Positions 1 to 64,000 of a stretch of 64,000 nt of DNA are shown piece after piece (the first letter of the stretch is position 1; each line of letters starts with the position of its first letter). The stretch comes from Sphaerotilus sulfidivorans (GTDB lineage Bacteria > Pseudomonadota > Gammaproteobacteria > Burkholderiales > Burkholderiaceae_C): the NCBI RefSeq assembly GCF_013426975.1, contig NZ_JACCPY010000022.1, positions 1 through 64,000 of the forward strand, read 5' to 3'. Both the position numbers and the translations under genes were made by a program. The notes beneath the pieces are model-generated. The model searched no databases. It saw nothing but the letters and a program-made list of their open reading frames with translations, and was not told the origin of the DNA.

Positions 1-351
1 CTGCGCGGTCTTCAGCACCGAGTCCGGCGCGGCCTGCTGGCGGTCGACCGCACGCGCCTGCTGCGCCGCGCTGACCGGCAGCCAGGGCTCCACCGTCGAG
101 AAACCAGCCTGTGCCTCGTCGGCCTGCAGATAGCCCTCGGCCTGCAGCTGCGCGTAGGCATGCAGCACGGTGTTGCGCGCCACGCCCAGCGTCGGCGCCA
201 GCACCCGGCTGGCCGGCAGCCGCGCGCCGGCCCGCAGCACGCCGCGCAGGATCAGGCCGCGCAGGTGCTCATGCAGCGCCCGCTGGCGCGGCAGGCCCGG
301 CGGCCAGCGCAGATCGCACAGCGGGGACAGCTCGGACAGATCGACGGACAT
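1..351 (-). CDS. MocR/PdxR-type GntR-family transcriptional regulator (3' part beyond window)
   Basis: Only the N-terminal 117 codons are visible; the gene runs off the left edge. They encode a GntR-type winged helix-turn-helix (the stretch LPASRVLAPTLGVARNTVL near residues 43-61 is the typical recognition-helix region), then a linker with WLPVS as seen before the aminotransferase-like domain of MocR regulators. Members of this family bind PLP in a degenerate aminotransferase domain and control vitamin B6 or amino-acid genes. The gene is divergent from a pyridoxamine-phosphate-oxidase-fold gene at 466, which fits a B6-linked role. The ATG at 351 is used; an in-frame ATG at 363 would add four residues (MEPP) but lies inside an inverted repeat that may be the operator. 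The effector domain cannot be seen, so the subfamily is inferred. Confidence 0.75.
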   Translation of the reverse strand, partial: MSVDLSELSPLCDLRWPPGLPRQRALHEHLRGLILRGVLRAGARLPASRVLAPTLGVARNTVLHAYAQLQAEGYLQADEAQAGFSTVEPWLPVSAAQQARAVDRQQAAPDSVLKTAQ

Positions 352-401
352 CGGTGGCTCCATGCAGGCACATCGCGGTGGATCTCGTCATGGAGCCACC
401 G
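352..401. promoter_or_regulatory. 13-bp perfect inverted repeat between divergent genes (candidate operator)
   Basis: CGGTGGCTCCATG at 352-364 and its exact reverse complement CATGGAGCCACCG at 389-401 are separated by 24 bp. They sit between the MocR-type gene (start 351) and the oxidase-fold gene (start 466). Position and symmetry suggest a binding site for the divergent regulator, which would then act on both promoters. No binding evidence exists; this is inference from symmetry. Confidence 0.5.
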
Positions 402-465
402 GGCGCCTATCGTGCCACCGCGAAACGATCTTCCGAAGAACCCTTCCCCCTGGAGCTGCCCCCGC

Positions 466-1125
466 ATGGCCACCCCGAACGCCGCCCCGTCCGAGCGCAC
501 CCGCGTGCGCCGCCTGCCCGACCGCGCCCGCTACGACGCCGAGAACCTGGCGGCGATCGTCGATGCCGCGTGGATCGCGCATGTCGCCTTCCCGCTCGAC
601 GGCGGCGTGCACAGCATCCCGACCGCCGTCTGGCGCGAGGGCGATCATCTCTACATCCACGGCGCCAAGGCCTCGCGCATGCTCAAGGCGCTGACCGAGG
701 CGGAGTGCTGCGTCAGCCTGGCCATCCTCGACGGCCTGGTGCTGGCGCGCTCGGCCTTCCACCACTCGATGAACTTTCGCTCGGTGGTGGTCTACGGCCG
801 CTTCGAGATCGTCGACGACGCCGCGCACAAGGCCGCCGCGCTGCAGGCCTTCACCGACCGCGTCGCACCCGGCCGCTGGGCCACGCTGCGGCCGATGACC
901 GACAAGGAGATGGGCGCCACCACGGTGCTGCGGCTGTCGCTGGCCGAGGCCTCGGCCAAGGTGCGCACCGGCGGCCCGAAGGACGACGACGAGGACCTCG
1001 CCTGGCCGACCTGGGCCGGCGTGCTGCCGCTGTCGCTGCAGGCCGGCGCGCCGCAGGCCGAGCCCGACAGCGCGGTCGACACGCCCCCGCCGCTGCCGGA
1101 CAGCCTGGCGCCGTCGGCCGGCTGA
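466..1125 (+). CDS. Pyridoxamine 5'-phosphate oxidase-fold (FMN-binding split barrel) protein
   Basis: The 219-residue product has the split-barrel flavin-binding pattern of the PPOX superfamily. It opens with R-Y-D-A-E-N-L..I-V-D-A-A-W-I-A-H-V-A-F (residues 18-40), followed by the IPTAVWREGDHLYIHGAKASRML strand region that in relatives contacts FMN phosphate. It resembles the general-stress/nitroimidazole-resistance-like branch more than true PdxH, because the PdxH C-terminal PLP-binding signature is absent. Substrate is unknown; flavin-dependent oxidoreductase or heme/PLP binding are both possible. The ATG at 466 is chosen because the family begins shortly before RVRRLPDRARYD; upstream in-frame codons have no family resemblance. 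Its divergent neighbour is a MocR-type regulator, supporting a vitamin-B6 link. Confidence 0.8.
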   Translation: MATPNAAPSERTRVRRLPDRARYDAENLAAIVDAAWIAHVAFPLDGGVHSIPTAVWREGDHLYIHGAKASRMLKALTEAECCVSLAILDGLVLARSAFHHSMNFRSVVVYGRFEIVDDAAHKAAALQAFTDRVAPGRWATLRPMTDKEMGATTVLRLSLAEASAKVRTGGPKDDDEDLAWPTWAGVLPLSLQAGAPQAEPDSAVDTPPPLPDSLAPSAG

Positions 1126-1222
1126 CCGTCGCCCCGCAGCCCCGCGGCCAGCCGCCCCGCTGCCGACAGGGAGGTGCGGACCGGGCGATGATCCCTGCCC
1201 CGTCCACCTGCCCTGTCCGACC

Positions 1223-1741
1223 ATGTCCGCCTCCCGCACCTCCCTCGATCCCGCCGAACTCGACGCCGTGCCGCTGCAGCGGCTCGACGGCCGAGCCGCC
1301 ACGCTGGCCGACTTCGCCGGCCAGGCGCTGCTGATCGTCAACGTCGCCAGCCGCTGCGGCTTCACGCCGCAGTACGACGGGCTGGAGGCGCTGCACCGGC
1401 GCTGGCAGGCGCGCGGCTTCGCGGTGCTGGGCTTCCCGTGCAACCAGTTCGGCCAGCAGGAGCCGGGCGACGCGGCCGAGATCGCCTCGTTCTGCCGGCT
1501 CTCGCATGACGTGAGTTTTCCGATGTTCGCCAAGATCGAGGTCAACGGGCCGGGAGCGCATCCGCTCTACCGCCATCTGAAGCAGGCCGCACCCGGCCTG
1601 CTCGGCACCGAGGCGATCAAGTGGAACTTCACCAAGTTCCTGCTCGACGCCGAGCACCGGGTCGTGCGCCGCTTCGCGCCGACCGACACGCCGCAGTCGC
1701 TGGAGGCCCACATCGAGCCGCTGCTGCCACGCCCGGCCTGA
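1223..1741 (+). CDS. Glutathione peroxidase family protein (thiol peroxidase)
   Basis: This 172-residue protein reduces hydroperoxides with thiol reductants such as thioredoxin or glutathione. The peroxidatic cysteine is C45 in NVASRCGFTPQY; the GFPCNQFGQQEPG block (residues 70-82) and KWNFTKFL (133-140) supply the Gln, Trp and Asn of the usual catalytic tetrad. It carries Cys, not selenocysteine, as in most bacteria. Length and motif order are complete and there is no signal peptide, so it should act in the cytoplasm. It stands alone between the oxidase-fold gene and a small membrane protein gene. The physiological reductant cannot be told from sequence. Confidence 0.93.
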   Translation: MSASRTSLDPAELDAVPLQRLDGRAATLADFAGQALLIVNVASRCGFTPQYDGLEALHRRWQARGFAVLGFPCNQFGQQEPGDAAEIASFCRLSHDVSFPMFAKIEVNGPGAHPLYRHLKQAAPGLLGTEAIKWNFTKFLLDAEHRVVRRFAPTDTPQSLEAHIEPLLPRPA

Positions 1742-1793
1742 TCAGCGCAGAATGGGCAGGAAGTAACAGCCCATTCGCTTCAGGAGCCTCGCC

Positions 1794-2204
1794 ATGAGCG
1801 TCATCATCGTCGACGACAACCCGGACGGCCAGCGCCGCACGCTGCACATCATCTACGCGCTGCATGCCTTCGGGCTGGGGCTGGGTGCCTTCGGCGCGGC
1901 CAGCGTGGTCGGCTCCTTCCTGTTCGGCTGGCCGTCGATCATCGCGGTGGTGCTGAGCTACATCCACCGCGACAAGGTGCGCGGCACCTGGATGGCCTCG
2001 CATGTCGACTGGGTGATCCGCACCTTCTGGATCGCGCTGGCCTGGACGCTGGTGGTGGTGGTGGGGTCGGCGCTGCTGATACCGCTGCTGATCGGCTTCG
2101 CGACGCTGCCGCTGGGCATGTTCCTGCTCGGCGTCTGGGCGATCTACCGCATCGCGCGCGGCTGGCTGCGCCTCAAGGACGGCGAGGCGATGCCGCAGGA
2201 ATGA
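1794..2204 (+). CDS. DUF4870-like small integral membrane protein
   Basis: The 136-residue product has an N-terminal soluble stretch and three hydrophobic segments (about residues 27-52, 75-97 and 99-118). The order, with W-P-S-I-I-A-V-V-L-S-Y-I after the first helix and a charged loop HRDKVRGTWMASHVDWVIRT, resembles the DUF4870 family of unknown function. A good ribosome site (caggag, ending 9 bases before the ATG) supports the start at 1794. The last 32 bases overlap the 3' end of the convergent phosphotransferase gene, so the two transcripts are complementary there. No function can be assigned. Confidence 0.75.
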   Translation: MSVIIVDDNPDGQRRTLHIIYALHAFGLGLGAFGAASVVGSFLFGWPSIIAVVLSYIHRDKVRGTWMASHVDWVIRTFWIALAWTLVVVVGSALLIPLLIGFATLPLGMFLLGVWAIYRIARGWLRLKDGEAMPQE

Positions 2205-3171
2205 ACGCTGCTGCGGCGGCACCGGGCTGGCCGCGCCGCCGCAGCCAGGCCAGCCGGACCGCCAGCCGCTCGCGCCGGCCGGGCAGGTCCGGCCCCAGCC
2301 ACGCGGTCCAGGCGACGACGAACAGCGCACGCGCCTCGATGCAGGCGTCCAGCAGCGCCGCGTCGATCGGCGGGCCCTGCTCGCGCCAGCCCGCCAGCGC
2401 CGCTTCGGCCCAGGCCTGCTCCGGGCCGCCGAAGATGCGGCCGGCGCCGACCAGCCCGGCCAGATCCCACTCGAGCGGCCCGCGACAGGCATCCTCCCAG
2501 TCGAGCCAGACGCTGGCGGCCGGATCGGCCTGCAGCGCGCGCACATTGTTGACCTGCGCGTCGCCGTGCAGCCACTGCAGCGGCGCCGGGTGGGCTCGCA
2601 GCGCGCACGCCAGCGTGTCCAGCCGCGCCAGCAGATCGGCACGCACATCGCCCGGCAGGGCGGCCGTGGCCGGGCCGGACGGCGCGGTGGCCAGCAGGCG
2701 CCGGGCCTCGTCAAGCAGCGCCCAGGGCTCGGGCACCGCCAGCCCCGGTACCAGCGCGGCCGGCAGGGTCGCCAGCACCGCATGGCAGGCCGCCAGCGCG
2801 CGCCCGGCCTGACGGGCCTCGGGCGGCTGCGGCCGCAGGTGCAGCCCGCGCCACAGCGTGATGCGCCAGCCGGCTTCCCTGTGCGGTCCGGCCAGCGTGC
2901 CCGGCGCGGGTGCACCGACCGGCGCCCCGCCCGCCTGCAAGGCCTGCGCCAGCGCGATCTCGCGCCGGGCCCAGGCCGGCTCGGCGCGCGGCCCGGCGGT
3001 GCCGGTGGCCACCCGCGCGACCCAGGGCGTCGGCTCCAGCGCCAGCACGATGTTCGAGAAGCGCCCGATCACCCGCGGCCGCACCTCGCCCAGCCCGAGG
3101 CGCTGCGCCAGCGCCCGGCAGGCGGCCGAGACCTCGGCCTCGACTTCGACCCCGGCGCCGGCCTCAGGCAC
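2173..3171 (-). CDS. Aminoglycoside phosphotransferase-family kinase (substrate unknown)
   Basis: The product (332 residues from a GTG start) has the choline/aminoglycoside kinase fold. [10 protein letters not shown] contains the catalytic HxD and the metal-binding Asn, and [17 protein letters not shown] the DxD-type metal site and the family's G-P-x-x-x-D-L ending. Such enzymes phosphorylate small alcohols, sugars or amino-sugars in the cytoplasm; resistance is only one of many roles. I choose the GTG at 3171 because it overlaps the last 8 bases of msrAB (GTGCCTGA), which suggests translational coupling; no ATG in this frame gives a sensible N-terminus. The lysine-containing N-lobe is weakly conserved, so the substrate class is open. 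Confidence 0.75.
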
Positions 3172-4153
3172 CGGCCACGCCCTGCCCGTCCTTCTCCAGC
3201 GACAGCGCGTTGATGCAGTAGCGCAGCCCCGAAGGCGGCGGGCCGTCCGGGAAGACATGGCCGAGATGCGCGTCGCAGACCGCGCAGGTGACCTCGACCC
3301 GCACCATGCCGTGCGACTCGTCGACATGGGAAGCCACCACGCGGCCGTCGACCGGCTGGGTGAAGGACGGCCAGCCGGTGCCGCTGTCGAACTTCTCGCC
3401 GGCGTCGAACAGCGGCGTGCCGCAGCAGGCGCAGTGGTAGCGCCCCGGCGTGAACAGGCCGCACATCGACGAGCTGAACGGCCGCTCGGTGCCCTTGCGG
3501 CGGGTGACGACATACTGCTCGGGCGTCAGCCGCGCCTGCCAGAAGGCCGGCTCGCGCTCGACGCGGCGCGGCGGCGCGACATTGCCCTCGCGGGCGCGGC
3601 GCAGCACCTCGCGCCAGTCGATCAGCGGCGCCGGCTCGGGCTGGCCCGGCTGCGGCAGGCGCCAGTTCGGCCGCACCCAGTGGCAGGTGTAGCCGTCCGG
3701 ATAGTGCTGCAGATAGTCCTGATGCTCCGGCTCGGCCTGCCAGAAGGGGCCGGCGGCCTTCAGCTCGGTCACCACCGGGCCGGGCCAGCGGCCGGAGGCG
3801 TTCACCTCGGCGATCGTGCGCTCGGCGGTCTGGCGCTGCGCCTCGCTCAGCCAGTAGATGCCCGAGCGGTAGGACGGGCCGCGGTCATTGCCCTGGCGGT
3901 CCGGCGTCGTCGGATCGTGGATCTGGAAGAAGAACTCCAGCAGCGCGCGGTAGCTCAGCCGCGACGGGTCGAAGACGATCTCGATCGCCTCGGCATGCGT
4001 GCCGTGGTGGCGGTAGGTCGCGTGGGGCACGTCGCCGCCGCTGTAGCCCACGCGGGTCGAGACGACGCCGGGCAGATGGCGGATCAGCTCCTGCATGCCC
4101 CAGAAGCAGCCGCCGGCGAGGATGGCGGTTTCGGTGGAGGCGGGGGTGTTCAT
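3164..4153 (-). CDS. msrAB: Fused peptide methionine sulfoxide reductase MsrA/MsrB
   Basis: The 329-residue enzyme repairs both epimers of methionine sulfoxide. The N-terminal MsrA domain starts almost at once, with catalytic Cys in GGCFWGMQE (about residues 14-22). The MsrB domain follows a linker near residue 200: two zinc CxxC pairs (CACCGTPLF and [10 protein letters not shown]), the [10 protein letters not shown] signature, and the catalytic Cys in RYCINALSL close to the end. There is no signal peptide, so it should be cytoplasmic. The ATG at 4153 gives [19 protein letters not shown]; upstream in-frame sequence is unlike the family. The kinase gene that follows starts inside its last codons. 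Confidence 0.95.
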
Positions 4154-4258
4154 CGGCGGGATTCCTTCGCGTGAGCGCATGACGGACAGGCCCCGAGCGT
4201 AGCCAAGGCCGCCTGCGCCTGCGGGGCGCAAGGGTTCTTGCGGGCGGGCGGACCGTGC

Positions 4259-4987
4259 TCACACACGGCCCGGTTTCTCCCGATGCCGCCGGATCGCCTC
4301 CAGCGAGCCACGCCCGCTGTGCAGGATCTGGCTGATGTCGTAGCGGTGCTCGGCGCCGACCGGGCAGGCCAGGCGCGCCACGCAGCCCGATGCGCACGGC
4401 GAGCCCTCGGTCAGCCGCTGACGCTGGCAGGCCTCGATCTCCATGCGGCCGCTGTCGAGCGCCCGGCCGGGGCAGGCCTCGATGCAGCGCCGGTGCGTGC
4501 AGCTCGGACAGGGGTGGCCGAGGTCGACGGCGGGCGACGGCGGCAGGCCTGAATCGGTGACAACGGCCGCGCGATAGGCGAACCACGAGCCCCACCGCGC
4601 ATCGATGCCGACCATGAACGGCGACGCATGGTGCCAGCCGGCCAGGCTGCCCAGGCGCTGCAGCCCCACATGCTGCCCGGGCGGCAGCCCGACCGGATAG
4701 ACGAAGCGCGCGCGGGTGCCCGGCAGCGCCTCGCGCAGCCAGCGCTCGACGGTGCGCTGGCTGTGCTCGTCGATGGGATGCTCGGCGCCGAGCCGGCCGT
4801 CGGCCTGCTGTGCCTGCACGCAGTCCCACAGGCGCCGCCCGGCATGGCCGAACAGCAGCAGCTGCGTCTCGCCGGGCCTCAGGTCCAGGGGCGCGAGCAG
4901 GTCGGACGGCAGGTCGACCAGATTGAAGACATGCTGGCGGTTCAGGCCGGCGTCGTCGAGCAGGGCATGGCGGGGCAGGTTCGGCAT
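4259..4987 (-). CDS. 4Fe-4S ferredoxin-type protein, QueG-like C-terminal half
   Basis: The 242-residue protein has an uncharacterised N-terminal half and a C-terminal iron-sulfur part. Two cysteine clusters are visible: CPSCTHRRCIEACPG and CASGCVARLACPVG, with a further Cys between them, enough for two [4Fe-4S] centres. The RWGSWFAYRAAVVTDSGLP block just before resembles the region that precedes the clusters in epoxyqueuosine reductase (QueG) and reductive-dehalogenase relatives. It is shorter than QueG (about 350-380) and lacks the recognisable cobalamin-binding N-terminus, so I do not call it queG. It lies on the opposite strand to the LysR gene at 5108, which may control it. Confidence 0.65.
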   Translation of the reverse strand: MPNLPRHALLDDAGLNRQHVFNLVDLPSDLLAPLDLRPGETQLLLFGHAGRRLWDCVQAQQADGRLGAEHPIDEHSQRTVERWLREALPGTRARFVYPVGLPPGQHVGLQRLGSLAGWHHASPFMVGIDARWGSWFAYRAAVVTDSGLPPSPAVDLGHPCPSCTHRRCIEACPGRALDSGRMEIEACQRQRLTEGSPCASGCVARLACPVGAEHRYDISQILHSGRGSLEAIRRHREKPGRV

Positions 4988-5094
4988 GAGTGCGGCGCGA
5001 GTTCAGCGGGATGGCCGCGATTGTCCCGGCAGACCAGGCCATCGGTGGCCGACATGGCGGGAACACGCCCATGCCGCGCCGCCACGCCCCACGC

Positions 5095-5100
5095 CACAAT
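5095..5100 (+). promoter_or_regulatory. -10-like CACAAT seven bases before a start codon (leaderless candidate)
   Basis: CACAAT is followed by CGGCGCC and then the ATG at 5108 of the LysR gene. A start of transcription 7-8 bases after the hexamer would fall on the ATG. No Shine-Dalgarno is present and no clear -35 is visible. Confidence 0.4.
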
Positions 5101-5107
5101 CGGCGCC

Positions 5108-5998
5108 ATGTCGTCCTCGCCCGCCCGCATTCCGCCGATCCAGTGCCTGCTGACCTTCGAGGCGGTGGCACGCCTGCGCAGCGCCACGCTGGCGGCCGAC
5201 GAGCTCAGCGTCACGCCCAGCGCGGTCAGCCACCGGCTGCGCCAGCTCGAGGCGCTGGTCGGGCTGAAGCTGTTCAGCCGCCAGGACTTCGGCCTGACCA
5301 CCGAGGGCGCGCACTACCTCGCGCAGGTGCGCATCGGCCTGCAGGCGCTGCGCCAGCTGCCCGGCCACGCCGCGCACGACAAGCGCATGACCCGGCTGCG
5401 GCTGGCGGTGCCACCGACCTTCTCGCGCCAGATGCTGCTGCCGCGGCTGGCGCTGTTCCGCACGCTCTGTCCGGACATCGAGCTGTCGATGCAGGTGTCG
5501 ATCCCGCTGCTCGACGTCAAGGCCGAGGAGGCCGACCTGGAGATCCGCTTCGGTGCCGGCGGCTATGCCGATGTCGAGGAGCTGCGCATTCTCGATGACG
5601 AGGTGACCCCGGTCTGCAGTCCGGACTACCTGCGCGAGGCCGGCCCCTTCGACGGATTCGACACGCTGGATCAGGTGCGGGCGGCGCGGCTGATCCGCAG
5701 CCCGCTCGAGCCCTGGGGCACCTGGTTCCGCCACTGCGGCATCGATCTGCCGGAGCCGGATGCGGGCGCACAGTTCAACGATGTCGGCCTGGTGTTCGAC
5801 GCCGCGGCCAGCGGCTTCGGCGTGTCGCTGCAGCGGCTCAAGCTGGGCGCGGCCTGGCTGGAGAGCGGCCGGGTGGTGCGGCTGTCGCGGCAGGCGGTGC
5901 GCTCGCCGCACAGCCACTTCATCTGCTGGAAGCCCGGCACGCTCAAGCGCTGGGAGTGCGCCGCCTTCGTCGAGTGGCTGCGCGAGGCGCTGCGCTGA
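5108..5998 (+). CDS. LysR-family regulator, GcvA-like
   Basis: The 296-residue protein has a LysR N-terminal helix-turn-helix (LLTFEAVARLRSATLAADELSVTPSAVSHRLRQLE, about residues 14-48) and a periplasmic-binding-like effector domain. The sequence PSAVSHRLRQLEALVGLKLFSR and the D-L-E-I-R-F-G stretch (about residue 145) resemble the GcvA/AmpR-type branch. The inducer is unknown. Its start lies 120 bases from the divergent 4Fe-4S gene, the likeliest target. There is no ribosome site before the ATG, but a CACAAT hexamer sits 7 bases upstream, so the message may be leaderless. Confidence 0.87.
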   Translation: MSSSPARIPPIQCLLTFEAVARLRSATLAADELSVTPSAVSHRLRQLEALVGLKLFSRQDFGLTTEGAHYLAQVRIGLQALRQLPGHAAHDKRMTRLRLAVPPTFSRQMLLPRLALFRTLCPDIELSMQVSIPLLDVKAEEADLEIRFGAGGYADVEELRILDDEVTPVCSPDYLREAGPFDGFDTLDQVRAARLIRSPLEPWGTWFRHCGIDLPEPDAGAQFNDVGLVFDAAASGFGVSLQRLKLGAAWLESGRVVRLSRQAVRSPHSHFICWKPGTLKRWECAAFVEWLREALR

Positions 5999-6028
5999 AG
6001 CCGCAGCCGCAGCCTCGGCCGGCGCCGA

Positions 6029-7564
6029 TCAGACCCGGAAGCGCTCGACCCGCGCGTGCAGCCGCACCGCCTCGTCCTGCAGGCTCTCGGCGGCCGCCGC
6101 GCTCTGCTCGACCAGCGCGGCGTTCTGCTGCGTCATCTGGTCGAGCTGCGACACCGACAGATTGATCTGGTCGATGCCGCTGCTCTGCTCGCCGGAGGCG
6201 ACCTTGATGCTGCCGATCAGCGTCGAGACGCTCTCGACGCTGGCGACGATCTCGCGCATCGTCTGACCGGCACTGCCCACCGAGGCGCTGCCCTGGCCGA
6301 CCTTGTCGACCGAGGCGCCGATCAGCGACTTGACCTCGCGTGCGGCAGCGGCCGAACGCTGCGCGAGATTGCGCACCTCGCCGGCCACCACCGCGAAGCC
6401 GCGGCCCTGCTCTCCCGCCCGCGCGGCCTCCACCGCGGCATTCAGCGCCAGGATGTTGGTCTGGAAGGCGATGCCGTCGATCACGCCGATGATGTCGGCG
6501 ATCTTGGCCGAGGCCTGGCGGATCTCGCCCATGGTGTGCTCGACCTCCTGCATCAGCGCGCCGCCGCGCTCGGCCACCGTGCGGGCGCTGCCGGCCAGCG
6601 CATCGGCCTGGGTGGCGACCTCGGCGCTCTGGCGCACCGTGCCGGCGATCTGCTCCATCGACGAGGCGGTGGACTGCAGGCTGCTGGCGGCCTGCTCGGT
6701 GCGGTGGCTCAGGTCGGTGTTGCCGGCGGCGACCTCCTGGCTGGACATCCGGATCGTGTCGCTGGCCTGGCGCACCTGTCCGACCAGCTCGCGCAGCTCG
6801 TCCTGCATCGCACGGACCGCGGTGGCCAGATCCGCCACCTCCGAGCGCCCGCTCACCGGCACCGGCGAGGCCAGATCGCCCTCGGCGATGCGGCCGGCCA
6901 CCTCGCGCAGCGAGCGCAGCGGCTGCACGATGCTGCGGTGCAGCGCCCAGCCCAGCAGCACCGCCACCACGATGTTGAACACGGTGATGCCGACGAAGAT
7001 CAGGTGAGCCTGCTCGATGCGGCGCTCCACCTCGGCACCCAGCGCCTTCTGGCGCTGGAGCTGCCAGGCCACCATCGCGTCGGCCGCGACGATGTACTCG
7101 GCCACTGTCTTCTGGAAGGCATCGGCACGTTCACGCACCATGGTGTCGTCGCTGCGCGCCGCCAGCAGGCCGTCACGGCCCGCCAGGTAGCGCTTGCGGA
7201 CCTCGGCCAGACGCGCACCGATCTGCCGCCCCGGCTCGGTGGTCTCGATCTCCTCGTAGCGCTTCTGGATGACCGTGGTGCGGGCGGTGACCGCCTTGGC
7301 GGTCTCGGCGAAGTAGCCGGAAATCACCCCGCTGGTGTCGAGCGCCATCGCCATCGCGCGCGAAGAGTTCGCGACGATGTTCTCGCGCCACTCGCGCGCC
7401 AGCGCCAGGCGCTCGCTCTGCTCGCCCTGCAGCAGCGCATTGGCCTGCTCGACGCCGCGCAGATTGATCCAGGTGACGGCGGAGGCGAGCACCATCAGCA
7501 CGATCATCACCGCATAGCCCAGCGCCAGCCGGGCACCAATGCGCCAGTTCTCCAGAAATATCAT
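6029..7564 (-). CDS. Methyl-accepting chemotaxis protein (4HB/HAMP/signalling domain)
   Basis: A 511-residue chemoreceptor. TM1 is near residues 9-30 ([22 protein letters not shown]), then a periplasmic four-helix-bundle-type sensor (about 31-185), TM2 (about 188-208), a HAMP domain, and a cytoplasmic signalling coiled coil whose hairpin reads [37 protein letters not shown]. No C-terminal CheR/CheB tether pentapeptide is seen. Start: ATG 7564 has GGAG eight bases upstream; a GTG at 7573 is in frame but lacks one. It is divergent from a second receptor gene with a 244-base shared upstream region, and no che genes are nearby, so it must use a chemotaxis pathway encoded elsewhere. Ligand unknown. 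Confidence 0.93.
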
Positions 7565-7808
7565 GTACCACACTCCACATGCACCTGAGGCGCGCTTTGA
7601 CGACTGCAGTGTCGGTTCCTGATCGTTTCAGGCATACCCCGAACAAAGGCGGCAATTCGGCGGATAACGTGTGTTGCACGCTGAGGGTGAACCCGCTCAA
7701 GCCCCAGCTTATCGACGGACCGGATCCGGCAGTTCTGCCGATGATGCAGTCGCGCCGGAGACATGCAGTCAGGCCGGCGCCCCCCCGTCCCGCAAGGAGC
7801 TCTCCCAG

Positions 7809-10121
7809 ATGTCAGCCACTCCACGCGGAGGCTCGGCAGTATCGGCCTCGTCCTTCCCCTCATCCGGTTTCTTCTCTCACCACGGACCCTGGGCACCCGG
7901 CGTTCGCCTGTTCCGCCGGCTGGGCTTTCGCAGCAAGGCGCTGATCGTCAGCACCTGCTTCGTGGTGCCGCTGGCCGTGGTCTCGGCGTCCTGGTTCAGC
8001 AACGAGATGGCCGACATCGAGTTCACCCGGCGCGAGGCCGACGGCACACGCTTCCTGAAGACGGCAATCGCCGCACAGGCCCAGGCGCTGGAGCTGCGTG
8101 CCCTGGCCGCTGGCGGCCAGCCGGACGCCCCGCTGCTGGAGCGCCTGGGCGCATCGATCGAGACGCTCCGCAGCGCACAGCCGGCGGACCGGCCCTTTGT
8201 CGATGCGCCCACGCTGGACGCGCTGCGCCAGCAGCTCGACGCGCTGCGCGGGCGCGCCGACATGGCCGCGCACGATGCGCTGGTCGAGAAGATCGACGTG
8301 ATGATCAGCCAGGTGCTCGACACCTCGAACCTCGCGCTGGACCCGGAAGCCGCGAGCTACTACCTGATGGACGCGACCCTGGTGCGCCTGCCCGATCTGA
8401 GCGACCAGATCCAGCGGCTGGGCCTGCACGCCCGCCATGACGGCATCGAGGCGCTGGCCACCCGGGACGCGGCGCTGCTGGCCAGGCACCATCTGGAGGA
8501 ACTGCGATCGACCCTCGACAAGGTCATGCCGCTGCTGCCGCAGCTCAAGGTGGATGCCCGCGTCGACGAGATGCTGGCCGCGCTGGAACGCAGCCATGCC
8601 GCCGCAGCCCGGCCGGGTCAGGAGGCGGTCGCACTGGCCGCCTCCCGCGAGGCGATCACGCGAATGCAGCAGTCGCAGGCGACGATGCTGGCCGCGCTCG
8701 AGCGCATGCTCGACCAGCGCGCCGACGACAAGCTGCGCACCGAGGTCGCCATCGGCCTGGCGATGCTGATCAGCCTGAGCGCCGCGCTCTACCTGTTCCA
8801 CTGCTTCTTCCTGGTCATGAACGGCGGTCTGCGCGAGACGCGCCGGCACCTGAAGGCGATGACCGAAGGCGACCTGACCACCGAGCCTTCGCCCTGGGGC
8901 CGGGACGAGGCGGCCGCGCTGATGCTGGACCTGCGCGACATGCAGCATGCGCTGCGTCACATGGTCAGCAGCGTGCGCGCGGCCAGCCAGGACATCGTGC
9001 ACTCCAGCGCCGAGATCGCCGACGGCATGCATGACCTGTCCAGCCGCAGCGAGCAGTCGGCCAACAGCCTGCAGCAGTCGGCCGCGGCGATGGAGCAGAT
9101 CTCGGTGACGGTGAAGAACACCTCGGCCCACACCGAGGAGGTGTCGAAGCTGGCCCGGGACAATGCAGCCGCGGCCAACGAGGGCGGCCGGGTGATGGGC
9201 ACGGTGGTGGAGACGATGGAGGGCATCCGCAGCTCGTCGGCGCGCATCAGCGACATCATCGGCACCATCGACGGCATCGCCTTCCAGACCAACATCCTGG
9301 CGCTGAACGCAGCGGTGGAAGCTGCCCGTGCCGGCGAGCAGGGCCGCGGCTTCGCGGTGGTGGCCGGCGAGGTGCGCACGCTGGCGCAGCGCAGCGCGCA
9401 GGCGGCGCAGGAGATCAAGCGCATCATCGGCACCAGCGTCTCGCAGGTCGAGACCGGCACCGCGGTCGTGCGTCAGGCCGGCGACTCGATCCGCCACATC
9501 GTCGACGCCTCGCGGCGGGTCAACGAGCTGCTGGAGGACATCGCCACCGGTGCGCGCGAGCAGAGCCTGGGCATCGAGCAGATCGGCGAGTCGGTGCATG
9601 CGCTCGACAGCGCGACCCAGCAGAACTCGGCCCTGGTCGAGCAGACCGCCGCCGCCTCGTCGGCGATGCGCTCGCAGGCCGACGCGCTGGCGCAGGAGGT
9701 GGCGCGCTTCCGGCTGCCCGACGGCGTCGCGCTCGATGAAAGGCCCGCCGGCCACGACCGGCCGGGCGACAGCTTCGATTTCGACCAGGCGATCGAGGCG
9801 CATCGGGGCTGGAAGGTGAAGCTGCGCAAGGCACTGGCCGGCCAGGAAGCCATCGATGCCGACACGGCCTGCCGCGATGACGCCTGCACCCTGGGCCGCT
9901 GGCTGCATGGCGCGGGCGGGCAGCGCTGGGGATCGCGTCCGCTGTTCACCGAGCTGATCGAGCGGCATGCGCAGTTCCATCAGGTTGCCGGCAACGTGGC
10001 CCGCCGCGCCCAGCCCGGCCGCGCCGTCGACCCGGAACCGCTGATCGGTCCGGGCTCGGCCTTCTCTCAGGTCTCGAACGACGTGGTCTCGCTGCTGACC
10101 CGGGCCAAGCGGGATTTCTGA
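7809..10121 (+). CDS. Methyl-accepting chemotaxis protein with C-terminal zinc-binding CZB domain
   Basis: A 770-residue receptor. TM1 is near residues 46-65, a long helical periplasmic sensor spans about 66-312, TM2 about 313-337, then HAMP, then the signalling domain with hairpin [29 protein letters not shown] (about 485-515). The C-terminus carries a chemoreceptor zinc-binding domain: H665 in AHRGWK, C693 in CTLGRW, H720 and H724 in ERHAQFH, the three-His-one-Cys set of CZB. Such domains bind zinc tightly and can report zinc or HOCl-type oxidants. The start at 7809 has AAGGAG nine bases upstream. It is divergent from the receptor gene at 6029, which lacks CZB. Confidence 0.93.
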   Translation: MSATPRGGSAVSASSFPSSGFFSHHGPWAPGVRLFRRLGFRSKALIVSTCFVVPLAVVSASWFSNEMADIEFTRREADGTRFLKTAIAAQAQALELRALAAGGQPDAPLLERLGASIETLRSAQPADRPFVDAPTLDALRQQLDALRGRADMAAHDALVEKIDVMISQVLDTSNLALDPEAASYYLMDATLVRLPDLSDQIQRLGLHARHDGIEALATRDAALLARHHLEELRSTLDKVMPLLPQLKVDARVDEMLAALERSHAAAARPGQEAVALAASREAITRMQQSQATMLAALERMLDQRADDKLRTEVAIGLAMLISLSAALYLFHCFFLVMNGGLRETRRHLKAMTEGDLTTEPSPWGRDEAAALMLDLRDMQHALRHMVSSVRAASQDIVHSSAEIADGMHDLSSRSEQSANSLQQSAAAMEQISVTVKNTSAHTEEVSKLARDNAAAANEGGRVMGTVVETMEGIRSSSARISDIIGTIDGIAFQTNILALNAAVEAARAGEQGRGFAVVAGEVRTLAQRSAQAAQEIKRIIGTSVSQVETGTAVVRQAGDSIRHIVDASRRVNELLEDIATGAREQSLGIEQIGESVHALDSATQQNSALVEQTAAASSAMRSQADALAQEVARFRLPDGVALDERPAGHDRPGDSFDFDQAIEAHRGWKVKLRKALAGQEAIDADTACRDDACTLGRWLHGAGGQRWGSRPLFTELIERHAQFHQVAGNVARRAQPGRAVDPEPLIGPGSAFSQVSNDVVSLLTRAKRDF

Positions 10122-10169
10122 GCGCCAGCGGCGCCTCGACGGCACCGCGCTGCCGGCCTGAGCCCGGCT

Positions 10170-10637
10170 TCAGTCCTCGGCCAGATAGCCGCGCTCGATG
10201 GCGCCAGCCTCGTCGGCGAAGATCGCCATCGCGGTGCGCATCGGCCGGAAGCCGAACTGGCGGTAGAAGCCCTCGCGCCCCGGCACCGCGTAGAGCAGGA
10301 TCTTGCGGTGTCCGCGCGAGCGCTCGACCAGCCGCGCCACGATCTCCCGTCCGAGACCGATGCCCTGGTGCGACGGCAGCACGGCGATGTCGCAGACACA
10401 GGCACAGTCGACTCCGTCGCCCAGCACCCGGCCGGCGCCGACCAGCCGACCGGCGGCATCGCGCACCAGGCAGCGGTGCAGGCTGTTCGAGAACACCGTG
10501 CGCAGCGCCTGCGGCGGCTTGTCGCCCAGGGGAGCGGCGCGATAGAGCGCCGAGAGTTCGTCCCAGTCGACCGCATCGGTCGCGTCGGACCACTGAAGCG
10601 TGTCGATGCCAGGGGCGGCGCCGGTGCGCGCGCTCAT
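10170..10637 (-). CDS. GNAT-family N-acetyltransferase
   Basis: The 155-residue protein has the GNAT acetyl-CoA-binding motif A, CDIAVLPSHQGIGLGREIVARLVE (about residues 83-106), with the Q-x-x-G-x-G/A pyrophosphate loop, and the motif B ending YRQFGFRPM. It is similar in layout to small cytoplasmic acetyltransferases acting on amines or amino acids; substrate unknown. It lies two bases downstream of the nitroreductase gene stop codon and is surely cotranscribed with it. Confidence 0.88.
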   Translation of the reverse strand: MSARTGAAPGIDTLQWSDATDAVDWDELSALYRAAPLGDKPPQALRTVFSNSLHRCLVRDAAGRLVGAGRVLGDGVDCACVCDIAVLPSHQGIGLGREIVARLVERSRGHRKILLYAVPGREGFYRQFGFRPMRTAMAIFADEAGAIERGYLAED

Positions 10638-10639
10638 GC

Positions 10640-11311
10640 TCAGCGCAGCTCGGAGACGAACTGCTCGAGCGGACGGCGCACCTTCGGCAGGTTCACCAGC
10701 CAGTCGCCGTCGACCTGACGGTGGCCCAGCGGCACGATGACCGCGCTGCGCAGGCCGCGCGCGCGCAGGCCCAGGATCTCGTCGAGCTTCGCCGGATCGA
10801 AGCCCTCCATCGGCGTGGCGTCCACGCCCTCGAAGGCGGCCGCCAGCAGCGCGGCCGACATCGCGATGTAGGCCTGGCGCGCGGCGTGCTGGAAGTTCAC
10901 CTCCGCGTCACGCTGCGGGTAGCTCGACAGCAGCATCTGGCGGTAGTTCTCCCAGCCCTCGTTGGTGAAGCCGCGCACCTGGTTGGTCAGGTCGAACATC
11001 GTGTCGATGCGCTCGGCGGTGTAGGTGTCCCAGGCGGCGAAGACCAGCAGGTGCGAGCCGTCGGTGATCTGCGCCTGGTTCCAGGCGATCTCGCGGATGC
11101 GCGCGCGCACCTCGGGGTTGGTCACCACGATCAGCTCGAAGGGCTGCAGGCCGCTGGAGGTCGGCGCCAGGCGCGCGGCCTCGACGATGCGCGCCACCTT
11201 GTCCTCGGGCACCGGCTGCGCCGGGTCCATCTTCTTGGCGGCGTAGCGCCAGTTCAGGCGCTCGATCAGCGCGTCGGAGGACGGGGTCGGAGCGGTCACG
11301 GTCGTGCTCAT
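10640..11311 (-). CDS. NAD(P)H nitroreductase family protein (NfsB-like)
   Basis: The 223-residue flavoprotein belongs to the FMN-dependent nitroreductase fold. Visible marks are RYAAKKMDPAQPVPEDKVARIVEAARLAPTSSGLQPFEL (FMN phosphate contact RYAxK, active-site SSxxxQP, about residues 22-60) and the C-terminal GLRARGLRSAVIVPLGHR. Enzymes of this group reduce nitroaromatics, quinones or dihydropteridine. It is the first gene of a two-gene unit with the acetyltransferase at 10170. The natural substrate is not evident. Confidence 0.9.
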   Translation of the reverse strand: MSTTVTAPTPSSDALIERLNWRYAAKKMDPAQPVPEDKVARIVEAARLAPTSSGLQPFELIVVTNPEVRARIREIAWNQAQITDGSHLLVFAAWDTYTAERIDTMFDLTNQVRGFTNEGWENYRQMLLSSYPQRDAEVNFQHAARQAYIAMSAALLAAAFEGVDATPMEGFDPAKLDEILGLRARGLRSAVIVPLGHRQVDGDWLVNLPKVRRPLEQFVSELR

Positions 11312-11407
11312 CGGGAAATCCTTGTCATGTCAATGAATCGGTTCCCAGTCTAGGCCGTTCCGTGACGGCAGCGTCGGCACCGCGGTCTTGGCGGATGTGA
11401 TAGGGCC

Positions 11408-11431
11408 GGGCCGGCCGCGGCAGGCCGGCCC
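11408..11431 (-). terminator. GC-rich hairpin after mmsA
   Basis: GGGCCGGCC (11408-11416) and GGCCGGCCC (11423-11431) form a 9-bp stem with a 6-base loop just downstream of the mmsA stop codon. There is no U-tract, so it may only stall polymerase or protect the 3' end. Confidence 0.35.
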
Positions 11432-11440
11432 CGCGCCATC

Positions 11441-12964
<1,524 letters not shown>

Positions 12965-13041
12965 GGCGTGCTCTCCTGGAGGAATGGAGCGCAGTCTAGG
13001 CAGGCCGCCGGGGGCTGAACAGCCATTGGCGACGGATACAC

Positions 13042-13059
13042 TGTTCGCCAGAACGAACA
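13042..13059. promoter_or_regulatory. LysR-type operator candidate TGTTCG-N6-CGAACA
   Basis: TGTTCG (13042-13047) and CGAACA (13054-13059) form a perfect 6+6 inverted repeat spaced by 6 bp, within the T-N11-A style favoured by LysR regulators. It is between mmsA (start 12964) and the LysR gene (start 13094), 34 bases before the latter. Autoregulation plus control of mmsA is inferred. Confidence 0.5.
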
Positions 13060-13093
13060 ATCACTCGAGAAAACCCGGAACAAAGGAGCTGGC

Positions 13094-14089
13094 GTGACGC
13101 TTCAGGACGACCCGGAGGCACGGCGCCTCGACACGCTGTGGTCGCCGATCCATGCGCTGACGGTGCTGGGCGATCTCGGCAGCTTCACCGCCGCCGCACA
13201 GCGCCTCGGGCTGAGCAAGGCCGGCATGAGCCAGCGCATCGCCGATCTGGAGCGCAGCGCCGGCGTGCCGCTGGTGCAGCGCACCACCCGCAGCGTGCGC
13301 CTGACCGAGGCGGGGCAGCAGCTGGTCGACAGCACCCGCGATGCCTACGCGCAGATCGAGCGCGGCTTCGCGCAGGTCAAGGATCTGGCGGCGGTGCCGC
13401 GCGGGCGGCTGCGGCTGACGATGCCGGTGGCGCTCGGGCGGCAGATCATCGTGCCGCACCTGCCGGCCTTCCTGCAGGCGCATCCCGAGGTGAAGCTGGA
13501 ACTCGACCTGTCGGACCGGCTGGTCTCGCTGGCGCAGGAGGGCTTCGATCTGGCGATCCGCCACACCGGCCACCCGCCGGAGACGCATGTGGCCTGGCCA
13601 CTGCGCCCGACCCGGGCGCTGCTGCTGGCCACACCCGGCTATCTGGCCCGGCGCGGCACGCCCGAGCATCCTTCGGACCTGGCCGCGCATGACTGCCTGC
13701 ACTACCTGCGCCCCGGCGAGACGCCGGCCTGGCAGTTCCGTCGGCGAGACAGGGGCCCCGCTGGCGCGCAGGCACCGCATGTGACCGTCGCGGTGCGCGG
13801 CCCGTTCAGCGCCAACAACAGCGAGGTGCTGCGCGAGGCCGCGCTGGGCGGCCTGGGCATCGCGCTGCTGCCCGACTTCAGCGCCGACGTCGCGCTCGCC
13901 CGCGACGAGCTGGTCGAGGTGCTGCCGCCATGGCAATGCGTCGGTGCCTTCGGCGAGCAGCTCTGGGCGATCCGGCCCTACAGCCCGCATGTGCCGCGTG
14001 CGGTCCATGCCCTGGTGACCTATCTGCGCGAGACGCTCGGGCAAAAAAAAACCCACCAACGAGGGTGGGTTGATGGACGCTCCGAATGA
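13094..14089 (+). CDS. LysR-family regulator divergent from mmsA
   Basis: The 331-residue protein has the LysR helix-turn-helix at about residues 20-55 (VLGDLGSFTAAAQRLGLSKAGMSQRIADLERSAGVPLVQRTTRSVRLT) and a CrgA/PA2877-like effector domain with the L-A-I-R-H-T stretch. The GTG at 13094 has AGGAG five bases upstream. The last 16 codons (KKTHQRGWVDG...) are read through an A-tract and hairpin that form a minus-strand terminator, and they extend past the usual LysR end, so the tail is probably dispensable. It likely controls mmsA through the inverted repeat at 13042. Confidence 0.87.
   Translation: MTLQDDPEARRLDTLWSPIHALTVLGDLGSFTAAAQRLGLSKAGMSQRIADLERSAGVPLVQRTTRSVRLTEAGQQLVDSTRDAYAQIERGFAQVKDLAAVPRGRLRLTMPVALGRQIIVPHLPAFLQAHPEVKLELDLSDRLVSLAQEGFDLAIRHTGHPPETHVAWPLRPTRALLLATPGYLARRGTPEHPSDLAAHDCLHYLRPGETPAWQFRRRDRGPAGAQAPHVTVAVRGPFSANNSEVLREAALGGLGIALLPDFSADVALARDELVEVLPPWQCVGAFGEQLWAIRPYSPHVPRAVHALVTYLRETLGQKKTHQRGWVDGRSE
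14043..14071 (-). terminator. Rho-independent terminator reading leftward, inside the LysR 3' end
   Basis: On the minus strand an 8-bp stem AACCCACC/GGTGGGTT with loop CTCGTT is followed by nine T (complement of the A run 14043-14051). It terminates leftward transcription, so it serves dadA (stop at 14326) or a separate RNA in the 254-base gap 14072-14325. That gap holds no convincing protein-coding ORF and is visibly AT-richer than its surroundings. Confidence 0.75.
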
Positions 14090-14325
14090 GCGCCGTTGGG
14101 AAATCCTGAGTCCCGACCACGGAATCCTGTATGTTTTTTTGCAGATTCTCGTGTGTCAGGGGCGGATTTTCGTGGTACCGCGTGACAGCTGATGAAGTGA
14201 CTTTATGGGGGGGGTCTGAGAGCGCACATCCCCACAAAGGATGAACTGGAAAAGGACGAAATTCATCGCTTTTGTGTTAACAGTCAGTCACCTTTCCAGC
14301 CGATTCAAGTCATCATCACCGCGAA

Positions 14326-15633
14326 TCAGGCAGCAACCGCCTTGAAACGCCCCTGAACCTCGCGGTACCCAGTGAAGCCGAAGGCCAGCGCCGGCTGACG
14401 GCCGCTGATCAGCTCGGCCAGCGCGCGGCCCGAGCCCGCGCCATGCGTCCAGCCCAGCGTGCCGTGGCCGGCGTTGACCCACAGACCTTCGACCTTCGTG
14501 CGGCCGATGTACGGGATGTTCGTCGGCGTGCTCGGGCGCAGGCCGGTCCAGTAGTTCGGCTCGCTGGTGTCGGCCACGCCGGGGAAAAGCTGCTCGAAGC
14601 GCCGGCGCAGCGACTCGCAGCGTGCACGGGCCACCCGGCCGTCCAGGCTGGTGTCGTAGCCGGCCAGCTCGGCGGTGCCGGCCACGCGGATGTGGTCGCC
14701 CAGGCGCGAGATCGCGATCTTGCGGGTGTCGTCGAGCAGGCTGACCACGCTGGCGCGCTTCGGATCGCGCAGCCGGAAGGTCGCCGAGTAGCCCTTGGCC
14801 GGATAGATGTTCAGATCGACACCGACGCCGCGCAGCAGGGGCGCGGTGTAGGAACCCATCGCCGCGACCACCGCGTCGCCCGCGATCGTGCGGACCTGCG
14901 GATGGCCGACGCGGCGCACCCGCACCTGCCTGACCGCGCCGCCGATGCGCTCGAGCGGCAGCACCTCGTGCTCGTACAGGAAGGTGGCGCCGCGCTCGAT
15001 GCAGCGCCGCGCCAGCTGCTGGGTGAAGACGCAGGCGTCACCCGACTCGTCCGACGGGGTGAAGGTGCCGCCGGCGATGTTCGGCGCCCACGAGGCCAGC
15101 GCCGGCTCGACGCGCAGCACCTCCTCGCGGCTGAGCACGCGGCGGTCGACGCCGTAGCGGCGCATCAGCTCGGCGCCGGCCGCGCCCGACTCGAAGTCGG
15201 CCGGGGTCGAGAAGAAGTGCAGGATGCCGCGCTCCAGGCGCTGGTACTCGATGCCGGTGGCCGCGACCATCGACTTCAGCGTCTCATGGCTGTAGCTGCC
15301 CAGCGCGACGAGCTGGCGCACGTTGCGCTCGAAGGCCGCGTCGCTGCACTGACCCAGGAAGGACAGGCCCCAGCGCCACTGCTGCGGATCGAGCTTCGGG
15401 CGGAACAGCAGCGGCGACTCGTCGCTCATCAGCCATTTCATGACCTTCAGCGGCGCACCGGCATTGGCCCAGGGCTCGCAGAAGCTGACCGAGATCTGCG
15501 CGCCGTTGGCGAAGCTGGTCTCCAGCGCGGCATCGGGCTGGCGCTCGATGACGGTGACTTCATGGCCGAGCTCCAGCAGGTGCCAGGCGGTGCTGACGCC
15601 GATGATGCCGGCGCCGAGGATGGTGACTTTCAT
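14326..15633 (-). CDS. dadA: D-amino acid dehydrogenase, small subunit type
   Basis: A 435-residue FAD enzyme that oxidatively deaminates D-amino acids, chiefly D-alanine to pyruvate, passing electrons to the respiratory chain at the inner membrane. The N-terminal dinucleotide fold VTILGAGIIGVSTAWHLLELGHEVTVIER is textbook; ETSFANGAQISVSFCEPWANAGAP and the C-terminal GLRPSTPTNIPYIGRTKVEGLWVNAGHGTLGWTHGAGSG block match DadA. GGAG lies upstream of the ATG. It is divergent from an argP-type gene. The alanine racemase that often accompanies it is in this window too, at 37010, but not adjacent. Confidence 0.95.
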   Translation of the reverse strand: MKVTILGAGIIGVSTAWHLLELGHEVTVIERQPDAALETSFANGAQISVSFCEPWANAGAPLKVMKWLMSDESPLLFRPKLDPQQWRWGLSFLGQCSDAAFERNVRQLVALGSYSHETLKSMVAATGIEYQRLERGILHFFSTPADFESGAAGAELMRRYGVDRRVLSREEVLRVEPALASWAPNIAGGTFTPSDESGDACVFTQQLARRCIERGATFLYEHEVLPLERIGGAVRQVRVRRVGHPQVRTIAGDAVVAAMGSYTAPLLRGVGVDLNIYPAKGYSATFRLRDPKRASVVSLLDDTRKIAISRLGDHIRVAGTAELAGYDTSLDGRVARARCESLRRRFEQLFPGVADTSEPNYWTGLRPSTPTNIPYIGRTKVEGLWVNAGHGTLGWTHGAGSGRALAELISGRQPALAFGFTGYREVQGRFKAVAA

Positions 15634-15722
15634 CGTGATCTCCTTGCCGGTCAGGCGCGGTGCGGCAGCGGTGCTACCCCCGGCTCCGGGCGATGACGCG
15701 ATGGTGACAGCGGCCGCCCTCG

Positions 15723-15759
15723 ATCAAAAGAGACATGAATTTGTTTCAGGTTTGATAAT
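15723..15759 (+). promoter_or_regulatory. argP promoter with flanking inverted repeat ATCAAA-N22-TTTGAT
   Basis: GAGACA (15730-15735) and GATAAT (15754-15759) are spaced by 18 bp and would start transcription about at the argP ATG (15768). ATCAAA (15723-15728) and TTTGAT (15751-15756) are inverted copies bracketing the promoter, a possible regulator site. No ribosome site precedes the start, so the transcript may be leaderless. Confidence 0.4.
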
Positions 15760-15767
15760 TGGTGCTT

Positions 15768-16697
15768 ATGAAAATGCTCGACCCTGCCGCCCTCGACTGC
15801 CTGGCCGCCCTGGTCGACGAAGGCAGCTTCGAGCGCGCCGCGCACCGGCTGGCGATCACCCAGAGCGCGGTGTCGCAGCGACTGCGCGCGCTGGAGATGC
15901 AGATCGGCCAGCCGCTGGTGGTGCGCTCGCGCCCGCTGCGGCTCACCGGCCCGGGCCAGGTGCTGCTGCGCTACGCGCGCCAGCTGCAGGCGCTGCGCAG
16001 CGATGTCGCGCGCGATCTGGGCGAACGCATCGATGTCGAGGACCGGGTGCCGATCGCGGTCAATGCCGACAGCCTGGCGACCTGGGTGCTGCCGGCGCTG
16101 CAGCCGCTGGTCGACGACGGCATCTCGCTGGAGCTGATCGTCGACGACCAGGACTTCACCCATGACTGGCTGCGCGAGGGCCGGGTGCTGGGCTGCGTGT
16201 CGACGCTGGCGGAGGCGCTGCGCGGCTGCCGGGTCACGCCGCTGTGCACAATGCGCTATGTCGCGGTGGCCAGCCCGGCCTTCGTCGAGCGCATGATCGG
16301 CCCGCGCGGGCTGAGCCACCGCCATCTGGCGCAGGTGCCCTTCGTCGTCTTCAACCGCAAGGACGACGCCCAGGCGCAGTGGGTGGAGCGGGCGCTCGAT
16401 CTGCCCTCGCCGCGGCTGCTGCAGCGCTATGTGCCGTCGTCGGAGGCCTATGTCCAGGCGGTGGAGCGCGGCTGGGGCATCGGCGTGGCGGCCTGGCCGC
16501 TGGTGCGCTCGCGGGTGGAGGCCGGCCAGCTGCAGCTGCTGCGCCCCGAGGTGCATGTGCCGGTGGACCTGCACTGGCATCAGTGGAAGCTGGCCGATGC
16601 GGTCTCGGCCGGCACCGCCCGGCCGGGCCTGCTCGAGCGCATCGGCGCGGCGCTGGCGGCAGGAGTTCCGCAGGACGGCCCGGTGCGCATGAGCTGA
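15768..16697 (+). CDS. argP: LysR-family regulator, ArgP/LysG type
   Basis: The 309-residue protein aligns by eye with E. coli ArgP through its length: MLDPAALDCLAALVDEGSFERAAHRLAITQSAVSQRLRALE (HTH), then AVNADSLATWVLPALQPLV, a hallmark of ArgP, and SSEAYVQAVERGWGIGVAAWPLV. ArgP senses lysine/arginine and controls exporters and amino-acid genes. Here it is divergent from dadA rather than from a lysE/argO gene; a LysE-family exporter is 24 kb away at 40367. ATG 15768 (MKM) or 15774 are possible starts; neither has a ribosome site. Confidence 0.85.
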   Translation: MKMLDPAALDCLAALVDEGSFERAAHRLAITQSAVSQRLRALEMQIGQPLVVRSRPLRLTGPGQVLLRYARQLQALRSDVARDLGERIDVEDRVPIAVNADSLATWVLPALQPLVDDGISLELIVDDQDFTHDWLREGRVLGCVSTLAEALRGCRVTPLCTMRYVAVASPAFVERMIGPRGLSHRHLAQVPFVVFNRKDDAQAQWVERALDLPSPRLLQRYVPSSEAYVQAVERGWGIGVAAWPLVRSRVEAGQLQLLRPEVHVPVDLHWHQWKLADAVSAGTARPGLLERIGAALAAGVPQDGPVRMS

Positions 16698-16740
16698 TCG
16701 GTCTGGATCGTGCGGCGCCTGACTATTATTGCGACGCACC

Positions 16741-18348
16741 ATGAACCCTTCCTCCCTCTCTCGCCGCGCGACCCTGCGGGAACTGTCGCGCTGGGCCGCG
16801 CTCCTGGCCGCACAGCGGGTCGCGGCCGCACCGGACCTGTCGCTGCCGCGCCAGGAGCGCCCGCACTTCGGCGCCGACCCGTTCACGCTCGGCGTGGCCA
16901 GCGGCCAGCCGCGGCCGGATTCGGTGATCCTGTGGACCCGGCTGGCGCCGCAGCCGATGGCGCCGCGAGGCGGCATGCCACGCGCGCTGGTGGCGCTGCA
17001 GTGGCAGGTGGCCGAGGACGAGGGTTTCTCGCGCCTCCGGCGCAGCGGCACCGTCTGGGCCGATCCGGCGCAGGCCCACAGCGTGCGGGTACACGCCGAC
17101 GGGCTGACACCAGGGCGGATCTGGTTCTACCGCTTCATCGCCGGCAATGCGGTCAGCCCGACCGGCCGCACCCGCACCGCACCGGCCGAGGACGCGCCCG
17201 TCGATCGGCTGCGTCTGGTGCTGGCGTCCTGCCAGCACTACGAGCAGGGCTGGTTCATCGCGCAGCGCGAGATCGCCGGGCTGGACATCGACTTCGTGCT
17301 GTTCACCGGCGACTACATCTACGACAACCCCTGCGCACGCCGGCTGCGAGTGCGCAGCCACGAGAGCGGCCAGCATCCGTCGGGCCAGGCCTTCTCGCTG
17401 CCGCAGTTCCGCTGCCGCCACGCGCACTACAAGCTCGATCCGGACCTGCAGGCCGCGCACCGCGCGCATCCGTGGATCCTGGCCTGGGACGATCACGAGG
17501 TCCGCAACGACTACGCCGGCCTGCGCGGCGACGATGATTTCGACCTGCCCCCGGCAGAGTTCGTGCGGGTGCGCGCGCATGCCTATCAGGCCTATTTCGA
17601 GCATCTGCCGCTGGCGCTCGACCAGCAGCCCGGACCCGGCGGCATGCGCATGCATGACCGCTTCACCTGGGGCCGGCTGGCCGAGCTGTGGACGCTGGAC
17701 GGTCGCCAATACCGCGACGTGCAGGCCTGCAACGAGGACGGCCGCTACAACGGCCATCTGCGCTGGAACTGCGACGCGGTGTCCGCCCCCGGCCGCTCGC
17801 TGCTGGGTGCAGCCCAGCGCCAGTGGCTGCAGCAGGGTCTGGCCGGATCGCGGCGGCGCTGGAAGCTGATCGGCCAGTCGACGCAGATGAGCCCCTGGGG
17901 CCTGCCCGCACCTGACGGACGCCGGCTGGTCTTCACCGACGGCTGGGATGGCTATGCCCGGGAACGTGCCGCGCTGCTGGGCTTCATCGGTAAGCAGCGC
18001 ATCGACGATGTCGTCGTGCTCGGCGGTGACGTGCACCGGCATGTCGCAGCGCAGCTGCGCGCCCGCCCGGGAGATCCGCGCTCGCCGGTGGTCGCCAGCG
18101 AGTTCGTCGCCACCTCGCTGACCTCGGCGGGCATGCCGCAGTCGACGATGTCGCTGATCCGCCGCGCCAACCCGGACATCCTGCACGCCCGCAGCGATGT
18201 CAGGGGTTACATGCAACTGGAAGTGACGGAGCGCTCGCTAAACTGCATCGCCAGGGCGACGGATTTTCCGGTGCTGCCGCATTCACGGATGCGCACGCTG
18301 GCCCGCTTCCATGTCGAGGCGGGCCGGCCCGGACCCCAGGTCGGCTGA
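16741..18348 (+). CDS. PhoD-family alkaline phosphatase/phosphodiesterase, Tat-exported
   Basis: A 535-residue metallophosphatase. The N-terminus has a twin-arginine signal (SLSRRATLRELSRWAALLAAQRVAAAP, residues 4-30), so the folded enzyme is probably exported to the periplasm. A PhoD N-terminal domain follows (DPFTLGVASGQPRPDSVILWTRLAP), then the catalytic domain with LASCQHYEQGW, FTGDYIYDN, AWDDHEVRNDY and LGGDVHRH supplying the metal ligands. It hydrolyses phosphate mono- or diesters. No Pho box is evident upstream. It follows argP by 43 bases but is probably independent. Confidence 0.92.
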   Translation: MNPSSLSRRATLRELSRWAALLAAQRVAAAPDLSLPRQERPHFGADPFTLGVASGQPRPDSVILWTRLAPQPMAPRGGMPRALVALQWQVAEDEGFSRLRRSGTVWADPAQAHSVRVHADGLTPGRIWFYRFIAGNAVSPTGRTRTAPAEDAPVDRLRLVLASCQHYEQGWFIAQREIAGLDIDFVLFTGDYIYDNPCARRLRVRSHESGQHPSGQAFSLPQFRCRHAHYKLDPDLQAAHRAHPWILAWDDHEVRNDYAGLRGDDDFDLPPAEFVRVRAHAYQAYFEHLPLALDQQPGPGGMRMHDRFTWGRLAELWTLDGRQYRDVQACNEDGRYNGHLRWNCDAVSAPGRSLLGAAQRQWLQQGLAGSRRRWKLIGQSTQMSPWGLPAPDGRRLVFTDGWDGYARERAALLGFIGKQRIDDVVVLGGDVHRHVAAQLRARPGDPRSPVVASEFVATSLTSAGMPQSTMSLIRRANPDILHARSDVRGYMQLEVTERSLNCIARATDFPVLPHSRMRTLARFHVEAGRPGPQVG

Positions 18349-18436
18349 CGCCGGCCGACGGACCGGTCCGACGCCCTGGAGACCGGTCCGTCCGTGCAGT
18401 CGACGGGCCGCGGCAGGCAGTCTCGGGAGATCGGCA

Positions 18437-18685
18437 ATGACGACGATGAAGCGTTCGCTGACCAGCTGGCTGAGCTGGCCCTCATGGAAATCAGGCCGTG
18501 CCCGGCCGGCGCCGGAGCGGCGCCGCTCCGAGGACTGCGCCGACTACGGCACCGCCTTCGGCCTGGACATGAGCTTCGGCCCGCAGACTGCAGACACCCT
18601 GCCCCAGGGCGATCAGGACCGGCGCGACCGTCAGCGGCCCGCGCCGGAGGGCCTGGCCGATCCCGGACCGGAGTCGAAGGGCTGA
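18437..18685 (+). CDS. Small hypothetical protein
   Basis: An 82-codon ORF with GGGAGA seven bases upstream of its ATG. The product starts MTTMKRSLTSWLSWPSW and ends in a polar, Asp/Arg/Pro-rich tail. No known domain is recognisable. It fills the gap between the PhoD gene and the convergent universal stress gene and ends one base from the latter's stop. It may be a lineage-specific small protein or a chance ORF in GC-rich DNA. Confidence 0.4.
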   Translation: MTTMKRSLTSWLSWPSWKSGRARPAPERRRSEDCADYGTAFGLDMSFGPQTADTLPQGDQDRRDRQRPAPEGLADPGPESKG

Positions 18686-18686
18686 T

Positions 18687-19109
18687 TCAGCGGATCAGCA
18701 GCACCGGCACCTTGCAGTGCGCCATCACCTTGGTGGCGACCGAGCCCATCACCAGGTTGCCGAGCGTGCCGTGGCCATGCGAGCCCATCATCAGCAGGTC
18801 GAAGCTGCCCTCGCTCGCGGTGGCGGCGATGGTGTCGGCGATGTGGCCGGTCTTGCTGAGGAAGGTCGCCTTCAGGCCCTGCTTGTCCAGGAAAGTGCGC
18901 AGCGGGTGGAAGACCTTCTCGCCCTCGTCGGCGTAGTAGGCGTTCAGCAGTTCGCGGTCCAGCACCGCGGCCGCGCGCGGCGGCACCGGCGGCACCACGG
19001 TCAGCACGGTGTACTCATGCTGGGTGCCGAGCCACTCGTCGTGGGCCGCCCAGTAAGCGACCATGCGGCGGGTGAATTCGCTGCCATCGACGGCGACCAG
19101 AATCTTCAT
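18687..19109 (-). CDS. Universal stress protein (UspA family)
   Basis: The 140-residue cytoplasmic protein has the Usp fold: MKILVAVDGSEFTRRMVAYW at the start and the ATP-binding signature GSHGHGTLGNLVMGSVATKVMAHCKVPVLLI (G-2x-G-9x-G-S/T) at the end. It therefore belongs to the nucleotide-binding subgroup. Usp proteins aid survival under starvation or respiratory stress; the exact role is not known. The ATG at 19109 is preceded by AAGGAG; an upstream in-frame ATG adds nine unlike residues. Confidence 0.92.
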   Translation of the reverse strand: MKILVAVDGSEFTRRMVAYWAAHDEWLGTQHEYTVLTVVPPVPPRAAAVLDRELLNAYYADEGEKVFHPLRTFLDKQGLKATFLSKTGHIADTIAATASEGSFDLLMMGSHGHGTLGNLVMGSVATKVMAHCKVPVLLIR

Positions 19110-19198
19110 GCGAGTCTCCTTGCGGGGTGAGTCCACGGGCCTCGAGGACCCGACGGACCCAGTCTGTCAGCATGAAGTCAGTCCGGTCTTGACCCGGA

Positions 19199-19960
19199 TC
19201 AACTCTGGTCGCGGCCGTGGCACTGCTTGTACTTGCGACCACTGCCGCACGGGCAGGGGTCGTTGCGGCCGACCTTGGGCGCGCTGCGACGCACCTGCGT
19301 GACCTTCAGCCGCTCGGCGCGGCCGATGTCGACCAGCTCGACCACATTGCCGACCAGATCCTCGATCGCCGCGTCGAGCGACTTCAGCGGATGCTCCTGG
19401 TCGAGCGCCTTGGTGTAGGCCTGCTCATCCTCGCTCTGGTCGGGCAGATGGCGGCGCAGGCAGGCCAGCAGGTCCGGGATGTCAGGATGAGGCAGATCCT
19501 CCAGGCCCGGGAAATGGTTGAGCGCATGCTCGAAGCCGATGATCCACGGCCCCAGCGCACCCTCGATCTGGGCGCGGCCGGTCAGCGGCTCGTCATCCTC
19601 GCCGAGCGGCTGCATCACCACCGGATCGAACCAGCCGTCCTCGACCATCTGGCGGTTCAGGGCGTCGAAGCGGCGCTGCACCAGCGCGAGCAGGCGCTCG
19701 TGACGCGCACCATGCCAGCCCGCGGTGTCCGGCGCGAGCACTGCGCCGCCGCCCTGCTCCTCGTCGCCGAGGTTCCAGTCGCAGGCCGGCGGCAGCCACT
19801 CGGCGATGTCGACGGCCACCGGCTGCGCCAGCACGCCGCAGAGATAGCCGTCGAGCATCACCACATCGAGCGCCTCCAGCGGAGCCGGGATCTGGGCCAG
19901 CAGGTCATCGAGTTCGCCGATCTCGGCATCGGTGAGGTCGTTCTGGGACGGTTGGGACAT
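19199..19960 (-). CDS. YecA/UPF0149 family protein with C-terminal SEC-C zinc motif
   Basis: A 253-residue protein. The N-terminal part ([25 protein letters not shown], about residues 16-50) is the UPF0149/YecA helical domain. The C-terminus ends in [20 protein letters not shown], the SEC-C motif that binds zinc in SecA and relatives. E. coli YecA associates with the Sec machinery and ribosomes; a similar secretion-linked role is plausible but not shown. It stands alone, divergent from the cobalamin adenosyltransferase gene. Confidence 0.88.
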
Positions 19961-20052
19961 GGGAAGAGCTTTCGGAATTCGTGACAGATCGTGCTTGCTG
20001 CGTATTGTGCCCGCCGCGGCCGGGGCCAGGGACGAGCCGTTAGGATGACGGC

Positions 20053-20643
20053 ATGGGACACCGACTCACACAGATCAGCACCCGCACCGGGGACGACGGC
20101 ACCACCGGACTGGGCGACGGCACGCGCGTGCCGAAGGACCACCTGCGCATCGCGGCGATGGGCGACGTGGACGAACTCAACTCGCAGATCGGCGTGCTGC
20201 TGGCCGAGCCGCTGCCGGCCGAGGTGCGCGAGCTGCTGGTCGTCATCCAGCATGAACTCTTCAACCTCGGCGGCGAGCTGTGCATTCCGGGCCATGCGCT
20301 GCTGAAGGACGAGGCGGTGCTGCGCCTGGACGAGGCGCTGGCGCATCACAACGCGCAGCTGCCGCGGCTGCAGGAGTTCATCCTGCCGGCCGGCACCCGC
20401 AGCGCCGCGCTCGCCCATGTGGCGCGCACCATCGCCCGGCGCGCCGAGCGTGCGGTGGTGACGCTGCAGCGCTCCGGCGAAGCACTCAACAGCGCGCCGC
20501 GCCAGTACCTGAACCGGCTGTCGGACCTGCTGTTCGTGCTGGCGCGGGTGCTCAACCGCGCCAACCTCGACGGGCTGGGCGGCGACGACGTCTACTGGAA
20601 GAGCGAGCGTCTCGCCCGCCAGCAGGACGACAACACCGCCTGA
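20053..20643 (+). CDS. Cob(I)alamin adenosyltransferase, PduO type
   Basis: A 196-residue cytoplasmic enzyme that transfers adenosyl from ATP to cob(I)alamin, making adenosylcobalamin. The signature [22 protein letters not shown] (residues 8-29) is the ATP-binding loop; [12 protein letters not shown] and the C-terminal [20 protein letters not shown] with the active-site Arg are all present. A likely customer is methylmalonyl-CoA mutase, encoded elsewhere. TAGGAT sits six bases before the ATG; its AGGA could be a ribosome site or the hexamer a -10. Confidence 0.95.
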
Positions 20644-20658
20644 GGGTCCGGGGAAGAC

Positions 20659-20976
20659 TCAGAAGCTGGCCCGGCCCTCGACGATGTCGAGCCGCACCAC
20701 CGGCCGACCGGTGGCGGCGCAGGCCGCGGCAGCCAGCCGCACAGCCCAGGCCGGATCGCCCTCCGGCCCGAAGGCCCGGGCTCCCGCCGCATCCGCCACC
20801 GCCAGCAGCTTGTCGGCGGTCAGCACCTTGCCTGAGGCGCGCAGCGGCTCGCAGTCGAACTCGAGGAACTGCTCGTCGAGCCACTGTCGTGCCGCATCGG
20901 CAGCGGGCAGCGGCTCGGCGGCGGCAACGACGAACTCCTGGTCGGGAGAGAAGCGAACGGTCAGGCTGCCAGTCAT
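20659..20976 (-). CDS. Conserved-looking hypothetical protein
   Basis: A 105-residue acidic, Ala-rich cytoplasmic protein starting MTGSLTVRFSPDQEFVV. No domain is recognised. Good codon-position GC bias, a GGAGAC ribosome-like site before the ATG and a snug fit between the adenosyltransferase and aroG make it a likely real gene. Its stop lies 15 bases from the convergent adenosyltransferase stop. Function unknown. Confidence 0.65.
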   Translation of the reverse strand: MTGSLTVRFSPDQEFVVAAAEPLPAADAARQWLDEQFLEFDCEPLRASGKVLTADKLLAVADAAGARAFGPEGDPAWAVRLAAAACAATGRPVVRLDIVEGRASF

Positions 20977-21031
20977 GTCGGGGTCTCCTGTCTCCGAGAG
21001 ATGATGCAAGGATCCCCCTGATCCTAGCGGC

Positions 21032-22150
<1,119 letters not shown>

Positions 22151-22232
22151 CTTCGTGTTCCTGGGAGAGTCGTGTGTCGGGTGTCGGATGCAGATTCGGG
22201 ATGCGGAAGACCGGGGGATCCGGGCGGCGGCC

Positions 22233-22260
22233 AAAAAAAAACCGCCGGGGATCCGGCGGT
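22233..22260 (-). terminator. Attenuator terminator upstream of aroG
   Basis: On the minus strand ACCGCCGG (22260-22253), loop ATCC, and CCGGCGGT (22248-22241) make an 8-bp stem, extendable by AA/TT, followed by an uninterrupted T run (22240-22233). It lies after the leader peptide stop (22289) and 82 bases before the aroG ATG, so termination here would silence aroG. Confidence 0.9.
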
Positions 22261-22315
22261 TTCCTTGGAGCGCTTGCGGGCTTTTCAGCTACGCGTGGGC
22301 CTCTCCTCCGCCGGT
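22253..22315 (-). promoter_or_regulatory. Candidate antiterminator pairing in the aroG leader
   Basis: The leader segment CCGGCGG (minus, 22314-22308) is exactly complementary to CCGCCGG, the 5' arm of the terminator (22259-22253). The adjoining GGAG (22306-22303) can also pair with CUCC (22270-22267), lengthening the helix. Pairing would prevent the terminator. A ribosome stalled at codons 6-8 would leave the segment free; a full fold has not been computed. Confidence 0.6.
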
Positions 22316-22363
22316 GCGGTGCGAGAACCAAAAGTAGCCAAAAAAGAAGGCAAAACGCTTCAT
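22289..22363 (-). CDS. Aromatic (Phe-rich) leader peptide for aroG attenuation
   Basis: A 24-codon ORF that starts MKRFAFFFGYFWFS and stops with TAG. Codons 4-13 contain six Phe, one Tyr and one Trp. Four of the six Phe codons are TTT, which is notable in such a GC-rich genome. It begins 8 bases after a -10 hexamer, with no Shine-Dalgarno, so it may be translated from a nearly leaderless RNA. It is followed by a candidate antiterminator and a strong terminator before the DAHP synthase gene. By analogy with pheA, pheST and trp leaders, slow translation when charged tRNA-Phe is scarce should permit read-through into aroG. The peptide itself probably has no other function. Mechanism is inferred from layout. 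Confidence 0.85.
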   Translation of the reverse strand: MKRFAFFFGYFWFSHRTGGGEAHA

Positions 22364-22371
22364 GGGGGTCG

Positions 22372-22400
22372 AATGTAGAGAGGCCGCGTGGCCGCGTCAA
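22372..22400 (-). promoter_or_regulatory. aroG: Sigma-70 promoter of the aroG leader (TTGACG-17-TACATT)
   Basis: On the minus strand TTGACG (22400-22395) and TACATT (22377-22372) are separated by exactly 17 bases. The hexamer ends 8 bases before the leader ATG at 22363, so transcription should begin within a few bases of that codon. It lies downstream of the tldD stop (22472) on the same strand. Confidence 0.75.
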
Positions 22401-22471
22401 CCGGAAATCTCTGGAGCAGGGGCGATGTCGGCTCCGGGCGACGCAGGCGCAAGCCTGCCGTCAGGCCCGGC

Positions 22472-23935
<1,464 letters not shown>

Positions 23936-23942
23936 GCGATGC

Positions 23943-23961
23943 ATTCTAGGTCCGCCACAAT
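23943..23961. promoter_or_regulatory. Overlapping divergent -10 elements of tldD and dinB
   Basis: TAGAAT on the minus strand (23948-23943) is 7 bases before the tldD ATG at 23935. CACAAT on the plus strand (23956-23961) is 6 bases before the dinB ATG at 23968. Both starts lack a Shine-Dalgarno. The 32-base gap leaves no room for conventional leaders, so both genes look leaderless. Confidence 0.5.
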
Positions 23962-23967
23962 CGGCCC

Positions 23968-25272
23968 ATGCATGATGCGGATGGCGACCCGACCCGGAAA
24001 TCTCACGATGACCGCGAAGCGCAGGCGCTGGCGCCCTCGCCTGCGCCCGCCCGTCTGATCGCGCACCTCGACATGGACGCCTTCTACGCCTCGGTCGAGC
24101 TGCTGCGCCGGCCCGAGCTGCGCGGCCGCGCGGTGGTGGTCGGCGGCAGCCGCGCCCGCGCCGCGCGCTTCGAGGACGGCCACTGGCCGCGCCTGGGCGA
24201 CTACGCCGGCCGCGGCGTGGTCACCACCGCGACCTACGAGGCGCGCGCCCGCGGCATCCATTCCGGCATGGGCCTGATGAAGGCCGCCGCGCTGGCGCCC
24301 GACGCGGTGCTGCTGCCGGCCGACTTCGACGAGTACCGGCGCCTGTCGCGCGCCTTCAAGGAGGCGGTGGCCGAGCTGGCCCCGGCGATCGAGGACCGCG
24401 GCATCGACGAGATCTACATCGACCTGAGCGCGGTGGCGCGCGCGCACGAGCCGCTCGGCCACGACCCGCTGGGCGGCGCACGGGCGCTGGCCCAGGACAT
24501 CCGCAACAACGTGCGCACCGCCACCGGCCTGAGCTGCTCGATCGGCCTGGCGCCGAACAAGCTGCTGGCCAAGATCGGCAGCGATCTCGACAAGCCCGGC
24601 GGCCTGACGGTGCTGACCGCCGCCGACCTGCCGCTGCGGATCTGGCCGCTGCCGGTGCGCCGCATCAACGGCATCGGCCCGAAGGCCGGCACGCGGCTCG
24701 AGCAGCTCGGCATCCAGACCATCGGCGAGCTGGCGGCCTGCACGCCCGACTGGCTGGTCGAGCACTTCGGCCGCACGCAGGGGCTGTGGATGCACCGCAG
24801 CGCCCACGGCCTGGACGACCGCCCGGTGGTGACGCACAGCGATCCGGTGTCGATGAGCCGCGAGACCACCTTCGATCGCGACCTGCACCCGCGCCATGAC
24901 CGCGAGCAGCTCGGCGCCCTCTTCACCCGGCTGTGCGAGCAGGTGGCGGCCGACCTGCAGCGCAAGGGCTGGGTCGGGCGCACCATCGGCATCAAGCTGC
25001 GCTTCGACGATTTCCGCACCGTCACCCGCGACCTGACGATCGAGCTGCCGACGGCCGACGCCGCGCTGATCCGCCGCGCCGGCGGCCTGTGCCTGAAGCG
25101 GGTCAGCCTGAACCGGCGCCTGCGCCTGCTCGGGGTGCGGGTGGGCACGCTGTCGCGCGCCGATGCGCAGCCGCCGCGGCCGCGGCCTAAGCGCCCGCCC
25201 CCGATGCCGCAGACCGCTCCAGCGGACGCGCCGCTGACTCAGACGCTGCCGCTGTTTCCGGACGAGTCCTGA
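23968..25272 (+). CDS. dinB: DNA polymerase IV (Y family)
   Basis: A 434-residue translesion polymerase. [12 protein letters not shown] (about residues 33-44) holds the first catalytic Asp pair and [10 protein letters not shown] (about 147-156) the second in place of the common [33 protein letters not shown] is the helix-hairpin-helix. The C-terminus [10 protein letters not shown] contains the beta-clamp-binding motif QxLPLF. Compared with E. coli DinB (351) it has an N-terminal extension of about 30 residues, an insertion of some 20 residues after [13 protein letters not shown], and a Pro-rich tail linker. No LexA box is visible in the 32-base gap upstream. Confidence 0.95.
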
Positions 25273-25685
25273 AGCGGCAGATCCTCGCGCGCAGGCAGCC
25301 GCGCCATCCACAGCGCCACCAGCGCGCAGCAGAGCGCCGGCAGCCACTGCAGCCGCGGCAGCGACCAGGCCGCCACGACCGATCCGATCGCCATCATCGC
25401 GAAGGCCAGCCAGCGCGCCCGACGCGGAATGGCACGGTGGCGACGCCAGTCGCGCACCATCGGCCCGAAGGTGCGGTGGGACAGCAGCCAGCGCTCGCAG
25501 CGGGTGCTGCCGCGCGAGAAGCAGGCTGCGGCCAGCAGCACGAAGGGCGTGGTCGGCAGCAGCGGCAGGAAGATGCCGACCACGCCCAGCAGCAGCGCGA
25601 CCAGCCCGGCCGACAGCCACAGCGCCCGCCACCAGACGGGCCGACGCGGCAGCTCGGCTGCGCTTGCATGTGTTCTCAGATTCAC
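25239..25685 (-). CDS. YbaN-like DUF454 inner-membrane protein
   Basis: A 148-residue protein (from GTG) with the DUF454 signature LGVVGIFLPLLPTTPFVLLAAACFSRGS in the first hydrophobic hairpin (about residues 25-60), the charged RCERWLLSHRTFGPMVRDWRRHRAIPRRARW loop, and two further helices. E. coli YbaN has the same plan; function unknown. GTG 25685 is preferred over TTG 25703 because GGAGAG lies 9 bases upstream. Its 3' end overlaps dinB by 34 bases, and its start is just beyond the tRNA-Thr terminator. Confidence 0.8.
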   Translation of the reverse strand: MNLRTHASAAELPRRPVWWRALWLSAGLVALLLGVVGIFLPLLPTTPFVLLAAACFSRGSTRCERWLLSHRTFGPMVRDWRRHRAIPRRARWLAFAMMAIGSVVAAWSLPRLQWLPALCCALVALWMARLPAREDLPLQDSSGNSGSV

Positions 25686-25700
25686 CGCGAACGCTCTCCG

Positions 25701-25741
25701 CAAGAAAGAAGCCCGCGCCTCCGGGAGGAGACGCGGGCTTC
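25701..25741 (-). terminator. Rho-independent terminator after tRNA-Thr
   Basis: GAAGCCCGCG and CGCGGGCTTC (25741-25732 and 25717-25708) form a 10-bp stem, with a second small CCTCC/GGAGG pairing inside, followed on the minus strand by TTTCTTG. It lies 10 bases downstream of the tRNA 3' end. Confidence 0.85.
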
Positions 25742-25751
25742 ATCGTAACCC

Positions 25752-25827
25752 TGGTGCCGACTATCCGAATCGAACGGATGACCTACTGTTTACAAGACAG
25801 TTGCTCTACCAGCTGAGCTAAGTCGGC
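25752..25827 (-). tRNA. tRNA-Thr (anticodon TGT)
   Basis: The 76-base gene has acceptor stem GCCGACT/AGTCGGC, D arm TTAGCTCAGCTGGTAGAGC, anticodon arm CTGTCTTGTAAACAG with TGT, T arm ATCCGTTCGATTCGGAT and an encoded CCA. A -10 TACAAT lies just upstream and a strong terminator just downstream, so it is a single-gene unit. Confidence 0.97.
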
Positions 25828-25837
25828 GGGGAGCCGG

Positions 25838-25868
25838 ATTGTAGTGAAAAAGCGCTCCGAGGTGTCAG
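25838..25868 (-). promoter_or_regulatory. tRNA-Thr promoter
   Basis: On the minus strand TACAAT (25843-25838) is a good -10; CTGACA (25868-25863) is a possible -35 with a long 19-base spacer. The start of transcription would be a few bases before the tRNA 5' end. Confidence 0.5.
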
Positions 25869-25908
25869 GCCCGAGCCTGCTGCACCTGCGCTCGCCCCAC
25901 TTCCAGCC

Positions 25909-26430
25909 TCACTTGATGCGCTTGAGCGACGGCCGTGCGCCCGCAGGCGGTGCGGCCGGCGGCGGCTCGTCGCCACCCGCATCCGCGTCGGCGGGCATCT
26001 CTGCGGCGGAGGCAGGAGCCGGCGCCAGTCGCAGCCCGGCGCTGGGCGCCGGTGGCTCGGGCGTCTCGGCCGGGGCCTGAGGCTCGAGATCGGTCGGGCC
26101 CTCGGGCATCGGGAAAGCCATGCCCTGGCCGTTCTCGCGCGCGTAGATCGCGATCACATGGTCGATCGGCACGACGATGTCGCGCGCGACGCCGCCAAAG
26201 CGGGCCTTGAAGTCGATCACGTCGTTGCCCAGGCGCAGGCCGCTGGTGGCATCGAAGCTGACGTTCAGCACGATCTCGTTGTTCTTGACGAACTCCATCG
26301 GCACGCGCACCGAGGAGTCGACATGAACGGCGAGCAGCGGCGTGAAGCCGTTGTCGATGCACCAGTCGTGCAGCGCACGGATCAGGTAGGGACGGGTCGA
26401 GGTGCCCTGGGAATCGTGATCGACGGACAT
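25909..26430 (-). CDS. sspB: ClpXP protease specificity-enhancing factor SspB
   Basis: The 173-residue adaptor delivers ssrA-tagged proteins to ClpXP. The N-terminal substrate-binding domain (TRPYLIRALHDWCIDNGFTPLLAVHV to IYARENGQGMAFP, about residues 12-108) is well conserved. A long Pro/Ala/Glu linker follows, and the last residues RPSLKRIK form the ClpX-docking (XB) motif. The linker is Pro/Ala-rich. It is downstream of sspA with a 58-base gap, as in many proteobacteria. Confidence 0.94.
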   Translation of the reverse strand: MSVDHDSQGTSTRPYLIRALHDWCIDNGFTPLLAVHVDSSVRVPMEFVKNNEIVLNVSFDATSGLRLGNDVIDFKARFGGVARDIVVPIDHVIAIYARENGQGMAFPMPEGPTDLEPQAPAETPEPPAPSAGLRLAPAPASAAEMPADADAGGDEPPPAAPPAGARPSLKRIK

Positions 26431-26488
26431 GCAGCGGTGCGCTCAGGCAGAAGTGGATCCGGGTCGGCGGCGGGAACGGCAGCGCGGC

Positions 26489-27103
26489 TTACTTGCGCAT
26501 CACCTTCTCGGACGGCGTCAGCGCCTCGATGTAGGCCGGACGCGAGAAGATGCGCTCGGCGTACTTCAGCAGCGGTGCGGCATTCTTCGACAGCTCGATG
26601 CCGTAGTAGTCCAGGCGCCACAGCAGCGGCGCGATCGCCACGTCGAGCATCGAGAAGTCCTCGCCCAGCATGTAGCGGTTCTTCTGGAAGATCGGCGCGA
26701 GCTGCGTCAGCCGGTCGCGGATCTGCGAACGCGCACGCTCCAGGTCCTTCTCGGTGGCCTTGACGCCGCCGCGGCCCTCGAGCAGGTTGACATGCGTGAA
26801 CAGTTCCTTCTCGAAGTTGAACAGGAACAGGCGCACGCGTGCACGAGCCACCGGGTCGCCCGGCATCAGCTGCGGATGCGGGAAACGCTCGTCGATGTAC
26901 TCGTTGATGATGTGCGATTCGTACAGGATGAGTTCGCGTTCGACGAGGATCGGCACCTCGTTGTACGGATTCATCAGCGCGATGTCCTCGGGCTTGGCGT
27001 AGAGATCGACGTCACGGATCTCGAAATCCATGCCCTTCTCGAACAGCACGAAACGGCAGCGATGCGAGTAGGGGCAGGTCGTGCCGGAGTAAAGCACCAT
27101 CAT
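26489..27103 (-). CDS. sspA: Stringent starvation protein A (GST fold, RNA polymerase-associated)
   Basis: The 204-residue protein has a thioredoxin-like N-terminal domain (MMVLYSGTTCPYSHRCRFVLFEKGMDFE) and an alpha-helical GST C-terminal domain. CPYSHRCRFV, the PYNEVPILVERELILYES strand and NEYIDERFPHPQLMPGDP match SspA. E. coli SspA binds sigma70-RNA polymerase and lacks GST activity. It lies between petC, whose operon ends in a terminator, and sspB, which it probably drives. Confidence 0.95.
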   Translation of the reverse strand: MMVLYSGTTCPYSHRCRFVLFEKGMDFEIRDVDLYAKPEDIALMNPYNEVPILVERELILYESHIINEYIDERFPHPQLMPGDPVARARVRLFLFNFEKELFTHVNLLEGRGGVKATEKDLERARSQIRDRLTQLAPIFQKNRYMLGEDFSMLDVAIAPLLWRLDYYGIELSKNAAPLLKYAERIFSRPAYIEALTPSEKVMRK

Positions 27104-27151
27104 GGCGGAGATCGCTCCTCGAAGAGAAGACAGAGCTCTGGAACCGAACTC

Positions 27152-27196
27152 TGAAAAACAAAAGCGCGCAGAGAGCCTCGATGGGCACTCTGCGCG
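27152..27196 (-). terminator. Rho-independent terminator of the pet operon
   Basis: CGCGCAGAG (minus, 27196-27188) pairs with CTCTGCGCG (27173-27165) in a 9-bp stem. It is followed by CTTTTGTTTTTC on the minus strand. It separates petC from sspA. Confidence 0.85.
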
Positions 27197-27265
27197 GTGA
27201 CACCGGCCCGAGGCGCCGCACGAGGCGGCCGCCCGGATCCGGCGCCGGACACCGGGAACGTCAGC

Positions 27266-28048
27266 TTACTTGACGTCCTTCCAGAAGGCTGCATTCAGAC
27301 GCCAGGCGATGACGGTGAACACGGCCAGGAACAGCAGCACCCAGACACCCAGCTTGGTGCGCAGGCCCTGGTTGGGCTCGCCCATCCACTGCAGATAGGC
27401 GACCAGATCGCCGACCGCCGAGTCGAACTCCTGCGCCGACATCTTGCCCGGCTTGATCTGCTCGAAGCTCTTGAAGGCGTGCGTGACCTTGCTCGGGTCA
27501 TGCGGATCCTTGACCTCCTCGAAGATCGCGCGGCGCTCGCCTTGCAGCTCCCAGAGCACATGCGGCATGCCGACGCTCGGGAAGGCCAGGTTGTTCCAGC
27601 CGGTCGCCTTGGTCTCGTCGCGGTAGTAGGTGCGCAGGTAGGTGTAGAGGTAGTCCGCACCGCTGCCGGCATGGCTGGCGCGCGAGCGGGCGATGACCGT
27701 CAGGTCCGGCGGCGTCGCGCCCAGCCAGTCCTTGGCCTGGCGCGCGTTCAGCGAGACGTTCATCAGGTCACCGACCTTGTCGGTGGTGAACAGCAGGTTG
27801 TCCTTGATCTGCTGTTCGGTCAGGCCGATGTCCTGCAGCCGGTTGAAGCGCATGAACGCGGCGGCATGGCAGTTCAGGCAGTAGTTGACGAACAGCTGGG
27901 CGCCACGCTGCAGCGCGGCGGTGTCGTGCAGCTTCTCGGTCGGGAACTTGTCCAGCTGCACCGCGGCGCCACCGGCGGCATGAGCCGGCGTCAGCGCGGT
28001 CAGGCAGGCCGACGCCGCCACGAGCAGGGAAGCGATGAACTTTTTCAT
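27266..28048 (-). CDS. petC: Ubiquinol-cytochrome c reductase, cytochrome c1
   Basis: The 260-residue subunit carries heme c of the bc1 complex and passes electrons to soluble cytochrome c. A Sec signal (MKKFIASLLVAASACLTALTPAHA) is followed by FVNYCLNCHAA, the CxxCH heme site. The axial methionine is probably in AFPSVGMPHVLWELQG. A single C-terminal anchor LGVWVLLFLAVFTVIAWRL ends the protein. It is the last gene of petABC; the gap to petB is 31 bases. Confidence 0.97.
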   Translation of the reverse strand: MKKFIASLLVAASACLTALTPAHAAGGAAVQLDKFPTEKLHDTAALQRGAQLFVNYCLNCHAAAFMRFNRLQDIGLTEQQIKDNLLFTTDKVGDLMNVSLNARQAKDWLGATPPDLTVIARSRASHAGSGADYLYTYLRTYYRDETKATGWNNLAFPSVGMPHVLWELQGERRAIFEEVKDPHDPSKVTHAFKSFEQIKPGKMSAQEFDSAVGDLVAYLQWMGEPNQGLRTKLGVWVLLFLAVFTVIAWRLNAAFWKDVK

Positions 28049-28079
28049 GGTTGTCTGGGCTCCGTGTCGTGGGCAGGCA

Positions 28080-29483
28080 TCAGTGCGGCTGGAAGGTCAC
28101 GCGGTCGGGGACCGGCTTGAACTCGCCGATCTGGCTCCACCACGGCATCAGCAGGAAGAAGCCGAAGTAGAACAGCGTGCCGACCTGGGCGATCAGCGTG
28201 CCGATGTCGGACGGCGGCTGGATGCCCAGATAGCCCAGGACCAGGAAGAACACGACGAAGACACCGTAGAGCGTCTTGTTCCAGGTCGGACGGTAGCGGA
28301 TCGACTTGACCGGGCTGCGGTCCAGCCAGGGCAGGAAGAACAGGATGACGACCGCGCCGCCCATCACGACCACGCCCCAGAACTTCGCGTCGAAGGTCTT
28401 GAGCAGGCCGCAGACGACCACCGCACCGACCAGCACGCCGACCTTGGCCTTGCTCGGCAGATTGCCCTTGAGCACCGCCATCACCGCAGCCAGGCCGATG
28501 ATGACCACCAGCACGTTGATCATCACGTCGGTGGTGGCACGCAGCATCGAGTAGAACGGCGTGAAGTACCAGACCGGCGCGATGTGCGGCGGGGTCTTGA
28601 ACGGGTCGGCCGGGATGAAGTTGTTGTACTCGAGGAAATAGCCGCCGAACTCGGGCGCGAAGAACACCACGCCGGTGAAGGCCATCAGGAAGACGGTCAC
28701 GCCCAGCAGGTCATGCACCGAGTAGTACGGGTGGAAGGGAATGCCGTCGAGCGGGATGCCGGTCTTCGGGTCCTTCTTGGCCTTGATCTCGACGCCGTCC
28801 GGGTTGTTCGAGCCCACTTCATGCAGCGCGATGATGTGAGCGGCCACCAGACCGATCAGGATCAGCGGCACGGCGATGACGTGGAAGCTGAAGAAGCGGT
28901 TCAGCGTCGCGTCCGACACCACGAAGTCGCCGCGGATCAGCAGGGCCAGGTCCGGACCGACGAAGGGCACGGCGGCGAACAGGTTCACGATCACCTGCGC
29001 GCCCCAGAAGGACATCTGGCCCCAGGGCAGCAGATAGCCCATGAAGGCCTCGGCCATCAGCGCCAGGAAGATCGCGCAGCCGAACACCCACACCAGCTCG
29101 CGCGGCGAGCGGTAGGAGCCGTAGATCAGGCCGCGGTACATGTGCAGGTAGACCACCACGAAGAACGCCGAGGCGCCGGTGGAGTGCATGTAGCGGATCA
29201 GCCAGCCCCAGGGCACATCGCGCATGATGTACTCGACCGAGGCGAACGCGAGGGCCGCGTCCGGCTTGTAGTGCATGACCAGGAAGATGCCGGTCACGAT
29301 CTGGATCACCAGCACCAGCAGCGCCAGCGAGCCGAAGAAATACCAGAAGTTGAAGTTCTTCGGGGCGTAGTACTCGGACAGGTGTTCCTTGTACAGCTTG
29401 GACGCGGGGAAGCGGTTGTCCACCCAGGTCAGCAGCTTCTCGCCTGCGGAGGCGTCCGGGGGAGCGACTTTGAATTCAGCCAT
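28080..29483 (-). CDS. petB: Ubiquinol-cytochrome c reductase, cytochrome b
   Basis: The 467-residue membrane subunit holds hemes bL and bH and both quinone sites. FFGSLALLVLVIQIVTGIFLVMHYKP, YMHSTGASAFFVVVYLHMYRGL, GYLLPWGQMSFWGAQVI and FSFHVIAVPLILIGLVAAHIIALHEVGSNNPDG contain the two His pairs; the Qo-site PEW appears as PVW in HIAPVWYFTPFYSMLR. The extra C-terminal helices make it the longer b-type of proteobacteria. ATG 29483 is preferred. It lies 17 bases after petA. Confidence 0.97.
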   Translation of the reverse strand: MAEFKVAPPDASAGEKLLTWVDNRFPASKLYKEHLSEYYAPKNFNFWYFFGSLALLVLVIQIVTGIFLVMHYKPDAALAFASVEYIMRDVPWGWLIRYMHSTGASAFFVVVYLHMYRGLIYGSYRSPRELVWVFGCAIFLALMAEAFMGYLLPWGQMSFWGAQVIVNLFAAVPFVGPDLALLIRGDFVVSDATLNRFFSFHVIAVPLILIGLVAAHIIALHEVGSNNPDGVEIKAKKDPKTGIPLDGIPFHPYYSVHDLLGVTVFLMAFTGVVFFAPEFGGYFLEYNNFIPADPFKTPPHIAPVWYFTPFYSMLRATTDVMINVLVVIIGLAAVMAVLKGNLPSKAKVGVLVGAVVVCGLLKTFDAKFWGVVVMGGAVVILFFLPWLDRSPVKSIRYRPTWNKTLYGVFVVFFLVLGYLGIQPPSDIGTLIAQVGTLFYFGFFLLMPWWSQIGEFKPVPDRVTFQPH

Positions 29484-29500
29484 GTTGGACCTCAGTTCCT

Positions 29501-30097
29501 TCAAGCCTTCTTGTCTTCACCGATCAGGATCGAGGTGTCCGACAGGTACATGTGCGGCGGCACCTCGAGGTTGTCCGGCGCCGGCTTGTTCTTGAACACC
29601 CGGCCCGCCAGGTCGAAGGTGGAGCCGTGGCAGGGGCAGAGGAAGCCGCCCTTCCAGTCGTCCGGCAGCGAGGGCTGCGGGCCGGCCTGGAACTTGTCGG
29701 ACGGCGAGCAGCCCAGGTGGGTGCAGATGCCGATGACGACCAGATATTCGGGCTTGATCGAGCGCGGGGTGTTGCGCGCGTATTCGGGCGTCGGATAGGC
29801 GGTGCGCACCGAGTCCGGATCGGCCATCTCGGCGCTCAGCGCCTTCAGGGCCTCGAGCTGCTCGGGCGTGCGACGCACCACCCAGACCGGCTTGCCACGC
29901 CATTCGACCGTGATCTTCTCACCCGGCTTGAGTGCGCTGATGTCGACCTCGACGGAGGCGCCGGCCGCCTTGGCCCGCTCCGACGGCGTGAAAGTGCTGA
30001 CGAAAGGCACGGCGGTTGCCAGGCCGCCTACGGCGCCTGCGCAGCCCGACGCGATCAGCCACGTCCGCTTGGCCTGGTCGACTTGCTGGTCACTCAT
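29501..30097 (-). CDS. petA: Ubiquinol-cytochrome c reductase, Rieske iron-sulfur subunit
   Basis: The 198-residue subunit has a Tat-type N-terminal anchor (KRTWLIASGCAGAVGGLATAVPFVSTF) and a periplasmic Rieske domain. CTHLGCSP and CPCHGSTFD supply the two Cys and two His ligands of the 2Fe-2S centre plus the disulfide pair. It is the first gene of petABC. The ATG at 30097 follows an AGGAA-like site; a longer in-frame start would be unlike the family. Confidence 0.97.
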   Translation of the reverse strand: MSDQQVDQAKRTWLIASGCAGAVGGLATAVPFVSTFTPSERAKAAGASVEVDISALKPGEKITVEWRGKPVWVVRRTPEQLEALKALSAEMADPDSVRTAYPTPEYARNTPRSIKPEYLVVIGICTHLGCSPSDKFQAGPQPSLPDDWKGGFLCPCHGSTFDLAGRVFKNKPAPDNLEVPPHMYLSDTSILIGEDKKA

Positions 30098-30451
30098 GTT
30101 ATTCCTCGGGAAAAGATCCGGTCTCTGAGAGGGGGGCAACCCCTAATTCTAGCCCAGCCCGAAGGGGCTTCTCCACATTCGGCAACACCCGGCCCTGTCT
30201 GTGGCATCGCCAAGCTGAGGCAAAAACAACACGCTCAGGAGCACGGCCTGTCCCGGCTGTGGCCCTGCTCATGTCGCCTTCATGCCAGCCTCCAGCCCCG
30301 ACCTAATGATGGTTGACGTGGCGCTGACAGCGGCAATACTTCACGAGGCGTGACAAAGAGGCACGCCGACTTCCAGACCCCGAGCTTCACCAAGATTCAT
30401 TTCCGCGGGAAACCACGGGCGCCAGCGCCCGACACCACAGGAGCAACAACC
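30098..30451. other. 354-base intergenic region between petA and mscL
   Basis: No protein-coding ORF is convincing here. On the minus strand TAGAAT near 30149-30154 may be the petA -10. A short AGCCC/GGGCT hairpin lies at 30157-30170. On the plus strand TTGACG (30313) and AATACT (30335) suggest an mscL promoter. Confidence 0.6.
30313..30340 (+). promoter_or_regulatory. mscL: Candidate mscL promoter TTGACG-16-AATACT
   Basis: TTGACG at 30313-30318 and AATACT at 30335-30340 are spaced by 16 bases, about 110 bases before the mscL ATG. Only the -35 is close to consensus. Confidence 0.4.
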
Positions 30452-30874
30452 ATGGGCATGATGAGCGAATTCAAGGATTTCGCCCTCAAGGGCAATGTGA
30501 TGGACCTCGCCGTCGGCGTGATCATCGGCGGCGCGTTCGGCAAGATCGTCGACTCGGCGGTCGGCGACGTGATCATGCCGATCGTCGGCAAGATCTTCGG
30601 CGGGCTGGACTTCAGCAACGCCTTCATCCCGCTGGCCGGCCAGACCGCCACGACGCTGGTCGAAGCCAAGAAGGCCGGCGCGGTGCTGGCCTACGGCAAC
30701 TTCATCACCATCGCGATCAACTTCATCATCCTGGCCTGGATCATCTTCCTGATGGTCAAGGGCATGAACCGCCTGAAGAAGGCCGAGCCGCCGGCGCCGC
30801 CCGCCCCGCCGGCACCGACGCCCGAAGACGTGGTGCTGCTGCGCGAGATCCGCGACGCGCTGAAGAAGCGCTGA
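30452..30874 (+). CDS. mscL: Large-conductance mechanosensitive channel MscL
   Basis: The 140-residue inner-membrane protein forms the pentameric channel that opens in hypo-osmotic shock. [40 protein letters not shown] is the N-terminal helix and TM1 pore lining; [31 protein letters not shown] is TM2. A Pro/Ala linker ([16 protein letters not shown]) leads to the C-terminal helix [14 protein letters not shown] lies 8 bases before the ATG at 30452. A good terminator follows. Confidence 0.97.
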
Positions 30875-30910
30875 GCACACGCGGCCCAGCCGCAACGCGG
30901 TGACACATGA

Positions 30911-30945
30911 CGGCGCGCCCCGGTTCGGGGCGCGCCGTTCTTCTT
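30911..30945 (+). terminator. Rho-independent terminator of mscL
   Basis: CGGCGCGCCCCG (30911-30922) and CGGGGCGCGCCG (30926-30937) form a perfect 12-bp stem with a 3-base loop, followed by TTCTTCTT. Confidence 0.85.
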
Positions 30946-30970
30946 GTGGCCTGCCCGCGACAGGCACTCA

Positions 30971-31040
30971 AAATTACCGTGGCAATTTTTTGCATTTGAA
31001 GTCTGTCCCCATTATGTTGGCGTAACTTGCCCGGTAATTT
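30971..31040. repeat. 9-bp inverted repeat AAATTACCG...CGGTAATTT flanking a promoter
   Basis: AAATTACCG at 30971-30979 and its exact reverse complement at 31032-31040 bracket the candidate promoter of the GGDEF/EAL gene. The arms are AT-rich in a GC-rich genome. They may be operator half-sites or, less likely, an RNA hairpin. Confidence 0.5.
30990..31018 (+). promoter_or_regulatory. Candidate promoter TTGCAT-17-TATGTT of the GGDEF/EAL gene
   Basis: TTGCAT (30990-30995) and TATGTT (31013-31018) are 17 bases apart. Transcription would start near 31025, 43 bases before the ATG at 31068, which has GGGGAGA upstream. Confidence 0.5.
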
Positions 31041-31067
31041 GTCACGCCACTTGGGGAGATCGTCGGC

Positions 31068-33167
31068 ATGGAAGCGGCATTCCTTCCCGCTCAACAGCAT
31101 TTCAGCCTTCACGCACTGGCCGCACACCGTCAAGACGGGAATGCCGCGAGTGACAGTCCAGCCACAGACCACGCCAGCGCCCATGTCACGCCGCTGCAGC
31201 GGCTGCGCACGCCGGTCTGGCTCTACGACATCGACCAGGGCCGCGTGCTCTGGGCCAACGAAGCCGCGCTGGGCCTGTGGTGCAGCGACAGCCTCGAGGA
31301 GCTGCGCCAGCGCGACATGGCGCAGGAGATGTCGCCGACCATCGCGCAGCGGCTGCGCCAGCTGCAGCAGGACTTCCGGCTGCATGACCGCAGCAGCACC
31401 GAGCTGTGGACGCTCTATCCGCGCGGCATGCCGCGCACCGTCGACATCGTCTGCACCGGCTGGGTGCTGGACGACGGCCGCATGGGCATGCTGTGCGAGG
31501 CCATCGGCGAATCGATGACCGACGCGGTCACGCTGCGCAGTGCCGAGGCGATGGTGCACACGCCCGTCATGGTCACGCTCTACAGCGTGCGCGGCCGGGC
31601 GCTCTACCGCAATCCGGCCGCGCGCTCCACTGTCGATCATCCGGATGCCGGCGCGCGCAGCCGGGTGCTCGACCGGCGCGAGCTGCGCCAGATCGTCGAG
31701 CAGCTGCACCGCAGCGGCCAGGCCCGCGCCACCACGCAGGTCAGCACCAGCCTGGGGCCGCGCTGGCACGACATCTCGGTGCGGCTGTGCCGCGATCCGG
31801 TCGAGGGCCGCCAGGTCTTCCTGGTCAGCGAGATCGACATCACCGAGCTCAAGCAGGCCGAGGCGCGTGCGCACTGGCTGGCGATGCGCGACACCCTCAC
31901 CGGCCTGCCCAACCGCAGCTTCGTCTCGCGCGACTTCCAGCAGCGCCTCGACGGCCTGCACGCCAGCGGCGGCGAGGCGGCGCTGATCTTCATCGACCTG
32001 GACCGCTTCAAGGCGGTCAACGACTCGCTCGGCCATGACATCGGCGACCGGCTGCTGGTGGAGATCGCGCAGCGCCTGTATGCCACGCTGGACACCGACG
32101 ACCTGGTCGCACGGCTGGGCGGCGACGAGTTCCTGGTGCTGGTGTCGAACCGCGACGGCGACATCGAGCGGCGCACCCGCCAGCTGGTGCGCCGGCTGCA
32201 GGTCGAGCTGGGCCGCACCGTGATGATCGGTCGGCTGCAGATGCAGGTCACGCCCTCGATGGGCATCTGCCGCTTCCCGCGCGACGGCCATGACATCGAC
32301 GCGCTGCTGCGCAATGCCGACCTGGCGCTCTACCGCGCCAAGGAGGCCGGCGGCAACGGCGTGGGCTGGTTCACCCCGGAGCTGGTGCGTCTGGCCCGCG
32401 AGCGCATCCAGCTCGAGCAGGATCTGCGGGTGGCCGTCGAGCGCCACCAGTTCGAGGTGCACTACCAGCCGCGGGTGCAGGTCGGCAGCGGCCATCTGGT
32501 GGGCGCCGAGGCGCTGGTGCGCTGGCGCCATCCGCGCCGCGGCCTGGTCGCGCCGGATGTGTTCATCGGCCTGAGCGAGGAGACCGGCCTGATCCGCTCG
32601 ATCGGCGCGATGGTGCTGGAGAAGGCCGCGCGCCAGCAGGTGCTGTGGCAGTTGCTGGGACGGCGGCTGCGCATCTCGGTGAACCTGTCGCCGCGCCAGT
32701 TCGGCGATCCGGGCCTGGTCGACACCATCGCGCGCATCGTGCGCGACACCGGCTGCGACCCACAGCAGATCGAGCTGGAGATCACCGAGTCGGTGATGCT
32801 CGGCCAGGACGAGTCCACCAACCGGGCGCTGCACCAGCTCGCCGACATGGGCTTCCGGCTGGCGATCGACGACTTCGGCACCGGCTACTCCAACCTCGCC
32901 TATCTGCAGCGCTGCCCGATCAGCACGCTGAAGATCGACCGCTCCTTCATCGCAGGCAGCGACGGGGTCAGTCCGCTGGCGCGGCTGGTGATCACGATGT
33001 GCCGGATGCTGGGCATCGAGACGGTGGCCGAGGGCGTCGAGACCGAGGCGCAGCTCGACTGGCTGCGCACCCAGGACTGCGACGAGTACCAGGGCCACCT
33101 CTGCAGCCCGGCGCTGCCGGCCGACCAGTTCGAGCGGCAGATGCTGACGATGGCCGGCCCGGCCTGA
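31068..33167 (+). CDS. PAS-GGDEF-EAL protein (cyclic-di-GMP synthesis/breakdown)
   Basis: A 699-residue cytoplasmic signalling protein. Two PAS-like regions occupy about residues 40-150 and 155-270. The GGDEF domain starts with DTLTGLPNRSFVSRDF and has an intact ARLGGDEF (351-355 is GGDEF). The EAL domain has intact EAL (481-483), N in NLSPRQF, ELEITES, IDDFGTGYSNL, LKIDRSFI and ETVAEGVET, so both activities look possible. No transmembrane helix is seen; the PAS input is unknown. It stands alone behind its own promoter, which is flanked by an inverted repeat. Confidence 0.94.
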   Translation: MEAAFLPAQQHFSLHALAAHRQDGNAASDSPATDHASAHVTPLQRLRTPVWLYDIDQGRVLWANEAALGLWCSDSLEELRQRDMAQEMSPTIAQRLRQLQQDFRLHDRSSTELWTLYPRGMPRTVDIVCTGWVLDDGRMGMLCEAIGESMTDAVTLRSAEAMVHTPVMVTLYSVRGRALYRNPAARSTVDHPDAGARSRVLDRRELRQIVEQLHRSGQARATTQVSTSLGPRWHDISVRLCRDPVEGRQVFLVSEIDITELKQAEARAHWLAMRDTLTGLPNRSFVSRDFQQRLDGLHASGGEAALIFIDLDRFKAVNDSLGHDIGDRLLVEIAQRLYATLDTDDLVARLGGDEFLVLVSNRDGDIERRTRQLVRRLQVELGRTVMIGRLQMQVTPSMGICRFPRDGHDIDALLRNADLALYRAKEAGGNGVGWFTPELVRLARERIQLEQDLRVAVERHQFEVHYQPRVQVGSGHLVGAEALVRWRHPRRGLVAPDVFIGLSEETGLIRSIGAMVLEKAARQQVLWQLLGRRLRISVNLSPRQFGDPGLVDTIARIVRDTGCDPQQIELEITESVMLGQDESTNRALHQLADMGFRLAIDDFGTGYSNLAYLQRCPISTLKIDRSFIAGSDGVSPLARLVITMCRMLGIETVAEGVETEAQLDWLRTQDCDEYQGHLCSPALPADQFERQMLTMAGPA

Positions 33168-33195
33168 GCCGGGAACCGGGAAGCGGCCCGGCCGG

Positions 33196-34392
33196 TCAGC
33201 CGCCCAGCACCGCGGCGATCGCCTCGGCGGTCGGCTCGACGTTGCCGGAGTTCAGGCCGGCCACGCACATCCGGCCCGAGCGCACCAGATACACGCCATG
33301 CTGCTCGCGCAGCACGTCGACCTGCTCGGCGCTCAGGCCGGTGTAGCTGAACATGCCGCGCTGGGTCAGGAAATAGCTGAAGTCGCGGCCGGGCACACGC
33401 GCCGACAGCACCTCGTGCAGGCGCTGGCGCATCTGGCGGATGCGATCGCGCATCGCGTCGAGCTCGGCGACCCAGGCGGCGTGGAGCGCCGGCTCGGCCA
33501 GCACCCGCGCGACGATGCGCGCGCCGTGCGTCGGCGGGCTGGAGTAGTTCTTGCGCACCGCCACCTGCAGCTGGCCGGCCACCAGCGCGGCCTCGGCCAC
33601 GGTCGGGCAGACCACGCTCAGGCCGCCGACGCGCTCGCCGTAGAGCGAGAAGCTCTTCGAGAAGCTGTTGGCGACGAAGAAGGCCAGGCCCGCGTCGGCC
33701 AGCATGCGCAGCGCGAAGGCATCCTCGCGCACGCCGTCGCCGAAGCCCTGGTAGGCGATGTCGACGAAGGGGATCAGGCCGCGCTCGACCATCACCGGGA
33801 TCAGCTCGGCCCACTGCGCCGCGCTCAGGTCCACGCCGGTCGGGTTGTGGCAGCAGGCGTGCAGCAGCACCACCGAGCGCGAGGGCAGCGCGCGGATGGC
33901 CTCCAGCATCGCGTCGAAGCGCAGGCCGCCGGTGGCCGCGTCGTAGTACGGGTAGGTGTTCACCGGGAAGCCCGCGCCCTCGAAGATCGCGCGGTGGTTG
34001 TCCCAGGTCGGGTCGCTGATCCAGACCTGCGAGGCCGGGAAGTACTTGCGCAGGAAGTCCGCGCCGACCTTCAGCGCGCCCGAGCCGCCCAGCGACTGGA
34101 TCGTCACCGTGCGCCCGCTGGTCACCGCCTCATGGTCGGCGCCGAACAGCAGGTGCTGGATCTGGGCACGGTACTCGGCCAGGCCGGTCATCGGCAGGTA
34201 GCCGCGCGGCCCGATCGACTGCAGCAGCGCCGTCTCGGCCTCGCGCACCGCCTGCATCACCGGCAGCCGGCCGGCGTCGTCGAAGTAGATGCCGATCGAC
34301 AGGTTGATGCGCCCCGGGCGCGGGTCCTTCTGGAAGTTCTCGTTGAGCGTGAGGATCGGATCGCCCGCGTAGGCGTCGACGTGTTCGAACAT
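33196..34392 (-). CDS. Aromatic amino acid aminotransferase (TyrB/AspC family)
   Basis: The 398-residue PLP enzyme belongs to the aspartate/aromatic aminotransferase Ia group. [44 protein letters not shown] is the typical N-terminus; [18 protein letters not shown] and [17 protein letters not shown] (Schiff-base Lys) are clear. [10 protein letters not shown] and the rest read more like TyrB-type than AspC, suggesting the last step of Phe/Tyr synthesis, the pathway begun by the attenuated aroG in this window. ATG 34392 is preceded by AGGAGC. Confidence 0.92.
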
Positions 34393-34551
34393 GGACGTTG
34401 GCTCCTGCCGGAACGGCGCGGAAGAGAGGTCGGAAAACCGGATTATGGCGCTGCCCCGATCAGGAAAATCCGGGCGCGCGAAGCGTGCAATCCTGCGCAC
34501 CCCCCGCGACAGCGCAGAGGTACCACGCCGTATTGAGGGGGGCTCGGCGCC

Positions 34552-34581
34552 TTGACGCTGCAGGCCGCGGGCTCGAAGAAT
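34552..34581 (+). promoter_or_regulatory. Candidate promoter TTGACG-18-AAGAAT
   Basis: TTGACG (34552-34557) and AAGAAT (34576-34581) precede the pseudo-receiver gene, whose ATG at 34619 has a GAGGAG site. The -10 is weak. Confidence 0.35.
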
Positions 34582-34618
34582 CGGACCGTCCCGAACCGCA
34601 TAGCCCGAGGAGTACCGG

Positions 34619-35503
34619 ATGTCCGATTGCCAGAGCGTCGCCTTTGTCGGCCTCGGCGCCTTCGAGCGCCGGACGCTGGAGAGCTTCTTCCGGCTCGATG
34701 CCGGCCGGCGCCGCTACGCCTGCACCGACGCGATCGACGAGGCCGACTGGCTGATCGCCGATGCCGACCGGCCCGAGGCGGTGCTGCGCATCGAGCGGCT
34801 CGACCGGATGCGCGAGACGGTGTTCGTCGGCGCGGGCACCGTGCCGCGGTGCAGCGGCGCGCAGCTGCCACGCCCGATCGACGCGCACCAGCTGCGCCGC
34901 CAGCTCGACCTGCTCGGCGAGCGTCGCGCGGCCCGGGCGGCACGGCCGGGCGCCCTGCTGCAGCTGCCGCCCGGACCGCACCGGGAGCGGATCGCGGCGC
35001 TGGCGGACCAGCAGATCCATGACTTCCGGGCCAGCAGCGGCTTCAGCAACACCGTGCTGGCCGAGGGCGAGCAGCGGCTCGACCGCATTCTTGTCGTCAG
35101 CAGCAGCCCGGCCGAGTGCAGGCTGCTGCGCGACACCCTGGCGCCGCTGGGCTACCGGGTGCATCTGACCCGCAGCGCCGGCGAGGCCCAGCAGATGACC
35201 GAGCGCCTGGGCTACGGCTTCGTGTTCCTGGGCGTGGGCCAGGGCGGCAGCGCCGGCTTCCAGGTCAGCCGGCGCATCCGCCGCGAGATGGCCGACGGCG
35301 GACCGGCGCCGGTGGTGGTGGCGCTGGCACCGCGCGGCGCGGCGATCGAGCGCATTCGCGCCACCTTTGCCGGCTGCGACGCCTTCCTGACCACGCCGCT
35401 CGACGAGCGCGAGCTGCTGCACCTGCTGGCACGCCATGACCGCACCTTCGAGCGGGTCTTCCAGCCGACCGAGCTGATGGTGCCGCTCGAGATGCGCGCC
35501 TGA
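34619..35503 (+). CDS. Tandem degenerate receiver-like protein
   Basis: A 294-residue cytoplasmic protein that looks like two receiver folds without the phosphorylation chemistry. In the second half [37 protein letters not shown] has serines where receivers have the acidic pair. [16 protein letters not shown] has Gly where the phosphoacceptor Asp should be, and [16 protein letters not shown] has Thr where the switch Lys should be. The first half ([16 protein letters not shown]... [17 protein letters not shown]) shows the same rhythm. No output domain is present. It may act by protein-protein contact. The function is unknown; GAGGAG precedes the ATG. Confidence 0.7.
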
Positions 35504-35514
35504 CGGGCGGCTCA

Positions 35515-35539
35515 CAGGGCGCGTACCCGGCGCGCCCTG
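35515..35539. terminator. Hairpin between convergent genes
   Basis: CAGGGCGCG (35515-35523) and CGCGCCCTG (35531-35539) form a 9-bp stem with a 7-base loop in the 40-base gap between the pseudo-receiver gene and lplT. No U-tract is present on either strand. Confidence 0.4.
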
Positions 35540-35543
35540 CGCG

Positions 35544-36824
35544 TCAGTGGTGGCCGTCGCTGCGGGCGATCGTCAGCAGGCGATCCACCTCGTCGCGGTG
35601 CTGCACCGTGTTGCGCTGGTGCCAGCGCCCGATCAGCCCCATCGTTCCGGCCACCAGCAGGCCGAAGATGGTGATCGCGCCGAAGGCCGACAGGCCGCCG
35701 CGGGTCATGCCGGTGTAGAAGGCGCCCAGCGCCAGGATGCAGGCCTGCTCGTTGAAGTTCTGCACCGCGATCGAGCGGCCGGCGCCCATCAGGTTGTGGC
35801 CGCGGTGCTGCAGCAGCGCGTTCATCGGCACCACCAGGAAGCCGCCCAGGCCACCCAGGACCATCAGGAAGGGCGCGGCCAGCCAGACGTTGTCGATCAG
35901 GTTCATCAGCACCACCAGCAGGCCCATGGCCACGCCCAGCGGAATGACCCGGGTGGCCTGGTCGAGCTTCATCATCACCGAGGCCACCACCGCGCCGACC
36001 GCGGTGCCGATGGCCACCACGCCGACCAGCGAGGAGGCCTGCGTGGTGCCGTAGCCCAGCGCCGCGGCCGCCCAGGCCAGCACGATGTAGCGCAGATTGC
36101 CCGACACGCCCCAGAACAGCGTCGTCGTCGCCAGCGAGATCTGGCCGAGCTTGTCGGCCCACAGCCGGGAGTTGCACTCGGAGAAGTCGCGCACCAGCGC
36201 CAGCGGCTGCGCCGGCAGCGGCTGCAGCGGCGCGTCGGTGCGCGGGATGTAGAGATTGAACACCGCCGCGATGATGTAGAGCAGCACCAGCGAGGCGATC
36301 GCGGCCTGGGCCGGCGTGTCGATGCCCAGCGACAGGCCCGGCAGCTCCAGCGCCAGCAGGTGCGGCGCGATGTGCGGACCGACCAGCTGGCCGCCCAGCA
36401 GCACGCCCAGGATGATCGAGCCGATGGTCAGCCCCTCGATCCAGCCATTGGCCTTGACCAGCTGCGAGGGCGGCAGCAGCTCGGTGAGGATGCCGTACTT
36501 GGCCGGCGAGTAGGCCGCCGCGCCCAGGCCGACGATCGCATAGGCGGCCAGCGGGTGGGTGCCGAACAGCATCATCAGGCAGCCCAACACCTTGATGGTG
36601 TTGGAGACGAACATCACCCTGCCCTTGGGCACCGCGTCGGCGAAGGCGCCGACGAAGGGCGCGAGGATGACATAGAACAGCGCGAACATCGGCACCAGCG
36701 CGGCGCGCTGCCACTCGGGCGCACCGGAGGTTCTCAGCAGCTCGACCGCAGCGACGAACAGGGCGTTGTCGGCCAGCGAGCTGAAGAACTGCGCCGACAT
36801 GATGGTGTGGAAACCTTTTTTCAT
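35544..36824 (-). CDS. lplT: Lysophospholipid transporter LplT (MFS)
   Basis: The 426-residue, about 12-helix major-facilitator protein flips lysophospholipids inward across the inner membrane for re-acylation. MKKGFHTIMSAQFFSSLADNALFVAAVELL is the typical start; PFVGAFADAVPKGRVMFVSNTIKVLG is the loop 2-3 motif and SPAKYGILTELLPPSQLVKANGWIEG the conserved central block. The acyltransferase partner (aas) is not adjacent. It is divergent from alr. Confidence 0.92.
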   Translation of the reverse strand: MKKGFHTIMSAQFFSSLADNALFVAAVELLRTSGAPEWQRAALVPMFALFYVILAPFVGAFADAVPKGRVMFVSNTIKVLGCLMMLFGTHPLAAYAIVGLGAAAYSPAKYGILTELLPPSQLVKANGWIEGLTIGSIILGVLLGGQLVGPHIAPHLLALELPGLSLGIDTPAQAAIASLVLLYIIAAVFNLYIPRTDAPLQPLPAQPLALVRDFSECNSRLWADKLGQISLATTTLFWGVSGNLRYIVLAWAAAALGYGTTQASSLVGVVAIGTAVGAVVASVMMKLDQATRVIPLGVAMGLLVVLMNLIDNVWLAAPFLMVLGGLGGFLVVPMNALLQHRGHNLMGAGRSIAVQNFNEQACILALGAFYTGMTRGGLSAFGAITIFGLLVAGTMGLIGRWHQRNTVQHRDEVDRLLTIARSDGHH

Positions 36825-36994
36825 CCGGAAAGATGGCGCTGCGCTCGAGGTTCTGAGGGTTCTGCAAGGGCGCGACCACGGTGCGGCCACGGCGCCGCTT
36901 CGGCGCGGCGCGGTTATAGCATGCAGGCCCAAGCCGCCTGCCGAGGCGATTCCCCGAGACGGCCGGATCTGCGGAATCGGGCGGAGCGGGCTGG

Positions 36995-37000
36995 CACAAT
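36995..37000 (+). promoter_or_regulatory. alr: -10-like CACAAT nine bases before alr
   Basis: CACAAT ends 9 bases before the alr ATG (37010). No Shine-Dalgarno is present, so transcription may start at or within two bases of the start codon. Confidence 0.4.
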
Positions 37001-37009
37001 CTCGCGATC

Positions 37010-38122
37010 ATGCCCCGTCCGATCGAAGCCCTCGTCCATCCCGACGCCCTCGCCCGCAACCTGGCCAGCGCACGCCGGCGCGCACCCGACGCCCGGCTGT
37101 GGGCGGTCATCAAGGCCAATGCCTACGGGCACGGCATCGAGCGCATCTGGCCGGGCCTGCTCGGTGCCGACGGCCTGGCGATGCTCGACCTCGACGAGGC
37201 GCAGCGGGTGCGCGACCTGGGCTGGCGCGGCCCGGTGCTGCTGCTGGAAGGCTGCTTCGAGCCGCGCGACCTCGAGCTGTGCTCGCGGCTGAACCTCTGG
37301 CATGTCGTGCACTGCGACGAGCAGATCGACTGGCTGGCCGCGCACAAGACGCACCAGCCGCACCGCGTCTTCCTGAAGATGAACAGCGGCATGAACCGCC
37401 TGGGCTTCACCGCAGCGCACCTGCGCAGCGCCTGGGCACGGCTGGACGCGCTGCCCCAGGTCGACGAGATCTCGCTGGTGACGCACTTCTCCGACGCCGA
37501 CGGCCCGCGCGGCGTCAAGCATCAGGTCGAGGCCTTCGTCCAGGCCACCCGCGACCTGCCGGGCGAACGCTCGCTGAGCAACAGCGCGGCCATCCTGCGC
37601 CATGCGGCCGCCGCCGACGTGCGCGCCGACTGGGTGCGCAGCGGCATCCTGAGCTACGGCAGCGCGCCCGACTTTCCCGAGCACGACATCCACCACTGGG
37701 GCCTGGTGCCGGCGATGACGCTGCGCTCGCGCCTGATCGCGGTGCAGCAGCTGCAGCCCGGCGACAGCGTCGGCTACGGCAGCCGCTTCGTCGCCGAGCG
37801 CGCGATGCGCATCGGCATCGTTGCCTGCGGCTATGCCGACGGCTATCCGCGCCTGGCCGACAGCGGCACGCCGGTGCTGGTCGATGGCGTGCGCACCGGC
37901 ACCGTCGGCCGGGTGTCGATGGACATGCTGGCGGTCGACCTGACGCCGGTGCCGGCGGCCGGCTTCGGCAGCGAGGTCACGCTGTGGGGCCATGGCCCGC
38001 GCGGCACGCAGCTGTCGATCGACGAGATCGCGCACGGCGCCGGCACCATCGGCTACGAGCTGATGTGCGCGCTGGCGCAGCGTGTGCCGGTGCGCGTGGT
38101 CGATCTGGCGCCGCAGGACTGA
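37010..38122 (+). CDS. alr: Alanine racemase
   Basis: The 370-residue PLP enzyme interconverts L- and D-alanine for peptidoglycan or D-alanine catabolism. [12 protein letters not shown] (about residues 31-42) has the PLP lysine; [19 protein letters not shown] and GYGSRF, followed by CGYADGYPR, are typical, and [13 protein letters not shown] holds the C-terminal substrate contact. One racemase gene is visible; whether it serves biosynthesis or the dadA pathway is not decided. The start lacks a ribosome site but has a CACAAT 9 bases upstream. Confidence 0.96.
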
Positions 38123-38156
38123 TTCCCCCCTCGAAGATGAAGACTGAACTCCGCCG

Positions 38157-38747
38157 ATGCCCGCCCTCCACACTGCCTCTCCGGCGCCCGCCGCCGCCCG
38201 TCCGACGCTCTACGGACCGATCTCCCGCCTGGCCCACTGGGGCGGCGCCCTGCTGACGATCGCGCTGCTGGCACTCGGCCTGATCGCCGAGGAGCTGCTG
38301 CCTGACGGTGCGCTGCGCAGGAAGCTCTGGGCCTGGCATGTCGGACTGGGCATGCTGGCGCTGCTGCCGCTGCTGCTGCGGGCGCAGTGGAGCGTGCTGG
38401 CGCTGCTGGCCGGGCGCCGTCCGGCACCGCTGTCGGCCCCGGGCCCGCTGCGCTGGCTCGAGCACGGCGTGCATGCGGGCCTGCTGGCCGTCATGCTGGT
38501 GATGGCCTTCAGCGGCCCGCTGATGTACTGGAGCGAAGGCGAGCCGGTCCATGTGCTGGGCTGGTTCTCGGTGCCCTCGCCGATCGAGGCGAACGCGGCG
38601 CTGCACTACTACAGCGGCCGGCTGCACGAGCTGGGCTCGAAGCTGATGCTGGCGCTGCTGGCGCTGCATGTGGCGGGTGCGTTGCGCCACGGCCGCAGTT
38701 CGCTGCGTCGCATGGCCGGGCCGCGGCCGCAACAGTCAGCGCGCTGA
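38157..38747 (+). CDS. Cytochrome b561 family protein
   Basis: The 196-residue inner-membrane di-heme b protein has four helices (about residues 28-47, 58-76, 98-120, 158-178). Candidate heme ligands are H27 in SRLAHWGG, the His in WAWHVGLG, the one in EHGVHAG, and the one in LLALHVAGALRH. Such proteins transfer electrons from quinol to a periplasmic acceptor. No obvious partner is adjacent. It begins 34 bases after alr and may be cotranscribed. Confidence 0.88.
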   Translation: MPALHTASPAPAAARPTLYGPISRLAHWGGALLTIALLALGLIAEELLPDGALRRKLWAWHVGLGMLALLPLLLRAQWSVLALLAGRRPAPLSAPGPLRWLEHGVHAGLLAVMLVMAFSGPLMYWSEGEPVHVLGWFSVPSPIEANAALHYYSGRLHELGSKLMLALLALHVAGALRHGRSSLRRMAGPRPQQSAR

Positions 38748-38783
38748 CACCAGGCTGACGGCACCAGGCACGACTGGTGCAAG

Positions 38784-39329
38784 ATGGCGGAGACTCCACC
38801 ACCGACCTCACGGTCTGCACCCTCCATGGATCTCCCCTCCCACCAGCTGACGATGACGGTGCTGATGACGCCGGACATGGCCAACTTCTCCGGCAATGTG
38901 CACGGCGGCACCATCCTGAAGCTGCTCGACCAGGTCGCCTACGCCTGCGCCAGCCGCTATGCCGGCCGCTACACCGTCACGCTCAGCGTCGACCAGGTGA
39001 TGTTCCGCCAGCCGATCCACGTCGGCGAGCTGGTCACCTTCCTGGCCAGCGTCAACTACACCGGCACCTCGTCGATGGAGATCGGCGTGAAGGTGGTGGC
39101 CGAGAACATCCGCACCCAGGTCGTGCGCCATGCCAACTCGTGCTTCTTCACGATGGTGGCGGTCGGCGACGACGGCAAGCCGGTGCCGGTGCCGCCGCTG
39201 CGCCCGTTCAACGCCGAGGAGAAGCGCCGCTGGGCCAATGCCCAGGCCCGGCGCGAGCTGCGCACCGAGATGGAGCAGCGGCTGCGTGCGGTGCGCACCC
39301 AGCCGCCCGCTCCGGCCAGCGCAGGCTGA
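38784..39329 (+). CDS. Acyl-CoA thioesterase, hotdog fold (YciA-like)
   Basis: A 181-residue cytoplasmic thioesterase. PSHQLTMTVLMTPDMANFSGNVHGGTILKLLDQVAYACASRYAG (about residues 18-61) contains the active-site region of acyl-CoA hydrolases. VDQVMFRQPIHVGELVTFLASVNYTGTSSMEIGVKV is the second conserved strand-helix block. It hydrolyses acyl-CoA, chain-length preference unknown. The ATG at 38784 or 38826 are both possible; the earlier is used for lack of a ribosome site at either. Confidence 0.9.
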   Translation: MAETPPPTSRSAPSMDLPSHQLTMTVLMTPDMANFSGNVHGGTILKLLDQVAYACASRYAGRYTVTLSVDQVMFRQPIHVGELVTFLASVNYTGTSSMEIGVKVVAENIRTQVVRHANSCFFTMVAVGDDGKPVPVPPLRPFNAEEKRRWANAQARRELRTEMEQRLRAVRTQPPAPASAG

Positions 39330-39338
39330 GCGGCAGCC

Positions 39339-40268
39339 TCAGGGCTCGATCGCCAGGCCGCGGATCGGCGCACCGGTTGCGACCGGGCCGATGCGCCGGG
39401 CCTGGCCGCTCTTCAGGTCGACCCGGTAGAGCCGGGTGCGGTCGGTGCGCAGCGCCGCCAGCGCGGTGTTGTCGATGTCGGCGATGTCGAAGGCCGCATC
39501 CGAGACGTCCTTCACCCCGAGCGGCCCGACGGTGCTCAGCAGCCCGGTGTTGGGCGAGACCGCCGGCGTGGCGCCTTCCAGCGAGCCCTGCATCACCAGC
39601 GTGCCGGCCGCCTGGTCGATCGCGTAGTTGGTGGTCAGCTTGTCGCTGGTCTTGTTGTAGGTGTAGCCGGCGGCATCGATGCGCGGCGTGCGGCCGCGGG
39701 CCGGATCGCCCTCGGCATAGCGCAGCGCGCCGTCGGGCTGCAGGCCCTCGGCCTTCGGGTCGCCGTCGACCAGCGCGCCGGTGTCGGGATGGGCCCGCAG
39801 ATTCACCGCGGCGCCGACGATGCGGATGCGGTCGGCGGCCGGATTGAAATCGAAGCCGATCGGCCCGGACGGCAGCGCCAGCGCCAGTGGCGCACCGGAC
39901 CCCACCGGGGTGAGCTGACCGCTGCCGGTGTCGACGGTGTAGAGCCGGCCCTGGCGGGTCAGCAGGTACAGCACGCCCCGCGCGACCCGGAAGTCGATGC
40001 CGACCACCTCGTCCCCGGCGGCCAGACCGCGCAGCGCGACCTGCTGCTCGATGCGGTCGGGGCGGCCTGCGCGCACCAGCTGCAGCTGGTGATCGGCGCT
40101 GACGAGCCAGACGCGGTGTTCGCGGGCCTGGGGCGAGAGGCCCTCGGCGGTGATCGCCTCCGGCGCACGCGGCCGGGGCGGCATGCCGGCGCAGGCCGAC
40201 AGCAGCAGAGCCGCAGCCAGGGCCGAAACGACCGGAGAGAAGGACGGAGCAGGACGGGAGCGCTTCAT
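39339..40268 (-). CDS. DUF4394-type beta-propeller-like lipoprotein
   Basis: The 309-residue protein has a lipoprotein signal (VVSALAAALLLSACAG, Cys near residue 27). It then has a DUF4394 domain with repeated VVGIDFRVARGVLYLLTRQGRLYTVDTGSGQLTPVG-type units and IGFDFNPAADRIRIVGAAVNLRAHPDTGALVDGDP. It should be anchored to the outer or inner membrane facing the periplasm. The function of DUF4394 is unknown; the repeats suggest a propeller. It ends 10 bases from the convergent thioesterase stop. Confidence 0.85.
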   Translation of the reverse strand: MKRSRPAPSFSPVVSALAAALLLSACAGMPPRPRAPEAITAEGLSPQAREHRVWLVSADHQLQLVRAGRPDRIEQQVALRGLAAGDEVVGIDFRVARGVLYLLTRQGRLYTVDTGSGQLTPVGSGAPLALALPSGPIGFDFNPAADRIRIVGAAVNLRAHPDTGALVDGDPKAEGLQPDGALRYAEGDPARGRTPRIDAAGYTYNKTSDKLTTNYAIDQAAGTLVMQGSLEGATPAVSPNTGLLSTVGPLGVKDVSDAAFDIADIDNTALAALRTDRTRLYRVDLKSGQARRIGPVATGAPIRGLAIEP

Positions 40269-40366
40269 GGACGGCCTTTCATGCCGGAGAAGAACAGCCC
40301 CGGCACCGGCCCATCGGCAGCGCGGCGCGCGCCTTGAGCCCGGGCAGACCCGCCGCCCGGCCGCGT

Positions 40367-40996
40367 TCAGGCTGCGCGCCGGAACATCGCCAGGAAAAGG
40401 CCCGCAGCCACGAACAGGCCGCCGAAGCTGCGGTTCATCCAGCGCAGCTGGCCCGGCGTGCGCAGTGCGCCCAGCACCCGCGAGGCCAGACCCACATAGC
40501 CGGCCATCACCACCAGATCGGTGAAGGCCAGCGTCAGCGCGATCGTCAGGTACTGCGGCACCAGCGGCTGCGCCTGATCGATGAACTGCGGCATCACCGC
40601 CAGCAGGAAGACGGTGCCCTTCGGATTGACCGTGTTGATCATCCAGCCGCGCAGCACCAGGGCCAGGCGCGAGGTGCCGGCGCCGGTGTCCTCGGCCGAC
40701 ACCAGCGGTGCCTCGGCGGCGCGCCACTGCTGGATGCCCAGCCAGACCAGATAGGCCACGCCCAGCCATTTCAGCATCGAGAAGGCCCAGGCCGAGGTCG
40801 CCATCAGCGCGCCCAGGCCGACCGAGACGACAAGCACCTGGGTCCAGATGCCCAGCACCAGTCCGATGACGATGGCATAGCCACGCCAGAAGCCATGACG
40901 CACGCCGGCGCTCATCGACGCCACCGCGCCGGGTCCGGGAGACAGGCTGATGGCCCAGCAGGCCGCGAAGAAGGTGATCCAGGTCGAGAATTCCAT
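40367..40996 (-). CDS. LysE/RhtB-family amino acid exporter
   Basis: The 209-residue, about six-helix inner-membrane protein has the LysE start FSTWITFFAACWAISLSPGPGAVASMSAGVRHGFWRGY with the SPGPG motif, and the NPKGTVFLLAVMPQFI block. It likely exports an amino acid or homoserine lactone-like compound; the substrate is not evident. ATG 40996 has TACAAC six bases upstream on the minus strand and no ribosome site, so it is a leaderless candidate. It is divergent from radA. Confidence 0.9.
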   Translation of the reverse strand: MEFSTWITFFAACWAISLSPGPGAVASMSAGVRHGFWRGYAIVIGLVLGIWTQVLVVSVGLGALMATSAWAFSMLKWLGVAYLVWLGIQQWRAAEAPLVSAEDTGAGTSRLALVLRGWMINTVNPKGTVFLLAVMPQFIDQAQPLVPQYLTIALTLAFTDLVVMAGYVGLASRVLGALRTPGQLRWMNRSFGGLFVAAGLFLAMFRRAA

Positions 40997-41002
40997 CGCG
41001 GC

Positions 41003-41042
41003 GTTGTAGCACAGCCCCCGCGGCAACCCGCGCAGCGACAAT
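41003..41042. promoter_or_regulatory. Divergent -10 elements of the LysE gene and radA
   Basis: TACAAC on the minus strand (41008-41003) is 6 bases before the LysE ATG (40996). GACAAT on the plus strand (41037-41042) is 6 bases before the radA ATG (41049). Both starts lack a Shine-Dalgarno, in a 52-base gap. Confidence 0.45.
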
Positions 41043-41048
41043 CCCCCC

Positions 41049-42428
41049 ATGGCCCGTGACAAGACGCTCTACACCTGCCGCGAGTGCGGCGGCACCAGCC
41101 CGAAGTGGCTGGGCAAGTGCCCGCACTGCAATGCGTGGAACACCCTCGACGAGACCGTCCCTGAGCCGGCGGCCGCCGCCGGTGCGGCCGGGCGCAACAC
41201 CCGCTTCCAGGCGCTGGCCAGGAGCCAGCCGGTGGCCACGCTGGCCGACATCGAGGCGGCAGAGATCGCGCGCACGCCGACCGGGCTGGAGGAACTCGAC
41301 CGGGTGCTCGGCGGCGGCATCGTCGAGGGCGGCGTGGTGCTGATCGGCGGCGACCCCGGCATCGGCAAGAGCACGCTGCTGCTGCAGGCGGCCGAGGCGC
41401 TGTCGCGGCAGATGGGCGTGCTCTACGTGACCGGCGAGGAGTCCGGCGCGCAGGTGGCGCTGCGTGCGCGCCGCCTCGGCCTGGAGGGGCTGCAGCTGCG
41501 CCTGCTGGCCGAGATCGGCCTGGAGCGCATCCTGGCGACGCTGGCGGCCGAGCAGCCGGCCTTCTGCGTCATCGACTCGATCCAGACGCTGTTCTCCGAG
41601 CAGCTCAGCTCGGCGCCGGGCTCGGTCGCGCAGGTGCGCGAGTGCGCCGCGCAGCTCACCCGGGTGGCCAAGTCGAGCGGCTGCACCATCGTGCTGGTCG
41701 GCCATGTCACCAAGGAAGGCGCGCTGGCCGGTCCCCGGGTGCTGGAGCACATCGTCGACACGGTGCTCTATTTCGAGGGCGACACCCATTCGAGCTTCCG
41801 GCTGGTGCGCGCGATCAAGAACCGCTTCGGCGCGGTCAACGAGATCGGCGTCTTCGCGATGACCGACAAGGGCCTGAAGGGCGTCACCAACCCGAGCGCG
41901 ATCTTCCTGTCGACCCAGGGCGAACCGGTGCCCGGCGCCTGCGTGCTGGTGACACTGGAGGGCACGCGGCCGATGCTGGTGGAGATCCAGGCGCTGGTCG
42001 ATGCGGGCGGCCCGAGCCCGCGCCGGCTCAGCGTCGGCCTGGACCGCGACCGGCTGGCGATGCTGCTGGCGGTGCTGCACCGCCACGCCGGGGTGTCGTG
42101 CGCCGACCAGGACGTGTTCGTCAATGCGGTCGGTGGCGTGCGCATCGGCGAGCCGGCGGCCGACCTGGCGGTGCTGCTGGCGATCCAGAGCTCCTTGCGC
42201 GGGCGGGCGCTGCCCAAGGGCTTCATCGCCTTCGGCGAGGTCGGCCTGGCCGGCGAGGTGCGCCCGGCCCCGCGCGGCCAGGACCGCCTGAAGGAGGCCG
42301 CCAAGCTCGGCTTCTCGGTCGCGCTGGTGCCGCGCGCCAATGCGCCGAAGAAGGCGATCGAGGGGCTGACGGTGCATCCGGTCGACCGCATCGAGCAGGC
42401 GATCGAGGTGCTGCGCGGCCTCGACTGA
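41049..42428 (+). CDS. radA: DNA repair protein RadA
   Basis: A 459-residue branch-migration ATPase that processes recombination intermediates. It has a C4 zinc finger YTCRECGGTSPKWLGKCPHC (residues 7-26), Walker A GGDPGIGKST, Walker B FCVIDSIQTL, the RadA-specific KNRFGAVNEIGVF, and a C-terminal Lon-like domain (PSPRRLSVGLDRDRLAMLLAVLHRH onward). It is complete. alr lies 3 kb upstream on the same strand with other genes in between. Leaderless start is likely. Confidence 0.97.
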   Translation: MARDKTLYTCRECGGTSPKWLGKCPHCNAWNTLDETVPEPAAAAGAAGRNTRFQALARSQPVATLADIEAAEIARTPTGLEELDRVLGGGIVEGGVVLIGGDPGIGKSTLLLQAAEALSRQMGVLYVTGEESGAQVALRARRLGLEGLQLRLLAEIGLERILATLAAEQPAFCVIDSIQTLFSEQLSSAPGSVAQVRECAAQLTRVAKSSGCTIVLVGHVTKEGALAGPRVLEHIVDTVLYFEGDTHSSFRLVRAIKNRFGAVNEIGVFAMTDKGLKGVTNPSAIFLSTQGEPVPGACVLVTLEGTRPMLVEIQALVDAGGPSPRRLSVGLDRDRLAMLLAVLHRHAGVSCADQDVFVNAVGGVRIGEPAADLAVLLAIQSSLRGRALPKGFIAFGEVGLAGEVRPAPRGQDRLKEAAKLGFSVALVPRANAPKKAIEGLTVHPVDRIEQAIEVLRGLD

Positions 42429-42639
42429 AGCGGACCGGTGGTGGGGTCGGGCTGGGCTGTTGCCGGATCCTTATTGACATTACCAGTTGTTTCACAAGGC
42501 TCGCAGCAGGACCGCTGCTACTACACTTTCCGGTTGTTCCGCCTCCTGCCGGCGCCTCGCCCCCCGATTCACGGGGCAGGTCGATCGACCGGATCCCGAC
42601 AAGGGGGCGGCCCATTCCTCCGGCGATAAGATCTGGTAC

Positions 42640-43104
42640 ATGAAAGTTTCCAATCAACGCTTGCTGAACGCGACCCTGGTGGCGGCTGCCCTGATCGCAG
42701 GCTGGACCATGCTTGGCTGGCAGGGTGTGGTGCTGGCCATCACGGTGATCGGCTTCTGGATGGTGCTGCAGTTCAACCGCGCCACCCGGCAGATGCGCAA
42801 TGTCGCCGACCGGCCCAAGGGCATGGTCGACAGCGTGGTCACGCTGCAGTCGAAGCTCGGCCACGGCATGAGCATGGCCGACGTGCTGTCCATCACCAAC
42901 AGCCTGGGTCAGCGGGTCCAGGGCACCCATGGCGACTGGATGTGGCGTGACAGCTACGGCAACCAGATCGTCGTGACCTTCCGCCGCGGCGGCGTCGAAC
43001 GCTGGGCCGCTACCCGCACCGATGGCGGCAATGCGCAGCAGGCCACGCCGGATGCGGCCACGGCCACCGGCAGCCCCCGCCAGCCCAGCGCCGCAGCCGC
43101 CTGA
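42640..43104 (+). CDS. Conserved hypothetical membrane-anchored protein
   Basis: The 154-residue protein has two hydrophobic segments near the N-terminus (about residues 8-24 and 27-45) and a soluble C-terminal part with GDWMWRDSYGNQIVVTFRRGGVERW, ending in a low-complexity Ala/Thr/Pro tail. No catalytic motif is visible. Database entries of this type are sometimes labelled glycerate kinase, which nothing in the sequence supports. The 211 bases before it hold a TTGACA (42474) without a well-placed -10. Confidence 0.65.
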   Translation: MKVSNQRLLNATLVAAALIAGWTMLGWQGVVLAITVIGFWMVLQFNRATRQMRNVADRPKGMVDSVVTLQSKLGHGMSMADVLSITNSLGQRVQGTHGDWMWRDSYGNQIVVTFRRGGVERWAATRTDGGNAQQATPDAATATGSPRQPSAAAA

Positions 43105-43122
43105 CCGCCTGGCGATCGCGAT

Positions 43123-45498
43123 TCAGCTCGGCACGACCCAGCCGAGCTTGATGCACACCTCTCGCGCCTGGTCGATCTGCTGGCGCAGCAGTCGCGCTAG
43201 CTCCTGACGCTGCGCGGCCTCGTCCGGCAGACCGCGCTCCTCGATCTGGCGGGCTGATTCGGCCAGCTGGCGCAGCCCCAGCGTCGCGGCCGTGCCCTTG
43301 ACACGGTGCGCCGCGGCGCCGAGGCCCTCGATCTGCTCGTGATCGATCCGGTCGAGCAGGTCGGCCAGCGTGCGGCTCTCGTCGGCGAAGAAGGACTGCA
43401 GCAGCGAGCGCAGCCGCTCGACGCCCAGCATCGCGCAGGTGTCGGTGATCAGCTCCAGATCCAGCACCCGGCCGGCATCGCCACGCCGGGGCCTCGACTT
43501 CGTCGCGGGGCGCGCCTCCACCACGGCGGCGGACACCGGCGGCGGACGCACTGCGGCCACCGCTGCGCTGCCCACCGAGCGGGCACCGAAGTGGCGACGC
43601 AGCATTTCCTCGACATCGTGGACCTGGACCGGCTTGGCCAGGAAATCGTCCATGCCCGCCGAACGCGCGCGATCCCGCGACTCCGCGAAGGCGTCCGCCG
43701 TCAGCGCGATGATGCGGGTGGCGCCGGCGGGCTGGGGCAGCTGGCGAATCGCCCGGGTCGAGGCCAGGCCGTCCATGTTGGGCATGTGCACATCCATCAG
43801 CACCAGGTCGAAGGGCGAAGCTTCACGCTGGCGCACCTGCTCGAGCGCCTCCCGACCATCGAGCGCCAGGCTGACCCGGTGCCCGAGCCGCTCCATCAGC
43901 ACCTGCATGTACTTGCGGTTGACCGGATGATCGTCGGCCACCAGCACCTCCAGCGCGCCCGTGCCGGTGTCTGCCCCCGGAGCGGGCGCAGCCGCATCGA
44001 TCCGGGCGCCGCCGACGGCCGGCGCAGCCGCCTCGGCCACCGGCGACTCCAGCGGCAGCAGCGGCAGCAGCACGCTGAAGGTGCTGCCCTGCCCGGGCTG
44101 GCTGTCGACCCGGATGTCACCGCCCATCATGCGCACCAGCTCGCGCGAGATCTCCAGGCCAAGACCGGTGCCGCCGAAGCGCCGGCTGATGCTGTCGTCG
44201 CCCTGGCTGAAGCGCTGGAACAGCCGGCCCAGCGTGGCGGCGTCCATGCCGATGCCGGTGTCGATGATGCGCAGCCGCGTCAGTGCCATGCCGCCCGGTG
44301 CGGCGGGTGGCAGCGCGTCGATCAGCAGCCGCACCTGGCCCCGGTCGGTGAACTTGATCGCGTTGCCGACCAGATTGAAGATCACCTGCTTGAGCCGCTT
44401 GCCGTCGACCTCGACGCGCTGGTGCAGCGCCGGATCGAGCACCGTCTCGAACTGCAGCCCCTTGGCCCGCGCCTGCGGTCGCATCAGGGCCTCGACCTCG
44501 GCCAGCAGGCGCGACAGGTCGACCGGATGGGGCGACAGCTCGAGCCGGCCCGACTCCAGCTTGGACAGGTCCAGCACATCGTTGAGGATGGCCAGCAGGT
44601 GCTCGCCGGACTGGCGCGCGATCTGCAGATGCTCGCGCTGCTGCGCATCGAGCGCGGAGCGGTCGAGCAGCGACATCATGCCCAGCAGGCCGTTGAAGGG
44701 CGTGCGCAGTTCATGGCTCATGTTGGCCAGGAAGGCGCTCTTGGCCCGGTTGGCCTGCTCGGCCTCGGTCTTGGCCTCCTCCAGCCGGGTGGCGAGCTGC
44801 TGCAGCGCCTCGCGGCGGCGCTCGAGCGCACGCATCTGCCGCACGACGATGCCGGCGAACAGCAGGATCAGCAGGCACTGGAACAGGGTCAGCGCGATGC
44901 CGATGCGGTTCTGCTGGCGCACGCCCTCGTTGCGGCTGACGATGCCCGCGCCCACCGCCTGGTTCGACAGCAGCGACAGATCGCGCACCGCCGGCGCCAG
45001 CGCCTCGTAGTCGGCGATCACCGCCTTCAGCGCGGCCGGGTCCAGCGGCTGGGGCGCCTCCGGGCCCAGCACGGTATCGACCCGCTCGACCATGCCGTGC
45101 AGCAGGCCCATCACCCGGTGATGCTCGGGCAGGTCGGGCATGACCTCGCGGGTGCGCTGCGGATCGACCAGGCTGATGCGGCTGACGAAGATGTCGTAGC
45201 GCTCGCGAAGATCCGTCTCGGCCAGATCGCGCTGCGCAGGCGGCAGGGCGGCGCCGTCGCGCGCGAAGTCGCGCAGCTGCTGACCCAGGCGCAGGTATTC
45301 GGTCTCGAGCTGGAAGAAGCTCCAGACGATGTTGTCGCCCTGATAGACGACATTGGCGCTGAGCAGGCGCAGCGACTGCGCCTGCAGCCAGGCGATGCCG
45401 CCGAAGACCAGCGCCAGCAGCAGCGCCATGACCGCCAGCAGGCGGCCGACCCGCCGCGATCCGGCCGGGGAAGTCACCGAGGCGGCCGTCCCGCTCAC
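43123..45498 (-). CDS. Hybrid sensor histidine kinase with receiver and Hpt domains
   Basis: A 791-residue membrane phosphorelay kinase. TM1 is about residues 18-40, a periplasmic helical sensor 41-195, TM2 about 200-220, then a coiled coil. The HisKA domain has phospho-His H262 in [10 protein letters not shown]; the ATPase domain has N-box NLVGNAIKF and [14 protein letters not shown]. The receiver has the DD pair at 522-523, phospho-Asp D569 in [11 protein letters not shown] and Lys in AKPVQ; the Hpt domain has H731 in [13 protein letters not shown]. All phosphorelay residues are intact. The GTG start at 45498 overlaps the upstream gene's TGA (GTGA), so it is coupled to a periplasmic sulfite-oxidase-fold protein that may feed its sensor. 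The partner regulator is elsewhere. Confidence 0.93.
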
Positions 45499-46010
45499 TC
45501 GACCTCGATCACCTTCAGCTGCCAGGCCGAACGGCTGTAGTAGCGCTCGCTGCGCAGCGTCTCGTCGGCATCGAAGGGATAGATGATGAACAGCGGGCCC
45601 TTGTCGCGCACCGGCATCGGCTTGTCGTCGAGCAGCCGGGCCAGCACCACCGGGTAACGCGAGGCGTCCTCGACCGGCAGCTCGACCTTGTAGTCGTTGA
45701 GCGCGATCGCCCGCAGCGTGCGGCCCTGCGCGCCGGCGGCGGCCAGCACATCGCGCAGCAGCGGGCCGGTGAACTTGCGAGCCGTCGGGTACCAGGGCGT
45801 CTTGGTCGAGAAGCTGTGCTGGGGCATCGCCGCCAGCATGTCCATGTCGAACTGGGCGGTCTCGCCGGCATTGCGGATGCCGATGCGGCCGGAGATCGTC
45901 AGCACGACCCGGCCCTTGGGGGCCGGCAGCGCGGCGCGGACGACGCCCGGCAGCAGGGGCAGTGTGGTGGCGGCAGCCGCCGCAGCCAGAAGACGACGAC
46001 GATGCATCAT
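45495..46010 (-). CDS. Exported sulfite-oxidase-fold protein lacking the Mo-ligand cysteine
   Basis: The 171-residue protein has an Arg-rich signal peptide ([27 protein letters not shown]). It is followed by a molybdopterin-oxidoreductase-like domain: [46 protein letters not shown] and [31 protein letters not shown]. In catalytic relatives a Cys after the 'T..T' stretch binds molybdenum; here the mature protein has no cysteine at all, so Mo catalysis is unlikely. It overlaps the hybrid kinase start by 4 bases and probably serves as its periplasmic sensor or ligand-binding partner. GGAG precedes the ATG. Confidence 0.75.
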
Positions 46011-46121
46011 GAGAGCGATCTCCAGGGCAGTCGCACGACACGCACGTGCGGCGCGGATGATGCCCGAGGAACCCTCAGGTATCACGTGCCGATGACACGG
46101 GGTCGATCGGCCGCAAGACGA

Positions 46122-46445
46122 TCAACCGAAGTGGCAGATGTAGTGGTAGGGCTCGCCCTCGACGCGGATCTCGAAGCGGGCGTTGCCCGGCACGCTGAAC
46201 TTCTCGCCAGGGCCGAAGGTCTGCCACTCGCTCGCGCCGGGCAGCAGCACGCTGCACGAGCCCGCCACCGTCTCCATGATCTCCGGCGCGCCGGTGCCGA
46301 ACGTCAGCTGCGCCGGCAGGATCACGCCCACGCTCTTGCGGGTACCGTCGGCGAAAGTGACGGTGTGGGAGACGCAGCGGCCGTCGAAGTAGACATTGGC
46401 CTGGGTCGAGACGGCGACGCCGTCGAGCTGTGCGGTGATGCTCAT
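46122..46445 (-). CDS. ppnP: Pyrimidine/purine nucleoside phosphorylase (DUF1255)
   Basis: The 107-residue cupin-fold enzyme phosphorolyses several nucleosides to base and ribose 1-phosphate. [47 protein letters not shown] and the ending [20 protein letters not shown] match YaiE/PpnP over full length. It stands alone between the sulfite-oxidase-fold gene and the acyl-CoA ligase. Confidence 0.93.
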
Positions 46446-46636
46446 CGTGAAAGCCGCCGGAGGGCGGACAGCAAGGGGAAAGCGTTGCGGGATTGCAGCC
46501 GCCGATTCTAGGCGGGCACAGGCCTGTCCCGACCGCGACAGCGCCTCCGGGACGCCCCGATGCCGGCCGCCCGCGCCCGCGCCTACGCTGCAGCCCTGCT
46601 CCCCCTGGAACGACCCGACCGAGCGCGAGGTTCACG

Positions 46637-48379
46637 ATGCCGATTCCCGCCGACCGTCCGCACCTGAAGCACTGGCCCGCCCGCCTGCCGCGCGAGCTGG
46701 CGGTGCCCGACACCACGCTGTGGTTCAACCTCGAGGTCGCCGCGCAGCGCTGGCCGGACAAGCCCGCCTGGAGCTGCCTGGGCCACGACTGGCGCTGGCG
46801 CGAGGTGCGGCGCCAGGCCGAGGCGCTGGCCGGCTGGCTGCAGGCGCAGGGCGTGGGCCGCGGCGACCGGGTGGCGCTGTTCATGCAGAACTGCCCGCAG
46901 TTCGTCGTCGCGCTGTACGCGGTGGTGCGTGCCGACGCGGTGGTGGTGCCGGTCAACCCGATGAACCGCGCCGACGAGTTCGGCCACTACATCACCGATC
47001 CGGACACGAAGGCGGTCATCTGCGGGGCCGAGCTGGCCGAGGTGGTGCGCCAGGCCGACGCGCGCCTGCCCGAAGCGCAGCGCCTGCGCGCGCTGCTGGT
47101 GACCGGCTGGGACGACGTGCTCGGCCCGGAGCGCCGGATCGATCCGGACCTGGCGGTGCCGCCGGCGATGCAGGCGCTGCTGCAGGCCGAGCCGCCCCTG
47201 CCCGAGGGCGCCACCCGCTGGGCCGACGCGCTGGCCGCCGGCCTGGCGCCGGGACCGCACCTCGCCCGGCCCGACGACCTGGTGCTGCTGCCCTACACCT
47301 CCGGCACCACCGGCCTGCCCAAGGGCTGCATGCACACCCACCGCACGCTGATGCCCAACATCGTCGGCGGCTCGCTGTGGAGCCATGTCGGCGCCGAGTC
47401 GGTCACGCTGGGCGTGGTGCCCTTCTTCCACATCACCGGCATGGTCTACGGCGTGCTGGCGCCGGCCTGGAGCGGCGCGACGGTGGTGGTGATGCCGCGC
47501 TGGGACCGCGTGCTGGCCGGGCGGCTGATCGCGCGCCACCGCGTCAGCCACTGGACCTGCATCCCGACGATGATCATCGACCTGCTCGCCAGCCCGGAGG
47601 CGGCGAGCCTGGACCTCTCGAGCCTGCGCTTTCTCAGCGGCGGCGGCGCGGCGATGCCACAGGCGGTGGCCGAGCGGCTGCAGCGCGACTTCGGCCTGAC
47701 CTTCGCCGAGGGCTACGGCCTGACCGAGACCGCCGCGCCCAGCCACGCCAATCCGCCCGAGCGGGCCAAGCTGCAATGCCTCGGCCTGCCGCTGTTCGGC
47801 ACCGACGCGCGGGTGGTCGATCCGGTCACGCTGGCCGAGCTGCCCGCCGGCGAGGTCGGCGAGATCGTCACCTGCGGGCCGATGCTGTTCACCGGCTACT
47901 GGAAGCACCGGGCCGCGACCGAAGCGGCCTTCGTCGAGCTGCCCGGCATGCCGGGCCGGCGCTTCTTCCGCACCGGCGATCTCGGCCGCATGGACGAGGA
48001 GGGCTACTTCTTCCTCACCGACCGGCTCAAGCGCATGATCAACGCCAGCGGCTTCAAGGTCTGGCCGTCGGAGGTGGAGCTGCTGCTCTACCGCCATCCG
48101 GCGGTGGCCGAGGCCTGCGTGATCGGCGCGCGCGACGCCTACCGCGGCGAGACGGTCAAGGCGGTGATCGTGCTGCGCGCCGAGGCCCGCGGCCAGGTGG
48201 GCGAGGCGGACATCATCGCCTGGGCGCACGAGCACATGGCCGCCTACAAGGCGCCGCGCCAGGTCGAGTTCGTCGAGACGCTGCCCAAGTCCGGCACCGG
48301 CAAGGTGATGTGGCGGCTGCTGCAGGACCACCAGCGCGCCCGCGAAGGCGAAGGCGAAGGCGGACGCGAGCGCGCCTGA
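46637..48379 (+). CDS. AMP-binding acyl-CoA synthetase (long-chain fatty-acid-CoA-ligase-like)
   Basis: A 580-residue ANL-family ligase. LPYTSGTTGLPKGCMHTH (P-loop, about residues 216-233), EGYGLTETAAPSH, FRTGDLGRMDEEGYFFLTDRLKRMINASGFKVWPSEVE and the C-terminal catalytic Lys in LPKSGTGKVMWR are intact. It activates a carboxylic acid with ATP and CoA; SWTCIPTM-like pocket residues do not settle the chain length. No partner genes for beta-oxidation are adjacent. The tail EGEGEGGRERA is low complexity. Confidence 0.92.
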   Translation: MPIPADRPHLKHWPARLPRELAVPDTTLWFNLEVAAQRWPDKPAWSCLGHDWRWREVRRQAEALAGWLQAQGVGRGDRVALFMQNCPQFVVALYAVVRADAVVVPVNPMNRADEFGHYITDPDTKAVICGAELAEVVRQADARLPEAQRLRALLVTGWDDVLGPERRIDPDLAVPPAMQALLQAEPPLPEGATRWADALAAGLAPGPHLARPDDLVLLPYTSGTTGLPKGCMHTHRTLMPNIVGGSLWSHVGAESVTLGVVPFFHITGMVYGVLAPAWSGATVVVMPRWDRVLAGRLIARHRVSHWTCIPTMIIDLLASPEAASLDLSSLRFLSGGGAAMPQAVAERLQRDFGLTFAEGYGLTETAAPSHANPPERAKLQCLGLPLFGTDARVVDPVTLAELPAGEVGEIVTCGPMLFTGYWKHRAATEAAFVELPGMPGRRFFRTGDLGRMDEEGYFFLTDRLKRMINASGFKVWPSEVELLLYRHPAVAEACVIGARDAYRGETVKAVIVLRAEARGQVGEADIIAWAHEHMAAYKAPRQVEFVETLPKSGTGKVMWRLLQDHQRAREGEGEGGRERA

Positions 48380-48384
48380 ACTTG

Positions 48385-48606
48385 TCAGCCGGGCCGGCGG
48401 CGCAGCAGCGCCCAGCCCGCGCCCCACAGCAGCAGGCAGGCCAGCCAGCCTGCCAGCGTCAGCTCGGCGAAGGCGCGCAGCCCGTCGATCTCGCAGTGGC
48501 GGCCGAGCCAGGCCTGGCCGGGCTCGCAGCCGAAGGCCAGCAGCGCAAAGGCGATGCCGGGGCCGAGGTGCAGGATGGCCAGGCCGTGAAAGAGGATCTT
48601 CAGCAT
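48385..48606 (-). CDS. Small membrane protein downstream of the kinase gene
   Basis: A 73-residue protein with two hydrophobic helices (about residues 5-25 and 48-68) and two cysteines in the loop between (FGCEPGQAWLGRHCEIDG), which could form a periplasmic disulfide. It starts 14 bases after the kinase-Usp stop codon and is probably cotranscribed. No family is recognised. Confidence 0.6.
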   Translation of the reverse strand: MLKILFHGLAILHLGPGIAFALLAFGCEPGQAWLGRHCEIDGLRAFAELTLAGWLACLLLWGAGWALLRRRPG

Positions 48607-48620
48607 GCGTCGTCGAGGGT

Positions 48621-50060
48621 TCAGGATTCCTCGTCGCCCTGGGCGGCCGGCCGGCGCACCACGGTGACGGTGCAGTCGGCATCGGCCACCACCTTCGACG
48701 AGACGGTGCCCAGATAGCGCCTGAGCGTCGAGCGCGCGCGCGCGCCCATGATGATGTGGTCGACCTGGGTGCGACGCGAGAACTCGAGCAGCGCCTCGGC
48801 CACGTCCGGCGCCTCCAGGACATGGAAGGTCAGCCGCCCGGTGCCCAGCGCCAGCGACTGCGCGATCGGCCGGGCCCAGTGCTTCAGGCCGACCAGCTGC
48901 TTGACATGCAGGCTGTTGCCGGAGCGGTCGGTCAGCTCGTCCATGCCGATGCGGTTGGTCTTCATGACGCCCACGCAGGCCAGGCGCGCGCCCGGCTCGG
49001 CCGCGACGATGCGCCGCACCGTCTCGCGCTGCAGGTCGAGCAGCGGCTCGGTGGCGTTGCTGACATCGACCGCGGCCAGGATGATCGGCGCGCGCTTGAG
49101 CTGCTCGCCCACCGAGGCCCGCGCGGTCGGCTCGGCGCCGAGCGAGCCCAGCCAGCGCCGCCAGGTCTGCAGCCGCCCTGGCGTGGTGTCGCGGCCGGCG
49201 CGCTCGGTCAGCGCCATCTGGTCGGGATGGCTGAGATCGTGCATCAGGTGCGCGGCGCTGGGATGGCGGTCCTCGGCCTTCACCTCCAGGCAGCGCAGGA
49301 TGATCTCCTGCAGCCACGGCGGGCAGTCCGGCCGCAGCCGACGCGGCGGCACCGGCGCCTGGTAGAGCCGCTCGCGCAGGCCGCGCACGCTGGTGGGCGC
49401 GCCGAAGGGCCGCTCGCCGGTGGTCAGGTGGTAGAGCATCACGCCCAGCGCGAACAGGTCCGAGCGCGGCTCGCTGCGCAGGAACTGCACCTGCTCGGGC
49501 GACATGTAGGGCCCGGTGCCCATCGGCAGGTTGAACTCCTCGTCGAGCAGGTCGGGCAGGTGGTCATGGCGACTCAGGCCATAGTCGACCAGCACCGCCT
49601 CGCCGCCCGGACGGAACAGGATGTTGCTCGGCTTGATGTCGAGATGGATGACGTTCTGGCGATGCAGGTCGTGCAGCGCCGCGGCCACCCGCGCGCCGAT
49701 CGAGGCGATCTCGTCGACCGGCAGCGGCGCCGCATCCAGCTTCGGGCGCAGCGAGTCGCCGGCGATGTGCTCCATGACGATGTAGGGCCGGGTCGCGAAG
49801 TCGCCCTTGGCGATGAAGCGCGGCACATGCACGCCGCGCAGCATCGGCAGGATCATCATCTCGACCTCGAAGCCGACGATGGTGGCCGGATCCTCGCCGC
49901 CCTTGATGCGCGGCACCTTCATCAGCATCGGCAGCCGATGATCGGGATGCGTCACCCGCCACAGGCTGGCCATGCCGCCCTGGTGCAGCCGCTCCTCGAG
50001 CAGGAAGCCGTCGACCAGGTCGCCCACGCCGAAGTGCATGCCGAACGCGTCGCTGTCCAT
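48621..50060 (-). CDS. Serine/threonine protein kinase fused to a universal-stress (UspA) domain
   Basis: The 479-residue protein has an N-terminal Hanks-type kinase domain (about residues 18-280). Visible elements are the glycine loop region HQGGMASLW, K48 in LMKVP, E near 66, HLDIKPSNI (D141, N146) and DYG in place of DFG (D159), with SPEQ in place of APE. A linker leads to a UspA domain (about 324-475: PIILAAVDVSNATEP, ending HIIMGARARSTLRRYLGTVSSKVVADADCTVTVV) with the nucleotide-binding Gly loop. There is no transmembrane segment. A metallophosphatase gene lies 16 bases upstream on the same strand, so the two may write and erase the same phosphorylation. Confidence 0.9.
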   Translation of the reverse strand: MDSDAFGMHFGVGDLVDGFLLEERLHQGGMASLWRVTHPDHRLPMLMKVPRIKGGEDPATIVGFEVEMMILPMLRGVHVPRFIAKGDFATRPYIVMEHIAGDSLRPKLDAAPLPVDEIASIGARVAAALHDLHRQNVIHLDIKPSNILFRPGGEAVLVDYGLSRHDHLPDLLDEEFNLPMGTGPYMSPEQVQFLRSEPRSDLFALGVMLYHLTTGERPFGAPTSVRGLRERLYQAPVPPRRLRPDCPPWLQEIILRCLEVKAEDRHPSAAHLMHDLSHPDQMALTERAGRDTTPGRLQTWRRWLGSLGAEPTARASVGEQLKRAPIILAAVDVSNATEPLLDLQRETVRRIVAAEPGARLACVGVMKTNRIGMDELTDRSGNSLHVKQLVGLKHWARPIAQSLALGTGRLTFHVLEAPDVAEALLEFSRRTQVDHIIMGARARSTLRRYLGTVSSKVVADADCTVTVVRRPAAQGDEES

Positions 50061-50076
50061 CGCCGCCCTCCCCCGC

Positions 50077-50820
50077 TCAGGCGCCGACCAGCAGCCGCTC
50101 GCCCAGCGCGCGGGGCAGGCCGGCGGCGATGATCTTCGCGGCGGTGGCCTCGTGGTCGTAGGGCACACGGTGGAAGGTCAGCGTCTGGCGGCCCAGATCG
50201 AACATCGCCCAGGCCGCGGCCGGATTGCCGTCGCGCGGCTGGCCGGCCGAACCGGCGATCGCCAGCCACTGGCGATGGCCCGGCACCGGCACCGCCACGC
50301 CCGGCACCGGCGAGAAGTTGGCGATCTTGCCGACGCTCGACAGGTGATAGAGCGCCGGCTGGTGCACATGGCCGCAGAAGGTGTGGCGGCAGTCGGTGGC
50401 CATCATGCTGCGCACCGCCTCGTTGCGGCCCAGGATGTACTCCCAGCCGGCCGGCGCCCAGGCATTGGCATGCACGAACAGGCAGCCGAACTCCTCGCGG
50501 CGCATCGGCAGCCGGCCCAGGAAGTCGAGCTGCTCGGCCGAGAGCTGGGCGCGGGTCCACTCGATGGCGCGGCGCGCGTCCTCGACCAGGTTCGGATTGG
50601 GCTCGCCGGCCACCGCGTCGTCATGGTTGCCGCGCACCGCGATCGCGCCCTGCGCGACCAGGTCCTGCACCATCGTCACCACCCAGGCCGGATCGGCGCC
50701 ATAGCCGACGAAGTCGCCCAGCAGCGCGATGCGGTCGGCGCCATGCAGATGGGCCTGCTCGAGACAGGCCTCGAAGGCCTCGCGGTTGGCGTGAATGTCG
50801 GTGATCAGTGCAATCTTCAT
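50077..50820 (-). CDS. Calcineurin-like metallophosphatase, possible protein phosphatase
   Basis: A 247-residue cytoplasmic phosphoesterase. MKIALITDIHANREAFEACLEQA (D-x-H), ALLGDFVGYGADP (GD), VRGNHDDAV (GNHD), a later VHANAWAP and FCGHVHQPALY (GHxH) supply the two-metal centre. GGGGAG lies upstream of the ATG at 50820. Adjacent, same-strand position upstream of a Ser/Thr kinase gene suggests it may reverse that kinase's work; small-molecule phosphodiesterase activity is the alternative. Confidence 0.87.
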   Translation of the reverse strand: MKIALITDIHANREAFEACLEQAHLHGADRIALLGDFVGYGADPAWVVTMVQDLVAQGAIAVRGNHDDAVAGEPNPNLVEDARRAIEWTRAQLSAEQLDFLGRLPMRREEFGCLFVHANAWAPAGWEYILGRNEAVRSMMATDCRHTFCGHVHQPALYHLSSVGKIANFSPVPGVAVPVPGHRQWLAIAGSAGQPRDGNPAAAWAMFDLGRQTLTFHRVPYDHEATAAKIIAAGLPRALGERLLVGA

Positions 50821-50975
50821 GTCGATGTCTCCCCGGTCGGACACGCTGGCGTGCCCCGGCATGGAATCGAGTGTAGACCGCACCCGCGCCGGCCAGCGGC
50901 CGCTGCGGATCCGCAGCAGTCTGGCCGTCATGTCGCTCGCCTAGAATCGGCGCGTTCCCGAGATCGCCGCGACCC

Positions 50976-52004
50976 GTGACCCTGAGATTCGAGCGACAGC
51001 CGCCCGCTGCGGCCTGCCCTGCCCCCTGCGCCACCGGCGCACCGCCTGCGGCCATCGTGCTCGGCGAGCGCTGCCATGACAGCGACGCGGCACTGGCCCG
51101 CGCAGCCGGTCTGCCCCGGCTGCTCGCGGGCGAGCCGCCCTGCGCCGAGCGCTGGCTGAGCCCGGTGTCGCCGGCCCGGCTGCGACAGGGCTGCACCGGC
51201 CGGGTGAGCTGGCGCAGCGACGGCCGCTGGCTGCACGCCAGCGCGCGCATCGAGGTGCAGAGCGGCGCCCAGCTGCGCGAGCACACCCGCGCGCTCTACG
51301 CCGACCTGTTCGAGGTGCTGCGGCTGCAGGGCGGCCCCGAAGGCGGCATTCGCCTGCATGCGCTAAAGATCTGGAACTATCTGCCGCACATCACGGCCGA
51401 TCTCGACGGGCTGGAGGTCTACCGGCACTTCAACATCGGGCGCCAGCAGGCCTTTCTCGAGGCCGGCCTGAGCGCCTTCGAGGGCGCACCGGCCGCCTGC
51501 GCGCTCGGCCACCATGACGGGCCGCTGACGGTGCATGTGCTGGCCGGCCCCGAGGTGCCGCGCCCGGTCGAGAATCCGCGTCAGGTCAGCGCTTACCACT
51601 ATCCATCGGCCTACGGCCCGCGCAGCCCGACCTTCTCGCGTGCGGCGCTGGTCTCGCTGGCCCCCGACGAGGAGACGCTGCTGGTCTCTGGCACCGCCAG
51701 CATCGTCGGCCACGAGACCTGCCATGTCGGCGACGTGGCCGCACAGACCGCCGAGACGCTGCGCAATCTGGAGGCGGTGCTGGCCTCGGCGCACCGGCAG
51801 ACCTCGGCCCGCTTCGACCTGCGCCAGATGGACCTGACGGTCTACCTGCGCGATCCGGGCGATCGCGCGACGGTCGAGGCGGTGCTGGCGCAGGCGCTCG
51901 GCGCCGCGGCGCCCGGCCTGCGCAACGCGCTGTGGCTGCATGCCGATGTCTGCCGCGCCGACCTGCTGGTCGAGATGGAGGCCCAGGGCCATGCGCGGTG
52001 CTGA
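50976..52004 (+). CDS. Chorismatase-family enzyme (FkbO/Hyg5/XanB2-like)
   Basis: A 342-residue cytoplasmic protein with the signatures of chorismate-converting enzymes: IWNYLPHITA, RHFNIGRQQAFLEAG, ENPRQVSAYHYPSAYGPRSPTFSRAALV, and LLVSGTASIVGHETCHVGDVAAQTAETLRNLEAVL (active-site region). Members turn chorismate into 3- or 4-hydroxybenzoate or a dihydrodiol; subtype cannot be told. Hydroxybenzoate feeds xanthomonadin-like pigment or ubiquinone synthesis, but no such genes are adjacent. The start is GTG at 50976; TAGAAT at 50942 may be its -10. Confidence 0.82.
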   Translation: MTLRFERQPPAAACPAPCATGAPPAAIVLGERCHDSDAALARAAGLPRLLAGEPPCAERWLSPVSPARLRQGCTGRVSWRSDGRWLHASARIEVQSGAQLREHTRALYADLFEVLRLQGGPEGGIRLHALKIWNYLPHITADLDGLEVYRHFNIGRQQAFLEAGLSAFEGAPAACALGHHDGPLTVHVLAGPEVPRPVENPRQVSAYHYPSAYGPRSPTFSRAALVSLAPDEETLLVSGTASIVGHETCHVGDVAAQTAETLRNLEAVLASAHRQTSARFDLRQMDLTVYLRDPGDRATVEAVLAQALGAAAPGLRNALWLHADVCRADLLVEMEAQGHARC

Positions 52005-52122
52005 GCGCGCGGCCCCCGAATCGGGTGCGTTCACCCGGGTGACTGGCGGTTCCACGCAACCCTGGGCACACTGGCCGGATTGAAATCATGAAAGACCGCC
52101 AGACCGGGCGAAGGAAAAACGA

Positions 52123-53088
52123 ATGAGTCACGACCGATCGAATCTTTCGCATCCCGAAGCCCGGCGGCGTCTGCTGCTGGGCGTGCTGGCGCTGTCCCCG
52201 CTGGCCGCGGCACCGCTGCTGGGCGGCTGCACCACCACGCCGCCGCTGTCGCCGATTCCCCCGACCGAGAGCACCCAGCCGGCCGCCGCGGCGCTGCTGG
52301 CCGAATCGGCCGCAGCCCACGGTCTGAGCGCCTGGCGCCGGGTGCGCGATCTCAGCTTTTCCTGCCGAGGCGAGTGGCGCACGCTGGTGGACCGACTGCA
52401 GCCGGAGCTGGCGGATGCACGCTTTCGGGTCTCGTCCGAAGAGCGGCTGATGCCGGCGGAGGGCCTGATCGCCCAGATCCACACCGGGCCCGGCGGTCAC
52501 AAGCATGTGCTGCGCCGCCAGGGCCGCGGCGAACGCGACACCGGCAGCGTCGAGGTGGCCTACAACAGCCTGAACACCCGCGATGCCGCGCTGCTGCAGG
52601 CCAGCGCGCTGGCGGCCGACAGCAGCCGGCTGGGCCTGCTCGGCCCGCTGGCGCTGGTGGACGGCGCGCACACCCTGCGCCTGGCCGGCCTGGAGCAGGT
52701 CGGCGAACATGCCTGCGAGCGGCTGATGGTGCGACTGAGCCCGGGCCTGGGCCTGTCGCCGGTGGACCAGCTGGTGCTGTGCATCGACCGGCGCACCCGG
52801 CTGATGCGCCGCGTGCGCTTCACGATCGACGGCCTGGCCTCGGCCCGCGGCACGCTGCTCGAGCTGGACACCCGCGATTTCCAGAACATTCACGGCATCG
52901 AGTGGCCGACCCGCTTCCACGAGCGCATGCGCCGGCCGGTCCCGCACCTGCCGGTGCGCGACTGGCAGCTCACCGGCCTGGACATCAATCGCGGCATGAA
53001 GGCCGAGGATCTCGGCGGCGGCCGCTTCTCGGGCATGGCGCGGGGCGCGGCGCGGGCACTGCCCGGCGCGGCGACGCCCACGACCTGA
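52123..53088 (+). CDS. Hypothetical lipoprotein
   Basis: A 321-residue protein with an Arg-rich signal and lipobox (RRRLLLGVLALSPLAAAPLLGGC, Cys near residue 36), then an Ala-rich segment and a soluble domain of unknown type containing repeated beta-like stretches (LSFSCRGEWRTLVDRL, HKHVLRRQGRGERDTGSVEVAYNSLN). It should be anchored in a membrane facing the periplasm. No family recognised. The ATG at 52123 lies 118 bases after the chorismatase stop. Confidence 0.7.
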   Translation: MSHDRSNLSHPEARRRLLLGVLALSPLAAAPLLGGCTTTPPLSPIPPTESTQPAAAALLAESAAAHGLSAWRRVRDLSFSCRGEWRTLVDRLQPELADARFRVSSEERLMPAEGLIAQIHTGPGGHKHVLRRQGRGERDTGSVEVAYNSLNTRDAALLQASALAADSSRLGLLGPLALVDGAHTLRLAGLEQVGEHACERLMVRLSPGLGLSPVDQLVLCIDRRTRLMRRVRFTIDGLASARGTLLELDTRDFQNIHGIEWPTRFHERMRRPVPHLPVRDWQLTGLDINRGMKAEDLGGGRFSGMARGAARALPGAATPTT

Positions 53089-53181
53089 AATGCCGCCACG
53101 CGACCATGCTGCATCGCAGCATGACTGAGGCGATCGGCCTATGATGGACGGGTCACGCACTTCCCGGACAGTCCGTCGCCC

Positions 53182-53574
53182 ATGTCGCCCCATCTGCACC
53201 ATCGACCCGACGCGCTCTGGGTCGCCCAGATCGAGAAGCTCTGCGAGGAGCTGAACCTGCGCATCGCCCGGCTGGCCCTGATGCTGGGTGTGTCGCTCGA
53301 CGACGAGGCGCAGCTGGCCCGGCTGCTGGCGCCGGTGGCGCGCCCGGACGGCCATGACCGCCCCAGCGAACGCCATGAGGCCGATGCGCGCACCGAACTG
53401 CGCGGCCTGCTGCTGCTGCGCGGCGAACTCGAGAAGCGCTGCGTCGACGAGTTCGGCCCGGTGACCGCCGGCGAGATGCTGATCGATGTCGAGGCCGCCA
53501 TGGTGCGCCACGGCTTCACGCCGGGCGCCGACGGCCTGGACCTGCAGCGCCTGTTCGGCTCGGCGTCGGCCTGA
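53182..53574 (+). CDS. Hypothetical protein
   Basis: A 130-residue, mostly alpha-helical cytoplasmic protein (WVAQIEKLCEELNLRIARLALMLGVSLDDEAQLARLL at the start). There is a TATGAT -10-like hexamer about 35 bases upstream, and the codon bias is that of a real gene. No domain is recognised and the neighbours (lipoprotein, argF) give no clue. Confidence 0.65.
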   Translation: MSPHLHHRPDALWVAQIEKLCEELNLRIARLALMLGVSLDDEAQLARLLAPVARPDGHDRPSERHEADARTELRGLLLLRGELEKRCVDEFGPVTAGEMLIDVEAAMVRHGFTPGADGLDLQRLFGSASA

Positions 53575-53623
53575 GCCGGCCGAACAGGCGCGGCCTGCGT
53601 CAGCGCCAGCGCCAGCGCCAAGG

Positions 53624-54586
53624 TCAGCCGATGCGGCCCAGCAGCAGATACTCCATCAGCGCCTTCTGGACGTGCATGCGGTTCTCGGCCTCGTCCCAGA
53701 CCACCGACTGCGGGCCGTCGATCACCTCGGCGGTGACCTCCTCGCCGCGGTGCGCGGGCAGGCAGTGCATGAAGAGCGCGTCCGGCCGGGCCACCGCCAT
53801 CATCTCGGCATCGACGCACCAGTCGGCGAAGGCGGCCTTGCGGGCCTCGTTTTCGGCCTCATAGCCCATGCTGGTCCAGACATCGGTCGTGACCAGATCG
53901 GCGCCGCGGCAGGCCTCGCGCGGATCGGTGAAGACCTTGTAGCAGTCGCTCGATCGCACGCCGGCCACCTTCGGATCGACCTCGTAGCCGCTGGGCGTGC
54001 TGACATGCACCGTGAAGCCCAGCGTCTCGGCCGCCTGCAGCCAGGTGTTGGCCATGTTGTTGCCGTCGCCGACCCAGGCCACCACCTTGCCCTTCAGGCA
54101 GCCCAGGTCGTAGCCGTTCGCCCCGACCGGCGCGCGGTGCTCCAGGTAGGTGAACAGGTCGGCCATGATCTGGCACGGGTGGAACTCGTTGGTCAGCCCG
54201 TTGATGACCGGCACGCGGCTGTGCGCGGCGAAGGCCTCGATCTTGGTGTGCTCGAAGGTACGGATCATGACCAGGTCGGTCATGCGGCTGATGACGCGCG
54301 CCGAGTCCTCGATCGGCTCGGAGCGGCCGAGCTGGCTGTCACCGGTGGTCAGGTGCACCACCGAGCCGCCCATCTGGTACATGCCGGCCTCGAAGCTGAC
54401 GCGGGTGCGGGTGCTGGCCTTCTCGAAGATCATCGCCAGCGTGCGGTCGGCCAGCGGCTGGTAGCGCTCGTAGTTCTTGAAGCGGCGCTTGATCAGGCGC
54501 GCGCGCTCGAACAGGTAGGCGTACTCCTCGGCTCGGAAGTCCTTGAACTGCAGGTAGTGCTTCATCAGGCTGTTTCCGGGTTTCAT
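53624..54586 (-). CDS. argF: Ornithine carbamoyltransferase
   Basis: The 320-residue enzyme makes citrulline from ornithine and carbamoyl phosphate in arginine synthesis. EKASTRTRVSFEAG (carbamoyl-phosphate site), NEFHPCQIMADL and FMHCLPAHRGEEV (ornithine Cys-Leu-Pro site) are all intact. The ATG at 54586 overlaps the argD stop (ATGA), indicating translational coupling; MKHYLQFKDF at 54565 is the alternative start and resembles more usual N-termini. Confidence 0.97.
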   Translation of the reverse strand: MKPGNSLMKHYLQFKDFRAEEYAYLFERARLIKRRFKNYERYQPLADRTLAMIFEKASTRTRVSFEAGMYQMGGSVVHLTTGDSQLGRSEPIEDSARVISRMTDLVMIRTFEHTKIEAFAAHSRVPVINGLTNEFHPCQIMADLFTYLEHRAPVGANGYDLGCLKGKVVAWVGDGNNMANTWLQAAETLGFTVHVSTPSGYEVDPKVAGVRSSDCYKVFTDPREACRGADLVTTDVWTSMGYEAENEARKAAFADWCVDAEMMAVARPDALFMHCLPAHRGEEVTAEVIDGPQSVVWDEAENRMHVQKALMEYLLLGRIG

Positions 54587-55794
54587 GCTGCGGCGGACTC
54601 GGCGAGGAAGGTCTTGATCACGGGCACCAGGATCGCGACGATCTCGTCGGCCTCGGCCACGCTCAGCGTCAGCGGCGGCACCAGGCGCACCACGCTGTCG
54701 GCGGTCACGCTCAGCAGCAGGCCGGCCTCGAGCGCGCGCGTCAGCACCACGCCGCAGGGCCGGTCGAGCTCGATGCCCAGCATCAGGCCGGCGCCGCGCA
54801 CTTCGGTCACGCCAGCCACGCCGGCGAGCTCGCGCTCCAGCGCCGCCTTCAGGTGCGCGCCGACAGCCGCGGCGTTCTCCAGCAGGTCCTCTTCCTCCAT
54901 GATGCGCAGCGTCTCGATGCCGGCGCGCATCGACAGCGGGTTGCCGCCGAAGGTGGTGCCGTGGTTGCCGGGCTTGAAGATGTTCGCCGCCCGCGGACCG
55001 CACACCACCGCGCCGATCGGCACGCCCGAGCCCAGGCCCTTGGCCAGCGGCATCACGTCCGGCTGGATGCCGGCCCACTGGTGGGCGAACCACTTGCCGG
55101 TGCGGCCGATGCCGCACTGCACCTCGTCGAGCATCAGCAGCAGATCGTGCCGGTCGCACAGCTCGCGCACCGCGCGCAGGTAGTCCCAGCGCGCCGCATG
55201 GATGCCGCCCTCGCCCTGGATGGTCTCGAGGAAGACCGCAGTGATGTTCGGGTTGGACTCGACCGCGGCGCGGATCGCGTCGAGGTCGTTGAGCGGCACG
55301 CGCACGAAGCCCTCGACCAGCGGGCCGAAGCCGGCCTGCACCTTCGGGTTGCCGGTGGCCGACAGCGTCGCGATCGAGCGGCCGTGGAAGGCCTTCTCGA
55401 ACACGATCACCTCGGGGCGCTCGATCCCCTTGTCGTGGCCGAACTTGCGCGCGAGCTTCAGCGCCGCCTCGTTGGCCTCCAGGCCGGTGCTGCAGAAGAA
55501 GGCGTTGGTCAGGCCCGACAGCTCGACCAGCCTGGCCGCGAGCTGCTCCTGGCCGGGGATGTGGTAGTAGTTCGAGCAGTGGATCAGGGTCGCGACCTGC
55601 TCCTGCAGCGCGGCGACGAACTTCGGGTGCGCATGGCCCAGCGTGTTGACCGCGATGCCGCCCAGGCCGTCGAGGTACTCGCGGCCGGCCGAGTCCCAGA
55701 CGCGGCAGCCTCGGCCTCGCACCAGCGCGATCGGCAGGCGGCCGTAGGTCGTCATCACGTGGGGTTCGGCGATCGTCGCGGACTCGGCGGTCAT
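54583..55794 (-). CDS. argD: Acetylornithine aminotransferase
   Basis: The 403-residue class III PLP aminotransferase acts in arginine synthesis. FCSTGLEANEAALKLARK, AFHGRS, IQGEGGI, LMLDEVQCGIGRTGKWFAHQW and MPLAKGLGSGVPIGAVV (Schiff-base Lys) are present, as is NHGTTFGGNPL. It is the first gene of argDF. A TACAAT -10-like hexamer lies about 80 bases upstream, followed by a GGGCGCC/GGCGCC hairpin in the leader. Confidence 0.96.
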   Translation of the reverse strand: MTAESATIAEPHVMTTYGRLPIALVRGRGCRVWDSAGREYLDGLGGIAVNTLGHAHPKFVAALQEQVATLIHCSNYYHIPGQEQLAARLVELSGLTNAFFCSTGLEANEAALKLARKFGHDKGIERPEVIVFEKAFHGRSIATLSATGNPKVQAGFGPLVEGFVRVPLNDLDAIRAAVESNPNITAVFLETIQGEGGIHAARWDYLRAVRELCDRHDLLLMLDEVQCGIGRTGKWFAHQWAGIQPDVMPLAKGLGSGVPIGAVVCGPRAANIFKPGNHGTTFGGNPLSMRAGIETLRIMEEEDLLENAAAVGAHLKAALERELAGVAGVTEVRGAGLMLGIELDRPCGVVLTRALEAGLLLSVTADSVVRLVPPLTLSVAEADEIVAILVPVIKTFLAESAAA

Positions 55795-56126
55795 CTTGGG
55801 GCGCTCCGTGGAGGGGGTGAAATCCAGTCGGGAAAAATGCAGAAGGCGCCGCACGAGGACGGCGCCCGACCCATTGTAAGGAAAGCCGACGACAGCACGC
55901 CGACAGACGCCTGAGCGATACTCGCACCCCGCGCGCCAGTGCCGGCGCGCAAGAACCGCACAGACCGAGACGCAGAGACCCGGCGCCGCCCGCGGTGCCG
56001 GCCGACATCTGCCCTGACTCCGCGGCCGTTCCGTCCTGCACCGATTGCTGCTGCGCTGCAGCACAATAGCGGGCTGACGGGCGGCCGCATGCGCTTGTCA
56101 CCGCAAGCAGAACAAGGCAGCAGCCC
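55795..56126. other. 332-base divergent region between argD and the DUF3579 gene
   Basis: On the minus strand TACAAT (55879-55874) is a likely argD -10. A GGCGCCG/CGGCGCC-type hairpin (about 55846-55868) follows, with TTCTGCATTTTT after it, a weak terminator-like element before argD. On the plus strand CACAAT at 56061-56066 may be the -10 of the DUF3579 gene. No other gene is seen. Confidence 0.5.
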
Positions 56127-56465
56127 GTGACGAACAACTCGAAACCCAAACCCCGCGAAGTCTTCATCCAGGGCATCACCCGCGACGGCCGCACCTTCCG
56201 TCCGAGCGACTGGGCCGAGCGCCTGGCCGGCGCCATGTCGTGCTTCCGCCCCGGGGGCGGCAGTCGCTCGGGCATCGGCTCGGCGATCGGCTACTCGCCC
56301 TACTGCATCCCGACCGTCATCGGCAGCACCAAGTGCGTGGTCGTCAGCGAGGCGCTGAAGGACATCGAGCCGATGGCCTGGGACTTCGTGATGAACTTCG
56401 CCCGCGACAACGACCTGCAGGTGATGGAAGCCTGCCTGATTCCGGATCCCCCGAAGAAGGGCTGA
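56127..56465 (+). CDS. DUF3579 family protein
   Basis: The 112-residue protein reads EVFIQGITRDGRTFRPSDWAERLAGAMSCFRPGG and later YSPYCIPTVIGSTKCVVVSEALKDIEPMAWDFVMNFARDNDLQV, typical of DUF3579, a small betaproteobacterial family of unknown function that is often next to arginine genes. It starts at GTG 56127. The link with argD-argF suggests a role in nitrogen or arginine metabolism, unproven. Confidence 0.88.
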   Translation: MTNNSKPKPREVFIQGITRDGRTFRPSDWAERLAGAMSCFRPGGGSRSGIGSAIGYSPYCIPTVIGSTKCVVVSEALKDIEPMAWDFVMNFARDNDLQVMEACLIPDPPKKG

Positions 56466-56597
56466 GGCCCGGGGCGCGCCGCACCGCCCTTTTGCCCGCC
56501 TTTGCCGCTCGAGTTCCGCCGATCACGGCCGGAGCCGGCGGCGCATCATGCACCGGTCCCGAGATGATCCAGCCGCGACCACCGTCCGGTGCATGCC

Positions 56598-57833
56598 ATG
56601 ACTCCCCCGCCCACCCGTCCCCTGTCCTCCAGTCTCGCGCCTGCCACGCCGGTGCGTCGGCGCCGCGTCCACTATTTCAGCGGCTTCGACCCACGCGGGG
56701 CCGGCCACTATCACCGCCTGTTCAGCCAGCAGGGCGAGCGCCCGCAGCCGGGCGGCGGCAGCATCACCACCGGCGCGCGCCAGCGCATCGGCGAGCTCTT
56801 CCACCGCTGGACGGTGGACTGGCGGCCGGCTCCGGCTGCCCCCGCCGCCTCGCCGGACGATGCGGCGGTGCGCACCGAGCATGTCTTCATGAGCTGGGAC
56901 GACATCATCCGGCGCCACTGGAGCCGCCAGCCGCTGGCGCTGCTGCGCGAGTTCGTCGCGGTGCAGGTGGCGATGATGCGAGACGTCGGCCTGCGCCGGG
57001 TGCACGCGCTGCACCCGACCGCGCTGCTGACCGCGCTGCTGCCGCTGCTCTGGCTGGTGGCAACGCTGCTGGTGGGCGGCTTCGTCATCGCCGCGATGTC
57101 GGCGCTGCCGCTGACCGCGCTGGGCGACACCGGCCTGGTAGCGGTGGCCACCGGCGTGGGCCTGGCACTGAGCGGCATGCTGATCTCGCTGGGCGCGCAG
57201 GCCGGGCTGTTCTGGCTGATGCGCATCTACCACTTCATCCTGTGCATGGGCCGCGGCCAGGTCGCCGGCATGGACGAGCGGGTCCAGGAATGGGTCGAGC
57301 ATGTGATCGAGCGCCAGAGCGCCGATCCGGTCGACGAGGTGGTGCTGGCCGGCCACAGCGTGGGCACGCTGGTGATGGTCGAGGCGGTCGACCAGCTGCT
57401 GCGCGATCCGCGCTGGCAGGCGCTGCAGGCGGGACGCCGCACCGCGATGCTGACGCTCGGCCAGTGCTATCCGTGCCTGGCGCTGCTGCCCGGCGCCGAG
57501 TCCTTCCGCCATGCGCTGCTGCGGCTGTCGCGCCATCCGGATCTGGTCTGGCTGGACGTGACCGCGCGCATCGACCCGATGTGCTTCTTCAGCACCGCGC
57601 CGCTGGCCGGCACCGAGCTGGCCGAGCAGGCCGGCCCGCTGCCACGCCGCCGCGCCGCGAGCTTCTTCCAGATGTACGACCCGCTGCACTGGGCCGCGAT
57701 CCGCCGCGACAAGCTGCAGGCGCATTTCCTCTACCTGATGACGCCGGACCGGCCCGGCAACTTCGATTTGTTCGCGATGCTCTACGGCCCGCGCCGCTTC
57801 GAGCAGCAGCTGGTCGAGACACGGAGGCGCTGA
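56598..57833 (+). CDS. Membrane-bound alpha/beta-hydrolase-like protein
   Basis: A 411-residue protein. The N-terminal VHYFSGFDPRGAGHYHRLFSQQ resembles the first strand of a hydrolase. A central pair of hydrophobic helices (about residues 140-162 and 175-200) anchors it. The soluble part has EVVLAGHSVGTLVMVEAVDQLL, a GxSxG nucleophile elbow (Ser in GHSVG). Later FLYLMTPDRPGNFDLFAMLYGP is of unknown role. It is the first gene of a three-gene unit with a cytochrome P450 6 bases downstream; an ester or lipid substrate is plausible but not known. Confidence 0.72.
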   Translation: MTPPPTRPLSSSLAPATPVRRRRVHYFSGFDPRGAGHYHRLFSQQGERPQPGGGSITTGARQRIGELFHRWTVDWRPAPAAPAASPDDAAVRTEHVFMSWDDIIRRHWSRQPLALLREFVAVQVAMMRDVGLRRVHALHPTALLTALLPLLWLVATLLVGGFVIAAMSALPLTALGDTGLVAVATGVGLALSGMLISLGAQAGLFWLMRIYHFILCMGRGQVAGMDERVQEWVEHVIERQSADPVDEVVLAGHSVGTLVMVEAVDQLLRDPRWQALQAGRRTAMLTLGQCYPCLALLPGAESFRHALLRLSRHPDLVWLDVTARIDPMCFFSTAPLAGTELAEQAGPLPRRRAASFFQMYDPLHWAAIRRDKLQAHFLYLMTPDRPGNFDLFAMLYGPRRFEQQLVETRRR

Positions 57834-57839
57834 ACCGCG

Positions 57840-59237
57840 ATGGCCCGCTTCTGCCCCGCCTATCCGACCCCGCGCCGGAACAAGGCCTCCGGCCTGCTGA
57901 TGTTCCTGAGCGCGCGCCACTCCTGGCTGGACGCGCTGTACGAGCGCAGCTACCGGATGCAGATGGGCGAGGTCCGCCTGCCGGGCCTCGACCTCTACAT
58001 GGTCAACGAACCCGGCCTGGTGCGGCGGGTGATGGTCGAGCAGGCCGAGGACTTCCCGAAGAGCGAGCTGCTCGGCCAGGCGCTCGAGCCGCTGCTGGGC
58101 GAGAGCATCTTCACCACCAGCGGCGAGCAATGGCGGCGCCAGCGCGCGATGATGGACCCGGCCTTCGCGCAGGCGCGGCTGCAGGTGGCCTTTCCGGTCA
58201 TGGCCGCCGCGACCGAGGCGATGCTGGCGCGGCTGGCGCAGCTTGCCGAGGGCACCGAGCATGACATCGAGGTCGAGATGACCCATGTCACCGCCGACAT
58301 CATCTTCCGCACCATCTTCTCGGTGCCGATGGAGGGCGCGGACGCTCGGCGGGTGTTCGACGCCTTCGCCCGCTACCAGGCGCTGGTGCCGCGGCTGATC
58401 CTGCCGTCGATCTTCGGGCTGCGCTGGCTGGTCTGGCCCTGGGACGCCTGGCGCGCACGCCGCGCCGCACGCGAGATCCGCGGCCTGCTCGAGACGCTGA
58501 TCCGCCCGCGCTTCGAGGCCCGCCGCACCGGCGCCGAGCATCCGCAGGCCGACATCCTCGCCGCCTTTCTCGACGCGCGCGACGAGCAGGGGCGCGCCTT
58601 CGGCTTCGAGGAGCTGGTCGACCAGGTCGCGATGCTCTTCCTGGCCGGACACGAGACCTCGGCCAGCGCGCTGACCTGGGCCTGCCACCTGCTGGCACGC
58701 GCGCCCGACATCCAGCAGCGCGTCCATGACGAGGTCGCCACACAGCTTGGCGCACGCGCACCCGGCACGGCCGACATGAAGGGCCTGACGCTGACCCGCA
58801 ACGTCTTCCGCGAGACGCTGCGGCTGTTCCCGCCGGTGGGCTTCATGGCCCGGCAGGCGCGCACCGGCTGCCCGATGCGCGGCAAGCAGGTCAAGGCGGG
58901 TGCCACGGTGGTGATCTCGCCCTGGCTGATCCAGCGCCAGCGTGAAGGCTGGCACGATCCGGACGCCTTCGATCCCGATCGCCATGCCCGCGACGAAGAA
59001 GGCAGCACGGGCCACGGCCGTGCCGGCTACCTGCCCTTCGGCATGGGGCCGCGCGTCTGCCTGGGCGCGGCCTTCGCGCTGCAGGAAGCGACGCTGATCC
59101 TGGCGCAGCTGGTGCGCCGCTGGCGGCTGGAGGCCGTCGAAGGCCATGAGCCCCGCCCGGTCGGTCGGCTGACGATCCGCTCGGCCAACGGCGTGCGCCT
59201 GCGCCTGCACCGGCGCGCGGAGGCTGCAGCCGGATGA
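57840..59237 (+). CDS. Cytochrome P450
   Basis: The 465-residue heme monooxygenase is soluble-looking, though it may associate with a membrane. The I-helix motif LFLAGHETSASALTW, the K-helix FRETLRLFPP (ExxR), and the heme loop LPFGMGPRVCLGAAFALQEA with the thiolate Cys are intact. Substrate unknown; it needs ferredoxin or flavoprotein partners that are not in the window. It lies between a GxSxG hydrolase and a small membrane protein whose ATG overlaps its stop (ATGA), so the three probably act on one compound. Confidence 0.95.
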   Translation: MARFCPAYPTPRRNKASGLLMFLSARHSWLDALYERSYRMQMGEVRLPGLDLYMVNEPGLVRRVMVEQAEDFPKSELLGQALEPLLGESIFTTSGEQWRRQRAMMDPAFAQARLQVAFPVMAAATEAMLARLAQLAEGTEHDIEVEMTHVTADIIFRTIFSVPMEGADARRVFDAFARYQALVPRLILPSIFGLRWLVWPWDAWRARRAAREIRGLLETLIRPRFEARRTGAEHPQADILAAFLDARDEQGRAFGFEELVDQVAMLFLAGHETSASALTWACHLLARAPDIQQRVHDEVATQLGARAPGTADMKGLTLTRNVFRETLRLFPPVGFMARQARTGCPMRGKQVKAGATVVISPWLIQRQREGWHDPDAFDPDRHARDEEGSTGHGRAGYLPFGMGPRVCLGAAFALQEATLILAQLVRRWRLEAVEGHEPRPVGRLTIRSANGVRLRLHRRAEAAAG

Positions 59238-59581
59238 AGGAGCGGGCGGCAGGCATCCTGCTGATGTGCGCGATCGTGCCTCTGGCGGTGATCGGCTACC
59301 TGATGCTGGTGTGGATCGGCCTGTTCGGCCCCAACCGGCGCGGCCGCGCCGGCGTGCGCGCGCTCGACCATTTCGTCAATGCGACCGTCTTCGGCGGCCA
59401 CGCCTGGGAATCGATCTCGTCGCATGCCTGGCGGGTGCGCGAGCACAGGCGCTGGGCGCGCCTGGTGATCCGCCTCACCGATCTGTTCCAAAAGGATCAC
59501 TGCCGACGCGCCAACAAGCGCGAGCAGCCGCTGGTGGACCTGGCGCTGCGTGCCGGCCTGGATCGGCAGACCATTCGCTGA
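59234..59581 (+). CDS. Small membrane protein coupled to the P450 gene
   Basis: The 115-residue protein has an N-terminal hydrophobic region (GILLMCAIVPLAVIGYLMLVWIGLF, about residues 7-31) and a basic, amphipathic remainder rich in Arg, His and Trp. Its ATG overlaps the P450 TGA (ATGA). No family recognised; it might tether the P450 or hydrolase to the inner membrane. Confidence 0.65.
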   Translation: MKERAAGILLMCAIVPLAVIGYLMLVWIGLFGPNRRGRAGVRALDHFVNATVFGGHAWESISSHAWRVREHRRWARLVIRLTDLFQKDHCRRANKREQPLVDLALRAGLDRQTIR

Positions 59582-59606
59582 GCGGTGGCAGCCCGGAAAA
59601 GGGCCG

Positions 59607-59642
59607 AAAAAAGAAAAGGGACTGCTTTTTGAGCAGTCCCTT
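59607..59642 (-). terminator. Rho-independent terminator after the tRNA-Arg pair
   Basis: AAGGGACTGCT (minus, 59642-59632) pairs with AGCAGTCCCTT (59626-59616) in an 11-bp stem with a 5-base loop, followed by TTCTTTTTT. It sits 6 bases downstream of the second tRNA. Confidence 0.9.
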
Positions 59643-59648
59643 GATGTT

Positions 59649-59725
59649 TGGTGCGGCTGGCAGGATTCGAACCCACGACCCCTTGGTTCGTAGCCAAGTA
59701 CTCTATCCAACTGAGCTACAGCCGC
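59649..59725 (-). tRNA. tRNA-Arg (anticodon ACG), downstream copy
   Basis: 77 bases with acceptor GCGGCTG/CAGCCGC, D arm TAGCTCAGTTGGATAGAGTA, anticodon arm CTTGGCTACGAACCAAG (ACG), T arm GTGGGTTCGAATCC and encoded CCA. The discriminator base is A. The body is identical to the copy at 59762. Confidence 0.97.
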
Positions 59726-59761
59726 ATTGACCTTGCGATCATCTCGGCGAATTCATCTTTA

Positions 59762-59838
59762 TGGCGCGGCTGGCAGGATTCGAACCCACGACCCCTTGGT
59801 TCGTAGCCAAGTACTCTATCCAACTGAGCTACAGCCGC
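59762..59838 (-). tRNA. tRNA-Arg (anticodon ACG), upstream copy
   Basis: Same 77-base structure as the neighbour 36 bases downstream, but the discriminator base before CCA is G. Both A and G are known as acceptable discriminators for bacterial arginyl-tRNA synthetase. It is first in the tandem unit behind the promoter at 59863. Confidence 0.97.
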
Positions 59839-59862
59839 CATGCGAATTTCGCTGAGAGATGA

Positions 59863-59892
59863 ATTATGGCATGCGCCTGAAAATTTCCGCAA
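59863..59892 (-). promoter_or_regulatory. tRNA-Arg promoter TTGCGG-18-CATAAT
   Basis: On the minus strand TTGCGG (59892-59887) and CATAAT (59868-59863) are 18 bases apart; the first tRNA begins 24 bases after the -10. The hemY stop (59924) lies just upstream. Confidence 0.6.
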
Positions 59893-59923
59893 GCACTTCC
59901 GACAATTATTTTTTGAGCCCGGA

Positions 59924-61171
59924 TCAGAGGCTGCGTGCGGCCTCGCGATAGCAGCGCTGTGCCAAGGCCTCGTCGCCTTCGCTCTCGGCGATCTCGGCCA
60001 GCGCGCGCCAGGCCTTCAGCCGCAGCGCCGGTGCCGCATCGGTCGCGCAAGCCGCCGACTCCAGCAGGCGGTGCGCCCGCCCCCAGAGCTGGCGCTCGGC
60101 CATCGCCCGGCCGACGACATAGGTCAGATGTGCGTCGCGCGGCGAAGCGTCGACCGCGGTCTCGAGCAAGGGCAGCCAGTCGGCCGGCAGCCCCGGCAGC
60201 ACCTCGACGAAGGCATCGAGCACATCGCCGCGGTCGCGCTCGTCGAGTTCGGTCAGCCGCTCCCAGTGGGGCTTGAGCCAGCCCCGGGCGTCGGAGGGCG
60301 CCTCGACCGCAGCCGCACGGCGCGCGGCGCGGGCGGCCACATACGGATCACGCCGGTCGGCGCCATCGAGCTGCAGCCAGATGCGGCGCAGCTGGTCGGC
60401 ATCGCGGGCGGTGTCGAGCGCCTCGACCGCCAGCGAGCGCAGCAGCCCCTGGGCGGCCGCCGGCGTGAAGCCCTGATGCTTGGCCAGCAGGCGTGCGGTC
60501 TTCAGCGCCTCGAGCGGCTGACGGGCAAGACGGGTGGCCTGCAGCTTCAGCCGCAGCGCATGGGTGCGGCGGGCCACGCCGGCCGGCAGCTGACCGAGCT
60601 GGTCGAGCGCCCGATCGGCATCGCGGTCGTCGACCGCCCACTCGGCGGCCAGCATGCGGGCGCCCTCGCCGATCGCGGAGCCCGAGGGCAGATCCGCCAG
60701 CAGCGCCTGCGCGCGCGAGAGCTGCTCGTCGCGCCGGCCCTGATCCTGCAGCCGGTGCAGCGCACTGGCCGACAGCAGATGCGCCAGCACCGGCAGATCC
60801 GGATCGAGCTTCAGGTCGGGCGCCTGGATGCGGATGTCCAGCGCCTGCTGCGCCGCCTTGTGCGCGCGGCCGTAGCGGCCGGCGAAGAGCTGCGCCACCG
60901 CCTCGCGCATCGCGCGCTGCACCGCCGCCTCGCGCTGCTGGGTGCGCCACTGGCGCGCCCGCTGCGGCAGATCGATCAGGCCGGCGACCGCCCCCGTCAG
61001 CACATGGCCGACAAAACCCGCCGCCAGCAGCAGCAGCACGAAGACATTGATCGACAGATCGACCCGCCACGGCGCCCAGTAGATCGACACCAGCCCGTCA
61101 TTGGCGCCCAGCGTGCTCGCCGCCAGCACCGCGATGGCGAACATCATCAGCAGCCACACCACCTGACGCAT
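59924..61171 (-). CDS. hemY: HemY, heme-biosynthesis-associated TPR membrane protein
   Basis: The 415-residue protein has two N-terminal helices (VVWLLMMFAIAVLAASTLG and LSINVFVLLLLAAGFVGHVL, residues 4-22 and 40-59) around DGLVSIYWAPWRVD, then a long TPR-rich cytoplasmic part. This is the proteobacterial HemY_N family, not the Bacillus protoporphyrinogen oxidase of the same name. Its exact role in heme synthesis is uncertain. It follows hemX after 12 bases and is the last gene of hemCDXY. Confidence 0.93.
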   Translation of the reverse strand: MRQVVWLLMMFAIAVLAASTLGANDGLVSIYWAPWRVDLSINVFVLLLLAAGFVGHVLTGAVAGLIDLPQRARQWRTQQREAAVQRAMREAVAQLFAGRYGRAHKAAQQALDIRIQAPDLKLDPDLPVLAHLLSASALHRLQDQGRRDEQLSRAQALLADLPSGSAIGEGARMLAAEWAVDDRDADRALDQLGQLPAGVARRTHALRLKLQATRLARQPLEALKTARLLAKHQGFTPAAAQGLLRSLAVEALDTARDADQLRRIWLQLDGADRRDPYVAARAARRAAAVEAPSDARGWLKPHWERLTELDERDRGDVLDAFVEVLPGLPADWLPLLETAVDASPRDAHLTYVVGRAMAERQLWGRAHRLLESAACATDAAPALRLKAWRALAEIAESEGDEALAQRCYREAARSL

Positions 61172-61183
61172 CGTGCGACTCCT

Positions 61184-62419
61184 TCAGCGTCCGGCCAGCG
61201 CGGCCGTGGTGGCGGCCAGCGTGTCGTCCGGCCGCGGAATGCCGACCAGCCGGCTCTGCGAGGAGACCTGGCGCAGCATGTCGGCCGCGATCTGGGTGCG
61301 CCGCGCGCTCATGTCGAAATAGGTCGACAGCATGCGCTGACAGGCCTGCAGGTCGGCCACCGCCGCCTCGGGCTGGCGCGACAGCAGCGACAGCCGGGCA
61401 TTGAGCAGACGCAGCTTCAGGTTCTCGCGCAGGAAGAAGCCCTGGTCAGGCGACAGCAGCATTGCCTCGGGATGATCGATGCGGGTCACCCGCAGCAGGC
61501 CGGTGATCTCGGACCAGACCAGCTCGACCGGCCGGCTCCAGTCCTGCAGCCACTGCGGCCAGGCCGCGCTGGCGGCTCCGCCCTGCGCGGCCGAGGCCCG
61601 GGCGGCGGCCTGCACTGCACGTGCCTGCTGGGCCGCCGCCCGGCCGGTGGTGGCAGCCTGCGAGACCAGCGGCAGCTCGTCGGCCAGCCGCACCGTCTCG
61701 TCGAGCTTGATCAGCAGCGAGCCGATGTCGGGCACCGCCACCGAGCGCACCCGGTCCATGTCGCGGGCGATCGCCCGGCGCAGCGGCTCCAGGCGCGGCT
61801 GGCTGATGCGCGCCAGCCGCTCGTCGGCGCTGCGCAGCGCCACCATCAGCGGCTCGGCCGAGCCGGTCAGCGTGGACTGCTGGATCGCCAGCCGGACGGC
61901 CGAGTCGATGTCGGACACCGCGTTCTCGTCACGCGAGCGCGACAGCGACTGCAGCAGGTCGTCGATCTGGCCGCGCTGCAGCGCGACCTCGGAGACACGC
62001 GCCTCCATCAGCGCGACCTTGGCGGCCGCGTCGCGCGCGATCTCGTCGGACTGGCGCGCCAGCACCCGGGCCTCGGCGGACTGCTCGCCGCTGTCCTGCT
62101 GGCGCTTGACCAGCTCCATCTCGAGCGAATGCACCCGCTGCTGCGTCTGCCAGCTGGTCCAGGCGCCGCCGCCGGCCAGCAGCGCCAGCACCAGGCCGGT
62201 CGGCAGGACCCAGCCGGGCAAGGCGGGCGCGGGCGCAGGCAGGTTCGCAGGCGTGGCCACGGGCGGGGGCGCAGACAGCGGCGGCGCGGACGCGGCCGGC
62301 GCCACGGACGCCGCTGCGGGCGCGGCAGCAGGAACGGCCGGTGCGGATGCCTCGACCGGCGCCTCGGCGGCGCCAGCCGGCGGAACCGGACTGCTGGAAG
62401 AGGAGGATTGATCGTTCAC
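61184..62419 (-). CDS. hemX: HemX, uroporphyrinogen-III-methyltransferase-like membrane protein
   Basis: The 411-residue protein has an N-terminal Ala/Pro-rich segment of about 65 residues, a single helix (WVLPTGLVLALLAGGGAW, about 70-87), a coiled coil, and a domain typical of HemX (VSDIDSAVRLAIQQSTLTGSAEPLMVALRSADERLAR, and FFLRENLKLRLLNARLSLLSRQPEAAVADL). Despite old names no methyltransferase motif is present. It starts at GTG 62419, 76 bases after hemD. Confidence 0.93.
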   Translation of the reverse strand: MNDQSSSSSSPVPPAGAAEAPVEASAPAVPAAAPAAASVAPAASAPPLSAPPPVATPANLPAPAPALPGWVLPTGLVLALLAGGGAWTSWQTQQRVHSLEMELVKRQQDSGEQSAEARVLARQSDEIARDAAAKVALMEARVSEVALQRGQIDDLLQSLSRSRDENAVSDIDSAVRLAIQQSTLTGSAEPLMVALRSADERLARISQPRLEPLRRAIARDMDRVRSVAVPDIGSLLIKLDETVRLADELPLVSQAATTGRAAAQQARAVQAAARASAAQGGAASAAWPQWLQDWSRPVELVWSEITGLLRVTRIDHPEAMLLSPDQGFFLRENLKLRLLNARLSLLSRQPEAAVADLQACQRMLSTYFDMSARRTQIAADMLRQVSSQSRLVGIPRPDDTLAATTAALAGR

Positions 62420-62495
62420 GGGCAATGCGGGTCCGGGAGGAGGAACCTCCCTCCGGAAAGATTGTATAGAGCGGACCGCACCCGCGTGCGGCACA

Positions 62496-63302
62496 TCACG
62501 CCCGCGGCTCCTGCGAGCGCTTGAGCGCCTGACGCACCTCAAGCGGGTCCGGACGCACCGGCACGACCGAGACAAAGCCGGCCGATCGGGCGGTCTCGGC
62601 AATGCGCGCATGGGTGGCCAGCACCGGCACCTGGCGCAGCGCCGCCAGGGTTGCGGCGTCCACCGGCGCGCGCAGCAGGTGCGCGATGCACTGCGAGCTG
62701 CTGAACAACCAGACCTGCGCGGCCGGATCGCGCGCGACCACGGCCAGTGCGGCAGATTCCGCCGCGCTCCAGGCCGGCTCGGCGCGCGCGTAGGCGGCCA
62801 GGGCATCGACGTGGGCACCGGCCTGACGCAGCGTCGTGGCCAGCCAGTCGCGGCCATCCTCGCCGCGCACGATCAGCGCCTGCCGCTGCGTCCAGTCCAG
62901 TCCAGCCAGCGCATGGCGCCACAGCGATTCGGCATCGAAGCTCGCCGCATCTTCGGGGGGCGCGGCGATCGAGCGCGCATCGACACCCTGCGCGCGCAGC
63001 GCCGCGATCGTGCCGGGGCCGGTCGCGCCGGCCAGCGTCTGCGCCGGCCAGGCGGCGCCCTCGGGTCGCCCGGCGAAGAAGGCCAGCACCGCGTTCGGAC
63101 TGACGAACATCACCAGCCGGTGCCGCGCCAGATCGCTCCAGGCCGCACGCACCGCGGCGTCGAAGCCCTCGCGGCGCACGATGCGCATCAGTGGCAGGGC
63201 CTGCGCGGGCGCGCCCAGCGCCTGCAGCCGCGCGACCCAGTCGTCGGCCTGTGGCTGCGGCCGGGTGACAAGCACCGTCGGCAGCGCGGCGGCTGGCGTC
63301 AT
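62496..63302 (-). CDS. hemD: Uroporphyrinogen-III synthase
   Basis: The 268-residue enzyme cyclises hydroxymethylbilane to uroporphyrinogen III. VLVTRPQPQADDWVARLQALGAPAQALPLMRI is the usual N-terminus; MFVSPNAVLAFF and the second-domain WLFSSSQCIAHLL are recognisable. The family is poorly conserved but the position between hemC and hemX settles the call. Its ATG overlaps the hemC stop (ATGA). Confidence 0.95.
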   Translation of the reverse strand: MTPAAALPTVLVTRPQPQADDWVARLQALGAPAQALPLMRIVRREGFDAAVRAAWSDLARHRLVMFVSPNAVLAFFAGRPEGAAWPAQTLAGATGPGTIAALRAQGVDARSIAAPPEDAASFDAESLWRHALAGLDWTQRQALIVRGEDGRDWLATTLRQAGAHVDALAAYARAEPAWSAAESAALAVVARDPAAQVWLFSSSQCIAHLLRAPVDAATLAALRQVPVLATHARIAETARSAGFVSVVPVRPDPLEVRQALKRSQEPRA

Positions 63303-64000
63303 GCGCCGGCCGACAGCGCGGCGGCCGCGTCCAGGCAGACCTGGCCGCCGGCGGCGCGCAGCTGGCGCGCCGCTTCCAGGCCCAGCGCCTCGGCGGCCGC
63401 GGTGTCGGTCACCTCGGCCGACACGTTCACGACATGCAGCGGATGCGCCGCATCGACCGGATGGCCCAGCCGCGCCTGCAGCGCGAGCGTGCCGCCCTGC
63501 CAGTGCGCCCAGGCGGCCAGCGGCATGCTGCAGCTGCCGCCCAGCGCCCGCGACACCGCGCGCTCGGCATGCACCGCCAGCCAGGTCGGCGCGTGGGTCA
63601 GCGACGCCAGCGCCTCGCGCAGCACGGTCGAATCGGTGCGCACCTCCAGGCCGAGCGCGCCCTGCCCGGCCGCCGGCAGCATCACGTCCGGATCGATCAC
63701 CGCGCGGATGCGCGCGTCCAGGCCCAGCCGCTTCAGGCCCGCGGCGGCCAGCACGATGCCGTCGTACTGGCCCTCGTCGAGCTTGCGCAGCCGGGTGTCG
63801 AGGTTGCCCCGCAGCGGCTGCACATCCAGATCCGGCCGGATCGCCTTGAGCTGCACCACCCGGCGCAGGCTCGAGGTGCCGACCCGCGCGCCCTGCGGCA
63901 GCGCCTGCACCGACTCGAAACGGGGCGAGACCCAGGCATCGCGCGGGTCCTCGCGCTCCAGCACGGTGCACAGCGAGAAGCCCTCGGGCATCTCCATCGG
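63299..64000 (-). CDS. hemC: Porphobilinogen deaminase (hydroxymethylbilane synthase), 5' part beyond window
   Basis: About 233 C-terminal residues are visible; the first 80 or so lie past the right edge. GTSSLRRVVQLKAIRPDLDVQPLRGNLDTRLRKLDEGQYDGIVLAAAGLKRLG contains the substrate arginines, LPAAGQGALGLEVR is typical, and LGGSCSMPLAA holds the cysteine that carries the dipyrromethane cofactor. The stop TGA overlaps the hemD ATG. First gene of hemCDXY. Confidence 0.96.
   Translation of the reverse strand, partial: PMEMPEGFSLCTVLEREDPRDAWVSPRFESVQALPQGARVGTSSLRRVVQLKAIRPDLDVQPLRGNLDTRLRKLDEGQYDGIVLAAAGLKRLGLDARIRAVIDPDVMLPAAGQGALGLEVRTDSTVLREALASLTHAPTWLAVHAERAVSRALGGSCSMPLAAWAHWQGGTLALQARLGHPVDAAHPLHVVNVSAEVTDTAAAEALGLEAARQLRAAGGQVCLDAAAALSAGA

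What the first reader, a model, noticed from the sequence alone, without database searches (positions are those of the whole stretch)
22233..22400. Undescribed Phe-rich leader peptide and attenuator controlling aroG
Seen: TTGACG-17-TACATT promoter, a 24-codon ORF (22363-22289, minus) with Phe at codons 4, 6, 7, 8, 11, 13 plus Tyr10 and Trp12. Then comes a CCGGCGG segment perfectly complementary to the 5' arm of a strong terminator, then aroG. Known: ribosome-mediated attenuation of pheA, pheST and trp works with this layout. Inference: DAHP synthase here is regulated by charged tRNA-Phe, possibly also sensing Tyr and Trp because all three residues lie in the control stretch. Classical E. coli aroF/G/H are controlled by TyrR/TrpR repressors, so this would be a different regulatory route in Burkholderiales.
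Basis: partly seen in the sequence, partly recalled or inferred. Interest (0 to 1): 0.88.

Follow-up and report, generated by a model that had tools for sequence, protein, structure and literature searches.

The report
Aromatic leader-peptide attenuator of aroG
In front of the gene for the first step in making aromatic amino acids lies a tiny Phe/Tyr/Trp-rich gene and an RNA switch that probably turns the pathway on when those amino acids run short; the same switch recurs before this gene in many Burkholderiales and in some other Pseudomonadota, although E. coli lacks it.

Summary
Confirmed and extended. 104 of 109 close aroG loci with readable upstream DNA keep the aromatic ORF. Covariance models find the element directly upstream of aroG in 14 families of the order, two other gammaproteobacterial families and four families of other classes, plus the named alphaproteobacterium Paracoccus pantotrophus; it is missing from many other lineages. 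Pairings 1:2 and 2:3 covary, and a ribosome modelled as stalled on codon 6, 8, 10, 11, 12 or 13 frees the antiterminator. So this is very probably a ribosome-mediated attenuator. Phe occurs in all 181 leaders, Tyr in 92%, Trp in 70%. Also found: in this family and several others a -10 box 6-9 nt before the leader ATG and no Shine-Dalgarno sequence predict leaderless translation. Precedents: E. coli pheA leader (Rfam RF01859; 22 bits, cut-off 55), C. glutamicum aroR-aroF, leaderless S. meliloti trpL, putative attenuators before aroF in Vibrio and Shewanella. I found no description for aroG in the papers searched; two relevant surveys were not read. No expression data for this genome.

The parts
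22372..22400 (-). sigma-70-type promoter: -35 TTGACG (22400-22395), -10 TACATT (22377-22372); predicted start within about 2 nt of the leader AUG
   Evidence: in relatives the -10 (TACATT in 71 of 97) lies 6-8 nt before the leader start in 95 of 97 (starts chosen with the -10 in view); 70 of 82 starts chosen without it are the same and all 70 have a gap of 6-9
22289..22363 (-). leader peptide ORF MKRFAFFFGYFWFSHRTGGGEAHA (24 aa + stop), probably leaderless
   Evidence: ORF conserved in 104 of 109 loci
22325..22354 (-). control codons 4-13 (6 Phe, 1 Tyr, 1 Trp)
22334..22342 (-). segment 1, outer helix strand (UUUGGCUAC) pairing with 22292-22284
   Evidence: 8 of 9 pairs with changes on both sides in 82 sequences, 66.3% of cells paired
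22323..22327 (-). segment 1, inner helix strand (UUCUC) pairing with 22305-22301 (GAGAG)
   Evidence: 93.7% of cells paired
22308..22314 (-). segment 2 core CCGGCGG (antiterminator 5' strand), inside the ORF
22284..22305 (-). 3' strands of the 1:2 hairpin (GAGAG 22305-22301; GUAGCUGAA 22292-22284, contains the stop codon)
22267..22270 (-). CUCC, second antiterminator helix with GGAG 22306-22303
   Evidence: fold; own partners better than swapped ones in 82 species
22253..22260 (-). segment 3: terminator 5' arm ACCGCCGG, alternative partner of CCGGCGG
22233..22248 (-). segment 4: terminator 3' arm CCGGCGGU and U-tract
21032..22150 (-). aroG, type I DAHP synthase (372 aa)

Best explanation
A ribosome-mediated transcription attenuator of aroG. 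Transcription starts at or next to the leader AUG (inferred from the promoter). A ribosome that starts on this 5' end follows RNA polymerase. If charged tRNA for the aromatic codons is short, above all tRNA-Phe, the ribosome stalls within codons 4-13 and covers segment 1; CCGGCGG and GGAG then pair with CCGCCGG and CUCC (2:3 antiterminator), the terminator cannot form in time and aroG is transcribed. If charged tRNAs are plentiful, the ribosome passes over segment 2 and leaves, the 1:2 hairpin (control codons with the stop-codon region) re-forms, and the terminator stops transcription. Shown here: anatomy, conservation, covariation, modelled outcomes. Inferred: start site, leaderless translation, termination in vivo, sensing of tRNA charging, and whether Tyr and Trp count besides Phe.
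For: (i) Aromatic ORF upstream of 104 of 109 close aroG loci; terminator 3' arm with T-run in 97 of 97 tested. (ii) Model R1: 183 of 399 genomes of the order, own one included, hit at E<=0.01; of the 109 best hits besides the window, 99 lie directly upstream of aroG in 14 families, including all with E<3e-6. (iii) R2: 18 of 18 fetched hits of the phylum search, 16 of them from other classes, lie upstream of a DAHP synthase 55-63% identical to this one; named Paracoccus pantotrophus too. (iv) Covariation: 1:2 duplex of own partners -15.99 against -14.27 kcal/mol swapped (0 of 2000 permutations), extended 2:3 -6.79 against -6.13 (0 of 2000), control 1:3 not significant (321 of 2000); at most 1 of 500 shuffles reaches any of five measures of the 1:2 + terminator structure, 84.2% of cells paired against 43-51% when slid; between families CC|GGCGG goes with CCGCC|GG and CT|GGCGG with CCGCC|AG (0 of 5000). 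(v) Modelled stall at codon 6, 8, 10, 11, 12 or 13: antiterminator probability 0.85-1.00 before the 3' arm is made, 0.00 with no ribosome; 161 of 167 leaders above 0.5 with a stall in mid-run. (vi) Phe codons are TTT in 61% of leader against 17.5% of aroG positions; leader higher in 75 of 82 genomes. (vii) Partial fit of published data: R. solanacearum aroG1- and aroG2-lacZ rise 10- to 22-fold when the other isozyme is deleted and then fall 2-3-fold with 1 mM Phe (section 19).
Against: No RNA or expression data for this organism. The terminator is favoured at full length even with a stalled ribosome (Pterm 1.00), so the switch must be kinetic. A ribosome resting at the stop, blocked only over its footprint, leaves the window's antiterminator probability at 0.95, so shut-off needs release or transit. 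Without a ribosome 61 of 167 leaders favour the antiterminator. The CCGGCGG:CCGCCGG core does not covary within this family (54 of 500 shuffles reach the paired percentage), and in f8, f23, f30 and f44 the two flanking positions pair poorly (fractions 0-0.6). Permutations and shuffles do not fully remove relatedness. The Ralstonia data fit only in part: each reporter stays low when its own gene is deleted (58 and 84 units), though aromatic supply should drop there too, and Phe has little effect in the wild type (47 to 40); I could not show that Ralstonia carries the leader.
Confidence: 0.92

Rival explanations
1. The ORF is spurious and the hairpin is only the terminator of the upstream same-strand gene (22472-23944, tldD-like by recall), with aroG having its own promoter downstream.
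For: The upstream gene ends 71 bp before the -35 box on the same strand.
Against: A promoter and a conserved aromatic ORF lie between that gene and the terminator; ORF and terminator recur before aroG in 14 families and in other classes; segments 1:2 and 2:3 covary. A consensus scan found no second promoter in 22000-22700.
Confidence: 0.03
2. Nascent-peptide arrest (TnaC-like): free aromatic amino acid, not uncharged tRNA, stalls the ribosome.
For: Aromatic-rich nascent chain; TnaC precedent (recalled; start of the abstract of PMC8429421 seen).
Against: Order and identity of the aromatic residues vary between families (FFFGFF, FYFYFF, FWYYF, FFFFFYF); arrest by free amino acid would induce on plenty, which does not suit a biosynthetic gene.
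Confidence: 0.04
3. Besides acting in cis, the terminated leader RNA or peptide acts in trans, like rnTrpL/peTrpL of S. meliloti, and this second role drives part of the conservation (compatible with the best explanation).
For: Precedent (passages of PMC7298713 and PMC10117765); conserved stretches outside the modelled helices such as UUUUGG.
Against: No target was searched; the cis layout and the codons explain the conserved segments.
Confidence: 0.12

Closest known systems
E. coli pheA leader (Rfam RF01859 Phe_leader)
   Same: Phe-rich leader ORF, alternative hairpins, intrinsic terminator; best Rfam match and aligned end to end (22 bits, E 0.19)
   Different: Far below the gathering score of 55; controls pheA (passage), not DAHP synthase; no Tyr or Trp in its control run (recalled)
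Corynebacterium glutamicum aroR-aroF attenuator (Neshat et al. 2014, known to me only through passages of PMC11802643 and PMC4046766)
   Same: Aromatic leader peptide (Phe-Tyr-Phe) before a DAHP synthase gene; responds to Phe limitation, not Tyr
   Different: Different phylum; shorter aromatic run; sequence relation not tested
Putative attenuators before the Tyr-sensitive DAHP synthase aroF in Vibrio (Table 7 of PMC1173090) and Shewanella (Table 3 of PMC2659441); passages only
   Same: Attenuation proposed for a DAHP synthase gene in Proteobacteria
   Different: Other isozyme (aroF, with tyrA in Vibrio), Tyr signal named for Shewanella; no aromatic leader like this one described in the passages; relation not tested
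Sinorhizobium meliloti trpL (rnTrpL/peTrpL)
   Same: Leaderless leader-peptide mRNA that starts with the AUG (passages)
   Different: Trp attenuator before trpE(G); here Phe-dominant and aroG
E. coli ilvGMEDA and thrABC leaders (recalled)
   Same: One leader peptide with codons for several end products
   Different: Branched-chain / Thr-Ile instead of Phe-Tyr-Trp

Membership tests
Ribosome-mediated (leader-peptide) transcription attenuators | Short ORF with a run of codons for the end product, upstream of a biosynthetic gene | tested here: met
Ribosome-mediated (leader-peptide) transcription attenuators | Intrinsic terminator between leader and gene | tested here: met
   by sequence and fold:
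Ribosome-mediated (leader-peptide) transcription attenuators | Mutually exclusive antiterminator that a stalled ribosome would release | tested here: met
   by model and covariation:
Ribosome-mediated (leader-peptide) transcription attenuators | Expression responds to charging of the cognate tRNA through leader translation | not testable with these tools
   only indirect, partly fitting published Phe response in another species
Rfam RF01859 Phe_leader | Score at or above the gathering cut-off of 55 bits | tested here: not met
   22.0 bits; no attenuator family at gathering score in the window or in 12 loci of other families
C. glutamicum aroR type | Homologous leader sequence | not tested
   no aroR sequence was fetched
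Leaderless leader mRNAs (trpL type) | 5' end at the leader AUG, no Shine-Dalgarno | tested here: inconclusive
   -10 at 6-9 nt in 81 of 82 leaders of this family and SD-like tetramers in 0 of 82, against 49 of 61 aroG starts; start not mapped

The most novel reading that the evidence does not exclude
An early, leaderless attenuator that reads all three aromatic tRNAs at once was the original control of this DAHP synthase group in Pseudomonadota; the enteric/Vibrio and Neisseria aroG lineages lost it, so TyrR/TrpR control in E. coli is a replacement. In a tree of 54 chosen DAHP synthases the label 'leader' needs 4 changes (9.4 in shuffles), with E. coli, Vibrio and Neisseria together among leader-bearing sequences (unrooted, and the 11 families without leader are not in it). 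Leaders with Phe, Tyr and Trp: 67% of 181 and 16 of 16 of the other-class set. Against: patchy presence, only 7 strong hits in 369 genomes of the class sample, 3 of them from the window's own family. I lowered the probability from 0.35 on recounting this.
Probability: 0.25. Interest if true: 0.75.

Novelty: new member of a known kind. Interest (0 to 1): 0.58.

Why it matters
It gives a concrete hypothesis for how carbon entry into aromatic biosynthesis is controlled in many Burkholderiales and in some alphaproteobacteria and other gammaproteobacteria, where E. coli's model does not carry over. It bears on Phe-repressed aroG expression published without a mechanism, supplies covariance models for a leader with no gathering-level Rfam 15 match in the loci scanned, and points to leaderless translation as a recurrent way to start an attenuator peptide. 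One reporter can test it.

Tried and rejected
Second DAHP synthase of the same genome (L002/L243): short ORF MNQKNITTFFTWEQ, no terminator found; rejected. Other R1 hits in the own genome (E 0.65-8.35): not distinct from chance. Ten R1 hits of the order search not upstream of aroG (E 3.1e-6 or worse) and L250: taken as chance terminators. In the class search with R2, 23 of 30 genomes have only weak hits (8.6e-6 or worse), mostly to the terminator end; not examined further. In the phylum search 7 of 52 genomes match only the 3' part of the model; not fetched. One genome each of 11 families (f2, f5, f6, f9, f14, f17, f18, f19, f21, f22, f24) and of f10 and f11: a coarse scan of about 500 nt upstream showed no such leader with terminator; L240 (f22) has a terminator-like match only (19.3 bits). 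Without a credible hit: E. coli, Vibrio, N. gonorrhoeae, B. multivorans, Cupriavidus second-replicon copies, a Variovorax plasmid copy, Polynucleobacter L071/L072/L077/L079. Naming the suspected Ralstonia genus through plasmid records gave no decision. RNAalifold alone recovered only the terminator. The within-family test of the 2:3 core was uninformative. In one search the terminator arm was misplaced for several rows by my regular expression; its counts are not used. In one search, 20 of 180 rows were dropped because the anchors were not found exactly, 3 of 170. The strict -10 pattern finds 0 of 16 in the other-class loci; the 15 of 16 uses a looser pattern (CTA or TTA at the right place).

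Papers: PMC6379268 section 19 read whole, otherwise passages; passages only of PMC11802643, PMC4046766, PMC5343134, PMC2965389, PMC1173090, PMC4833913, PMC10117765, PMC7298713, PMC2659441, PMC11878033, PMC3766115; the rest search listings. Searches for prior description. Vitreschak et al. 2004 and Lopatovskaya et al. 2010 (comparative attenuation surveys, known from reference lists) were not read (the latter not held), so prior mention there is possible.

Full report
What is there. On the minus strand, between a same-strand gene ending at 22472 and aroG (22150-21032), lie a promoter (TTGACG-17-TACATT), a 24-codon ORF and an intrinsic terminator. CCGGCGG, complementary to the terminator's 5' arm, sits in codons 17-19 of the ORF. 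The own genome has a second DAHP synthase (60% identical) without such a leader.

Conservation near by. From 80 named loci, 29 loci of relatives and the window's own locus I left out one contig truncated at the gene start (L051), giving 109 upstream regions, a few of them duplicates. 103 show an aromatic ORF by script and one more (L035) by eye; five do not: four Polynucleobacter and a Cupriavidus second-replicon copy. From the 103 I dropped five near-duplicates and L036, in which no terminator was seen; 97 of 97 of the rest have GGCGG or AGCGG plus a T-run behind the ORF.

Distribution. Model R1 (82 leaders) hit 183 of 399 genomes of the order at E<=0.01, own genome included. Of the 109 best hits besides the window, 99 are directly upstream of aroG, in 14 families; the ten others all have E of 3.1e-6 or worse. 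In the class sample (369 genomes) 7 genomes have strong R2 hits: three of the window's own family and four of two further gammaproteobacterial families; those four lie before a DAHP synthase 60-63% identical. In the phylum sample 52 of 378 genomes hit at E<=1e-4, 45 of them over the full model: 19 of this order, 5 of f63 and 21 of other classes in four families (f251, f255, f258, f262). Eighteen of these loci were fetched, 16 from other classes; all 18 have the leader before a DAHP synthase. A named case is Paracoccus pantotrophus DSM 2944, 44.8 bits. In family f32, 78 of 100 genomes hit at E<=0.001, 71 of them over the full model with E of 1.2e-8 or better; the gene behind was checked in six of these newly drawn genomes and was a DAHP synthase each time; all seven genomes of one genus with 1.7-2.1 Mb had no hit. 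The element is thus common in this order and patchy elsewhere; absences are listed under Tried and rejected.

Structure. The control codons pair with the stop-codon region (8 of 9 pairs change on both sides; 66.3% of cells paired), UUCUC pairs with GAGAG (93.7%), and the terminator is nearly invariant; each of five whole-structure measures was reached by at most 1 of 500 shuffles. Own-versus-swapped partner energies support 1:2 and the extended 2:3 (0 of 2000 permutations each) and not the control 1:3 pair (321 of 2000). The 2:3 core is uninformative within this family but covaries between families (0 of 5000; one per family 1.40 against 1.26 pairs), although the flanking positions pair poorly in f8, f23, f30 and f44. 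These controls do not fully remove relatedness.

Mechanism modelled. With a ribosome stalled at codon 6, 8, 10, 11, 12 or 13 and the 3' arm not yet made, the window's antiterminator probability is 0.98, 0.99, 1.00, 1.00, 1.00 and 0.85; with no ribosome it is 0.00. Codon 10 is Tyr and codon 12 Trp, so each could trigger in principle. Over 167 of 170 leaders the mean rises from 0.37 to 0.94. The median distance from the last aromatic codon to GGCGG is 11 nt, about what a stalled ribosome leaves free (footprint recalled). Against a simple picture: a ribosome resting at the stop, blocked only over its footprint, leaves 0.95 in the window and 0.45 on average, so termination probably depends on release and refolding of 1:2, or on transit.

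Which amino acids. Of 181 leaders (one a duplicate, L124) all have Phe, 92% Tyr, 70% Trp and 67% all three. Trp is in 97% of this family and in all 11 of f23, but in 0-12% of f4, f8, f20 and f44. Seventeen of 82 leaders of this family fall outside my pattern for the usual Trp context and 14 of those still contain Trp; some of the 17 are only edge cases of the pattern. Phe codons are TTT in 61% of leader against 17.5% of aroG positions; codon choice may also serve the RNA helices. So Phe is the common signal; Tyr and Trp sensing is likely in some lineages and unproven.

Leaderless start. In this family a -10 hexamer ends 6-9 nt before the leader start in 81 of 82; start choice took the -10 into account, but 70 of the 82 starts are the same when chosen without it, and all 70 show the gap. 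SD-like tetramers occur in 0 of 82 leaders of this family and 7 of 88 of other families of the order, against 49 of 61 aroG starts. The -10 is also in place in f4 (8 of 9), f13 (9 of 10), f23 (10 of 11), f44 (8 of 10), f10 (6 of 10) and f30 (1 of 2), with starts likewise chosen in view of it, and in 0 of 34 loci of f3, f8, f11, f20 and f32. In 16 loci of other classes the strict pattern finds none; a looser one (CTA.. or TTA.., mostly CTATAT) finds 15, 13 of them with TGACA about 15 nt further up. Leaderless attenuator peptides are known from S. meliloti trpL.

Published behaviour. In Ralstonia solanacearum aroG1-lacZ rises from 47 to 702 Miller units when aroG2 is deleted and is 316 with 1 mM Phe; aroG2-lacZ goes 49, 1072 and 353 when aroG1 is deleted (rich medium); both are high in the double mutant too (469 and 706). 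That suits sensing of aromatic supply. But each reporter stays low when its own gene is deleted (58 and 84), and Phe changes little in the wild type, which a plain attenuator does not predict. The words attenuat-, leader and terminator do not occur in the text held. I could not name a held genome as Ralstonia; one genus of f32 with replicons of 3.4-3.5 and 1.4-1.8 Mb, which I suspect, carries the leader MSFAKFFYFYFWHLAPLAEGEGRLQQK.

History. In a tree of 54 DAHP synthases the leader needs 4 changes (9.4 in shuffles, 0 of 500 as low), with E. coli, Vibrio and Neisseria together among leader-bearing sequences. This fits early presence with losses, but the tree is unrooted, the rows were chosen by me, and families found without leader are not in it.

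Known or new. It works like, and is very probably, a ribosome-mediated attenuator; it is not a member of Rfam RF01859 by score. The nearest functional precedent is C. glutamicum aroR-aroF. For Proteobacteria I saw putative attenuators before another DAHP synthase, aroF, in Vibrio and Shewanella, and no description of one before aroG in ten searches of an open-licence library; two comparative surveys were not read.

Noticed in passing
L058 (Solimonas sp. SE-A11), 2339-2467: A gammaproteobacterial record whose aroG and leader sit among Comamonadaceae sequences in the tree: transfer or contamination.
   Followed up: partly
L111:1280-1424: All three segments changed together: leader AGCGG, terminator 5' arm CCGCU, 3' arm AGCGG, a natural compensatory case.
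   Followed up: partly
L009, L012, L052, L082, L091: Several leaders of 18 aa end directly at segment 2 (...GG, stop), so a ribosome at the stop would cover the antiterminator strand, unlike in the window.
   Followed up: no
L018, L026, L034, L053: Leaders with GGCGCAGGAGTGG in place of the usual GGCGGNNGAGAGG; L026 and L034 show matching changes before the terminator.
   Followed up: partly
L071, L072, L077, L079: Some Polynucleobacter lack the leader while L044 and L048 (Polynucleobacter MAG records) keep it.
   Followed up: partly
PMC6379268, Table 2: Each R. solanacearum aroG reporter rises when the other isozyme is deleted, not when its own gene alone is; unexplained by attenuation alone.
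   Followed up: no
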